Assembly: GCA_945861245.1 (NCBI GenBank)
Contig: CAMAUE010000028.1
Location: 1 to 45,920, forward strand
Reading direction: 5' to 3'
Source of the DNA: Singulisphaera sp. GP187
GTDB lineage: Bacteria; Planctomycetota; Planctomycetia; Gemmatales; Gemmataceae
Length of the DNA stretch: 45,920 nucleotides
Each line of letters begins with the position of its first letter. The first letter of the stretch is position 1. The position numbers were made by a program, and so were the translations under genes. A model generated the notes under the pieces. The model did not search any database. It was not told the origin of the DNA and saw only the letters and a list, made by a program, of their open reading frames with translations. Of this stretch, positions 1 to 45,920 are shown in pieces.

Positions 1-369
1 CATGAGAGACATCCGTGAGATCAGCAACCGACCTCTGCATGTCAGAAAGCGACGTACAGCAAGTCGATGGCCATGACTCACAGATATGGAGAAGGCCGCT
101 ATAGCGCAAGCCCCTCAAACTGCCCAGTTATGCGCGCTGGCCGTGCGGATGATCCCCTCTTGATTCATCCTCGCGTTGGGCCCGATCGACGAATTCGCCG
201 ATGGCAGATCTACCCGCGTGAAACGGAACCGATTAGCCCGTTTGCGGTTTCATTGTTTCCAGATGGAGTTGACGCTTCTGTCACTAATCTGTGAGCGCAT
301 TGCACAGCGTCTGCCGCGGTTTGTTCTGCGTGTCAACTTTGACTCGCCCGACTAAAGCCAGATTTTCGT

Positions 370-426
370 CCGAGGCTGAAGCGTAAGCGAGGCATTCAGG
401 CTGCCTCGCTTACGCTTCAGCCTCGG
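370..426. repeat. Perfect 25-bp palindrome, GCGTAAGCGA type
   Basis: Arms 370-394 and 402-426 are exact reverse complements around a 7-nt loop. The core GCGTAAGCGA recurs at 5568-5626 and 38941-39006, so this is one member of a dispersed palindrome family. A transcript could fold it into a strong hairpin; no T-run follows, so a terminator role is only possible. Confidence 0.9.
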
Positions 427-470
427 AAATTCAGTTTTGTCGGTGGCGTCAACTATTGGAGTACGCTTGT

Positions 471-605
471 TTAATTGGACATCGCCACATATTGAAGACG
501 AGGGCCTTGGTGGGCGTGTTTTTTCTTAGGCCTGGGCTGACAGAAACGGCCTTGCAGACCGCTGACAAAATCATGGTTCGTAAAAAAGTGGCGATGTCCA
601 GTTAA
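471..605. mobile_element. MITE-like element, 135 bp, with 18-bp terminal inverted repeats
   Basis: The ends 471-488 and 588-605 are inverted repeats with one mismatch (core TGGACATCGCCAC). The 99 bp between them hold no gene. Size and layout fit a miniature non-autonomous transposable element or a decayed insertion sequence. No clean target duplication was seen, and no transposase in the window can be linked to these ends. Confidence 0.5.
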
Positions 606-684
606 GCGGGATGCGGAAAGTCTGTCGATAGGAAGGGTGCGGGCGCTTCTGCGGTTTTACGTGACAATTTTTTCCGATATTTGG

Positions 685-713
685 TTGCATTGGCAGAAGG
701 GAATCGCCATAAT
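685..713 (+). promoter_or_regulatory. Possible sigma70-type promoter for the Ser/Thr kinase gene
   Basis: TTGCAT at 685-690 and CATAAT at 708-713 are separated by 17 bp, which fits a vegetative promoter. Transcription would start near 720, leaving a leader of about 80-150 nt before either candidate kinase start codon. The match is by eye only. Confidence 0.4.
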
Positions 714-867
714 ACTATTGATTGATTTCGAGTTATCGCCGGCGGTGTTTTCCTCTCCACGCGGAGACTTGCCGCTTGGCGAGATATGACGATATTGTTA
801 TTTGTTCTTCCGAAGCGGACATGGAAAAAAACCACAGAACGTTCCGACAGAACTCGCGAACGTCACC

Positions 868-2439
868 ATGATGAAACCAACCCCCGCAAGCAAGCCGGAG
901 CCAGTTCGCAAAGAACCTGCTTCCTCCACGAACACCAAGCTGGTAGCTATTGACACGGTCGCGATGAAAATGCCGAATCCACTCAAACAAACCATTGTGA
1001 CGAATAAGCCGATCGACACGGTGGAAGGTGCCCTCGTCAAGCCGGCGGGCGCTGCGAAAGCGGCGTCGATGCTCGGAGCCTACAAGCTTCTCAAGAAAAT
1101 CGGCCAGGGCGGTATGGGGGCGGTTTACAAAGGCCAAAAAGACAATGGCCCGATCGTCGCCATCAAGGTTCTCGCCAAAGAATTAGCCGCCAAAGAAGCC
1201 TACGTTGCACGCTTCAAACGCGAAGCAGACGTTATGAAAAAACTCAACCATCCTAATATTCTTGGTTGCCATGAGTACAACAACGAAAAAGGCTATTACT
1301 ACATTGTCATGGATTTCGTCGAAGGCGGTAGCGTCGAGAGTTGGCTGAAGAAGCTTGGGAAATTCAGCATAGGTGATGCTTTCCACATTATCCTGAAGAC
1401 AGCCGAGGGGTTACAGCATGCCCACGAGCAAGGCCTGATCCATCGCGATATCAAACCGGATAATCTGCTCATCACCAAGGACGGGGTCATCAAGGTGGCT
1501 GACCTTGGCCTGGCGAAAGATACCGAAGACCTATCGCTTACGAAAACCGGTGCCGGCGCGGGTACGCCAATCTACATGGCGCCGGAACAAGCGCGCGACG
1601 TGAAATACGTTGACGCCCGAGTCGACATCTATGCCCTGGGCGTGATGTTCTATGTGTTTCTCACTGGTCAAACGCCGTTTCAGGGCACTACGTTTATCGA
1701 ACTCATCTCGGCGAAGGAAAAAGGCAAATTCGATCCGATCCGCAAGCACAACAATGAGGTGCCGGCCAGGGTCGATCTCATCGTCGACAAGATGATGTCC
1801 AAGGATCCCAAGTTGCGTTTCGCGTCATGCGAAGAGGTCATCAACCAACTCGCACCGTTCGGATTGCACAACGAGACGCTAAGCTTTTTAGGCGCCGATC
1901 TGCCAACGACCGTCGACAACAAGAAGCCTACCGTGAAAAATGCGCTGACCTCAGGTCCGGCCAAGCTATTCTCGACAACGACGGCGCCGACCAATCTAGT
2001 CAGCAAGACTTCGATCCGGGACCAGGACGAAGATGTCGAGAAGGGCGTTTGGTATTGGAACATGGTCTTACCGACGGGGGAGATTGTCAACAAGAAGGTG
2101 ACAACCGCTGAAGTGAAAATGCTGATAAAAGGCGGCAGCATCAAAAAAAAATCGGAAGTTAGCAAAACCCAAACCGGTGGTTACCGTCACGCGGCGACCT
2201 TCGGCGAATTCATGCAGGCGTTTTTGAACCTCAAAACTGCCAAAAAAGCGAATTCCAAAACAAAAAATCGCTATCAGCAACTGGCGGATGAAGACGCCGA
2301 GCAACGCAAATTGGGTGAGAATGGCAAGGCGTCCGGAGGCATGGGTGGAGCCCTTTTCGGTGTTTTCTTTATACTCATTATCCTGGTAGCCGTGGGTGTC
2401 GGTGGTTGGTTCCTTTGGCCGTACGTTTTTAAGCCCTAA
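868..2439 (+). CDS. Ser/Thr protein kinase with GYF-like domain and C-terminal membrane anchor
   Basis: Eukaryote-like (Hanks-type) kinase expected to phosphorylate proteins on Ser/Thr at the cytoplasmic face of a membrane. Numbered from the ATG at 868 (523 aa), the glycine loop GQGGMG is at 79-84, the ATP-binding Lys at 100 (VAIK), the catalytic loop HRDIKPDN at 192-199, DLG in place of DFG at 212-214, and APE at 238-240, so the kinase looks active. A linker leads to a segment at about 392-453 that resembles the GYF-like (DUF4339) modules of planctomycete kinases, then one membrane helix at about 495-518 next to the C-terminus. No extracellular sensor follows the helix, so it is a tail anchor. 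A TTG at 802 would add 22 residues; neither start has a clear ribosome binding site. Substrates are unknown. Confidence 0.9.
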   Translation: MMKPTPASKPEPVRKEPASSTNTKLVAIDTVAMKMPNPLKQTIVTNKPIDTVEGALVKPAGAAKAASMLGAYKLLKKIGQGGMGAVYKGQKDNGPIVAIKVLAKELAAKEAYVARFKREADVMKKLNHPNILGCHEYNNEKGYYYIVMDFVEGGSVESWLKKLGKFSIGDAFHIILKTAEGLQHAHEQGLIHRDIKPDNLLITKDGVIKVADLGLAKDTEDLSLTKTGAGAGTPIYMAPEQARDVKYVDARVDIYALGVMFYVFLTGQTPFQGTTFIELISAKEKGKFDPIRKHNNEVPARVDLIVDKMMSKDPKLRFASCEEVINQLAPFGLHNETLSFLGADLPTTVDNKKPTVKNALTSGPAKLFSTTTAPTNLVSKTSIRDQDEDVEKGVWYWNMVLPTGEIVNKKVTTAEVKMLIKGGSIKKKSEVSKTQTGGYRHAATFGEFMQAFLNLKTAKKANSKTKNRYQQLADEDAEQRKLGENGKASGGMGGALFGVFFILIILVAVGVGGWFLWPYVFKP

Positions 2440-2470
2440 TTAGAGCTATAGCCGGCCATTACCGTAGCCA

Positions 2471-5400
2471 TCAATCGACAAAAACAAACTCATTTGCGTT
2501 GAACAGTAGGCGACATGCGTTCGCCAAACCGTGGCGTTCGACGTACGCCGTCATTGCCGTTCGCTCTAGCGCGGTCGGTATTCGACCGAACGCTAGGCCG
2601 TACGCTGTCTCCACCTGAGCGGCTGTCGTTTTTGCATCCGCCTTCACGCGCTCGGCAAAGAACTCGGCTTGTCTCACCATGAACGGATTGTTCAACAGCG
2701 TGAGTGCTTGCAATGCCGTCATCGTCGAGTTGCGAACGGGCACGTTGATATTCGGATCGGCACAATCCAGCGCCTCCAGAAACGGGTTCGGCACGCTGCG
2801 CACCACGAAGCGGTAGACCGTACGCCGCTGCGACTCGGGCCGATTGATGAAGTTCACGTCGAGATGATCGTACACTGGCGAATGATCGTCCTTGAACCGA
2901 AACAGCTCATACCCCGGGCCATACATCGTGTAGTCCATTTTGCCGCTCACCGCCAGCACACTGTCGCGAATCGATTCGGCATCGAGCCGTTGGCGGTTCA
3001 TGCGCCAAAGGTAACGATTGTCGGCGTCTTTCTTGGCATTCTCGGCGTCATGCGTCGAGGCTTGCCGATAGGTCGCGCTGAGCATGATCTTGCGGTGTAG
3101 CTTCTTGAACGAATCGGCATCGCGGAACTCGTGCGCCAGCCAATCGAGTAGTTCGGGATGGCTGGGTCGGCTGCCGTTGCGGCCGAAATCGCTTGGCGTA
3201 TCGACGATGCCTCTGCCAAAATGATACTGCCAAACGCGATTGACGATGCTTCGCCAAGTCAACACATTGGCGTCGTCGGTGATCCAGTCGGCGAGGGCGG
3301 CGCGATTTGCGCCTTCGCCCTCCGGTCGCTTTTGCTCCCGGCTCGCCGTGAAATGCCGGTCCAGGCCTTTGAGCAGCCGTAACGCGCCGGGCTGGACCAG
3401 ATCGCCCTTGCGCTCGACATCGCCGCGAGCGAGGACGTGGATAGGCCGTGGCGTGATCGGCATGACGGCGTAGACCTTCATCGAATCCTTGAGCGTCGCC
3501 AGTTGGGCGTTGGCGATGTCCAACTGTTTGGCCAAATGGATCATTTCGCTGCGAGTCTCGGCATCAATGAGCGAATCGAAAACCTTCCGCCGTTCAAGTT
3601 CCACGCGATGAATCTGGACCTCGTGTGCGAGCCGGGTGTGGGCTTCGGCGCTTGGCACGAGCTTGCCACGGCTCGTGAAGTCATCGACGAGGTGCCGCGT
3701 GCTCCAACGTCCCGCTTCGATGGAATCGAGTGTCGACACTTTCGCGCCGAGAGCAGCGTTCTTGGCGTTGCGTGCGTAGACTTGCACTTCCGCAAGAGCG
3801 AGGACGTAATCGTTAGTGCGTTTCCACAGCCGATTTGCCGTCACGCGGACGAAGCGTGCCTGCTTGCCGACGACGACGGCGACGGGCTGTTCGCCGGGAT
3901 TGGCGACATCGTAGCGCGAATGATCGACAATGGTCTCGGCTTTCGCGAAAGCCTCGTCGTCGCTAAGTGTGATCTTGTAGCGCAGCGGAAAGCCGAAGCC
4001 GGGCGAATCGGGGAAGTCGGTCGGTCGCGCGGGCAGCAGGCGGATCGCTGTGATGTCGGTCGGCTTGCCCAGGTCGATCTGGACCCACTTGATGGCGTCG
4101 GGCGTTTTGGCGATGCCGCTGTGGTAGCCGTTGGTCGGGCTGAATTGATTTGGCACCGTGATCGGCATCCGCGTGAGTTGATGACGCACAGATGCGATGT
4201 TTGCGTCGATTTTCGCTAACTCCGGCGACGCCAGATTGGCGACCTTTTTCGTCAGAGCGTCGTATTTCCCCTGGGCCGCCTGACGTTTCGCCTCCAGGTC
4301 GGTTTTGAGTGCATGCATTTCCTTCGATGCCACCGCGCGATCGCCGCGCTCGACGCCGGCGAAGACCGATTGGAGCTGGTAGTATTCCTTCGTCGAGATC
4401 GGATCGAACTTGTGATCGTGGCACCGAGCGCAATGAGCCGTCATGCTGCAAAATGTCGAGATGGTGTTGGCGACCATGTCGTCGCGGTCGAGGACGCGCG
4501 TTTTTTCCTTGTCCACCGTGCTTTCGCGCAACTCGACCTGACCGACGAAATCCCACGGGCCGGCCACCACGAAACCCGTCGCGATAATACCGTCGGGATC
4601 GCCTGGAAACAACACATCGCCGGCGACTTGGTTGCGAATGAATCGGCGGTAAGGCATATCGGTATTGAACGCGCGGATGACCCAATCGCGAAACAGCCAG
4701 GCCCACAATCGCCGCTTGTCCTTGTCGTACCCATGCGTATCGGCATAGTGGACGAGGTCAAGCCATAGCCGAGCCCAGCGTTCGCCATAGCGAGGCGAAT
4801 CTAACAGGCGATCGACAAGTTCGGCCAGTACCGCTTCCCGTTTAGCGCCTGCAGCATCCCACGCTTTGACAAACTCGTCCACCTCGTTCGGCGTCGGCGG
4901 CAGGCCGTGCAAGTCGAACGTCATACGTCGGATCAACGTGGTAGCGTCGGCCTCGCGCGTCGGCCTCATGCCTTTGGCCTCGAGCGTGGCCAGGATGAAC
5001 GCATCGATCTCGTTCTTGATCCACTCCTTGTCCTTCACCGTCGGCTGGGTTGGTTTTGCAATGGGCTGGAACGACCACCAGGACTCGGCAGCTTTCTTGT
5101 TGACGTTGTCGGCGAGCGTCAAGCCTTTAGGCCACGCCGCGCCGCCGTCGATCCAGCGTGCGAAGAGCGCGATCTCGTCGGCCGTGAGGGGAGTGCGCTT
5201 CTGCGGCATCTTCGGCTGCGGGCCACGTATCATGTGCAACAGTAGGCTTTTTGCGGAATCGCCGGCGATGACGGCTGGGCCTTTGTCACCGCCGGTGAGC
5301 GTCGTGTCGCGTGTGGAAAGGTCGAGACCGCCGCGTGAACGTTCGGGATTGTGGCACGAGAGACAATGTTTCTTGAGCAGAGGCGCGATCTTGTCCGCGA

Positions 5401-5506
5401 AAAATGCGTCGTCCGGCCTCAGGACTTCCGGCTGGGCAAGTCCAAATGCCGCCAGGAAAGCGAATGCGAAAACGAGTCCGATTGTGAATTGGGATGCAAG
5501 ATTCAT
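2471..5506 (-). CDS. Secreted planctomycete cytochrome c-like protein with DUF1549 and DUF1553 (PSCyt1-PSCyt2-PSD1 type)
   Basis: A 1011-aa exported protein. A signal peptide covers about residues 1-24. A PSCyt1 cytochrome c-like module follows with a haem-type CLSCH motif at 48-52. A DUF1549 region (about 145-390) carries a second CARCH motif at 359-363. A discoidin (F5/8 type C)-like domain lies at about 465-590, and the C-terminal quarter (about 735-985) is DUF1553. This multidomain layout is abundant and almost restricted to Planctomycetota and relatives. Its role is not settled; carbohydrate binding or oxidation in the periplasm has been suggested for the family. The gene stands alone between the kinase (convergent, 31 bp between stops) and the CvpA-like gene; a perfect palindrome lies 61 bp upstream of its start. 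Confidence 0.92.
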   Translation of the reverse strand: MNLASQFTIGLVFAFAFLAAFGLAQPEVLRPDDAFFADKIAPLLKKHCLSCHNPERSRGGLDLSTRDTTLTGGDKGPAVIAGDSAKSLLLHMIRGPQPKMPQKRTPLTADEIALFARWIDGGAAWPKGLTLADNVNKKAAESWWSFQPIAKPTQPTVKDKEWIKNEIDAFILATLEAKGMRPTREADATTLIRRMTFDLHGLPPTPNEVDEFVKAWDAAGAKREAVLAELVDRLLDSPRYGERWARLWLDLVHYADTHGYDKDKRRLWAWLFRDWVIRAFNTDMPYRRFIRNQVAGDVLFPGDPDGIIATGFVVAGPWDFVGQVELRESTVDKEKTRVLDRDDMVANTISTFCSMTAHCARCHDHKFDPISTKEYYQLQSVFAGVERGDRAVASKEMHALKTDLEAKRQAAQGKYDALTKKVANLASPELAKIDANIASVRHQLTRMPITVPNQFSPTNGYHSGIAKTPDAIKWVQIDLGKPTDITAIRLLPARPTDFPDSPGFGFPLRYKITLSDDEAFAKAETIVDHSRYDVANPGEQPVAVVVGKQARFVRVTANRLWKRTNDYVLALAEVQVYARNAKNAALGAKVSTLDSIEAGRWSTRHLVDDFTSRGKLVPSAEAHTRLAHEVQIHRVELERRKVFDSLIDAETRSEMIHLAKQLDIANAQLATLKDSMKVYAVMPITPRPIHVLARGDVERKGDLVQPGALRLLKGLDRHFTASREQKRPEGEGANRAALADWITDDANVLTWRSIVNRVWQYHFGRGIVDTPSDFGRNGSRPSHPELLDWLAHEFRDADSFKKLHRKIMLSATYRQASTHDAENAKKDADNRYLWRMNRQRLDAESIRDSVLAVSGKMDYTMYGPGYELFRFKDDHSPVYDHLDVNFINRPESQRRTVYRFVVRSVPNPFLEALDCADPNINVPVRNSTMTALQALTLLNNPFMVRQAEFFAERVKADAKTTAAQVETAYGLAFGRIPTALERTAMTAYVERHGLANACRLLFNANEFVFVD

Positions 5507-5567
5507 GGCGCTATTATGTGCGAAAAGAAACAGGTCCGCAAGTCTTGCGCGTTCGGAAGGTCGATTT

Positions 5568-5626
5568 ACGAGCCGGAAGCGTAAGCGACGGACTGGCGAA
5601 ATCCGTCGCTTACGCTTCCGGCTCGT
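5568..5626. repeat. Perfect 25-bp palindrome, GCGTAAGCGA type
   Basis: Arms 5568-5592 and 5602-5626 are exact reverse complements around a 9-nt loop. It lies just past the stop codon of the minus-strand CvpA-like gene and before the cytochrome-like gene on the same strand. It could end or attenuate transcription between them. Confidence 0.9.
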
Positions 5627-5645
5627 ACCGTTGTCGGGCGCGTCC

Positions 5646-6869
<1,224 letters not shown>

Positions 6870-7021
6870 GGCCGGCGGATCAGAATTGTTTGCATGAATT
6901 CGACTTTCATGCTGTATACGAGCTTGGAGACTTTGAATCGGGCGTGGTAGACTAAATATTAATGCAATGACAACAGTCGTCGAAGACCACCGTAGCTATT
7001 CTTGCGTGTTCCTTGCATACC

Positions 7022-7040
7022 CATCACGCGGAGCGTGATG
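7022..7040. repeat. Short perfect hairpin before the propeller gene
   Basis: CATCACGC at 7022-7029 pairs exactly with GCGTGATG at 7033-7040 around a 3-nt loop. It lies in the 217-bp gap between tadA and the next gene, 46 bp before the latter's start. It could be a small dispersed repeat or a leader hairpin. Confidence 0.6.
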
Positions 7041-7086
7041 TCTACGATAATCGCGGACTTTGTCGGCGGCTTATTCCGAGGCGAGG

Positions 7087-8712
7087 ATGATGAAGAAGCT
7101 TCTTGCCGTTCTTGCGTTGTTCATCGTGACGGTCGCTACACTGCACGGGCAGGCGCCGTTTCGGGTGTTCACAAGTCCGAAGATGCCGAGTCGCGATTCG
7201 CTGGATCGCATGAGTTTGCGCGTTGCCTGGACGACACGGGTGGCGGTGCATGGGCAACGCGATGGAATCTTCAGCATCCAGCTCATTCCCGACCAGAAGC
7301 CGCAGATCATTGTGCAGACCTGGAAAGGCGCAGTCTACCTATTCGATGCCGAAACCGGCGACCTGGTCTGGAAGAACGTAAACGTCAACCAAGACTGGTG
7401 GCCGCCGCAGTCCGCGGGCTTCAACAGTCAGGCGATTTTCGTCACACGAAAAAACACGCTCCACGTACTCAACCGCGCTGACGGCCGACAGCGCGTCTTT
7501 ACTTATGACCCGGTGATAAAGCTGATCGACTTCGGCCGTGAGCTAAACTTCACGCCGAATGCCGCGCTTGTCGGCGAGGATGGCGCGGTCTATCTGCCCA
7601 TGGGCGATCGCATCCAGGCCTTCAAGGTTCCCGACTATCTGCGCTATGATGAGGTCCGCATTGAGGCGGTCAAGCTGCAAAGGGATCATGCCCTGCGCGA
7701 GGACAAGAAGGACGGGAAAGAAGTCAAGAAAGACGAATATGTCGAAAAGAAATCACCCACGAAAAAGGACGATCTCTCTCGCATCGTGTTCGATTCCCCG
7801 CCGCTCGAATTCGCCTGGGGGTATGCATTTCCCGATCGCTTGATTACCAGCCCGCCCTTCGTGAGCAATACGTCGCTCAGCTTCGTCACTACGGATGGCA
7901 CGCTGTTTTCATTCGTGCGCACCGGCGAAGGCGCACGGGCGGACCGCGCGGTCCAATTTCAGACGACGGGCAAGGTCCTCGCCCCGCCGGGCTACCATAA
8001 CCTTAGCTTTGCCCATAAAGACAAGCTCGTGTTCGAGCCGACGGCGTACATCGGCTCGCTCGATTTTTCGGTTTATGCAGTCCATGCCGAGACCGGTCGC
8101 TTGTTTTGGCGGCATCTTTCGGGTTCGCCTATCCTGCAGAAGCCTGAAGTCAACGACGATCATGTCTTCGTGGTGCCGGAGCGAGTCGGCCTGCGCTGCC
8201 TTCGCCGTGAGACCGGAGGGGAACTCTGGACGAACCGCGAGGCGACACGGTTTCTCGCCGCCAATCGGCAATACGTCTACGCCCTCGATCAGGTCGGTCG
8301 GTTTTTCGTGCTCGACGCGCGACGAGGCACAACGCTAGCACGAATGGATATGGCTGAGTGGAATATTCAAATCGCCAACGAATGGAACGATCGGCTCTAC
8401 TTCGCCGCCAATGACGGGCAGATTCTGTGCTTGCGTCATAGTGGTCTAGCGAAGCCGCTGATAATGAAAACGGACGATGCGCCGCTTCGTCGACAACGGG
8501 AGAAGGAAGAGAAGGAACTGAAAGAAAAGAAAAAAGAAGAGGAGAAGAAGGACGACAAAGAGAAGGAAAAAGCCGCAGTGCCGCGGCGAGGTTTCGACAT
8601 TTCCAAACGGATCGAATCATTTCCGAGCCTGAGCGTCAGCGAAGGGGCCTCCGCAGCCCTTCGCTGGCGCTCAGGCTCGGATCAATTAATCTCAACCCTG
8701 GCAGACCGATGA
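7087..8712 (+). CDS. Exported PQQ-type beta-propeller protein with a repeat-derived C-terminus
   Basis: A 541-aa protein with a signal peptide (MMKKLLAVLALFIVTVATLHGQA) and WD40/PQQ-like propeller blades recognisable as VYLFDAETGDLVWK, VYAVHAETGRLFWR and LRRETGGELWT. No catalytic quinoprotein residues were identified, so it is more likely a binding or scaffold protein in the periplasm than a dehydrogenase. Two Lys/Glu-rich stretches interrupt it: one near residues 205-235, and a long one near 470-500 that is nearly all K, E and D. From residue 513 the sequence is encoded by the palindrome at 8623-8680 (PSLSVSEG...LRWRSGSD), so the native end is altered. The stop overlaps the permease ATG (ATGA at 8709-8712). 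The tandem ATG at 7090 is an alternative start. Confidence 0.82.
   Translation: MMKKLLAVLALFIVTVATLHGQAPFRVFTSPKMPSRDSLDRMSLRVAWTTRVAVHGQRDGIFSIQLIPDQKPQIIVQTWKGAVYLFDAETGDLVWKNVNVNQDWWPPQSAGFNSQAIFVTRKNTLHVLNRADGRQRVFTYDPVIKLIDFGRELNFTPNAALVGEDGAVYLPMGDRIQAFKVPDYLRYDEVRIEAVKLQRDHALREDKKDGKEVKKDEYVEKKSPTKKDDLSRIVFDSPPLEFAWGYAFPDRLITSPPFVSNTSLSFVTTDGTLFSFVRTGEGARADRAVQFQTTGKVLAPPGYHNLSFAHKDKLVFEPTAYIGSLDFSVYAVHAETGRLFWRHLSGSPILQKPEVNDDHVFVVPERVGLRCLRRETGGELWTNREATRFLAANRQYVYALDQVGRFFVLDARRGTTLARMDMAEWNIQIANEWNDRLYFAANDGQILCLRHSGLAKPLIMKTDDAPLRRQREKEEKELKEKKKEEEKKDDKEKEKAAVPRRGFDISKRIESFPSLSVSEGASAALRWRSGSDQLISTLADR
8623..8680. repeat. 24-bp palindrome inside a coding 3' end
   Basis: Arms 8623-8646 and 8657-8680 match with one mismatch around a 10-nt loop. 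It belongs to the CCGAGCCTGAGCG subtype, also found at 29811-29868 with the same flanks (TTT before, ATC after). It lies wholly inside the propeller reading frame, and its translation replaces the C-terminus. Confidence 0.9.
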
Positions 8713-10307
8713 CCCGCCTACGCATCCTGACAACGGTTGCGCTGTTCGCCGTGGCGGTCGTGCCGTTGTCGCTGCCGTTTTTGGAGATTGGCCGCCGCGA
8801 GGCATGGGGCTGGACCGATGCCGATTTCCACCGTCTCGTTCGCCTGTCGGCCAACACACTTGGATTGTGTCTTGGAACAGTGATGATTACGCTGCCGATG
8901 GGAATTGCATTGGCAGTCGTGCTATTCCGTACCTCATTTTTTGGTCGACGATTGCTTGCAACCCTACTGGCGTTTCTGCTTTTTCTACCGCTGCCTGTCT
9001 TGATCGCGTCCTGGCAGGGAATGCTGGATTTCGATCTGCGTCGATTCGCACTGGAGCGCCCGCTGTCCGTCGGATTCCCTGCGGCGGTCTGGATACAGTC
9101 GCTGTCGGCGTTGCCCTGGGCGGTGTTGTTGGTCGGCGTCGGCCTGACGTGGATCGAGCCGGAGTTGGAGGAAGAAGCCGCGCAGATCGTCGGTCCGTGG
9201 CGTGTGCTTTTTCGCGTGACGTTGCCGCGCGTCAGAGCAAGCATTTTCGCTGCGGGATTGTTCATCGTGTTGCAGTCGGCGGGTGAAATCGCGATCACCG
9301 ACATGTGCCAGGTTGCCACATTGGCGGACGAGGCGCACACGCAGTTCACGCAAGACAATCAAGCCGGGCTTACGCGGACGCTGATCGTCGCCTCGCCGAT
9401 GCTGATAATTGCCTGGATCGTGGTGCTAGGTGTTATTTCGTATATCGAAAAGACGCTGCCGCCGTTGTCAGCGCCGACGCGATTGCCTTGCGATTTTTCG
9501 TTCGGCGGTTGGGGATTGCCGGGTGCCTTTGCGTGGATAGCGTTTGGCCTAATGGTCATCCCGTTGTTTGGGCTGATTTGGAAACTCGGCGCTGTCGGGC
9601 ATCCGGCGCGGTGGAGCTTGGCGTCGGCCTGGCATTACCTCGGCAGCGAAGCGAACGTGATGGGCCGACCGCTGATTCAGTCCTTGGCGACGTCGCTCGC
9701 CGCCGGTGTCCTCTGCGCGTTTGCCGCGCTCATCTGCTGTTGGCTGGCGCGCGACAGCCGATGGTTTCGTGTGCTCCTGTTCGGCGTTACGGCGGCGATC
9801 TGGGTGCTGCCCGGTCCAGTCGTCGGCATTGCCTTGGCGAACGCCATCCAGCTCATCATCCAGCTTCCCGATGGCCCATGGACCTGGCTTCTGTACAGCC
9901 AGCCTTCGCCTGTGCCGATCGTCTGGGCACAGAGTCTTCGCGCGTTCCCGATTGCCGTGGTCCTGCTTTGGCCCGTCGTGCGCATGATCCCCGAAGCCTG
10001 GTTTGAAGAAGCGAAGCTGAGCGGACTCGATGCGATCGGCACCTTCCGCCATGTCGTGCTCGCATCCTGCAAGCCCACGCTATTCGCCGCCACGATGGCC
10101 ACCATCGCTTTGTGCGTTGGCGAAATCGGCGCCAGTGCCCGTGTCGAAACCACCAGTTGGGAGGCGTTCACGAAGATGCTGTTTGACCGCCTGCACAATG
10201 CCGTGGACAATTCCTTCGCCGCCCTGGCGCTGCTGATGCTGGCGGGGATTGCGACGTGCCTCGGAATTGGGACGATCGTACGATGGTTGCTTTCGCCCGA
10301 AAATTGA
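8709..10307 (+). CDS. ABC transporter permease with two fused permease modules (iron(III)/FbpB-like architecture)
   Basis: A 532-aa polytopic inner-membrane protein. It carries two copies of the binding-protein-dependent permease module, each with an EAA loop that contacts the ATPase: EEEAAQIVGPWRVLFRVTLP in the first half and FEEAKLSGLDAIGTFRHVVL in the second. The fused layout is typical of iron(III), thiamine or sulfate-type importers such as FbpB. No ATPase or solute-binding protein gene lies nearby, so the substrate cannot be inferred. The ATG overlaps the stop of the preceding propeller gene by 4 bp, which suggests translational coupling, although that overlap may follow from a repeat insertion upstream. 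No Shine-Dalgarno sequence is visible. Confidence 0.85.
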   Translation: MTRLRILTTVALFAVAVVPLSLPFLEIGRREAWGWTDADFHRLVRLSANTLGLCLGTVMITLPMGIALAVVLFRTSFFGRRLLATLLAFLLFLPLPVLIASWQGMLDFDLRRFALERPLSVGFPAAVWIQSLSALPWAVLLVGVGLTWIEPELEEEAAQIVGPWRVLFRVTLPRVRASIFAAGLFIVLQSAGEIAITDMCQVATLADEAHTQFTQDNQAGLTRTLIVASPMLIIAWIVVLGVISYIEKTLPPLSAPTRLPCDFSFGGWGLPGAFAWIAFGLMVIPLFGLIWKLGAVGHPARWSLASAWHYLGSEANVMGRPLIQSLATSLAAGVLCAFAALICCWLARDSRWFRVLLFGVTAAIWVLPGPVVGIALANAIQLIIQLPDGPWTWLLYSQPSPVPIVWAQSLRAFPIAVVLLWPVVRMIPEAWFEEAKLSGLDAIGTFRHVVLASCKPTLFAATMATIALCVGEIGASARVETTSWEAFTKMLFDRLHNAVDNSFAALALLMLAGIATCLGIGTIVRWLLSPEN

Positions 10308-10376
10308 CAAGGTTGCCTCGGTCAACAGCGTGGTCACGAAATACAATAGCGAGAATAACTTCCCAAATTGTTGCGT

Positions 10377-10431
10377 TCCGCTCGCGGCTTAGCGCTCGGA
10401 ATGCCTATACCAGCGCTAAGCCGCAGGCGGA
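10377..10431. repeat. 20-bp palindrome, GGCTTAGCGCT type
   Basis: Arms 10377-10396 and 10412-10431 pair with two mismatches. The core GGCTTAGCGCT/AGCGCTAAGCC recurs at 22387-22442, 23609-23666, 37007-37062 and 41842-41897. It lies between the permease and the next propeller gene, 69 bp after the permease stop. Confidence 0.85.
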
Positions 10432-10464
10432 CACCAGGGACGTTCAACCTCGAGGTTTAGGATC

Positions 10465-12963
10465 ATGCACGCACGCATTGCGATTATCGCGATTTTTCTT
10501 TTTTGCTGCCAGTACGCACATGCCGTGATCGTCGCGAAGACGCCACTCAAGGCGATCGAAGGCTCGGCGACGTTCGTGCTCGTGGGCAAGGTGGACAAGC
10601 ATTATCCCGAACGACCGGCGATGATGGTCGTCGCCATTGAAGACATCAAAGGTAAGGCGCCGTTCCGCGAGTTGCCGATCAATCTGCTCGTCACCGATCC
10701 GGAATCGCGCAAGAAGAATCAGATCGAGCCGTTGCTGAAACGCTTTGGACCGGACCTGGAGATTGTTTTTTTCATCACGCAGAAGGAGGAAAACCTGATC
10801 ACCTTCGCGTTCGCCAATGGTACATGGTTTCAACTGCACGGCACGGCCACGGAGAAGGACAAGGCTGTTTTTCAGCTTTTGTCGGCGGAGCCGTATTTTC
10901 GCAAATCGTTCAACGGCACGACAGCAGAGCTGCGAAAGCTGCTCAAGGATTCCGCCGCGGGCAAGATCAAACTGCCGTCGAAAGTCGATGACAAAGTCGA
11001 ACCTGGCTTCGGCCCGGAATACACGCCGAAGAAAAGCTCTGCTCTGCCGGTCGACCGGTTCTTCGGTGCTGCACCAATCATGGGCGGTTCGCTGTTCGCT
11101 GTGATCCCCACGATTGGACTGGGCGCTCCGCTGGCGATCCTGGCGATCCTGTTTCCGAGCGTGTTCGGCGGCGTGTTCGTGCTGTTTCGGCAATGGATGG
11201 CGTTCATCACGCTCTTGAGTCTCAATAGCACCCTACTGCTCCTGCATGTTCTGGGGACCGGTTTCTTGCCGCGCGATAGCTGGTGGACGACACGGGCGGC
11301 GGCGTGGATCGTCATGAGCATTGTCAGCTTCGCCTGCACCTACTGGGCGTGGCGTCGGCAACTGAGCATGCTCGCCGACGGCGAACCCGAAACGCCCGCG
11401 CGAACCGAATTGGCGGTCCTCGGCTTCATGACCGGCGGCTGTGTTCTGATGACGCTTGGCCTTGCGATTTTCTCGCAGCCAATCCGCTGGTCGGACCTAG
11501 GCTGGACGTTGACGGTGGTCATGACGCTGGCGATCGTCGCCGGCACGCTGCATCGCGTTTGGCAGGCGACGCGCCGCCCCGGACCGTTCGCCGCGCCGCC
11601 GATTTCGACCGAAGGCGTCATCGCCGCCGCGATGCTGTGCGGACATCTCGCATTCTTTCCGTTGTTCACATCGGGAAGCGTTGATGCCTCAGGCGCTATC
11701 ACAGGCAAACAACAGGTGGGAAGCGTACAAGGCAAGGTCTCGGCCGTCCAGCAGAAGTGGGTTTATACGGCTCCGGAGAACGTGTTCGGCATGTTCGCGA
11801 ATTCGCCTTTGATCGATGGCGATGCCGTCTATTCGTCGTACTCCGACGCAACGCAGCGTGCCACAATGGTGCGCCTCGACCGCCATACCGGCGTACAGAA
11901 GTGGCAGTTCTACGGCAAGAAGGCCGACCTGCGCCAGATGATCTCAACGGCATGTATCGCCGACGGCAAGCTCTACTTCGGCGAAGGCTTTCACGATGAC
12001 CAGAACTGCCGACTCTTCTGCGTCGATGCCGAGAAGGGCAAAGAACTATGGTCGTTCGCTACCAAAGGCCAAACCGAATCGAGTCCGGCCGTTGCCCATG
12101 GCAAGGTCTATATCGGCGCGGGCAACGACGGCGTCTATTGCCTGGATACGCAGAAAAGCCACGAAGCGGGCAAGGGCGTCGTCGCCTGGCGTTTCCCACC
12201 CGCAGACTACAAAGGCCGGCTGCTGCGTTTTGGCGGCGGCATGGTCATCGTCGACGATCGCTTGTACTGCGCCACTGGCGAGGATCGCAATGAAACCAAG
12301 GACAAGGGCGAGACCGCGCTCTTCTGTTTCGACGCCAACACGGGCAAAGAACTATGGCGCAAGACCGCACCGTATCCGGTTTGGCCTGCACCGGTTGTCC
12401 GTGACGGGCTTGTGTTCGTCGCATCAGGTAACGGCGATGTGTTCTCCGATGTCAAGGAACCCGAGAAAACCGGCGGCTCCGTGCAATGCTTCAACGCCAA
12501 GGACGGCAAGGAACTGTGGGCGAAGTCGTTTCCCAACGGAATCATCGATTCTCCCGCCGTCGATGGGCATCGTATCTATTTCGGCTGCAGGGACGGCCAT
12601 GCCTACTGTATCAACCGAGCGACGGGCGAGACAATCTGGAAATACTTCCTGGAATCGCCGATCGTCTCAACGCCGGTCCTCGACTGCGATGCAGGTCGCG
12701 AACGCTCGCTCAGCGTTTTTTATGTAACCACCGGCGGCCGAGTCTCCTGCATGAATGCCCACGATGGCGAGATGAATTGGCAGTTCGACCTGAAAGAAAA
12801 ACGCCCGCTGACATCAACCTCGCCTCGGCTCGTCGTGACGCGCATCGACGACGGCTATCGCCGTCAGCTCTATTTCGGGTGCGGCATCGGCGGCGGTGCG
12901 ATTGAAGTCTACGACAATCAGCCGACATTTTATTGCCTCGAAGACAAGGTTCTTGTGAAATGA
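10465..12963 (+). CDS. Membrane-anchored PQQ-like beta-propeller protein
   Basis: An 832-aa protein with three parts. An N-terminal signal-like helix (MHARIAIIAIFLFCCQYAHA) precedes an exported domain of about 170 residues that I do not recognise. A central region of about 210-410 has roughly six hydrophobic helices. The C-terminal half (about 430-830) is an outer-membrane-assembly/PQQ-type propeller with repeated blades such as LFCVDAEKGKELWS, VYCLDTQKSHEAG, LFCFDANTGKELWR and YCINRATGETIWK. The propeller would sit outside the cytoplasm. Fusion of such a propeller to a multi-helix membrane block is unusual. It follows the permease in the same direction with a palindrome between them; a functional link is possible but unproven. 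Confidence 0.82.
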   Translation: MHARIAIIAIFLFCCQYAHAVIVAKTPLKAIEGSATFVLVGKVDKHYPERPAMMVVAIEDIKGKAPFRELPINLLVTDPESRKKNQIEPLLKRFGPDLEIVFFITQKEENLITFAFANGTWFQLHGTATEKDKAVFQLLSAEPYFRKSFNGTTAELRKLLKDSAAGKIKLPSKVDDKVEPGFGPEYTPKKSSALPVDRFFGAAPIMGGSLFAVIPTIGLGAPLAILAILFPSVFGGVFVLFRQWMAFITLLSLNSTLLLLHVLGTGFLPRDSWWTTRAAAWIVMSIVSFACTYWAWRRQLSMLADGEPETPARTELAVLGFMTGGCVLMTLGLAIFSQPIRWSDLGWTLTVVMTLAIVAGTLHRVWQATRRPGPFAAPPISTEGVIAAAMLCGHLAFFPLFTSGSVDASGAITGKQQVGSVQGKVSAVQQKWVYTAPENVFGMFANSPLIDGDAVYSSYSDATQRATMVRLDRHTGVQKWQFYGKKADLRQMISTACIADGKLYFGEGFHDDQNCRLFCVDAEKGKELWSFATKGQTESSPAVAHGKVYIGAGNDGVYCLDTQKSHEAGKGVVAWRFPPADYKGRLLRFGGGMVIVDDRLYCATGEDRNETKDKGETALFCFDANTGKELWRKTAPYPVWPAPVVRDGLVFVASGNGDVFSDVKEPEKTGGSVQCFNAKDGKELWAKSFPNGIIDSPAVDGHRIYFGCRDGHAYCINRATGETIWKYFLESPIVSTPVLDCDAGRERSLSVFYVTTGGRVSCMNAHDGEMNWQFDLKEKRPLTSTSPRLVVTRIDDGYRRQLYFGCGIGGGAIEVYDNQPTFYCLEDKVLVK

Positions 12964-12968
12964 CCTCC

Positions 12969-13041
12969 AAGCCCGCAGGCGAGCGTAGTGAGCTTGCGCG
13001 GATTGAACCCGCGCAGGCTCGCTACGCTCGCCTGCGGGCTT
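12969..13041. repeat. 33-bp palindrome after the membrane propeller gene
   Basis: Arms 12969-13001 and 13009-13041 pair with two mismatches around a 7-nt loop. It begins 6 nt after the stop codon and ends 27 nt before the next start. It is the only feature in the gap, so it is the best candidate for a transcription end or processing hairpin there. Confidence 0.9.
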
Positions 13042-13068
13042 GATAACCACCCCACCCGATTCCACCTC

Positions 13069-15864
13069 ATGATCTACTTTTTCGGCAACGGCAACGCAGA
13101 CGGTAACGGCGAGATCAAGCACCTCATCGGCGGCAAAGGCGCGAGCCTCGCCGATATGACGCGTGCCGGCCTCAACGTCCCGCCTGGTTTCACCATCTCT
13201 ACGGAAGCCTGCGATTATTATCACACGCACGCCAAGCAGTGGCCCACCGATCTCGAAACGGCCGTGCGAGAGAATTTCGTCAGACTCGAAAAACTCGCAG
13301 GCCGTGCGTTCGGCGTCGGCGCGCGGCCGTTGCTCGTCGCCGTCCGCTCAGGTGCCGCGCAGTCGATGCCTGGCATGATGGACACGTTACTCAACGTCGG
13401 CCTGAACCCAGAATGCGTCGTCGCCATCGCTGAGCGCAGCGGCGATCCGCGTGGTGTTTGGCGAGCGTATCTGCATTTCCTCCGCATGTTCGCCCATACC
13501 GTCGCCAATGTGCAACACGAAAGCCTCGACGACACGGATCTCGACGCTGACCACCTCCGAACCGCATGCGATCTGTTGCGCAGTCGTTATCGTGCCGCTG
13601 TCGGCAACGACCTCCCGACCGACCCGTGGACGATGTTGCGCGTTGCCATCAATACCGTGTTCGAGTCCTGGCAGAACGAACGCGCCATCACCTATCGCAA
13701 ACACAACAAGATCGACGGGCTTATCGGCACCGCAGTCACCGTGCAGATGATGTGTCCGTCGGAAGTCTCCGGCATCCTGTTCACCGCCAATCCGGTGAGC
13801 CAGGCCGGCGAGATCATCATCGAGTCGTCGTTCGGTCTCGGCGAGGCGATCGTGCTCGGCAAAGTCACGCCGGATCGTTTCGTCTTCGACAAGACGACGC
13901 TAGCGGTCAAGGAACGTGTGATTACGCGCAAAGACAAACGGCTCGAAACGTTCGTCGAGGAAGGCACAGGCCAAACCGGCGGGCGCGACGACGCCTCGCT
14001 CCGCGACGAGCAAGCACGCGATCTCGCTCAATTGGGGCTGCGAGTCGAGGCGTTCTTCGGCTCGCCATGCGACATCGAATGGGCGATTTCGCGTGGCCAA
14101 TACTTTCTGCTACAAGCAAGACCGATCCGCTTCAAGGAAAGCGACACACCGACATTCGACGCGGCCCAACGTGAGCGCGTTCGCCTGGAGGAAATCGCGA
14201 CGTTGCGAGCCAATGTGGAGCCGACGGGCACAGTGTGGAGCCGATTCAACCTTGCCGAGATTCTGCCCGAGCCGACGCCGATGACGTGGGCGATCGTGAA
14301 GCGTTTCATGTCGGGCCGCGGCGGGTTCGGGCAGATGTATCGCGACATCGGATTCAATCCCGATCCGGCTCTTGACGACCTCGGCATGTTCGATCTCGTT
14401 TGTGGCAGGCCGTATTGCAATCTGAGTCGGGAACCGCGAATGCAGTATAGGGATTTGCCGTTCGAGCATCGCTTTGACGTGCTGAAACGAAATCCGAACA
14501 AGGCACTCTATCCGCAAGCGACGTTCAATCCGCGGCGAGCGGGTTTGGCGTTCTTCATCAAGCTGCCAATTATTTTCTTCCGCATGTGGTGGTCGCAGAT
14601 TCAGCAGCAACGGCTGATCCAAACGTTTGCGGACGATTTCGAGAAAGTCGTTCTGCCGCCGTACCTGGCCGAGATTGACAAAGCGCGAACCGAGGATTGG
14701 TCGAAGCTGTCGGGCCGAGACGTGCTTGCCAAGATGGATGCGTGGATCGCACTGACGCTATTCGATTTCGCCAGGCATAGCTTGAAGCCGACGGCGCTGG
14801 CGGCGATGGTGCTCGGTAATCTCGAACGTGCGTTTGCCGCTCGGCTGCGGCCTGCGAATGGCACGCCTGAAGAGTCGGCGGCGCTCGGACTGCAACGCGC
14901 CCAGGCGGCATTGCGCGAGTTGGTAATGGGCGTGCATCCCGACGAACACACCGACCTGCCCGCCGGGATTCGTGCGGTGCGCGAAGGGCGACTCGATCGT
15001 GCCGAGTTCTTGCGGCGTTTCGGTCATCGCGGCAGCCAGGAGATGGAACTGGCGAAACCACGCTGGATCGAGAACCATACCGCCCTCGATGCGATGCTCG
15101 ACGCGCCGGCGCCGAGTGTCTCGGCTTACGACCCGGCCAAGATCGAAGAGAATTGGCAGCACGCCTGGCGGAAACTTGCCGATGATGCGCGGCTCCTGCC
15201 CACGCAACTGCCAGCGGTCGAAGCAGAGCTGCGCCGTCTACAACGTTACATGAGCCTGCGCGAGTCGGCGAAGCATCACCTGCTCCGCGGCTATCAGCAG
15301 ATTCGCCGAGCACTCGTCGAACTGGATCGGCGTTATCAGCTCGACGGCGGCATTTTCTTTCTTACGCTTGACGATCTGCGAGAATTGACGAAGTTGGCCG
15401 AGGGGAAGGCGCCGATTGGTTTCTTCGAGAAGATCGAGACAAACCGCACACGTCGAGCGATCGCGCTGAGTCTGCCGCTGCCGACAGTCATTTATAGCGA
15501 CGACCTCGAGGCAATCGGACGGGAGTTGGCGGTCGGCGCAGTAGACTTATTGCAAGGCGTGCCGTTGTCCGCCGGCGTGGTCGAGGCTCAGGCGTGGGTG
15601 CTGAGCGACCTGTCAGCTGCGGAGATGCCGCACGAGCCGTATATCTTGGTGTGCCCTTCGACGGACCCCGCGTGGGTTCCGCTGTTCGTGCATGCGCGTG
15701 GCCTGGTGATGGAGACCGGCGGGATGCTATCGCATGGCGCAATCGTCGCGCGCGAGTTCGGCCTACCGGCAGTGGCAGGCATCGCCGACGTGCATCGCCG
15801 ACTCAAGACCGGCCAACGGTTACGCATCGACGGCGCGACTGGGACGGTGCAGGTGATCGGGTGA
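13069..15864 (+). CDS. PPDK/PEP-synthase-family phosphotransferase lacking the PEP-binding barrel
   Basis: A 931-aa protein. The N-terminal about 350 residues are an ATP-grasp domain close to pyruvate, phosphate dikinase: GGKGASLADM near residue 20, VRSGAAQSMPGMMDT near 87-101, and QARPI at the domain end. The C-terminus is a swivelling phosphohistidine domain with GGMLSHGAIVARE, catalytic His at about 889. Between them lie about 450 residues I cannot assign, and the C-terminal PEP/pyruvate TIM barrel of PPDK is absent. This order (ATP-grasp, substrate domain, phosphohistidine) is that of rifampin phosphotransferase and similar dikinases, which use ATP to phosphorylate another substrate. The substrate here is unknown. 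The ATG at 13069 starts at the family N-terminus; upstream codons in frame derive from the palindrome. Confidence 0.82.
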   Translation: MIYFFGNGNADGNGEIKHLIGGKGASLADMTRAGLNVPPGFTISTEACDYYHTHAKQWPTDLETAVRENFVRLEKLAGRAFGVGARPLLVAVRSGAAQSMPGMMDTLLNVGLNPECVVAIAERSGDPRGVWRAYLHFLRMFAHTVANVQHESLDDTDLDADHLRTACDLLRSRYRAAVGNDLPTDPWTMLRVAINTVFESWQNERAITYRKHNKIDGLIGTAVTVQMMCPSEVSGILFTANPVSQAGEIIIESSFGLGEAIVLGKVTPDRFVFDKTTLAVKERVITRKDKRLETFVEEGTGQTGGRDDASLRDEQARDLAQLGLRVEAFFGSPCDIEWAISRGQYFLLQARPIRFKESDTPTFDAAQRERVRLEEIATLRANVEPTGTVWSRFNLAEILPEPTPMTWAIVKRFMSGRGGFGQMYRDIGFNPDPALDDLGMFDLVCGRPYCNLSREPRMQYRDLPFEHRFDVLKRNPNKALYPQATFNPRRAGLAFFIKLPIIFFRMWWSQIQQQRLIQTFADDFEKVVLPPYLAEIDKARTEDWSKLSGRDVLAKMDAWIALTLFDFARHSLKPTALAAMVLGNLERAFAARLRPANGTPEESAALGLQRAQAALRELVMGVHPDEHTDLPAGIRAVREGRLDRAEFLRRFGHRGSQEMELAKPRWIENHTALDAMLDAPAPSVSAYDPAKIEENWQHAWRKLADDARLLPTQLPAVEAELRRLQRYMSLRESAKHHLLRGYQQIRRALVELDRRYQLDGGIFFLTLDDLRELTKLAEGKAPIGFFEKIETNRTRRAIALSLPLPTVIYSDDLEAIGRELAVGAVDLLQGVPLSAGVVEAQAWVLSDLSAAEMPHEPYILVCPSTDPAWVPLFVHARGLVMETGGMLSHGAIVAREFGLPAVAGIADVHRRLKTGQRLRIDGATGTVQVIG

Positions 15865-15874
15865 CAGAAGGGCT

Positions 15875-15911
15875 CAAGCCCCAGGATGAGCGCAGCGATT
15901 CCTAGGGCTTG
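15875..15911. repeat. 12-bp palindrome just after a stop codon
   Basis: Arms 15875-15886 and 15900-15911 pair with a single G-T position around 13 nt. It starts 10 nt after the phosphotransferase stop. It may act as a hairpin terminator, though no T-run follows. Confidence 0.7.
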
Positions 15912-15916
15912 GACGG

Positions 15917-16156
15917 ATGATTGCAAAGTGTTGTAATCTTTTCCATGTCGATAGTGCCGACTTGATGACAATTTTGCAAAACCAAAACAAGCCCAATCTG
16001 CCGTCTACTCCATTCGACGCCACAACCATTTTGTCACGAACTGGTTACAGCGAATCACAAGCGTGGCCTGAACTTTGGCACGCTGATTGCTTTTACTTTC
16101 TCTCGAATGAATCAACACAGGAAGGTTCAACGAGGTTGAACTTTCTCACGCCATAA
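15917..16156 (+). CDS. Possible small hypothetical protein (79 aa)
   Basis: An open frame of 79 codons with no domain I recognise and no clear ribosome binding site. The composition is mixed, without a signal peptide or membrane helix. The only support is position: a strong intrinsic terminator begins 37 nt after its stop and no other gene would use that terminator. It may equally be a non-coding transcript or nothing. Confidence 0.2.
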   Translation: MIAKCCNLFHVDSADLMTILQNQNKPNLPSTPFDATTILSRTGYSESQAWPELWHADCFYFLSNESTQEGSTRLNFLTP

Positions 16157-16192
16157 CTCCCGTCCCCTAACAAGTCATGACCCAATCCCCCT

Positions 16193-16225
16193 CCACCCGC
16201 TGGCAACAGCGGGTGGTGTCTTTTT
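16193..16225 (+). terminator. Intrinsic (rho-independent) terminator, orphan
   Basis: CCACCCGCTG (16193-16202) pairs exactly with CAGCGGGTGG (16207-16216) around a GCAA tetraloop, followed by TGTCTTTTT. This is the cleanest intrinsic terminator in the window. It lies about 330 nt past the phosphotransferase stop, with a separate palindrome in between, so it may end a small transcript from this gap. Confidence 0.85.
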
Positions 16226-16373
16226 GTACGGCAGGTCCAAACTCATCTTGACTCAAACTTTCTATTTCAACTACGCTGCCACCGCGTCAGGATGGACGCA
16301 ATCTAAATTCCCAGAGAAATACACCGTCGCTTACGCTTCCGGCTCTGGAGTGCCAAGGAAACGGAGTTCTCGC

Positions 16374-17168
16374 ATGTTGACCTCGCTACTACGCTACGCC
16401 AAGCGTTGGGTCTCGCCGACGGTCGCGCTGAATTCGCAGTATCCGCCGTGCGTACCGGAATGGTGCGACGCGATGGCGGAGTGCCAATCGGCAATTTGGT
16501 GGAAGGTCAAGCCGTACACGATGACCAGCGTCGAGCGTGTCGTCACGCTTTGTCAGAGCATTGCTTATCTTGAACGCCGCGATATTCCCGGCGCGATTGT
16601 CGAGTGCGGTGTGTGGAAGGGCGGCAGCATGTTGGCGGCGGCGCTGGCGCTGGAATCGCTTGGCGCTACCGATCGCGAATTGTTCCTCTTCGACACCTTC
16701 GCTGGCATGACCGAACCCGCCGACCTCGATGTCGATTGGCAAGGTAGATCTGCTCGTGAACTCCTACGGCTGCATTCGACCGAGGGTGAGTTGTACCGCG
16801 CAAATGCGTCGCTCGACGAGGTCAAACAAACGCTGATGCAATCGCGCTACCCGTGGGAGAAGCTGTGCTTTGTGCCTGGCAAGGTCGAGGACACGCTCCC
16901 ACGCCATGCTCCAGGCCAAATCGCACTGCTTCGGCTCGATACCGATTGGCACGGCTCGACCCGGCATGAGTTGGAGCATCTTTATCCGAGGCTGGCGGAC
17001 GGCGGCATCCTCATCATCGACGACTATGGCCATTGGCAGGGAGCGAAACGCGCCGTCGATGGCTACTTCCGCGACCACGGTATCGACGCCGACCTGCGCA
17101 CGATCGATTTCACCGGACGATTGCTGGTCAAGACAGCGGATGTCCGCGTCATGGCGCGAGCGGCGTGA
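16374..17168 (+). CDS. TylF/MycF-like SAM-dependent O-methyltransferase
   Basis: A 264-aa protein of the macrocin O-methyltransferase (TylF) family, which methylates sugar hydroxyls using S-adenosylmethionine and a metal ion. The SAM-binding segment is VECGVWKGGSMLAAALAL near residues 79-96. The metal and substrate region is LDTDWHGSTRHELEHLYPRL near 188-207, followed by GGILIIDDYGHWQGAK. The ATG at 16374 has GGAG at 16363-16366 with 7-nt spacing, which sets the start; upstream in-frame codons include part of a palindrome. It heads a run of a methyltransferase and a glycosyltransferase, so the likely substrate is a sugar on a surface glycan or glycosylated metabolite. Confidence 0.85.
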   Translation: MLTSLLRYAKRWVSPTVALNSQYPPCVPEWCDAMAECQSAIWWKVKPYTMTSVERVVTLCQSIAYLERRDIPGAIVECGVWKGGSMLAAALALESLGATDRELFLFDTFAGMTEPADLDVDWQGRSARELLRLHSTEGELYRANASLDEVKQTLMQSRYPWEKLCFVPGKVEDTLPRHAPGQIALLRLDTDWHGSTRHELEHLYPRLADGGILIIDDYGHWQGAKRAVDGYFRDHGIDADLRTIDFTGRLLVKTADVRVMARAA

Positions 17169-17184
17169 ACGGCGTGAACAAAGA

Positions 17185-17319
17185 AACTAACCACAGAGGC
17201 ACAGAGGACACAGAGAAAATGCTTGGGATTGTGCGTTGAAAGTCTCACGATTCGCTCTGTTCGTTTCGTCTCTTATTCTGCGTATTTCCTCTGTGTCCTC
17301 TGTGCCTCTGTGGTTAGTT
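17185..17319. repeat. 135-bp element with 31-bp perfect inverted repeats (CACAGAGG type)
   Basis: Arms 17185-17215 and 17289-17319 are exact reverse complements rich in CACAGAGG units. The 73-nt loop resembles the loop of a second copy at 40251-40377 (shared TTGTG..TTGA and TCACGATTC). Partial CACAGAG traces also occur near 29791 and 33385. It lies between the two methyltransferase genes. It may be a non-autonomous mobile element or an RNA hairpin. Confidence 0.88.
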
Positions 17320-17345
17320 CTGCATTTCCTTAGGGCGCGTCGAAC

Positions 17346-18173
17346 ATGCTTCTCACCACAACCACGAACCTGCGTTTGCTCAACCTCGGCTGCGGACGGC
17401 GATTTCATCCGGACTGGACGAATCTCGATTTGCATCCGTGCGATCCGGCCGTTGCGCTGTGGGATGTGCACCAGCCGTTGCCTTTTGCGGATGGCTCATT
17501 TGATATCGTCTATCATTCACATTTGTTGGAACATTTGCCCGCGGACTGTGCGTTGACGTTTCTTCGCGAATGCCGGCGTGTACTGACGCCCGGCGGGATC
17601 GTGCGGATCGCGGTTCCCGATCTCGAGGTTATCGTGCAACTTTATCTCAAAGCGATTCACGCGGCATGGGATGGCAACCGCGAGTCAATGCGCAATCATC
17701 GTTGGCTAGTCACCGAGTTGTACGACCAAACCACGCGCGAAACGCCCGGCGGAACGATTGCCAAGCAGGCGAATGGGCAAGAGCCATTCAGCACACTTGC
17801 CTGGGATCGCCTCGGCGAGGACGGCGCTATTTTGCGGCAATCCGTCGAACGAAAGTCCGCACCGCCAACCTGGCGTGACCGTCTTCGCGGCTGGGTCTTC
17901 GGATCGTGGCACGAGCGCATCATTCGCTGGTTGCTTGGCGACGAGTACGCTCTCCTTCAAGTTGGTCGTTTCCGCCGATCCGGCGAGATTCATCATTGGA
18001 TGTATGACCGCGTATCACTGCGGACGCTGCTGCATCAGGCCGGCTTCGGGAACTTCCGCTGCGTGTCGGCGAACGAAAGCGCGATCGACGGGTGGACATC
18101 GTATCACCTCGACACGTTGGCAGATGGCAGTATTCGCAAGCCCGATTCCATTTACGTGGAGGCGCAAGCGTGA
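17346..18173 (+). CDS. Class I SAM-dependent methyltransferase
   Basis: A 275-aa protein. The Rossmann motif I is LLNLGCGRRFHPDW (residues about 11-24), with an acidic residue in NLDLHP after strand 2, then SFDIVYHSHLLEHLP (about 51-65) and ECRRVLTPGGIVRIAVPDLE, all typical of type 11/predicted SAM methyltransferases found in sugar and lipopolysaccharide clusters. The C-terminal half is specific and ends in TLADGSIRKPDSIYVEA, common in such glycan cluster enzymes. Its stop overlaps the GTG of the following glycosyltransferase by 4 bp, so the two are translated together. The substrate is unknown; a surface glycan is likely from context. Confidence 0.82.
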   Translation: MLLTTTTNLRLLNLGCGRRFHPDWTNLDLHPCDPAVALWDVHQPLPFADGSFDIVYHSHLLEHLPADCALTFLRECRRVLTPGGIVRIAVPDLEVIVQLYLKAIHAAWDGNRESMRNHRWLVTELYDQTTRETPGGTIAKQANGQEPFSTLAWDRLGEDGAILRQSVERKSAPPTWRDRLRGWVFGSWHERIIRWLLGDEYALLQVGRFRRSGEIHHWMYDRVSLRTLLHQAGFGNFRCVSANESAIDGWTSYHLDTLADGSIRKPDSIYVEAQA

Positions 18174-19504
18174 GCACGCCCACCATCGCCATCGTTTCGG
18201 ATCATGAAACCGCTGGCGGGGCTGCGGTGGCGACTCGTCGCATCGAAGCGTCGCTTCGCCTGGGCATGCCGGATTGGCGGATCGCTCGCATCGCATTCTT
18301 TGGCGATGACCAGGAACGCGAATTGGGCCATCGGCACATCCTGCAACCTTGCGAGTCGCCGCTGGCAATGCAACTGATGCGACTGCCGCGCAAGCTCATG
18401 CCGAGCCGATTTCCCCGACCGGCGTCGCCTGCGTTTGCCGAGCGAAGTTTGAAACAGGCCCTCAGCGAAATTCGACCGGACGTCATCCAGTTGAACAATG
18501 TGCATGGCGCGGCCGATTGGGGCTGGGGATCGTGGATGGTCGAAACGTGCTTGCAGTTCGCACCGGTCGTGTGGACGTTGCACGATATGTGGAGTTTTAC
18601 AGGCCGATGTGCGTATGCCTACGACTGCGAGAGATTCGTGGCGGGCTGCGATGCGACCTGTCCGACGGCCAACGAGTATCCACGTCTCGCGCTGGAGCAA
18701 ATCGGCCCGGCCTGGCGCGAAAGGCGCACGCTGTATGCACGACATCGACAGCGTTTGACGATCGTAATGCCCTCACGCTGGTTGGCGTCGCAAGCGCGGC
18801 GCGGGTTATTCGCCGAGCACCGGATCGACGTGATCCCGTATGGCGTGCCTGCGGCGGACCAGATTCCGCGACGCGAGGCGAGAATGGCGCTCGGGTTGGC
18901 GGCCGATGGTCCGGTGCTGCTGTTGGCGGCCGTCGATCTGAGGGAACGCCGCAAGGGTGCTGACATCCTGCGTGAGCTTTGGTTGAACAAGCCGCATCGC
19001 CCGCTGACGTTGCTGACGATGGGTTCCGGTGTCGTGCCTGTCGCCGATTCCCCGATTCGCGTGCATTCGCTGGGCTACGTCGCAGATGACCGGACCAAGA
19101 CGCTAGCCTACGCCGCGGCCGATGCCCTGTTGCATCCGGCGCCGGTCGATAACCTTCCCAACACGGTGTTGGAAGCGATGGCCAGCGGCACGCCGACGAT
19201 CGCTTTGCCCATCGGCGGGTTGCCGGAACTCGTCAGCCCGGGCGTCACGGGTTGGCTTGCCGAGCGAGCGACAAGCGATGGGCTAAGCGAAGCCGTTGGC
19301 GCGGCACTGCGGGCGATTGAGTTCGGGCTGGACCTGCGCGAGTCATGTCGCGCGGTTGCGATGGCGGAGTATTCGCTGCGATTGCAAGGCGAGCGGTATC
19401 GCGCGTTGATTGACGAGATGTACCCGTTTAGCCGCTCGCCTTTGGCGAGCGCGACTCAAGCGTCGTGCGTCACCCGTTCGCGCTCGCCAAAGGCGAACGG
19501 CTAA
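18170..19504 (+). CDS. GT4-family glycosyltransferase with a repeat-derived C-terminus
   Basis: A 444-aa GT-B glycosyltransferase starting at GTG 18170 within the previous stop (GTGA overlap). The N-terminal acceptor domain opens with VSDHETAGGAAVATRRI and has VWTLHDMWSFTGRCAYAYDC, a pattern seen in WcaC-like colanic acid-type enzymes. The C-terminal donor domain has PAPVDNLPNTVLEAMASGTP with the family's conserved Glu, then GGLPELV and GVTGWL. It transfers a sugar from a nucleotide donor, probably to a surface glycan on the cytoplasmic side. The last 26 residues (from about 419) are encoded by the palindrome at 19426-19506 and are rich in Ser and Arg, so the native terminus has been replaced. 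Confidence 0.87.
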   Translation: MSTPTIAIVSDHETAGGAAVATRRIEASLRLGMPDWRIARIAFFGDDQERELGHRHILQPCESPLAMQLMRLPRKLMPSRFPRPASPAFAERSLKQALSEIRPDVIQLNNVHGAADWGWGSWMVETCLQFAPVVWTLHDMWSFTGRCAYAYDCERFVAGCDATCPTANEYPRLALEQIGPAWRERRTLYARHRQRLTIVMPSRWLASQARRGLFAEHRIDVIPYGVPAADQIPRREARMALGLAADGPVLLLAAVDLRERRKGADILRELWLNKPHRPLTLLTMGSGVVPVADSPIRVHSLGYVADDRTKTLAYAAADALLHPAPVDNLPNTVLEAMASGTPTIALPIGGLPELVSPGVTGWLAERATSDGLSEAVGAALRAIEFGLDLRESCRAVAMAEYSLRLQGERYRALIDEMYPFSRSPLASATQASCVTRSRSPKANG

Positions 19505-19506
19505 AC
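19426..19506. repeat. 29-bp palindrome inside a coding 3' end
   Basis: Arms 19426-19454 and 19478-19506 pair with one mismatch. The subtype GTTTAGCCGCTCGCCTTTGG also occurs at 21604-21688, and as a half copy near 31330-31355. The stop codon of the glycosyltransferase lies within its right arm. Confidence 0.9.
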
Positions 19507-19622
19507 CGAAAGATATTGTCCAACCGCGCGAAGAGTATCAACGTGCGATCTGTAGGATGAAAATGTGTTGCGAGTTTTTTCAAACTTCCGCCGGATTTGT
19601 TCTCTTTCCAGCATTTCGGCGC

Positions 19623-19628
19623 TATAAT
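19623..19628 (+). promoter_or_regulatory. Promoter -10 box before a structured leader
   Basis: A perfect TATAAT at 19623-19628. Transcription would begin near 19635, exactly where the first helix of the structured leader starts. No good -35 box at standard spacing was seen; TTGTTC at 19597-19602 is 20 bp away. Confidence 0.55.
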
Positions 19629-19634
19629 ATTCTG

Positions 19635-19717
19635 CACGGGCGAAGGGACCCCGGTCGGAACAGGAAACCGGGGCGGTGAAGAGGCGATCACCCTGAGGCA
19701 ACACAGATTCTCCCGTG
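19635..19717 (+). ncRNA. Candidate structured leader RNA (three-way junction), class unknown
   Basis: Three helices can be drawn: P1 CACGGG (19635-19640) with CCCGTG (19712-19717); P2 CCCCGGT (19649-19655) with ACCGGGG (19667-19673); P3 GGTGA (19675-19679) with TCACC (19688-19692). The closing helix begins at the predicted transcription start and ends 18 nt before the start codon of the next gene. The layout suits a riboswitch or protein-binding leader. It does not match a riboswitch class I know. Confidence 0.45.
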
Positions 19718-19734
19718 GCGATTACGCGGATTGA

Positions 19735-20067
19735 ATGGGCGATAACCTGGGCAACAGCGTGTTCCTTTTCTGCCAATCTTTCCGGTGGGATTGGAACGTC
19801 GCTATTGCGATAGGTGGTTTACTCGGAGTCTTGTTTCTCGGATCGTGGGCGATTTGGCAGGTCAAAAGTTGGCGCGAGGTGGAAGCCCAAGCTCCCCCTC
19901 TTACCATCCCTCATCAGCTGGAACACTATCGGAACATGGTGGACCAGGGGCTTCTTGACCCGACTGAATTCGAGCAGATCCGTGAACGACTCGGCAACCA
20001 AAACCACGGGGAGATTTCCCCGCCTGCCCAACCTCCCGCGTCTGAGCCACCGGAACCATCTAAATGA
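19735..20067 (+). CDS. Small membrane protein with SHOCT-like C-terminal segment
   Basis: A 110-aa protein with one hydrophobic helix at about residues 22-43 (VAIAIGGLLGVLFLGSWAIW). A soluble tail contains LEHYRNMVDQGLLDPTEFEQIRERL, which resembles the SHOCT type of short helical hairpin, and ends in a Pro/Glu-rich stretch. Such proteins are common but functionally undefined. It lies downstream of the structured leader candidate and upstream of clpX in the same direction; clpX has its own promoter candidate, so co-regulation is uncertain. Confidence 0.65.
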   Translation: MGDNLGNSVFLFCQSFRWDWNVAIAIGGLLGVLFLGSWAIWQVKSWREVEAQAPPLTIPHQLEHYRNMVDQGLLDPTEFEQIRERLGNQNHGEISPPAQPPASEPPEPSK

Positions 20068-20109
20068 GATTTGTGTGTTGTTTCCGTTCCCATTTAATGA
20101 CGTTTATCC

Positions 20110-20138
20110 TTGATCGACGCGCGATCACCACGTAGAAT
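20110..20138 (+). promoter_or_regulatory. Sigma70-type promoter for clpX
   Basis: TTGATC at 20110-20115 and TAGAAT at 20133-20138 are separated by exactly 17 bp. Transcription would start near 20145, giving a leader of about 140 nt before clpX. Confidence 0.5.
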
Positions 20139-20285
20139 CGGCATAGAGTGCAATTGAAGGCCGTCCTCCTGTCTCGACGAGCCTTCCCGATCCATGCGGA
20201 ATGTTCCCCCTCTGCATCGGATCGTCTTGGACCCATGCCAACAACGGACGAGCGGCCAACCCCCTGGTCGTCGTAAGGAGATTCG

Positions 20286-21593
<1,308 letters not shown>

Positions 21594-21603
21594 TCGTCGC
21601 AAT

Positions 21604-21688
21604 TTGTTTAGCCGCTCGCCTTTGGCGAGCGCGGACGTGTCGTCGTGCGGCACACGTCCGCGCTCGCCAGAGTCGATCGGCTAAACAA
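21604..21688. repeat. 37-bp palindrome after clpX
   Basis: Arms 21604-21640 and 21652-21688 pair with three mismatches around an 11-nt loop. It begins 10 nt after the clpX stop and is the longest-armed palindrome in the window. Same subtype as 19426-19506. It probably ends or stabilises the clpX transcript and insulates the riboswitch promoter that follows. Confidence 0.9.
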
Positions 21689-21717
21689 TTTATTCACATC
21701 ACGTTACGTCAATCGAT

Positions 21718-21746
21718 TTGACTTTTATCTCCCTTTCGTGTAAGAT
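21718..21746 (+). promoter_or_regulatory. Sigma70-type promoter for the riboswitch operon
   Basis: TTGACT at 21718-21723 and TAAGAT at 21741-21746 are spaced by 17 bp, the best promoter match in the window. Transcription would start near 21753, just before the riboswitch. Confidence 0.7.
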
Positions 21747-21754
21747 GCCATTCA

Positions 21755-21886
21755 GCAGCCAAATTCGGTTCCGCAGGGGATCGATACGGGGGACCCAATG
21801 AGGATTGGTTCGCCAATTCTCCGGGGCGCAGGTCGCAAGACCGGGGCACTTTCAAGCTCTAGCCCGTCAGCTAACCTCGTCGGCAA
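21755..21886 (+). ncRNA. c-di-AMP riboswitch (ydaO/yuaA type) candidate
   Basis: The 3' part contains CCCGTCAGCTAACCTCGT (21863-21880) followed by CGGC, which matches the hallmark end of ydaO-type riboswitches. The 5' part has AGCC..AATTCGG, then GGGGGACCCA (21788-21797) and a GGGGCG segment (21823-21828), as in the conserved core. These RNAs bind cyclic di-AMP and usually turn expression off. A segment inside the aptamer, 21844-21853, is perfectly complementary to 21937-21946 downstream, a candidate alternative helix. A further hairpin (CCGGAG/CTCCGG, 21889-21904) follows. No T-run is seen, so control may act on translation or through the long-range pairing. Confidence 0.8.
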
Positions 21887-22074
21887 GTCCGGAGCGTTCT
21901 CCGGGCGGGTTGAAAGGGCCACCTATCCAACACACGGAAAGTGCCCACGTTTCGTTCGCGTTCCACGTGCCTGATGACATTGGCGAATTGATCGGGATCC
22001 ATTCCTGGCGAATTCACCTACGCGCATCGATCCACGTACAGTCGCGCATGAGCATTTCGTAACGAGGTGATGCC

Positions 22075-22350
22075 ATGACGTTCACCACACGTCTCGGTTT
22101 GTTCCTGACCATCGCCATTGCCGGGCTTATCGCCTGGCAGTGGAACGCGGCCCTGGACGGGTCGCACGATGTCACGCAACTCGCGGTTCGCCAATTCCAC
22201 AACGACGCCGCAGTCCCAGGCCAACTTGCCCAAGCCTCGCTGGCCCAGCAATGGTGGCCCCTCGCCTGGCCGTTGGTGCTGGCGATGCTCGGAGCCGTCA
22301 TGTTCTGGGATGACCTGGTTCGGCTCTGGAAGATGCGCGAGTCGGCGTAA
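22075..22350 (+). CDS. Small two-helix membrane protein under riboswitch control
   Basis: A 91-aa protein with two hydrophobic helices (about 5-24 and 60-80), WNAALDG after the first and a short basic tail. I do not recognise a family. GAGGTGAT lies just upstream of the ATG. It is the first gene after the c-di-AMP riboswitch candidate, with about 190 nt of leader in between, and is followed 111 bp later by the SPFH gene in the same direction. By position it may partner the SPFH protein in the membrane. Confidence 0.65.
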   Translation: MTFTTRLGLFLTIAIAGLIAWQWNAALDGSHDVTQLAVRQFHNDAAVPGQLAQASLAQQWWPLAWPLVLAMLGAVMFWDDLVRLWKMRESA

Positions 22351-22386
22351 ACGAATTCAAAACCATAACTCAATTCATTCGTCTCG

Positions 22387-22442
22387 GTCGCCTGCGGCCT
22401 TGCGCTCGACGCATCACGCGCGAGCGCTAAGCCGCAAGCGGC
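22387..22442. repeat. 22-bp degenerate palindrome, AGCGCTAAGCCGC type
   Basis: Arms 22387-22408 and 22421-22442 pair with a few mismatches. It lies between the two riboswitch-operon genes, 19 nt before the SPFH start codon, and may lower downstream expression or protect the transcript. Confidence 0.8.
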
Positions 22443-22461
22443 GGAAAAAAAGGGGAAACCT

Positions 22462-23598
22462 ATGCAACGCAATCTCATCACCGCCGCCGTCGCCGTGCCT
22501 GTCGCCGTTTTTAGCTTGGTGCTGGCGGTCGTGCTATTTGTTCGCCCGTATGACGTGCCGGAGTTTGTCGAAGTGGACACCAGCGAGTCGGCATTTTTGA
22601 TTCCGCTCGAGGGCGACACCTCAAACCAGGCCGCGTTTCAGTCGGTGAAGTTCCTGGAAGAAAAAAAAGTCGCCACCAAGCGTGTGCAGATCACGCATCG
22701 CTGGCAGCAGATGGGCTACCTGCCGAACAGTGGCCAATATGTCGCCACGGTTCGGCTTGTCAAAGTCGATCGCCGACCGATCACGCGGGAATGGACGCGC
22801 TCCGCGAAATCGGGCACTTCGTCCAAGGACCAGGCGATTGCCACCGAATCGAAAGACAGCGTGAACTTCCACATGGGCATCAGCTGCACCGCGTTCATTC
22901 CCGAGGAGTCAGCGGCGGTGTACCTTTACAGCTATCCGTCGAAGAGCCTGGCCGAGATGCTCGACATGGAAGTGCGCGCCCGCATCCACCAGATCATCGC
23001 CGAGGAAGCGGGCAAGTACAACCTGTTCGACCTGCCGACGAAAAAGAACGACATCATGAAAGCGGTGCGCGACGATGTGACGCTGTTCTTCAAAAAGAAA
23101 GGCATCGAGATCACCACGCTGGCCATGCTCGGCGGCTTGAATTTTGAGAACCCCGAAATCCAACGGGTGATCGACGACGCCGCCAAAGCCGCTCAACTCA
23201 AAGTGGCGGCGGAGGCGAAACGGGCGGCGCAGGAAGTTGAGAACAAGACGCTGTTGCTCGCCGCCGACGGTAAAGCCTTGGCCGGCAAGCGTGAAGCGGA
23301 AGGTAAAGTCGAAGTCGAAATTGTGCGCATCGAAGGCGAGGCGAAGATTCGTCTGCGCGAAGCCGAAGCTCAAGGCGAGGCGCTGAAGACGACGGCGGAT
23401 GCCAAAGCGTATGAGGCGCAGAAAGCCGCCGAGAATGGCGAAACCTACATCCGACTCCGCTTGCTCGAATCGGAGTTACTGCGCTGGCGGCAGTGGGATG
23501 GCCGCTACCCGCAGTACGTCGTGCAGATGGGCGGCGCGACGCCCGGCGCCATCATGCTGCCGCCGATGCCCGCGCCAATGACGGTCGGGGTGAAGTAG
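22462..23598 (+). CDS. SPFH/Band 7 domain membrane protein
   Basis: A 378-aa protein with an N-terminal membrane helix (about 6-28, VAVPVAVFSLVLAVVLFV), an SPFH core at about 35-240 and a long Ala/Glu/Lys-rich coiled coil at about 235-335 (repeated AxxEAKRAAQEVE and EGEAKIRLREAEAQGE patterns), typical of prohibitin/flotillin/HflC-like scaffolds. These form large ring assemblies that organise membrane domains and control proteases. The C-terminus ends in a Pro/Met-rich tail (LPPMPAPM). A purine-rich GGGGAAA precedes the ATG. It is probably on the riboswitch-led transcript, so its level may respond to c-di-AMP. Confidence 0.82.
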   Translation: MQRNLITAAVAVPVAVFSLVLAVVLFVRPYDVPEFVEVDTSESAFLIPLEGDTSNQAAFQSVKFLEEKKVATKRVQITHRWQQMGYLPNSGQYVATVRLVKVDRRPITREWTRSAKSGTSSKDQAIATESKDSVNFHMGISCTAFIPEESAAVYLYSYPSKSLAEMLDMEVRARIHQIIAEEAGKYNLFDLPTKKNDIMKAVRDDVTLFFKKKGIEITTLAMLGGLNFENPEIQRVIDDAAKAAQLKVAAEAKRAAQEVENKTLLLAADGKALAGKREAEGKVEVEIVRIEGEAKIRLREAEAQGEALKTTADAKAYEAQKAAENGETYIRLRLLESELLRWRQWDGRYPQYVVQMGGATPGAIMLPPMPAPMTVGVK

Positions 23599-23608
23599 GG
23601 TATTGGTT

Positions 23609-23666
23609 TTCGGCTTGCGGCTTAGCGTTCGCCGGGTGTCGCGCGAGCGCTAAACGACAAGCGGAA
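23609..23666. repeat. 24-bp degenerate palindrome between convergent genes
   Basis: Arms 23609-23632 and 23643-23666 pair with four mismatches. It fills the gap between the SPFH stop and the stop of the minus-strand membrane protein, so it is well placed to act as a two-way terminator. Confidence 0.82.
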
Positions 23667-23672
23667 GATCTG

Positions 23673-24110
23673 TTAATGATGCGAATGCGAGGAATCGTGC
23701 CCGTGCTCGTCTCCATGCGCTGGCGGATCGAGATTGAGTTCGTGCGGCGTCCAGTGCAATACGCTTTGCAAGCAACCGCAGAACATCGCGATGCCGGCGA
23801 GCATGCCTACAAATCCGAGCTGCCACCAGAAGTTCGGCACCGTAACGCCGATGCAATCGCACGCACGACTATCGAGCCGCGACCAGACAATAGCGATCAA
23901 CAACATCAACAGGACCGCCGGAATCCAGGCGCCATTGGCGAGGAAATTCCGTGCCCGGTGCCAATTGACTCCCCACAAGCACCATGCACCCCAAACGATC
24001 CACACCAGCCACAGAAAGCCCAGCGAGGCCAGCTGACCGAGCAACGTGAGCAGTGTTTGCAGCAATTGGCCAAGCGTTTGGAGTATTGTGGGATCTTGCA
24101 CAGCGTCCAT
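23673..24110 (-). CDS. Small polytopic membrane protein with His-rich tail
   Basis: A 145-aa protein with three or four hydrophobic helices (about 10-48, 60-78, 90-115) and a C-terminal tail of alternating His, Asp, Gly and Ser (PAHGDEHGHDSSHSHH). The tail could bind metal ions such as zinc or nickel. I do not recognise the family. AAGGACT lies 4 nt before the ATG. It is convergent with the SPFH gene and shows no obvious partner. Confidence 0.65.
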   Translation of the reverse strand: MDAVQDPTILQTLGQLLQTLLTLLGQLASLGFLWLVWIVWGAWCLWGVNWHRARNFLANGAWIPAVLLMLLIAIVWSRLDSRACDCIGVTVPNFWWQLGFVGMLAGIAMFCGCLQSVLHWTPHELNLDPPAHGDEHGHDSSHSHH

Positions 24111-24249
24111 GATGAGTCCTTGTTTTCGTTTTTCAAGACCACGCGGCGCAGGCGGCGACGCTCTGTCAGATTAGCGGTCGGCATGGAGGTTGGCAACCAA
24201 ACCCTCGGCGATTGCGTGCCGGGCACGTATCATGGACCCCAGAGCAATA

Positions 24250-24309
24250 GTAGCACGACGCTCTGTGTCGTAGAGCCTACGACAACGACGACGAGGAGCG
24301 TCACGCTAC
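24250..24309. repeat. Nested inverted repeat before a small secreted protein gene
   Basis: Outer arms 24250-24263 and 24296-24309 pair with two mismatches. Inside lies a perfect GTCGTAG/CTACGAC hairpin (24267-24283). It ends 21 nt before the next start codon, so it would form part of that gene's leader. Confidence 0.75.
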
Positions 24310-24330
24310 ATTAAATGTTTAGGACAATCC

Positions 24331-24699
24331 ATGCGAAAAATCTTGATTGCGAGCGTGCTGACGCTTCTAAGCCTGGCATCGTGGCTGCATGCTGAATTGG
24401 TCACGCGGCGAGTTTCCGACCCTGAGCATGAGATCATGGGGCATGGTCTTCGTGTTTACGTCGATACCTTCAAGGCCAACGAACGCGCCGTGGCGCTCGC
24501 CTCGGGCAATGGCGATTCCTGCCTGGCGCTCTACGTTTTCGATACCGACGGTAACTGCGTCGCCGCCGACGACCGCTCCGATCCCGCCACCGGCGACGAT
24601 TGCGGCGTCGAATGGATTCCGACCGCCCAGGCGAAATATTCCGTCGAGGCACGCAATCTCGGATCGCGAAAGAATGAATTCCGAATTCGGCTCCGGTAA
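24331..24699 (+). CDS. Small exported protein, pre-peptidase-like fold suspected
   Basis: A 122-aa protein with a clear signal peptide (MRKILIASVLTLLSLASWLHA). The mature part contains an Asp-rich loop (ALYVFDTDGNCVAADDRSDPATGDDC) and ends EWIPTAQAKYSVEARNLGS..NEFRIRLR. This pattern resembles small beta-sandwich domains that follow secreted peptidases (PPC-like), with possible calcium binding. The next gene encodes a similar-sized exported protein with the same layout, so the two may be distant paralogues. Function unknown. Confidence 0.6.
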   Translation: MRKILIASVLTLLSLASWLHAELVTRRVSDPEHEIMGHGLRVYVDTFKANERAVALASGNGDSCLALYVFDTDGNCVAADDRSDPATGDDCGVEWIPTAQAKYSVEARNLGSRKNEFRIRLR

Positions 24700-24768
24700 T
24701 GCGAATTGCGTTCTAAGCGGAAATTATGCAAGACGGTCCTCTCAATATACAATTTGCAGGGAATAAAT

Positions 24769-25152
24769 ATGATCCGCTTGGCTATCTTGGTTTGCGTCGG
24801 ATTGGTCGCGTTTGTCCCGTTCGGCGTCGGTTCGCCAGTAGATGGCGGCCTGGCCGGTAAGCAGGATATCGGCCCCGGCCAATCCTATCGCGTGAGTAGA
24901 TCGTTCCGCGCCGGCGAACGGGCGGCCGTCCTGGCGTTAGTCCAATCGTCGCGAGTCGATTCCTCAGCGGTCAACCTGAGCATCACCGTTTATGACAAGA
25001 AAAGCACCGTCGTTGCTCAGGACAAAGCGGTAGGCAATGGGCAACACGACTTCGCTGTCGCCTTCTGGTATCCGCCACGCGATGGCGAGTACGTTATCGA
25101 AGTCAACAGCACCTCCGGTTTCGCCGTCCCAGTCTGGGTGGCGGTGAAATAG
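24769..25152 (+). CDS. Small exported protein, second of a pair
   Basis: A 127-aa protein with a signal peptide (MIRLAILVCVGLVAFVPFGVG). The mature region ends YPPRDGEYVIEVNSTSGFAVPVWVAVK, a beta-strand pattern like PPC-type domains and like the end of the preceding gene's product. CAGGG lies 7 nt before the chosen ATG; an earlier ATG at 24706 lacks a signal peptide and is not preferred. Function unknown. Confidence 0.6.
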   Translation: MIRLAILVCVGLVAFVPFGVGSPVDGGLAGKQDIGPGQSYRVSRSFRAGERAAVLALVQSSRVDSSAVNLSITVYDKKSTVVAQDKAVGNGQHDFAVAFWYPPRDGEYVIEVNSTSGFAVPVWVAVK

Positions 25153-25561
25153 AACTTGGGAGCCTCCTCCGAACGGTTTGATTCAACATGGCCAAGATGG
25201 TCATCCGAAAAGGTATGGCCGCCTTGGATTCGTCGGTGGGGCAGGCTTTCCAGCCTGCCGTATTTTTTGACGATCAGGGGCAACCTACGGCAGGCTAGAA
25301 AGCCTGCCCCACGGCAAGCTACGTTAGGCTAGAAAGCCTGCCCCATGGGCCAAGACCCCAGTACGAATTTCAACATGGCCAAGGGGGCATCCCCAAAAGC
25401 ATGGCCATCTTGACCAACTTGATACGCGATGCTCTTGGCCCAGGAGCCCTTACCACCGACTACGGACCTTCACGTTACGCTATTCCGACTCGTCTTGAAT
25501 CTTTCATTAGCTATGTTTATTATCCCACCGCTCTTTTCAAGGATGAAGGCGGAGCGGTTTC
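25153..25561. other. 409-bp gap filled by nested repeats
   Basis: No gene is supported here. The gap is dominated by the repeat block at 25184-25413, listed separately. The last 148 nt before the RND gene hold no clear promoter that I can name. Confidence 0.6.
25184..25413. repeat. Composite repeat block: 27-bp inverted pair flanked by 43-bp direct repeats
   Basis: Segments 25236-25262 and 25286-25312 are inverted copies (26 of 27 matching), and each can fold alone with GGCAGGCT/AGCCTGCC arms. A third partial unit (TAGGCTAGAAAGCCTGCCCC) lies at 25325-25344. The block is flanked by imperfect direct repeats 25184-25226 and 25371-25413 that share CAACATGGCCAAG. It looks like a repeat element that has duplicated or landed within itself. 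Confidence 0.8.
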
Positions 25562-28429
25562 ATGGATTCGGAACACGATACGTGTAATAAACCTGGCCTG
25601 CTGGCACAGTCGCTGGTCTACGCCGTGGGGTTGGTCTGTTGTCGGCCCTACTTGGCACTGCTGCTCACCGCGCTCACATGCGTCGCGTGCGGTGTATTTA
25701 CGTGGACCAAGCTCGCCTATCTTACCCATCGCAACGATCTCATCAGCGGTAAGAAGGAATATCTCAAACGCTGGCACCGCTATGTCGAAGAGTTCGGCGA
25801 CGACGATGACATGGTCGTCGTCGTTCGCGGCGCTTCCCGCGAGAAACTTCAGCAAACTCTCGATGAGGTCGCGGCGGAGATACAGCAGCGGCCCGAACGC
25901 TTCCATCGCCTGTTCTACAAAGTCGATCTTCAGCCGCTGCATTCGCGCTCGCTGATGTTCTTGCCGACCGACCAGATCCGTGGGATTCAGGATCACCTTC
26001 AAGGCATGTCGCTCTTGCTTGAGCCGCCGGTGCTTGGCACGCTCTTCGACAAATGGGTCGGCTGGCGGAATCTGAGCATTCAGCAACTGCTGCGCGAGAG
26101 CGAACGCCGGCTTGCGGTATTCGACGCCGATCAGCCGAATCTCGAAGCCGAGCAATTCTTTCGTCAACTTGACGCTATCAGCCGCGGCGCATGCGACTAC
26201 CTCGCTTCCGAGTCACGCTATCGCAATCCCTGGCGCGGCGCGATGCCGACAGGAAAGGGGCCGAGCGAAGCGGACTTGCTCGCCAAGCCGCAATATTTCT
26301 TTAGCAACGATGGCACGCTCGCATTCCTTCTCGTCAGTCCAATGACGGAAAAGGACAACGGCAACTTCACATCCGCCCAGTACAGCATTGCGGAGTTGCG
26401 CGAAATCCTGACACGGTTGCGTGCGAAACATTCCGATATCGAGTTCGGGTTGACCGGTTTGCCCGTACTCGAAAACGATGAAATGGTCGCCTCGCAGCGC
26501 GACAGCAACTTCGCCTCCTGGCTCGCGCTCATCGGTGTCGCGCTGCTCTATCTCATCGTCTATCGCGGCTATCGCTATCCGCTGATGACCGTTGGCGCGC
26601 TCATGGTCGGCACGCTCTGGGCATTGGGCTGGGTCACGCTGACCGTCGGGCATCTCAATATTCTTTCGTCGGCCTTTGCGGTGATGTTGATCGGCATGGG
26701 CGACTACGGCGTGCTCTGGGTCACGCGGTTTGGCCAGGAGCGCCAGGCCGGCCTCGACATTCCCGCCGCCATGCGTGAGACGGCGCTGCACGTCGGGCCA
26801 AGCATCGCGACGGCGGCGGTGACGACGGCGTTCGCGTTCTTCGCCGCCATGCTCGCCGATCTTCAGGCAGTAACCGAGCTCGGTTGGATCGCCGGATGCG
26901 GCGTGTTGCTCTGTGCCTTGTCGTGTTTCGTCGTCACGCCGGCGCTGTTGGCCATCTTCGATATTCGCGTGCACAGCCAAGATACGGGCAACGAACAGAT
27001 TTTCTCCATGCAGGAACATCGGGAGGCTCGCCGTGAATGGCTCGGCTGGCTGATGCGCAAGCCGCGTTATGTCGTTATCACGGCGGTGGCGGTGACCATT
27101 GTTCTCGCCTGCTGTGCGTCGCAAATTCGCTATGACCACAATCTGCTCAACATGCAGGCCCAGTCGCTCGAATCGGTGCAGTGGGAGAAGACGCTCATCG
27201 AGCATACTACCGGTTCGAGTTGGTCCGCTGTCAATTGGTCCACAACGCCGGAGGAAGCGCTCGCGCTAAAAGCGAAGTACGAACAACTGCCTGAAGTGAG
27301 CAACGTCATCACGATCGCGTCGCTCATTCCACGTGATCAGGATCGCAAGCTCGAAAGCCTTCGCGATATTCAATATCGCCTACGTAAGCTGCCCAATCGC
27401 GGCGACATTCTCGAACGCGGCACGCCGAACCTTAACGACATTCAACTGACCGGCACGCGCGTATTGAAGGCCATTGCCAGGTTGCAAAAGGATCGGCCCA
27501 ACGACGCGATCGCGAAACTGGAAGGCGGCTTGCAGCAGTTGCTCGCCGTCACTCAGCCAAGGTCTGCGGATTCCACGGAGGTCGGTTTCGGCGAGGCGCA
27601 GGACCACCCCGCAGGCCCACAGGTTATCGCGTATCACCTGCACCAGTACGAAGGAATAATGACGCGCGACCTCGCCGCCGACCTGCACCGTCTGCGCGAT
27701 GTCTCCACGCCGACACCGATTCGGCTCGAAGACCTGCCGGCCTGTCTGCGCGAACGCTACATCGGCAAGAATGGCAAATGGCTGGTGCGCGTGTTCAGCC
27801 AGGAATGTCTGTGGAACTTCGAGCCGTTGGCGAGCTTCGTCAAGCAGGTCCGCACCGTCGATCCGGAGACGACGGGCAAACCGTTCACCACGCTCGAAGG
27901 CCTGAAGGCGATGCAAAGCGGCTTCCTCTGGGCCGGCGTCTATGCGCTGATCGCCATGATCCTCGTGCTCATGCTCGATTTCGGCACCGTCAAGCATACA
28001 CTCGTCGCGCTGCTGCCGCTGGCGATGGGATTGGTCGCGACGATTGGCCTGATGGCGCTGTTCGGCGTGCCGTTGAACCCGGCGAATATGATCGCCTTCC
28101 CGCTCATCCTCGGCGTCGGCGCGGATAACGGCGTGCACGTGCTGCACGACTTCCGCAGCCGGGATCGCACGCAGCGCTATCGGCTCACCCACGCCACGGG
28201 CCGCGGCATCATGGTCGCCGCTTTGACGACGATCCTCGGATTCGGCACATTGATGTTCGCGCAACATCGCGGCATGGCGTCGCTCGGCTTGTTCCTGACA
28301 GTCGGCGTGAGTTGCTGCATGTTCACGGCGTTGGTGTTTCTGCCGGCGCTTTTGCACGTGTTGGGTCGCCGCGACAGTTCGCAGAACGGGCCGATGACAT
28401 TGTCGACGCGACAAAGCGAAGCGGCGTAG
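25562..28429 (+). CDS. RND-superfamily transporter, HpnN/MMPL-like
   Basis: A 955-aa inner-membrane exporter. One N-terminal helix (about 28-50) precedes a large periplasmic domain. A first block of helices (about 325-475) is followed by a second membrane-anchored half beginning near 500, a second periplasmic domain and a final helix block (about 785-935). The repeated pattern, with GMGDYGVLWVTRF in the first block and GVGADNGVHVLHDFR in the second, is that of the MMPL/HpnN group, driven by the proton gradient. HpnN moves hopanoids to the outer membrane; hopanoid genes are not seen nearby, so the lipid cargo is inferred only from resemblance. The gene is single and ends 4 bp before a palindrome shared with the convergent sulfatase gene. 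Confidence 0.82.
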   Translation: MDSEHDTCNKPGLLAQSLVYAVGLVCCRPYLALLLTALTCVACGVFTWTKLAYLTHRNDLISGKKEYLKRWHRYVEEFGDDDDMVVVVRGASREKLQQTLDEVAAEIQQRPERFHRLFYKVDLQPLHSRSLMFLPTDQIRGIQDHLQGMSLLLEPPVLGTLFDKWVGWRNLSIQQLLRESERRLAVFDADQPNLEAEQFFRQLDAISRGACDYLASESRYRNPWRGAMPTGKGPSEADLLAKPQYFFSNDGTLAFLLVSPMTEKDNGNFTSAQYSIAELREILTRLRAKHSDIEFGLTGLPVLENDEMVASQRDSNFASWLALIGVALLYLIVYRGYRYPLMTVGALMVGTLWALGWVTLTVGHLNILSSAFAVMLIGMGDYGVLWVTRFGQERQAGLDIPAAMRETALHVGPSIATAAVTTAFAFFAAMLADLQAVTELGWIAGCGVLLCALSCFVVTPALLAIFDIRVHSQDTGNEQIFSMQEHREARREWLGWLMRKPRYVVITAVAVTIVLACCASQIRYDHNLLNMQAQSLESVQWEKTLIEHTTGSSWSAVNWSTTPEEALALKAKYEQLPEVSNVITIASLIPRDQDRKLESLRDIQYRLRKLPNRGDILERGTPNLNDIQLTGTRVLKAIARLQKDRPNDAIAKLEGGLQQLLAVTQPRSADSTEVGFGEAQDHPAGPQVIAYHLHQYEGIMTRDLAADLHRLRDVSTPTPIRLEDLPACLRERYIGKNGKWLVRVFSQECLWNFEPLASFVKQVRTVDPETTGKPFTTLEGLKAMQSGFLWAGVYALIAMILVLMLDFGTVKHTLVALLPLAMGLVATIGLMALFGVPLNPANMIAFPLILGVGADNGVHVLHDFRSRDRTQRYRLTHATGRGIMVAALTTILGFGTLMFAQHRGMASLGLFLTVGVSCCMFTALVFLPALLHVLGRRDSSQNGPMTLSTRQSEAA

Positions 28430-28432
28430 TTT

Positions 28433-28511
28433 GGCGAGCCTAGCCGCGTAAGCGGCAGGTTGAATGGACGACATACAAAATCAACCTACCGCTTACGCGG
28501 CTAGGCTCGCC
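28433..28511. repeat. 31-bp palindrome between convergent genes
   Basis: Arms 28433-28463 and 28481-28511 pair with one mismatch. It fills the gap between the stops of the RND transporter and the sulfatase fusion, within 5 bp of each, so it probably serves as a two-way terminator. Confidence 0.9.
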
Positions 28512-28515
28512 TGGA

Positions 28516-31311
28516 TTACTCCCGCCCGAATCCAATCGACCGCACACGCACGAAGTCGCCGGTGTTGCCGACCGGGATCGGGTCGAAGCGAATGCCGACG
28601 ATTGACCCGCGATAGGTTTTCGATTCCGCGAGATCGACCTCGTAAGAGCGGAGCTTTCCGTCGCCCTGGATGGGAAAACGCAGACTGTTCTTTTCCTTGA
28701 ACTCCGGTTGATCGAACGTGGCCCAGTAGATTTGGGCGACTTTTTCCTTCGTGTTGAAGGCCGCCTCGATGCGTAGCTTCGGCGCATCCTCGGCAGCGAA
28801 GAACGTGGCCGGCGCGTGCATTTGCGGATCGTCCTTGTCGAGCAGCACTTTCAACTCGCCGCGGATCGGCCAACCGGCGTCGGCGGCGTTGACGTGATGC
28901 CAACCCTGGCGATCTTTGTCGAAGCGATACGTTGGCGGGGCAGGGCGTTTGGCATTCTTCACGACATGCGCGCGGATGTCAGTCAGCTTTCCGACGATAA
29001 GAATATACTCGTATTCGTGAACAATGTCGTGATCGAGGATTTCCTGACGATTCGGCGCGATGTAGCCGGCGGCGACATCTTTGGGCCCACCTCGACCGGG
29101 GTTGCCCGCGAATCCGCCGGTGAACTTGAACATGCCGGGATGCCAAACGCCCAGGCCCCAATCGTCGTCGTTGACATGCGCCGCCCAATTCTCAGTAGCC
29201 AGCCAATGCGACCATGGGCCTTTCTGATCCTTCGCCAGCACGATCTGCGCCAACGAGTCGTCCGTGAACGGCTTGCTACCAGTGTACGTCATGAGCCGAT
29301 GGTACGGCGCGTTCGTGTAGACCGCGGGCATTTCCTGCGTGCGGGCGGGATATTGCATCATGTCGCCGCGCTGGTTGGTCAGTCGACACTTGACGCGTGC
29401 GGTGTTTCCTTCGAGGCGTATCCAGGACTCGAAACTGCATTCGCCGGGCTCGTTGTCGAGCGGCCATTGCATCGGGATGCACTTGACGTAGATCGTCTTG
29501 CCGTCGTTGCTCGAATCGATGATCTTGGAAGGGTTCTTGAAATCGTCACCGACTTGGATCGGGTTCCAGCCGAGATGCCGCCAATGTTTCGCAGGCTCCT
29601 TCTCGCCAGCGACAAAAGGCACCGGGCCGGCGTAATACGACATCTGAATCTGTCGGCCAAAGTCGAAGCTATTGACGAGATTCTTGTCCTGCCCCGAGGG
29701 GGAAAGGTAAGTGATCGCGCCGCCAAGCGTGAGATCGACACCGATCTTCACCGAGCCGTTGTCGAGGTGCGACATTTTAGGAAGATTTGAACCACAGAGG
29801 CATGGAATTTCCGAGCCTGAGCGCCAGCGAGGGGCTTCGTTCGGCCCTTCGCTGGCGCTCAGGCTCGGATCGGATTGCTTCTTCTTTTTCTTTTTCCCCG
29901 GCGGCATGTCGGGAAAGTCGAACTTCTCGGGCAACGGATTGGCGCTGCGAAGCGGTTGCGTGTCGCCGAGATCTTTTTGCCAGGCGGTGAGTCGGTCGGT
30001 CAAGCGCGAGATCGTCTTGGCATGGGCGGGGTCATAGGCGAGGTCTTTGATTTCGTGTGGGTCGGTTTCGAGGTCGAAGAGTTGCGTCTTGTTGATGTGC
30101 GGATAGACGATGATCTTCCAGCGTTCGTCGCGCACGCTGCGTTGGAATTGGCGATAGGCGAGGAAGACGGAATCGCGCACCTGTTTCGCGTCGCCCTTCA
30201 ACACGGGAACCAAGCTTTTGCCGTCGCTGCCGGCGGGGCCTTTGATTTGGGCGAGATCGCCGAGCGTTGGGAAGATGTCGAAGAGGTAGGTCAGCGCATC
30301 GGTTTGCTGGCCTTTGGGAATGCCCGGCCCGGCCATGATGAGCGGCGCCCGCATCGAATGGTCGTATAGATTTTGTTTGCCGAACAGACCGTGACTGCCG
30401 ATCGCCAGGCCATGATCGCTGGCGAAAACGATGATCGTGTCGTCCTCCAACCCCGCGTCGCGCAATGCTTGCAAAATGCGCCCGACCTGGGCATCGACGT
30501 AGGTCACGTACGCAAAGTAATCGGCCAGGTGTTGCCTGACAACGTCCGGTATGCGCGGCCAAGGGGCGAGCTTCTCATCGCGTATCACCATCTCGCCGTT
30601 GTTAAACGGATGCACTGGCATGAAGTTCGGCGGCAGCGGCGGCTTTTCCTTGTTGTACATCTCGTGATATTCCTTCGGCGCCACGCGCGGATCGTGTGGA
30701 CCGTTCAACGAAGCGTAAGCGACGAACGGTTGGTTCCCGCCCTTCTGTGCCTTGATGAAGTCGATGACGCTGTCCGCGAAAAGTTCGCACGAGTGTTTGC
30801 CGGTGAGCTTTTTTTCGGTGAGCGTGCGTTTCTCGGTGATGTCGGAGACGGGCAGAGCGTACGGGCTGCCCATGCCGCCGAAGAAGATGTTCTTGCCCGC
30901 ACTGAAGGCCGCCAGCACCGAAGCTTGCTGGTTGTGCCATTTGCCCGTGATGAACGTGCGATACCCAGCTCGCGCAAACATTTCGGGCCAGGTGTTGATG
31001 CCTTTAAGCCCGTCATTCACGCGAAACAGCGATCGGCCGCTCAGCATCATCGCGCGGGACGGCACGCAGACGGCGCCTTGCATCGCGCCCATGCAATACG
31101 CCCGGCGAAAGGCGGTGCCGCGCGCGACGAGCTTATCCAAGTTCGGCGTTTTGATCTGTTTATTGCCAAGAGCCGCAATCGTGTCGGCACGCTGATCGTC
31201 AGAAAAAATGAACAGCACGTTGGGCCGTTTTAGCTTCTCCTGTGCGGAAGCGCACGTGGGCACGGCGGCGAATAATACGAACAGAGCGATCACGCAATAT
31301 TTCGATTTCAT
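28516..31311 (-). CDS. Exported sulfatase fused in frame to a second protein through a palindrome
   Basis: A 931-aa reading frame. Residues 1-24 are a signal peptide (MKSKYCVIALFVLFAAVPTCASA). Residues about 25-475 are a type I sulfatase with metal-binding DD at 38-39 and the formylglycine motif CVPSR at 82-86, which would cleave sulfate esters from polysaccharides in the periplasm. A GKKKKKKQSD linker leads into about 20 residues encoded by the palindrome at 29811-29868 (PSLSASEG...RWRSGSE). The remaining 419 residues start at an internal ATG at 29775 (MSHLDNGSVKIGVDL) and form a separate beta-rich protein I do not recognise. Most likely two genes were joined when the repeat removed the sulfatase stop. 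The ATG at 31311 follows GGAGAA; an ATG at 31362 would start within a half palindrome. Confidence 0.82.
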   Translation of the reverse strand: MKSKYCVIALFVLFAAVPTCASAQEKLKRPNVLFIFSDDQRADTIAALGNKQIKTPNLDKLVARGTAFRRAYCMGAMQGAVCVPSRAMMLSGRSLFRVNDGLKGINTWPEMFARAGYRTFITGKWHNQQASVLAAFSAGKNIFFGGMGSPYALPVSDITEKRTLTEKKLTGKHSCELFADSVIDFIKAQKGGNQPFVAYASLNGPHDPRVAPKEYHEMYNKEKPPLPPNFMPVHPFNNGEMVIRDEKLAPWPRIPDVVRQHLADYFAYVTYVDAQVGRILQALRDAGLEDDTIIVFASDHGLAIGSHGLFGKQNLYDHSMRAPLIMAGPGIPKGQQTDALTYLFDIFPTLGDLAQIKGPAGSDGKSLVPVLKGDAKQVRDSVFLAYRQFQRSVRDERWKIIVYPHINKTQLFDLETDPHEIKDLAYDPAHAKTISRLTDRLTAWQKDLGDTQPLRSANPLPEKFDFPDMPPGKKKKKKQSDPSLSASEGPNEAPRWRSGSEIPCLCGSNLPKMSHLDNGSVKIGVDLTLGGAITYLSPSGQDKNLVNSFDFGRQIQMSYYAGPVPFVAGEKEPAKHWRHLGWNPIQVGDDFKNPSKIIDSSNDGKTIYVKCIPMQWPLDNEPGECSFESWIRLEGNTARVKCRLTNQRGDMMQYPARTQEMPAVYTNAPYHRLMTYTGSKPFTDDSLAQIVLAKDQKGPWSHWLATENWAAHVNDDDWGLGVWHPGMFKFTGGFAGNPGRGGPKDVAAGYIAPNRQEILDHDIVHEYEYILIVGKLTDIRAHVVKNAKRPAPPTYRFDKDRQGWHHVNAADAGWPIRGELKVLLDKDDPQMHAPATFFAAEDAPKLRIEAAFNTKEKVAQIYWATFDQPEFKEKNSLRFPIQGDGKLRSYEVDLAESKTYRGSIVGIRFDPIPVGNTGDFVRVRSIGFGRE
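29811..29868. repeat. 24-bp palindrome inside the sulfatase fusion frame
   Basis: Arms 29811-29834 and 29845-29868 pair with one mismatch around a 10-nt loop. It is the same subtype as 8623-8680, and both copies share the flanks TTT and ATC. A trace of the CACAGAGG repeat (29791-29802) lies beside it. Confidence 0.9.
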
Positions 31312-31329
31312 GGAAAGGTTCTCCGAATT

Positions 31330-31355
31330 GTTTAGCCGTTCGCCTTGGGCGAACG
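31330..31355. repeat. Half copy of the GTTTAGCCG palindrome
   Basis: TTTAGCCGTTCGCC at 31331-31344 resembles one arm of the elements at 19426 and 21604. CGTTCGCC (31337-31344) and GGCGAACG (31348-31355) form a short perfect hairpin by themselves. It lies between pdxA and the sulfatase start. Confidence 0.65.
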
Positions 31356-31386
31356 TGGACATGGCGACAGGCCAAACGAAAAAAAA

Positions 31387-32397
31387 TTATCCACATCGCG
31401 CCAACGCCACGGCCACGCTAGCGGCCTCGAGTAGCGACGATGCGTCGGCCACGCCCAGGCCCGCGATGTCGTAGGCCGTGCCGTGGGCGACGCTGGTGCG
31501 GACGATCGGCAAGCCGAGCGTGACGTTGACCAGCGCTCGGCCGGCGAGCAGCTTGAGCGCGATATGGCCCTGATCGTGATAGATGGCGACGATGCCATCG
31601 AACCGCCCGGCCCGTGCTTGCATGAAGATGGCGTCACAGGCAATCGGCCCCCCAACGTCGATGCCGGCGGCCTGGCCTCGCGCGACTGCCGGCGCGATGA
31701 GCCGTGCTTCCTCGTCTCCGAAGATGCCACCGTCGCTCGCATGGGGATTGAGCGCACAGACGCCGACACGTGCCGGCTTTGCGCACAGCCTACCCATGAC
31801 ATCGGCCACCAGGCGAATTTTCTCGAACACCGAATCGGCGGTGAGGTTGGCGAACACATCACGCAGCGCCATGTGCAAGGTGACATGCACGACGCCGACG
31901 GAATTCCGCATCGGTTCCAGCGCCGGCGCGTACAGCATCATGCCGAAATCGCGCACGCCGGCTTTCTCCGCCAGTATCTCGGTGTGGCCCGGATAATGCA
32001 AACCGGCGGCGTGCAATCCTTCTTTGTTGAGCGGCAAAGTGACGATGCCGTCGGCCTGCTTCGCCAGCGTCAGGTCGATGGCAGTGCAGAGAAAATCGAA
32101 CGCCGCCCCGCCTGCCCCAGCGCTGAGCTTGCCAGGAATGACGTGGGAAAGATCACGCTTCGTTGCCTGCAACACGGGGATCGCCCTTGGTTCCGGTTTG
32201 CCGTGCGTCACATCGTCGATCGCCGCGACACGCGCCGGCTGCGCTGCGAATTGCAACGCCGAGCGCATTGCCGAGACATCGCCCACGACAATGGGTTGAC
32301 AGATGCCGCACAGGCCCGCCCACCCCTTCGCGATAATCTCCGGACCGATGCCCGCGACATCGCCCATCGTAATCAGCATTCGAGGCAATGTACTCAT
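31387..32397 (-). CDS. pdxA: 4-hydroxythreonine-4-phosphate dehydrogenase family protein (PdxA-like)
   Basis: NAD-dependent dehydrogenase and decarboxylase of vitamin B6 synthesis, or a PdxA2-type enzyme acting on a related four-carbon phosphate. The 336-aa product has GDVAGIGPEI at 12-21, GHTE at 137-140, and three likely metal-binding His at about 175 (TLHMAL), 219 (NPHA) and 274 (YHDQGH), followed by RTSVAHGTAYDIAG. These are the family's landmarks and length. It lies 75 bp upstream of the sulfatase on the same strand, with a half palindrome between them; no other pyridoxal genes are near. The choice between PdxA and PdxA2 cannot be made from the sequence by eye. Confidence 0.88.
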   Translation of the reverse strand: MSTLPRMLITMGDVAGIGPEIIAKGWAGLCGICQPIVVGDVSAMRSALQFAAQPARVAAIDDVTHGKPEPRAIPVLQATKRDLSHVIPGKLSAGAGGAAFDFLCTAIDLTLAKQADGIVTLPLNKEGLHAAGLHYPGHTEILAEKAGVRDFGMMLYAPALEPMRNSVGVVHVTLHMALRDVFANLTADSVFEKIRLVADVMGRLCAKPARVGVCALNPHASDGGIFGDEEARLIAPAVARGQAAGIDVGGPIACDAIFMQARAGRFDGIVAIYHDQGHIALKLLAGRALVNVTLGLPIVRTSVAHGTAYDIAGLGVADASSLLEAASVAVALARCG

Positions 32398-32570
32398 GCG
32401 GCAATTGTATGGGCAGATGCGACGGGAGTGTTTGCAATCCGGTCCGAGCTGCGCACGCAGTGAGCGGCCTGATTCAAACCGCTTAATGCGTGCGAGGCTC
32501 TGACACTATGGGCTTGACTGAATGTATCTCGACAAGCGCTCGCGTGGGTCCGTTTCCATATCACAACAAA

Positions 32571-33359
32571 ATGACTCCATCATCACCCGTCGCATTGATC
32601 ACGGGAACCGGCAGCGGTATCGGCCTCGCCCTGGCGCACCGGCTTGCGCGTGAAGGGTACGCCATCGCTGCACTGGACCGTACCGACGTCGGGCTACGCT
32701 CGCTGGCCGACGAGTTGCACTCGCTAGGCCATCGCGTCGCCTGGGTGCTTGCCGATGTCACCGATCCGCCCGGGTTGATCGCTGGAGTGCATGAGTTGGA
32801 GGCGCAACTGGGGCCGACCGATTTGTTGGTTGCCAACGCGGGCATTGGACTGGAGACGAGCGGATTGAAGTACGACATCGCCGCCATGAACAAGGTGCTG
32901 AATGTCAATCTGCTCGGCGTGTCCAACAGCATCGGCGCCGTTTTGCCGGGGATGGTCGAACGGCGGCGTGGGCATATCGTGGGCATCTCAAGCATTGCCT
33001 CGTATCGCGGTATGCCTCGGATGCTCGCATACAGCGCGAGCAAGGCCGGCGTCAATGCGATCCTGGATGGCCTGCGCGTCGAACTGAAACCGATCGGTAT
33101 CCACGTTACAACGATATGCCCGGGCTGGATTCGCACGCCGATGACCGCGCAACTCGAAGGCGCGCTCGAACACATGGTCGATCTCGATACGGCCGTGGAA
33201 GAGATTGCTTATGCGATTCGGAAGAAGCTGCTGTTCTATACCTTCCCGCGCCGCATGCGTTGGAAGCTCGGCTTCCTGCGGACCTGGCCGCTCTCTTGGC
33301 AGGACGCCATGATTCGGAGCATGATGAATCAGGTAGATGTGAAGAAGGAGTCGAAGTAA
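32571..33359 (+). CDS. Short-chain dehydrogenase/reductase
   Basis: A 262-aa classical SDR. The nucleotide motif is TGTGSGIG at 11-18, NAG at 89-91, Asn at 113, catalytic Ser at 140-141 and YSASK at 154-158. PGWIRTPM follows the active site as in many SDRs. An Asp in ALDRTD after strand 2 suggests a preference for NAD(H). The C-terminal part (FPRRMRWKLGFLRTWPLSWQ) resembles SDRs of lipid or sterol-like substrates, but the substrate is unknown. ATG 32571 is chosen because it starts at the family N-terminus; an in-frame ATG at 32508 is less likely. The gene at the window's right edge (45138) is a relative. Confidence 0.87.
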   Translation: MTPSSPVALITGTGSGIGLALAHRLAREGYAIAALDRTDVGLRSLADELHSLGHRVAWVLADVTDPPGLIAGVHELEAQLGPTDLLVANAGIGLETSGLKYDIAAMNKVLNVNLLGVSNSIGAVLPGMVERRRGHIVGISSIASYRGMPRMLAYSASKAGVNAILDGLRVELKPIGIHVTTICPGWIRTPMTAQLEGALEHMVDLDTAVEEIAYAIRKKLLFYTFPRRMRWKLGFLRTWPLSWQDAMIRSMMNQVDVKKESK

Positions 33360-33461
33360 GGCTAATTCAGAATTTTCACCATCGAGACACAGAGCGGAAA
33401 ATCAAAAACAGGTATGATGCGCCATGCAGACCCGGTATCAATGTCGGGCAGTATCGAAAGT

Positions 33462-34610
33462 TCACGCCGCCGCAGCGAGACGCGGTGACTGCAAATTCGC
33501 GTACAAAGCAAGATGTCGCTCCGCTACGAGGCGCCAATCGTATGGGCGGACAGCGGCCTTCGCTTGCTCGCGCATGCGGGCCACCAGCGCGTCATTCGTG
33601 AACAGGCGAGTCAGGGCGTCGCTGAGTTGTTCGTCGTCTTCCGGCGGCACGAGTAGGCCGGTCTTGTTCGGTTGGATCAAGTCAGCCAGGCCCGGCATGT
33701 CGCTCGCAATCACGGGCAGGCCTGACGCGAAACTCTCCAGCACGACCAAGCCGAACGCCTCCGATTGCCGTGAGGGCACGACGGCGAAGCGGGCGTTCTG
33801 CAATACATTATTTTTCGCGGCGCCTGAAAGCTTGCCAAGAAATCGGACACGATCGGTAATGCCAAGCTGATCGCACAGCAGCTCAAGGTACGGTTGCTCC
33901 TCGCCGTCGCCGACGATCGCCAATGTTGCATCACATGTTTCGGCCGATCGGGCAAGCGCGTGCAGCAACACATCGACGCCTTTGCGATATTTCAGTCTGC
34001 CCAGAAAGACCGCGTAGCCGCCTGACGGAAAGTTCGGGATTCCCTGCGGAAGCGTTGTGGATGGCGTGTCAAACTCAGCCAAATTCACGCCGTTGGGAAT
34101 ATCAATGATTCGATGAGCGGCTTCAGGACAAAGTCGCGCGAAGCCGTCGTGCGTGAATCGGCTGATCGCGATAAGCGCATCGGCGGCTCGCAGGCTTTCG
34201 ACGCAGCGTGTCTCGATTACTTTTTTCTTCAATCTTACGTTGTCGGCATAGACGTCGCCGCCGTGACTCGTGACGACGATCGGCACGCCTAGCTCATCCT
34301 TCACGAGCGACGCCAAATACATCGACGGGTAGATGCCATGGCAGTGTACGATATCGAAGCCAAGCCGCTGGTGCAGTTTGAGCAAATAGCGCCGATACCA
34401 GGCGACGAAAAGATGCGTCGAATAAAACCGCGGATGACGCTCGACACGGTAAGGCAAGAGGTGATCGGCGACATGCAGCTTACGCGGGTACGGCGCGAGG
34501 ACCGTCGGTTCATGCCCCAGCGCGAGGTATTGCCTGGCCAAGGCGTCGATGACGAGTTCCTGCCCGCCAAGTTTGGGCAGAGCTGTTTCGGTGTACAAAC
34601 AAATACGCAT
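33462..34610 (-). CDS. GT4-family glycosyltransferase
   Basis: A 382-aa GT-B enzyme. The opening MRICLYTETALPKLGGQE is the usual donor-loop glycine motif of GT4 proteins. The acceptor domain contains FDIVHCHGIYPSMYLA and VTSHGGDVY. The donor domain contains VFLGRLKYRKGVDVLLHA, IVGDGEEQPYLE and SRQSEAFGLVVLESFASGLPVIAS, which carries the conserved Glu pair that binds the nucleotide sugar. An AGGGGAA site lies about 10 nt before the ATG at 34610. It probably builds a surface polysaccharide or lipid-linked glycan; it stands apart from the other glycan genes of the window. Confidence 0.88.
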   Translation of the reverse strand: MRICLYTETALPKLGGQELVIDALARQYLALGHEPTVLAPYPRKLHVADHLLPYRVERHPRFYSTHLFVAWYRRYLLKLHQRLGFDIVHCHGIYPSMYLASLVKDELGVPIVVTSHGGDVYADNVRLKKKVIETRCVESLRAADALIAISRFTHDGFARLCPEAAHRIIDIPNGVNLAEFDTPSTTLPQGIPNFPSGGYAVFLGRLKYRKGVDVLLHALARSAETCDATLAIVGDGEEQPYLELLCDQLGITDRVRFLGKLSGAAKNNVLQNARFAVVPSRQSEAFGLVVLESFASGLPVIASDMPGLADLIQPNKTGLLVPPEDDEQLSDALTRLFTNDALVARMREQAKAAVRPYDWRLVAERHLALYANLQSPRLAAAA

Positions 34611-34770
34611 AACACCGTTCCCCTTTGGTCGACTGCACGGAGCGGTCACGAACAAGTCGCGAGACGAGCTTGCATCAAGAAAGTGTATTAACGTTTGCGC
34701 CGAATCCGTCAAGGCGGATTCGGGTGTATGAGCGTGCGTGCACGACAGCGCTTGCGTAGAGCCAAATTTT

Positions 34771-34854
34771 TACCACGGATAACACTGATTACGCGGATAG
34801 GAAATACCTTGATAGCGTTTTTACCTGTCCGTGATTTCAGTGCTATCAGTGGCT
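34771..34854. repeat. Imperfect inverted repeat, ACCACGGAT type
   Basis: Segments 34771-34799 and 34826-34854 are imperfect inverted copies (about 70 percent) that contain ACCACGGATAACACTGAT and its rough complement. This is the only structure seen in the 290-bp gap between the glycosyltransferase start and the hydrolase stop. Confidence 0.55.
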
Positions 34855-34900
34855 TATTTCGTATTGGTGCTGTCATGCACCGGGCGTGCGGCATGGAACC

Positions 34901-35776
34901 TCACGACCCAATATGCCGATCCAGCCAATCCTGCATATCTTTCAAAAACAGGGCTGGCGGTTGCTCAAACTCCAGCGTATGATGCGCGCCGGTGTATTCG
35001 ATGATTTGCTTGTCGGGCGTTGCGAATTTATCGACGAATTCGCGCGTCAGGTCGTTGCGGATGATGCGATCCTCCGACGCCAGGAGCAGCAGCACCGGCA
35101 CATGTACGTATTTCGGCGTGAACCGCAGATAGCCGTCGAGGCGGACGCTTTCAACGAGTAGCCGCGCGGTTGCTTGATGCAAACGCAGCGGATCGTCGCG
35201 CAGGAACTGCTGCCAAGTGGGCGACGACGTGAACAACTCGGGATCATTGAGCGGGATCGGGTACTTCGTGCGCGGCCGAAACAAGCGTGAGAAGAAGATA
35301 CCGAACCGCTGCCAAAGTGTGGGCCGAACCTTGGCGAAGAACCCGGGGCAGAGCAGCATCAGGCCGTTGACCAGGCCAGGATGTCGGCGTTCCAGCGCGA
35401 CTACAAGTTTCCCGCCCCACGAAATGCCCGCGAGGAAGACCGGCAACAGGCCGCGGGTCTGTTCATCTGCCGTCGTGCGTGGCAGCTTGGTCAGGAACTC
35501 GGCGATGTCGTCAAGCAGTCGGCGGAAGCTCGGCGCATCGCCTCGCGTTTCGGCGTTCATGCCGGAACCCCGGCGATCGAGAAAGTAGACCTCGTATCCC
35601 GCAAGGGCGAGTTGCGTACAGGAATATTCGTACCACCCCGCATGGCTCTGAATGCCGTGAACGAAGACCACGATTCCACGCGGTTTCTGCGTGGTAAGGT
35701 ACTTGCGGTACTTCCAGCGATAACCATCGCTCGCTTGATGCTCTTCAATGGTGAACAGAGACGTCGGCTCAGCCAA
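34901..35776 (-). CDS. Alpha/beta hydrolase (serine aminopeptidase S33/monoacylglycerol lipase-like)
   Basis: A 291-aa hydrolase. VFVHGIQSHAGWYE near residues 37-50 forms the oxyanion region, the nucleophile is Ser119 in GISWG (117-121), and His in GAHHTLEFE near the end completes the triad with an Asp in the SEDRII segment. The family cleaves esters or small amides, often monoglycerides. The start is the TTG at 35776: a perfect AAGGAGG (35783-35789 on the minus strand) sits 6 nt before it, inside the end of the upstream epimerase gene, and the two genes overlap by 8 bp. They form a translationally coupled pair, which suggests a shared substrate path. Confidence 0.85.
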   Translation of the reverse strand: MAEPTSLFTIEEHQASDGYRWKYRKYLTTQKPRGIVVFVHGIQSHAGWYEYSCTQLALAGYEVYFLDRRGSGMNAETRGDAPSFRRLLDDIAEFLTKLPRTTADEQTRGLLPVFLAGISWGGKLVVALERRHPGLVNGLMLLCPGFFAKVRPTLWQRFGIFFSRLFRPRTKYPIPLNDPELFTSSPTWQQFLRDDPLRLHQATARLLVESVRLDGYLRFTPKYVHVPVLLLLASEDRIIRNDLTREFVDKFATPDKQIIEYTGAHHTLEFEQPPALFLKDMQDWLDRHIGS

Positions 35777-36938
35777 GCAGCACCTCCTTGCGAACCGCGA
35801 CGCGCGCAAGCGCAACGGCATCGACGGTGACGCCCAGCCCCGGTCCCGCCAGCGCCGGCGCCCAACCGCCCCAGCCGAACGTGATGTTGCTCGTTGCGAG
35901 GTTTTCGCGCACGAGATGGCTGTCGTAGCTGCCTTCCAAATAACGAATGTCCTTGACGCTGCTCGCGAAATGTCGCCCCGCCGCCGAAAGAATTGCCGAC
36001 TCGCCGACCTGGCAACCGAGTTGATAGCCCAACCCCGCCTGCTTCGCCATTTGGGCAAGCCGAAGCGTCGCGATGAATCCACCGCACTTAGATAGCCGCA
36101 AATTGAAGAGATCGCACATGTTCAAAGCGATGGCTCGTTTGGCGTCAAACTCGCCGCACAACGATTCGTCGAGCATGATTGGCACGCCAACATCGCGGCG
36201 AACTCCCGCCAGCGCCTCCGACGCCTCGTGAGGTATCGGCTGCTCGACCGACGTGATGCCGAACGGCTTCAACTCAAGAATGCGATCGCGAACGCTGGCA
36301 GTGGTCCAGGCCTCGTTGGCGTCGATGCGAATGTCCATCTTCCGTCCGACTCGCCGCCGAATCGCACTCAGGCGATCGACATCATCTTGGCCTTTGATGC
36401 CGACTTTCACCTTGACTTGGCGGAAGCCGTAGACCCACATCTTCCACGCAGCAACGCGGGCCTTGAACCCTTTCGCTGATATGATGGCGCCGCTGTAGCG
36501 AACGTGGGCCTTCGGTTCGTACAGATTGGGTGCGAGCCGTTGCGTGACCGATGAGACCGGTTCGCGGAAGTGTTTGCCGAACGCATCAAGCAACGCAAGC
36601 TCAAGGGCGCAGCGTGCCCCGTTGCCCATGCAGCCGCGCTCGTCACCCGCAATCGGCGCGAGCTTCAAGCGTTCCGCCATGCCGATGGTCCAGTTGAAGT
36701 CCCGGCAATCGTCGAGCTGAGCCGAGAGGTCGCTTTGCATGAGCAGTGCGAGAGCCGAATCGATCGTCTCGCCCGTGACATACTCGCGTGGCACACCTTC
36801 ACCGAAGCCTTGCGTGCCATCGTCGAGTGTGACGCGAATGACGACGTTGTCGGTCTCCGTGCGCGTATGAGAAGCATGCTGGATCGGCTTTTTAAGCGGA
36901 ATCCGTACATGCCAGGCGATTATTTCCTTGACGCGCAT
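35769..36938 (-). CDS. Enolase-superfamily enzyme, dipeptide epimerase/muconate cycloisomerase-like
   Basis: A 389-aa member of the muconate-lactonizing subgroup. Catalytic Lys176 and Lys178 lie in KVKVG. The metal ligands are Asp206 (IDAN), Glu232 (VEQP) and Asp257 (LDES), and the second acid/base Lys284 lies in LSKCGG. Two Lys on opposite sides of the active site allow proton transfer to either face, as in L-Ala-D/L-Glu and other dipeptide epimerases and in o-succinylbenzoate synthase. The neighbours (alpha/beta hydrolase overlapping its 3' end, M81 peptidase diverging upstream) favour a peptide or amide substrate rather than menaquinone synthesis, but this is inference. Confidence 0.85.
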   Translation of the reverse strand: MRVKEIIAWHVRIPLKKPIQHASHTRTETDNVVIRVTLDDGTQGFGEGVPREYVTGETIDSALALLMQSDLSAQLDDCRDFNWTIGMAERLKLAPIAGDERGCMGNGARCALELALLDAFGKHFREPVSSVTQRLAPNLYEPKAHVRYSGAIISAKGFKARVAAWKMWVYGFRQVKVKVGIKGQDDVDRLSAIRRRVGRKMDIRIDANEAWTTASVRDRILELKPFGITSVEQPIPHEASEALAGVRRDVGVPIMLDESLCGEFDAKRAIALNMCDLFNLRLSKCGGFIATLRLAQMAKQAGLGYQLGCQVGESAILSAAGRHFASSVKDIRYLEGSYDSHLVRENLATSNITFGWGGWAPALAGPGLGVTVDAVALARVAVRKEVLLG

Positions 36939-37006
36939 CGACAGCCTCGAAATCGGGATGAATCCGCTTATTGTACTAATCCGTCGTCCGTAGTCCGTTA
37001 GGTTTT

Positions 37007-37062
37007 GCCGCTTGCGGCTTAGCGCTCGCTTGGCGCCTTGCGAGCGCTAAGCCGCAAGCGGC
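37007..37062. repeat. Perfect 23-bp palindrome, AGCGCTAAGCCGC type
   Basis: Arms 37007-37029 and 37040-37062 are exact reverse complements around a 10-nt loop. It lies between the divergent epimerase and M81 peptidase genes, 78 bp before the latter's start. Confidence 0.9.
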
Positions 37063-37139
37063 GGAATCGGGGCGTTCTTGTTTCGATTTTCCCAAGTACA
37101 ATGTCCGCACGGAACATCCAAATTTTCGGAGACGGTGAA

Positions 37140-38618
37140 ATGCGAGTCGGCATCATCGCGTTGTTGCAGGAATCGAACACGTTTATAAATGGCGAGACGA
37201 CGCTCGCGCATTTCGAGGCTGACATCTTGCTCGAAGGCGAAGCGGTGCGCACGCGGCTCGCCGACGCACATCACGAAGTCGGTGGGTTCTTCGTCGGACT
37301 CGCGGAGCAGAAGCTCGAAGCCGTGCCGATCTTCGCCGCCCGGGCGCTGCCGTTCGGCGTGCTGACCGCGGAAACTCTCGATGCGCTGGTGCGTCGGCTC
37401 GATGCGGCTCTCGACCGCGCGGGACCACTCGACGGGTTGCTCGTCGCTCCACACGGCGCGACGGTAGCCGCGAACCACGCCGATGCCGATGGATACTGGC
37501 TGACCCACCTTCGCCAGCGCGTCGGTCGCAAGATGCCGATCGTCGGCACGCTCGATCTGCACGCCAATGTGTCGCCGAAAATGATCGCAGCCTGCGACGC
37601 ATATATCGGCTATCGCACCAATCCGCATCTCGACCAACGCCAACGCGGCATCGAGGCGGCCCGGCTGATCGCGATGACGCTGCGCGGCGAGATCAAACCG
37701 ACGATGGCGGCGGCGTTTCTACCGCTCGCCGTCAACATCGAACGTCAGCTCACCGCCGAGCAGCCGTGCCGCGGCGTCTACGATTACGCCGACGCGCTGC
37801 TCGATAAGGAAGGCGTCGTGACCAACAGTGTGATACTTAGTTTTCCGTATGCCGACGTTGCCGAGATGGGGGCCTGCGTCATCAGCGTGACGAATAACGA
37901 CTTCGCCCTTGCCGAGGAAACCGCGCTCGGTCTGGGCCAATATTGGTGGGACCGCCGGCATGCGTTCGTCGGCCAAATGACGAGCATTACGGAAGCCTGC
38001 GACCGTGCCGCCAAACTCGATGGCCCGATCACGCTTCTCGACATGGGCGACAACGTCGGCGGCGGCTCGCCCGGCGACGGCACGCTGCTCGCCCACGCTC
38101 TCGCCAATCGCCCCGATCTCCTGCCGGCATGCGTCTGTCTCGCCGATGCCGATGCCGTGCAGAAGGCCATCGCGGCAGGCGTTGGCACGCGCGTCACGCT
38201 AACCGTAGGCGGCAAAACCGATGACCTCCACGGGCCACCCTTTGAAGCCGAGTTCACCGTGCAATCGCTCGGCGACGGCAAGTTCTCTGAAACCGAGCCA
38301 CGCCACGGCGGCTTCCTGCACTTCGATCAAGGCCCGACCGCGATCGTTGCCACCGACACCGGCTTGACCATCATGCTTACGACTCGCCGCATGGTCCCAT
38401 TCAGCATCAGGCAACTGACAAGCCACGGCGTCGACCTGTCAGCGTTTCGCGTGTTGGTTGCCAAAGGCGTCCACGCCCCGGTGGCAGCCTACGCACCCGT
38501 GTCGAAACACCTGATCCGTGTCGATACCCCTGGCGTGACATCCGCCGACATGACCCGGCTCGAATATAAGAATCGCCGCCGACCGATGTTTCCGTTTGAA
38601 CTGGATACGACGTGGTGA
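37140..38618 (+). CDS. M81-family metallopeptidase (MlrC-like)
   Basis: A 492-aa protein that begins MRVGIIALLQESNTF, with the ESNTF motif typical of the family, followed by LVAPHGATVAANHADADGYW, GTLDLHANVSPKM and GYRTNPHLDQ, which carry the probable zinc ligands. The second half contains LDMGDNVGGGSPGDGT. MlrC, the namesake, degrades linearised microcystin peptides; most members have unknown small peptide or amide substrates. GGAGACGG precedes the ATG at 37140. It diverges from the dipeptide-epimerase-like gene, so the three genes may handle related peptides. Confidence 0.85.
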   Translation: MRVGIIALLQESNTFINGETTLAHFEADILLEGEAVRTRLADAHHEVGGFFVGLAEQKLEAVPIFAARALPFGVLTAETLDALVRRLDAALDRAGPLDGLLVAPHGATVAANHADADGYWLTHLRQRVGRKMPIVGTLDLHANVSPKMIAACDAYIGYRTNPHLDQRQRGIEAARLIAMTLRGEIKPTMAAAFLPLAVNIERQLTAEQPCRGVYDYADALLDKEGVVTNSVILSFPYADVAEMGACVISVTNNDFALAEETALGLGQYWWDRRHAFVGQMTSITEACDRAAKLDGPITLLDMGDNVGGGSPGDGTLLAHALANRPDLLPACVCLADADAVQKAIAAGVGTRVTLTVGGKTDDLHGPPFEAEFTVQSLGDGKFSETEPRHGGFLHFDQGPTAIVATDTGLTIMLTTRRMVPFSIRQLTSHGVDLSAFRVLVAKGVHAPVAAYAPVSKHLIRVDTPGVTSADMTRLEYKNRRRPMFPFELDTTW

Positions 38619-38699
38619 CGGGATTGGAAGTCGAAAGATCACGAAACGGACACCGCAACTCAAGCCGAATCGACTTCCGACCCGAAGGAGCCGCGCATT

Positions 38700-38840
38700 A
38701 ATAACTTGAGCAATACACTTCTGCGGACGGATAGTGTAAGTCAATCCGCCAGGTTCGTCCAAGGCCGCCTTCACAAGCAATCCTTGTTCTGTCGTTGTGT
38801 TACTGATGAGGTTGACAATCATTTCGTAACTGGCCAGTGA
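38700..38840 (-). pseudogene. Remnant of an ISAzo13-family transposase
   Basis: The minus strand encodes SYEMIVNLISNTTTEQG followed by LLVKAALDE and then YTIRPQ. This resembles the C-terminal part of ISAzo13 transposases (pattern SYE.VVNLI..TTT.GL.V.A.LD, later WNYTI.P). The segment normally lying between these motifs is missing, and the frame runs on into the 3' end of the peptidase gene's opposite strand. It is therefore a decayed, internally deleted copy. The assignment rests on motif memory. Confidence 0.55.
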
Positions 38841-38940
38841 CCGACGCGACCAGCCGGCAGTCGAGGCCCGGCCGGCTGCGCCGTCCTGCGTTGCCTCGCT
38901 TACGCTTCGGGTTAGTGCTTTTGCAACGCTAAGATATCGG

Positions 38941-39006
38941 TTACGATCCGGAAGCGTAAGCGACGGATGGTTATGCCAGTCCGTCGCTTACGCTTCCGGA
39001 TCGTAA
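38941..39006. repeat. Perfect 27-bp palindrome, GCGTAAGCGA type
   Basis: Arms 38941-38967 and 38980-39006 are exact reverse complements. Its arms share CCGGAAGCGTAAGCGACGGA with the element at 5568-5626, more than 30 kb away, which shows recent spread or strong conservation. Confidence 0.92.
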
Positions 39007-39104
39007 ATCAAACATCCTACATTTAAGCTGTGACAGAGCACCAGGATCGTCAAAACGAAGTTGACGGAAATCCAAGTTGAACTCCCGATCGCCCTTTTCT
39101 CGCA

Positions 39105-40142
39105 TCACACCACTGCAAAATCCAACAGTCGCCGGGCGTTGCGTTGGTAGACCATCTCGATCACGTCCTCCGGAAGGCCCACACCTTGCAGCGTCGGCAG
39201 GGCGGGTTCACCCTCGGCAGGCTTCCAGTCGGCGTCGGCGATCGGGCTGGGGCCGTGCCAGGTGCTTTCCCAGAGCGTGCGTTGGCACCAGTATCGGCTC
39301 ACGTAATGCTCGCGAGTCAAGTGGTGGCGCGTCACCAGGTCCGTGCCAAACAGGAAGCGATCCGCTCGCCGCATCAACAGATCGCGATGGGCGTCGGCTC
39401 GCGGCGAGACCTCGCGCACTTGCCATTTGGTCGCGCTGGTGTCGATGTAAAATTGCGGATACTCGTCAAGCAACGCCTCGAGATGATCGGGATGCTCCGA
39501 ATCGCCGGCCATGTGGGCGCCGATCCAGGTCATGTCGGGGAATAGCTCCATCATGTGCTTCAGGCCGACATATTGATCCGCCTTCGTGCCGAACTTGGCG
39601 GCGTCGGCGTAGACGGTGCGGAACCAGGCATCGGGATCGGCGACGTGCACCATGACGAGCCGAACGCCCGCGGCACGTGCGCGTTGCACGGCTTCGATGC
39701 GCCAGGGCGCATCGATAATCAGGCCGCGATCCCGCCCGCGCGGCGCCGACCAGAGTTTCACGACTTTGACGCCAAGCTCGTAATACTGATCCATCATGCG
39801 ATAGACGTCGTCATCGCTTTCCTCGATGTTTCGCTTGTTAATCATCGCGTTGAAAACGAGCCGATCGCCCAGGCGATCGCGCAGCGGTTGGATATCGTCG
39901 AGCGGGCACATCGTCACAGTCTGCGTGACGCCGAAGTCGGCGGCAACATCGAGCATCAGCTCGGCCTGGTCGAGGCTCGCGCCGGGGCCAGACCCTAGTG
40001 GCGGCCCCGTCGCCGGATCGCCGGGCCGGGTGACCATGACGTGAGCGTGAAAGTCGATTATCGTGCCGTGGTACTCCAGGTGCGCGCGGTCGGCGTAGTT
40101 GATGCCGGTGACGTTGTATTCGGGGGCAGCGATGGGGTGCAT
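39105..40142 (-). CDS. Amidohydrolase-family metal-dependent hydrolase
   Basis: A 345-aa TIM-barrel hydrolase of the amidohydrolase-2 type. The first metal site is FHAHV (His32, His34). Later parts include VKLWSAPRGRDRG with the strand-5 Lys region, LVMVHVADPD, MTWIGAHMAGDSEHPD with further His residues, and FLFGTDLVTR, which supplies the Asp that activates water. Such enzymes hydrolyse or decarboxylate small ring or amide compounds; the substrate is not identifiable. The ATG at 40142 has GAGAGG upstream. The frame stays open to 40301, but those codons lie in a CACAGAGG repeat and are not part of the protein. Confidence 0.82.
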   Translation of the reverse strand: MHPIAAPEYNVTGINYADRAHLEYHGTIIDFHAHVMVTRPGDPATGPPLGSGPGASLDQAELMLDVAADFGVTQTVTMCPLDDIQPLRDRLGDRLVFNAMINKRNIEESDDDVYRMMDQYYELGVKVVKLWSAPRGRDRGLIIDAPWRIEAVQRARAAGVRLVMVHVADPDAWFRTVYADAAKFGTKADQYVGLKHMMELFPDMTWIGAHMAGDSEHPDHLEALLDEYPQFYIDTSATKWQVREVSPRADAHRDLLMRRADRFLFGTDLVTRHHLTREHYVSRYWCQRTLWESTWHGPSPIADADWKPAEGEPALPTLQGVGLPEDVIEMVYQRNARRLLDFAVV

Positions 40143-40250
40143 GTTGTGACCTCTCGGACAGTGATACTTGATCGAGAAGCCCAGGTGTGAGGTGCTCCGA
40201 ACCTCTGGGATAGGCCAATTTAAGGAAACTGTGTCAATCCAGAGCAGACT

Positions 40251-40377
40251 AACCACAGAGGCACAGAGGAAATGCGCAGAATTGTGAATTGATTTTGTCA
40301 CGATTCCGGTTGCTGATTCAGTTTCCCATTCCTCGCATTTTCTCTGTGCTCTCTGTGCTCTCTGTGCCTCTGTGGTT
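40251..40377. repeat. 127-bp element with CACAGAGG inverted repeats, second copy
   Basis: Arms 40251-40268 and 40360-40377 are exact reverse complements. The right side carries CTCTGTGCT-like units in tandem (40342-40368). The loop shares TTGTG..TTGA and TCACGATTC with the loop of the copy at 17185-17319, so both ends and interior are conserved. Confidence 0.82.
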
Positions 40378-40513
40378 CAATTGCATTTGCCTGACGTCGA
40401 TTTCGTAAGTTGGTGCCTGTGGGGTTCGGAGTACCTCACACTTGGGCTTGCGTGCTCAATTCCACCACATTGGTGGAACCGCAATATTCTATGAGCGAGA
40501 GTTGGAAAATGAG

Positions 40514-40550
40514 AAACGGCGTGCTGCCAATGGCTGGCAAACACGCCGTT
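40514..40550 (-). terminator. Hairpin terminator of the secreted protein gene
   Basis: AACGGCGTG (40515-40523) pairs with CACGCCGTT (40542-40550), and inner TGCCA/TGGCA (40525-40529, 40535-40539) extends the stem. On the minus strand it is followed by TTTCTCATTTT. It lies about 105 nt past the stop codon at 40656. Confidence 0.6.
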
Positions 40551-40655
40551 ACTTTAGGGCGTCATCGCGACGCCGAGGGAACAAATCGATCTTTCCGCTT
40601 GTGGCTTAGCTCGCACGTTGCCATGCGGCGGCTCGACTCACAAACGGAAATCATT

Positions 40656-41672
40656 TCAGTTATTCGGCAACGGCAGGCTTTGCAGCAGCTTGCCGAGGTT
40701 TTCAAAGGTGAGCCGAGCGTTAATGACGATATTCGGGCCTTTGGATGAGGCTCGCAAGGTGTTCATGACATCGGCGAGAACCTTGGCCTTCTCGTCGCCT
40801 TTGGCCATGTCGTCGACTTTGCCTTTGAACAGGGTGATGGCGAAGTTGATGCCAGCCGCGGTTTTATTGGCGGTGTCAGCATCTTTCATGTTGAGACCAA
40901 GCTGAACGTCGATGTCCTTTTGAATGGTGATCGCCGCGGAGAATCCGTCCATCTGTTTGATGGCTTCGACGGCCATCTTGGCTTGCGGTGCGCCTTCGGG
41001 GGCGTTCTCAGCAAGTTTGCCAAGCACCTTGCTGGTGGCGACAAAGCTGATGCTCTGTTTGGCCGTCACGGTTTGAAGGAGATTGGTGACGGTTTCGGAT
41101 TTGAACTTGCCCGCTCCTTTGGCGCCAGACCGTGCGACGGCGTCGCCGAAGTCTTTTTTGGTCAAGCAGGCGATCAGCGTCTTTTTGTTGAGGATACCGA
41201 CGAGCATCGACTTTTCGCCTTTGGGCGAAACCTCAAACGCCTTGGCGTTGCCGATCATGACGATCTTCAATCCGCCGCCGGCGTCTTTGCTGGCGTCGGT
41301 GAACGCGGCTTCAATCTTCTCGGCGTCGAAGGTGCCTTCGAGGAGGACGAAGCCTTCTTCCGGATTGCGATCCGCCGGGATCGAGATAGTGATCGTGGAA
41401 AGATCGCGGAAAACATCGAAGCCCGCTTTCTTCAGGTATTTCGCCAGGCCCTTTTCATCGAGCTGCTCATCAATCTTGCCCTTGGCAATGTCGAGGATCG
41501 CTTTGTTCGCCTTCACAACCTCGGACTTCATGATCTGCTGGAAATTGATCGTGACGACCAATTCGGAGTCCGGCGGCAGCAGGTTCGTTTGCTGAGCGCG
41601 AACGGACGTAACGCCTGTCATCATCGCCACAGTGCAGATCGCGGCCATCCATAGTTTTCGGCTGGTTTGCAT
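40656..41672 (-). CDS. Exported protein of unknown function (planctomycete type)
   Basis: A 338-aa protein with a signal peptide (MQTSRKLWMAAICTVAMMTGVTSVRA). The mature part begins LLPPDSELVVTINFQQIMKSEVV and alternates predicted strands and helices, with segments such as GFVLLEGTFDAEKIEAAF and KSMLVGILNKKTLIACLTKKDFGDAV. This layout (a statement about a limit value followed by per-item update) is common in secreted planctomycete proteins, but I know no function. AAGGAG lies 10 nt before the ATG at 41672, which rules out the longer frame. A terminator hairpin follows it. Confidence 0.72.
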   Translation of the reverse strand: MQTSRKLWMAAICTVAMMTGVTSVRAQQTNLLPPDSELVVTINFQQIMKSEVVKANKAILDIAKGKIDEQLDEKGLAKYLKKAGFDVFRDLSTITISIPADRNPEEGFVLLEGTFDAEKIEAAFTDASKDAGGGLKIVMIGNAKAFEVSPKGEKSMLVGILNKKTLIACLTKKDFGDAVARSGAKGAGKFKSETVTNLLQTVTAKQSISFVATSKVLGKLAENAPEGAPQAKMAVEAIKQMDGFSAAITIQKDIDVQLGLNMKDADTANKTAAGINFAITLFKGKVDDMAKGDEKAKVLADVMNTLRASSKGPNIVINARLTFENLGKLLQSLPLPNN

Positions 41673-41741
41673 CACAAGAAACTCCTTCGATAAAATTCGT
41701 GTAAATTCGCTACTTTCCATGGTGTATGAAATGATACCTGA

Positions 41742-41837
41742 GCAGGACGTTAAAGTTTCAAAAAAAATCGGCGAGGTCGGTGTTTAATTTTTTGCAGGAC
41801 GTTAAAGTTTCAAAAAAAATCGGCGAGGTCGGTGTTT
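41742..41837. repeat. Tandem repeat, two 44-bp copies with a 52-bp period
   Basis: Segments 41742-41785 and 41794-41837 are identical over 44 bp (each begins GCAGGACGTTAAAG and has an A-run). The 8-nt spacer is AATTTTTT. It lies upstream of the exported protein gene, in its likely promoter region, and may reflect slippage or a duplicated control site. Confidence 0.92.
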
Positions 41838-41841
41838 GGTT

Positions 41842-41897
41842 TTCCGCTTGCGGAGCGCTCGCAAGCTCCCATGCGAGCGCTAAGCCGCAAGCGGAGA
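41842..41897. repeat. Palindrome with a 3-nt deletion, AGCGCTAAGCCGC type
   Basis: Left segment 41842-41862 matches the complement of 41874-41897 except for loss of CTT. It starts 5 nt after the tandem repeat and ends 6 nt before the stop of the minus-strand propeller gene. Confidence 0.75.
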
Positions 41898-41903
41898 TCG
41901 CGC

Positions 41904-43127
41904 TTACTGCCGCTTTTGGTCCTCGATGCAATACAGATGTCGTTCGCCGCGGATGAAGATTTGGCCATTCGAGATCGCCGGCGAAGCAATGATCGGCTCG
42001 CCCATGGCGTTGTCGGCGAGTAACTCGAACTTGTCGCTCGCCCGGAAGACTTTAACCGCGCCTTCCTTGGTTGCCACATAAACGCGATCACCGCCGGCAA
42101 CGGGAGAGGCGTGGAACTGTTCGCCAAGGCGTTCTCGCCAGAGCTGCGTGCCTGTTTTGGCGTCATAGCAGGTGACAAAGTTGCGATCGCCGGGCAGGAA
42201 GATTAGGCCCTTGTAAAGTATGGGCGAGGGCACGAACGCCGATGCCTTTTTGTTCTTCCACAGCACATGCGTCTTGGTCAAATCGCCTCGGCTGCCGTCG
42301 AGTTTGATTGCCATCGTATTCTCGCCGGAAGCTGCGAAGACGATGTCGCCCAGGACAATCGGGCTGGGGATACATTGGAAATGCATGCCATCGACGCGCC
42401 AAAGTTCGCCGCCTTTGTCTGCGTCATAACTACGGACGAAGTTCGTGCCGAAGGTGATGATCTCTGTGCGGTCTTTGACTTTGACGACGAGCGGACTGGT
42501 CCAGTTGACGGACCCGGGCCGATCGGCTTTCCAGCGGTTGGCGCCGGTCTTCGTATCGACGGCAAGCAGATACGATTGCGACCAGTGATCGACTTGCACG
42601 AGCAGCATGTCGTTGAGCAAGATCGGCGACGTGCCCATGCCCCAGCGATTGCGGAACGAGCCGTACTCGTCGGCGAGCGAACGTATCCAGATGGGCTTGC
42701 CGTCAAAGTCGAGGGCGACGAGATCGCCGGTCCCGAAGAGGACGTAGACTGCCTTGCCATCGGTCGCAGGAGTCGGCACCGCCATGCCACCGGCGGGATA
42801 GAGATCCGTTGGCGATGACCCGAATAGCCGAGCATGCCAAAGCAGATGTCCGTCGGATCGGCGATAGCATTGCACATGGAGTTTATCGTTTTGTCGGCCA
42901 TCGGATGCCGTGATGAAGACGCGATCGTCCCACACGATCGGCTGACTTACGCCAGCGCCTTTCAGCTCGACCTTCCAGCGCACGTTCTTGGTATTCGACC
43001 AGTGCAACGGCAAGTTCTTCTCGGCCGATACGCCTGTGTTATTCGGTCCACGCCAGGCGGGCCAATTGTCGGCGTGAAGCAACGGTGACAACAGGCAAAG
43101 GCAGGCAAGCGCGAGAGTGCATCGCAT
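41904..43127 (-). CDS. Exported PQQ-like beta-propeller protein (BamB-like fold)
   Basis: A 407-aa protein with a signal peptide (MRCTLALACLCLLSPLLHA) and the start NWPAWRGPNNTGVS, a hallmark of secreted planctomycete propellers. Blades are visible as VQCYRRSDGHLLWH, LVALDFDGKPIWI, LLAVDTKTGANRWK, VRSYDADKGGELWR and VTCYDAKTGTQLWR. This is a full WD40/PQQ propeller with no catalytic quinoprotein signature, so a binding or assembly role in the periplasm is likelier than redox chemistry. GGAG lies 9 nt before the ATG. It is the third propeller protein of the window. Confidence 0.85.
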   Translation of the reverse strand: MRCTLALACLCLLSPLLHADNWPAWRGPNNTGVSAEKNLPLHWSNTKNVRWKVELKGAGVSQPIVWDDRVFITASDGRQNDKLHVQCYRRSDGHLLWHARLFGSSPTDLYPAGGMAVPTPATDGKAVYVLFGTGDLVALDFDGKPIWIRSLADEYGSFRNRWGMGTSPILLNDMLLVQVDHWSQSYLLAVDTKTGANRWKADRPGSVNWTSPLVVKVKDRTEIITFGTNFVRSYDADKGGELWRVDGMHFQCIPSPIVLGDIVFAASGENTMAIKLDGSRGDLTKTHVLWKNKKASAFVPSPILYKGLIFLPGDRNFVTCYDAKTGTQLWRERLGEQFHASPVAGGDRVYVATKEGAVKVFRASDKFELLADNAMGEPIIASPAISNGQIFIRGERHLYCIEDQKRQ

Positions 43128-43304
43128 GGCGTCGGCTCCAAAAGCAGCGTGAAGGCGCAGCGTTATTCTACGAAATGAACGTGTTTAGGGGACGTTGGCC
43201 AACGGGGCAGAGGGAATGGTATAGGGAATCGCCAAAGACAACATCGTTTGCTTCGCTTGGTGCAGGCCGTGTCAACATATTTGCACAGGACGGGTAACGC
43301 GAAT

Positions 43305-43718
43305 TTACCGCGCCGGTGTACGGATCAATTCGAGCCGCACGACACCGGCTTTGTCGATGCGGTGAAACTCGCGTGTCAGGTCGCGCCGCACGGGGAGTTC
43401 GTTCTCGCCGGCGACGGTCGCTTCAACGGTTACGGTAAATGTTTCGCCCTTGGACTTCGTCACCTGGATACGCACTCTGCCATCGGGCTGCCAATCGGTG
43501 CGCTCGTCGGTGAAGGCGGCGCCAGAGGCCAACAATCGGGCGGCGGCGAATTCGACGCCGGCCCGGGCGAGGTTGTCCGCTTGCAGCTGGCGTTCACGCT
43601 GATGGAGAAATCGCCGTTGCGATACCATTTGCAAGGTAACGACGGACAACACAATCGCCAGCACCGCAAGAACGACTAACACGGTTATTGCTGCCATGCC
43701 TTGTCGCTGGGTCGTCAT
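43305..43718 (-). CDS. Pseudopilin-like membrane protein (GspK/PilX-type)
   Basis: A 137-aa protein with a short basic leader and a hydrophobic helix (about 8-30, MAAITVLVVLAVLAIVLSVV), followed by a helix with RQLQADNLARAGVEFAAARLL as in the large minor pseudopilins. The leader lacks the canonical GFTLxE site, which fits the GspK/PilX side of the family. It is the last gene of a three-gene set; its start overlaps the preceding stop by 4 bp. With the two upstream genes it would form the tip of a type II secretion or type IV pilus-like fibre. Confidence 0.7.
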   Translation of the reverse strand: MTTQRQGMAAITVLVVLAVLAIVLSVVTLQMVSQRRFLHQRERQLQADNLARAGVEFAAARLLASGAAFTDERTDWQPDGRVRIQVTKSKGETFTVTVEATVAGENELPVRRDLTREFHRIDKAGVVRLELIRTPAR

Positions 43719-44221
43719 CGCTGGTCTCCTCCGATCGCGGCGGCGAGTTCCAGGGCTTGGTCGGCCAAGTCCTGTCCCTCGCGTGTCCGGTGTAGGCGAA
43801 GTCGGACAAGCTTTTCGCCTCCGACCAGATGTACGAAGTCAATTCGCACGTCTTTGGCATCGATCTGGACGACGCGCTCGCTGAGTTCGTCGGCTGCAAA
43901 GACCGACCGCCAAAGCGAGCCGTCTTTCCATTGGTACACGATTTGGGTCTGGTTCTTCAGGCTCAAGATCAAGGTCCGCTCGTCGGCCTGGAGGTCTTGC
44001 CAATTCGCCAAGGTATTCTCGGCCTTGGCGACATCGTCGCGGAATTCATCGGCGAGTCGGCTGATCTGCAGGAGTCGATCGAAGCTAACGGTTTGCGCGT
44101 GCTCCGTTTCCAGCGTGAGCTTGAGCAGCACCGCCAAGATGCCGCCAAGTATCGCTAATACGCCAATGACGACGAGAAGTTCCACCAAGGTAAAACCGGA
44201 CCGGCGTTGCGCTGGTGTCAT
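43715..44221 (-). CDS. Prepilin-type pseudopilin (GspJ-like)
   Basis: A 168-aa protein with a class III signal: RRSGFTLVELLVVIGVLAILGG (residues 7-28), in which the prepilin peptidase cuts after Gly and methylates the new N-terminal Phe; the Glu at +5 is present. The remaining beta-rich part is the globular domain. By length and position between the other two genes it is probably the GspJ-like minor pseudopilin. It overlaps both neighbours by 4 bp, so all three are translated as a unit. Confidence 0.82.
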   Translation of the reverse strand: MTPAQRRSGFTLVELLVVIGVLAILGGILAVLLKLTLETEHAQTVSFDRLLQISRLADEFRDDVAKAENTLANWQDLQADERTLILSLKNQTQIVYQWKDGSLWRSVFAADELSERVVQIDAKDVRIDFVHLVGGEKLVRLRLHRTREGQDLADQALELAAAIGGDQR

Positions 44222-44670
44222 GACGCACCTCCCGCCGATTTCGCGTTGCGTGGTCCGACGACGGTCGTCAGGCGTACGCTCCAGAGCGGTTGATCGTCCG
44301 CCTCTCGCCAGAGAACTTCGACCGAAACAACCTTGGCGTTCGGCGCTTTCGCATCCGGGCCGACGGCAATCACCAGTTTCCCGGCTGGCAGCAATTCGGA
44401 CATTACTGATGGCACACTCTGAGCCTTCGCCCAGTCGGCGTCAAGTTTTGCGAACGGTTCCGCGCGTGCCGATTCGAGCACGTTTGCTGCTAGTTCCAGT
44501 GCCGCCTGACGCGCGGCCGACTTCGCCCGTTCGCGCAGACTAACGATGACGACCTGGGCGATAATGACACTGACGACGGCGACGATGGCGAGCGCGACCG
44601 TAACCTCGACGACGGAGAAAGCGGTTCGACGGTAAGGATGTTGGTTACCTGGCATCTTGGGGTTACTCAT
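44218..44670 (-). CDS. Prepilin-type pseudopilin (GspI/PilV-like)
   Basis: A 150-aa protein with a prepilin-like N-terminus RRTAFSVVEVTVALAIVAVVSV (about 14-35). Ala replaces the usual Gly before Phe at the cleavage site, while the conserved Glu at +5 remains (FSVVEV), so processing may still occur. The globular part includes LELAANVLESARAEPF, typical of GspI/PilV. It is the first gene of the three. No secretin, ATPase or prepilin peptidase gene lies in this window, so the machine they belong to is encoded elsewhere. Confidence 0.75.
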   Translation of the reverse strand: MSNPKMPGNQHPYRRTAFSVVEVTVALAIVAVVSVIIAQVVIVSLRERAKSAARQAALELAANVLESARAEPFAKLDADWAKAQSVPSVMSELLPAGKLVIAVGPDAKAPNAKVVSVEVLWREADDQPLWSVRLTTVVGPRNAKSAGGAS

Positions 44671-44761
44671 GAAGGACGGGCTAGGCGAATCGCATCCTAC
44701 TTCGTCGCCGCTGACCGTTTATTTTTCGTAAAGCGGAAAAAACATGCGATTTCATGGAATG

Positions 44762-44791
44762 AGTATAACGAAATGATTTTCAAAAAGCTAA
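44762..44791 (-). promoter_or_regulatory. Possible promoter for the pseudopilin operon
   Basis: On the minus strand TATACT (44762-44767) is preceded by TTAGCT (44786-44791) with an 18-bp spacer. The start codon at 44670 would be about 85 nt downstream. The -35 match is weak. Confidence 0.4.
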
Positions 44792-44820
44792 TGAAAGGTA
44801 TAGAATCCATCCCAAGTTTG

Positions 44821-44850
44821 TTGACAATTGTTGACACTTGTTAACGATTG
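44821..44850. promoter_or_regulatory. Three 10-bp phased TTGACA-like repeats
   Basis: TTGACAATTG, TTGACACTTG and TTAACGATTG follow one another without a gap. A 10-bp period places each unit on the same face of the helix, as in operator arrays for a DNA-binding protein. Each unit is also a -35-like hexamer. It lies between divergent transcription units. Confidence 0.5.
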
Positions 44851-45137
44851 CTTACTTCATAAAATGAGACGGTGTAAGGCTGCTCAAAATAGGATTCATA
44901 TGTACACGGCGAATCGGATAGCGACGGCTTGTACGAGCCTGTGAATATTAAATGTAGTTCTATGAGGCGGCACTAACCAAAATGGGATCGATCGTAGCGG
45001 TCGCGCCGTGATTGCCGACGATTCGTCTGACATTGATGGCCGTTCGTGGAGTTCGCTGTTCCGAAGTTTTGGGGGATTTGGTACGATTGGGGGAGATGGA
45101 CAGAATCCCAAACAATTCGTCGCCGGAGCGTTCCCCC

Positions 45138-45920
45138 ATGACTCGTGAATTTCTTGGCAAGCGTATCATCATCACCGGTGCCTCCAGCGGCATTGGTAAA
45201 GCGCTGGCGCAGCATCTGGCGCCGCTCGGGGCGAAGCTCGTGCTCGCGGCTCGAAGTGAAGACAAGCTAAAGGCCGTCGCCGATGCATTGCCCGGCGGGG
45301 CGTTGATCGTTCCGACCGACATCACCAAGGAATCGGATCGCCAGAACCTGCTGGATCGCACGGTCGATCGTCTGGGCGGGTTGGATGTGCTCATCAACAA
45401 CGCGGGAATCGCCAGCTGGGCACACTTCGCCGATTCGACGGAGGAGATCCTTCGCCAAATCATGGAGGTGAACTTCTTCGCCCCGGCTGAGTTGATTCGC
45501 AAGGCGATCCCCGTTCTGACACAAGGTGTCGAGCCGGCGGTTGTCAATGTCGCCTCGATGTGTGGGCGACGTGCGATGCCCGCCTGGAGTGAATATTCCG
45601 CCAGCAAGTATGCAATGTGCGGGCTGACCGAAGCGTTGCGCGGCGAACTGGCGCGGTTCGATATCGATATTCTGCTGATGATCCCGGGCCTCACGAAGAG
45701 CGAATTCTCGCAGCACTTCCTGCGATCGGACGGCAAGGCGAACATCGAGTACGACAAAGGCATGCCGCCGGAATACGTCGCCGAACGGATCGTGCAAAGC
45801 CTGCGTAATAACAAGACGGAAACCTGGATCGGCAGCGACACCAACTGGATGCTCCGCATCAACCGCTGGTTCCCACGGTTGGTCGATTACTTGGTGGCAC
45901 GGAAAGTGACGAAGTTGTAT
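45138..45920 (+). CDS. Short-chain dehydrogenase/reductase, cut by the window edge
   Basis: The frame is open from the ATG at 45138 to the last base (261 codons, no stop), so the 3' end lies outside the window. It is a classical SDR: TGASSGIG at 13-20, NNAG at 87-90, catalytic Ser at 140, YSASK at 153-157. PGLTKSEFS follows the active site. An Arg in AARSED after strand 2 suggests NADP(H). The end (NRWFPRLVDYLVARKVTKLY) looks close to the natural C-terminus. An in-frame ATG at 45096 would add 14 residues; GGAG at 45124-45127 favours 45138. It is related to the SDR at 32571 but is not a recent copy. Confidence 0.85.
   Translation, partial: MTREFLGKRIIITGASSGIGKALAQHLAPLGAKLVLAARSEDKLKAVADALPGGALIVPTDITKESDRQNLLDRTVDRLGGLDVLINNAGIASWAHFADSTEEILRQIMEVNFFAPAELIRKAIPVLTQGVEPAVVNVASMCGRRAMPAWSEYSASKYAMCGLTEALRGELARFDIDILLMIPGLTKSEFSQHFLRSDGKANIEYDKGMPPEYVAERIVQSLRNNKTETWIGSDTNWMLRINRWFPRLVDYLVARKVTKLY

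Follow-up and report, generated by a model that had tools for sequence, protein, structure and literature searches.

A putative lengthened c-di-AMP riboswitch with its own promoter upstream of an SPFH protein gene in a planctomycete

The window analyzed here, a 45,920-nucleotide stretch of Singulisphaera sp. GP187 DNA, appears to encode a lengthened variant of the ydaO-class c-di-AMP riboswitch, which has its own promoter and probably controls at least two genes, those of a 91-amino-acid membrane-type peptide and of an SPFH protein (estimated probability approximately 0.82). The riboswitch is flanked by a clpX-like gene, which ends at 21593, and the gene of a 91-amino-acid protein, and the leader is approximately 320 nt long. 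The two genes behind the riboswitch likely form one operon. The features of this region, all on the + strand, are listed below.

21718-21746, +: promoter-like site TTGACT, 17 nt, TAAGAT (9 of 12 matches, 0.3 expected)
21747-21901, +: aptamer as matched by Rfam RF00379 (50.7 bits); the real element ends at approximately 21916
21844-21859, +: P6 hairpin, 21844-21847 with 21856-21859, loop 21848-21855 (Rfam alignment)
21844-21853, +: 5′ arm of the candidate switch helix, GGGCACTTTC (P6 5′ strand plus loop)
21849-21855, +: pseudoknot 5′ strand CTTTCAA in the P6 loop (pairing tests, 60 leaders)
21863-21880, +: conserved hallmark CCCGTCAGCTAACCTCGT (sequence and RF00379 alignment)
21887-21906, +: inserted hairpin, here named P8, GTCCGGAG-CGTT-CTCCGGGC (8 bp, compensatory changes)
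21910-21916, +: pseudoknot 3′ strand, TTGAAAG, lying beyond the Rfam match
21916-21946, +: possible local hairpin P9, GGGC(C)AC 21916-21922 with GTGCCC 21941-21946 (competes for the 3′ arm of the candidate switch helix)
21937-21946, +: 3′ arm of the candidate switch helix, GAAAGTGCCC (sequence)
22053-22069, +: possible hairpin CATTTCG-TAA-CGAGGTG over the Shine-Dalgarno-like GAGGTG at 22064-22069
22075-22350, +: first gene after the riboswitch, encoding a 91-amino-acid protein in which hydrophobic stretches are seen by eye
22462-23598, +: SPFH/Band_7 protein (SPFH-A), 378 amino acids (PF01145, 33.1 bits, cut-off 23.6)

The covariance model RF00379 (ydaO, c-di-AMP riboswitch) matches 21747-21901 on the + strand with 50.7 bits (cut-off 38, E 5.7e-9), and this is the sole above-cut-off Rfam match of the whole window. 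The alignment spans model positions 1-134 and includes both the hallmark strand and P6, the latter being paired in 97.1% of cells with a compensatory change in three of its four pairs (60 long-form leaders). The initial annotation had proposed a c-di-AMP riboswitch, and the above-threshold match and the hallmark bear this out; by its sequence, the leader is a convincing match to this class.

The riboswitch lies in a 5′ leader that is predicted to be under its own promoter, and the evidence supports this arrangement. The promoter with 17-bp spacing that had been claimed before was recovered as TTGACT-17-TAAGAT, the single promoter-like site in 21580-22480 when both strands were scanned (0.3 expected). 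A -10-like hexamer scoring at least 4.5 is located within 20 nt before the P1 strand in 59 of 70 long-form leaders, versus 3 of 70 when a control stretch shifted upstream by 40 nt is scored; these counts omit the 17 of 87 long leaders whose P1 start could not be placed or whose available DNA ended too close to it. Between the clpX-like gene and the promoter (21596-21697), there is also a near-perfect palindrome of approximately 85 nt with a DNA fold z of -10.0. This palindrome is a dispersed repeat with 80 matches, mostly on both strands per place and hence in at least approximately 40 places (40 scored of 380 candidates), and a second copy lies in the window at 19426-19506. It may be MITE- or REP-like, judging by resemblance alone.

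Relatives of the leader were gathered by RF00379 matches in 22 of 99 relatives, 25 of 95 genomes of the family, 84 of 397 genomes of the class (82 over the family cut-off), and 41 of 170 genomes of another family in the class; there is overlap among these sets, and the genome of the window is itself counted in the first three. Including extra fetched stretches and pattern matches, the pool consists of 122 distinct leaders, namely 87 long, 33 short, and 2 other, where the tail strand follows the start of the hallmark by 44-72 nt in the long form and by 22-29 nt in the short form. Inspected by eye, one of the 33 short leaders (L022) belongs to the long form, the script having picked the wrong strand. 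Sixty of the 87 long leaders make up the alignment (A2) used for the pairing statistics.

In the long form, the hairpin P8 is inserted after the P1 3′ strand and before the pseudoknot 3′ strand, and adds about 22-29 nt. Each of its 8 scored pairs shows a compensatory change, 82.6% of cells are paired over the 60 leaders, and its probability in ViennaRNA folds of the window is 0.93-1.0. The 7-bp pseudoknot between the P6 loop and the tail strand is paired in 96.2% of cells over the 60 long leaders, compared with 90.0% for shuffled and 20.5-65.5% for slid controls, and in 95.1% versus 88.1% for shuffled when the 13 rows from the pattern search are left out; since the tail strand was placed by best complement, these percentages are inflated, and the covariation at columns 13/89 (UA 47, GC 6, AU 5) is less affected. 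Four of the seven pairs show a compensatory change. Own partners pair at -6.77 kcal/mol versus -4.83 kcal/mol for permuted partners, and none of 5000 permutations was as good. These sequence comparisons show both the loop-to-tail pseudoknot and the extra hairpin before its tail strand.

Ending inside P8, the Rfam match does not reach the pseudoknot strand (21910-21916), and judging by spacing the same applies to the other long-form leaders, so that the expression platform would be sought from the wrong starting point. The initial annotation recognized the riboswitch and overlooked both the pseudoknot strand and the inserted hairpin. Within P8, the loop (A2 columns 59-65) is non-random, since 52 of 60 leaders have G at column 62 and 59 of 60 have T or G at column 63, a pattern that a contact of the loop would explain. 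The known ydaO/yuaA leader (RF00379; a 108-nt RNA, PDB 4QLM/4QLN) shares with the window the aptamer core, the hallmark, and the loop-to-tail pseudoknot. The crystallized RNA is described as having a pseudoknot (PMC5393176), and its loop CUCCUUC and 3′ tail GAAGGAG are complementary, a strand assignment that we read off the sequence given in that source. In contrast to the RF00379 consensus, which has no insertion, the window has the extra hairpin between the P1 3′ strand and the pseudoknot strand.

A long-form pattern that left the covarying bases unconstrained was searched against a collection with one genome per species (84,980 species) and matched 55 stretches, of which 54 have record titles naming planctomycete taxa. 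The longer form was accordingly met only in planctomycetes, a statement that holds for the pattern used, since it would miss long forms whose loop sequence differs. The genes behind the two forms differ as well. By best tblastn match, the genes after the 87 long leaders comprise 65 SPFH genes (57 SPFH-B, one more of the SPFH-B cluster, six SPFH-A, and one distant SPFH-A relative) and 17 permeases, with none found in 5 cases, whereas those after the 33 short leaders comprise 31 non-SPFH genes, nearly all transporter-like, and one SPFH gene (L022), with none found in one case. With L022 reassigned to the long form, SPFH genes follow 66 of 83 long versus 0 of 31 short leaders among the assigned loci. 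This split may stem from common descent and not from function alone. The short-form targets include TrkH and Kup K+ transporters and AA_permease_2 proteins (Pfam for representatives, tblastn for the others). Short-form riboswitches lie before TrkH and Kup genes at L070, L083, and L166 and L082, L092, and L093 (L070 and L082 by Pfam, the others by tblastn).

Searches of Pfam and NCBIfam gave no match for the 91-amino-acid protein encoded directly behind the riboswitch in the window, and related small proteins are encoded in four other SPFH-A loci, with one seen by eye in L016. Among PDB sequences, the SPFH-A protein has a weak match to QmcA (E 0.018). The SPFH-A gene was found in 6 of 102 genomes of the order and has the aptamer upstream in all six, and the SPFH-B gene was found in 22 of the 102 genomes, in 14 behind an aptamer and in 8 without one there. 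An Rfam search of nine loci from these eight genomes returned only MIR399, a plant miRNA, below cut-off and on both strands of one stretch (L206). Elsewhere in the window's own genome (6.04 Mb, 289 contigs), a permease-like gene is preceded by a second aptamer (57.5 bits). As this genome has one match to the predicted diadenylate cyclase domain (PF02457, 74.5 bits), the c-di-AMP ligand is presumably made in the organism. The protein concerned (L003:1018-2001) is the only one in the genome with such a domain match, and its best NCBIfam model is DacZ (archaeal-type), with 131.9 bits and below the cut-off of 430.

The initial annotation further proposed a possible long-range switch helix between GGGCACTTTC at 21844-21853 and GAAAGTGCCC at 21937-21946. 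The 10-bp complementarity is indeed exact, and the helix covers the P6 5′ strand and the pseudoknot loop, so its formation would break the aptamer as had been stated. Complements of at least 10 bp between the aptamer and the downstream region arose in 50 of 2000 shuffles (2.5%), and the match is therefore uncommon but not beyond chance by itself. In ViennaRNA folds, which leave out the pseudoknot, the helix probability is 0.75-0.80 for 21747-21950 and 0.93-0.99 for 21747-22000, falls to 0.41-0.44 for 21747-22080 (P6 0.40-0.41, P9 0.23-0.51), and is only 0.02-0.03 for 21843-22080.

Comparison with the relatives gave a divided result for this helix. Four of the six SPFH-A leaders have complements better than dinucleotide shuffles (L002, p 0.001; L016, 0.003; L025, 0.002; L026, 0.002), whereas L017 and L009 do not (p 0.21 and 0.36), and L026 is nearly identical to L002. 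Perfect complements of at least 9 bp occur in three long leaders, all of them SPFH-A (L002, L026, and L016; 0.04 expected), and L025 retains one of 8 bp. Among the other 81 long leaders, 10 have a helix with p < 0.05, where approximately 4 are expected. All six SPFH-A leaders have an identical P6 5′ arm, so that covariation cannot appear there and conservation alone is visible. Across the class, contrasts of 43 pairs of near relatives with different P6 strands gave 24 better, 16 worse, and 3 equal (p 0.55), although one such pair (L007/L008) had changed on both sides of the helix. A class-wide helix of this type was also tried by permutation of 47 representatives (-10.51 versus -9.83 kcal/mol, 0.12% of 5000 as good) and was rejected: this result is discounted because relatedness confounds it, and the 43 contrasts were negative. 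The complementarity is real in the sequence, and four of the six SPFH-A leaders have better complements than shuffles, whereas class-wide covariation is not seen and the action of the helix as a switch is unproven. With the failed contrasts on one side and the support from four of six SPFH-A leaders on the other, we hold the helix to be a possible branch-specific switch.

Several readings of the leader have to be weighed. The aptamer could have decayed and been retained by chance upstream of SPFH genes, and the 50.7 bits of the window are lower than those of most listed relatives, but the core motifs are present and the element precedes the SPFH-A gene in every one of the six genomes having it, which represent three genera; we consider decay very improbable. 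For the 3′ arm, one account is that c-di-AMP toggles the leader between the aptamer with its pseudoknot and the 10-bp helix, which would then be the core of the expression platform. The exact complement, the high probabilities in the two shorter folds from 21747, and the SPFH-A complements favor this account, the near-even odds against P6 plus P9 in the fold to 22080 would suit a two-state switch, and the pair L007/L008 agrees with it; the near-identity of L026 and L002, the failures of L017 and L009, the invariant 5′ arm, the negative contrasts, the low excess among the other long leaders, and the near-absence of the helix in the fold of 21843-22080 speak against it and leave it doubtful, if possible. 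Alternatively, GTGCCC at 21941-21946 may be the 3′ side of P9, and its match to P6 may be a by-product of the similarity between GGGGCAC and GGGC(C)AC. GGGC follows the pseudoknot strand in 51-55 of the 60 aligned long leaders per base, GCCC or GTGCCC is seen by eye further downstream in many leaders, and GGGCAC...GTGCCC is present in L061 and L062, whose P6 strand does not match GTGCCC. P9 reaches a probability of 0.44-0.97 in the fold of 21843-22080, in addition to its 0.23-0.51 in that of 21747-22080, but does not exceed 0.06 in the folds of 21747-21950 and 21747-22000, and forcing it in 21841-21950 costs 8.2 kcal/mol relative to the 10-bp helix, with the pseudoknot uncounted. Own versus permuted partners of P9 gave p 0.28, and 9 of 87 leaders beat shuffles at p 0.05. 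P9 is therefore attractive by eye in many leaders and statistically weak, and we regard the by-product account as possible and tentative.

Two other pairings in the leader were considered and set aside. A downstream hairpin hiding the pseudoknot 3′ strand (GAAAGG with CCTTTC, by eye in L015 and L016) reached p < 0.05 in 3 of 87 leaders, and a 7-bp match seen by eye between ACCTCGT of the hallmark (21874-21880) and the Shine-Dalgarno-like ACGAGGT (22062-22068) is not claimed, since any GAGG fits CCTC. The block directly after the pseudoknot, GTGCCCACGTT, is conserved in the SPFH-A leaders L002, L017, and L025 (with a small insertion in L026 and partly in L016), and exceeds what either the 10-bp helix or the local hairpin accounts for.

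A pattern scan found no terminator-like site in the leader, in agreement with the initial annotation, and the one such site detected (22077-22093; 1.0 expected) sits inside the gene. The accompanying suggestion that the mechanism may differ from known examples brings nothing new on this count, because terminator-less members are already described in passages of PMC9960051. With no intrinsic terminator found, the output most likely acts through translation initiation or Rho-dependent termination, and we give translation initiation about an even chance. Control of transcription by Rho in place of translation would suit the terminator-less leader of approximately 320 nt and the three matches to the Rho RNA-binding domain in the genome, but a terminator-less relative from S. 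coelicolor is described as Rho-independent in the same source (PMC9960051), and we consider Rho unlikely here. The C. glutamicum nlpC riboswitch resembles the window leader in that it is reported to have no canonical terminator and a likely translational control, while its target is a cell-wall peptidase, unlike the SPFH protein (PMC9960051). The B. thuringiensis kdpFABC riboswitch is of the same class and shares the link to K+ homeostasis with the short-form relatives (TrkH, Kup), but is reported to use an intrinsic terminator (PMC6488665), which was not found in the window leader by the pattern scan.

The distance from the pseudoknot strand to the start codon is 57-77 nt in six compact relatives (L007, L014, L016, L017, L020, and L030), which suits translation control, whereas it is 158 nt in the window, 126 nt in L025, 235 nt in L026, and 300 nt in L009, and the far longer distance in the window makes a direct translational link less convincing. 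The longest distances, in L026 and L009, suggest that the far leader is without a strict length constraint. Inverted repeats of the CAGGCTTTC...GAAAGCCTG type are seen by eye in both of these leaders, in the part that separates the pseudoknot strand from the start codon. In the window, the possible hairpin over the Shine-Dalgarno-like bases is seen when 21947-22100 is folded and is missing when 22040-22090 is folded. By eye, a short hairpin of the GCACC...GGTGC type lies over the bases that precede the start codon in L020, L031, L033, L034, L036, and L038, is altered yet pairing in L035, and is missing in L022 and L024.

In the studied members of the class, c-di-AMP binding is reported to lower expression (PMC6488665, PMC9960051, PMC10117811). 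By analogy, we infer ligand-driven switching of this type for the window leader, in which c-di-AMP binding would stabilize P6 together with the pseudoknot (21849-21855 paired to 21910-21916) and would lower expression. When the ligand is absent, the strand containing GTGCCC may, doubtfully, invade P6 and its loop in the SPFH-A leaders to form the 10-bp helix. A wider proposal, in which GTGCCC would swap in SPFH-A leaders between P6, with the aptamer disrupted, and the local hairpin, with the aptamer and pseudoknot preserved, and the inserted-helix subclass of planctomycetes would be an SPFH switch working by terminator-less strand exchange, is speculative and unlikely as a whole.

None of the papers searched joins c-di-AMP with SPFH proteins. 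For ydaO with planctomycetes, the passages of the sources searched did not connect the two, and an earlier mention of the inserted helix is possible. Planctomycetes are a phylum noted for unusual membranes. If the preferred reading of a lengthened c-di-AMP riboswitch controlling the SPFH protein is true, planctomycete c-di-AMP would govern SPFH membrane proteins in addition to K+ and amino-acid transporters, and the riboswitch would provide a genetic handle on the role of c-di-AMP in Planctomycetes.
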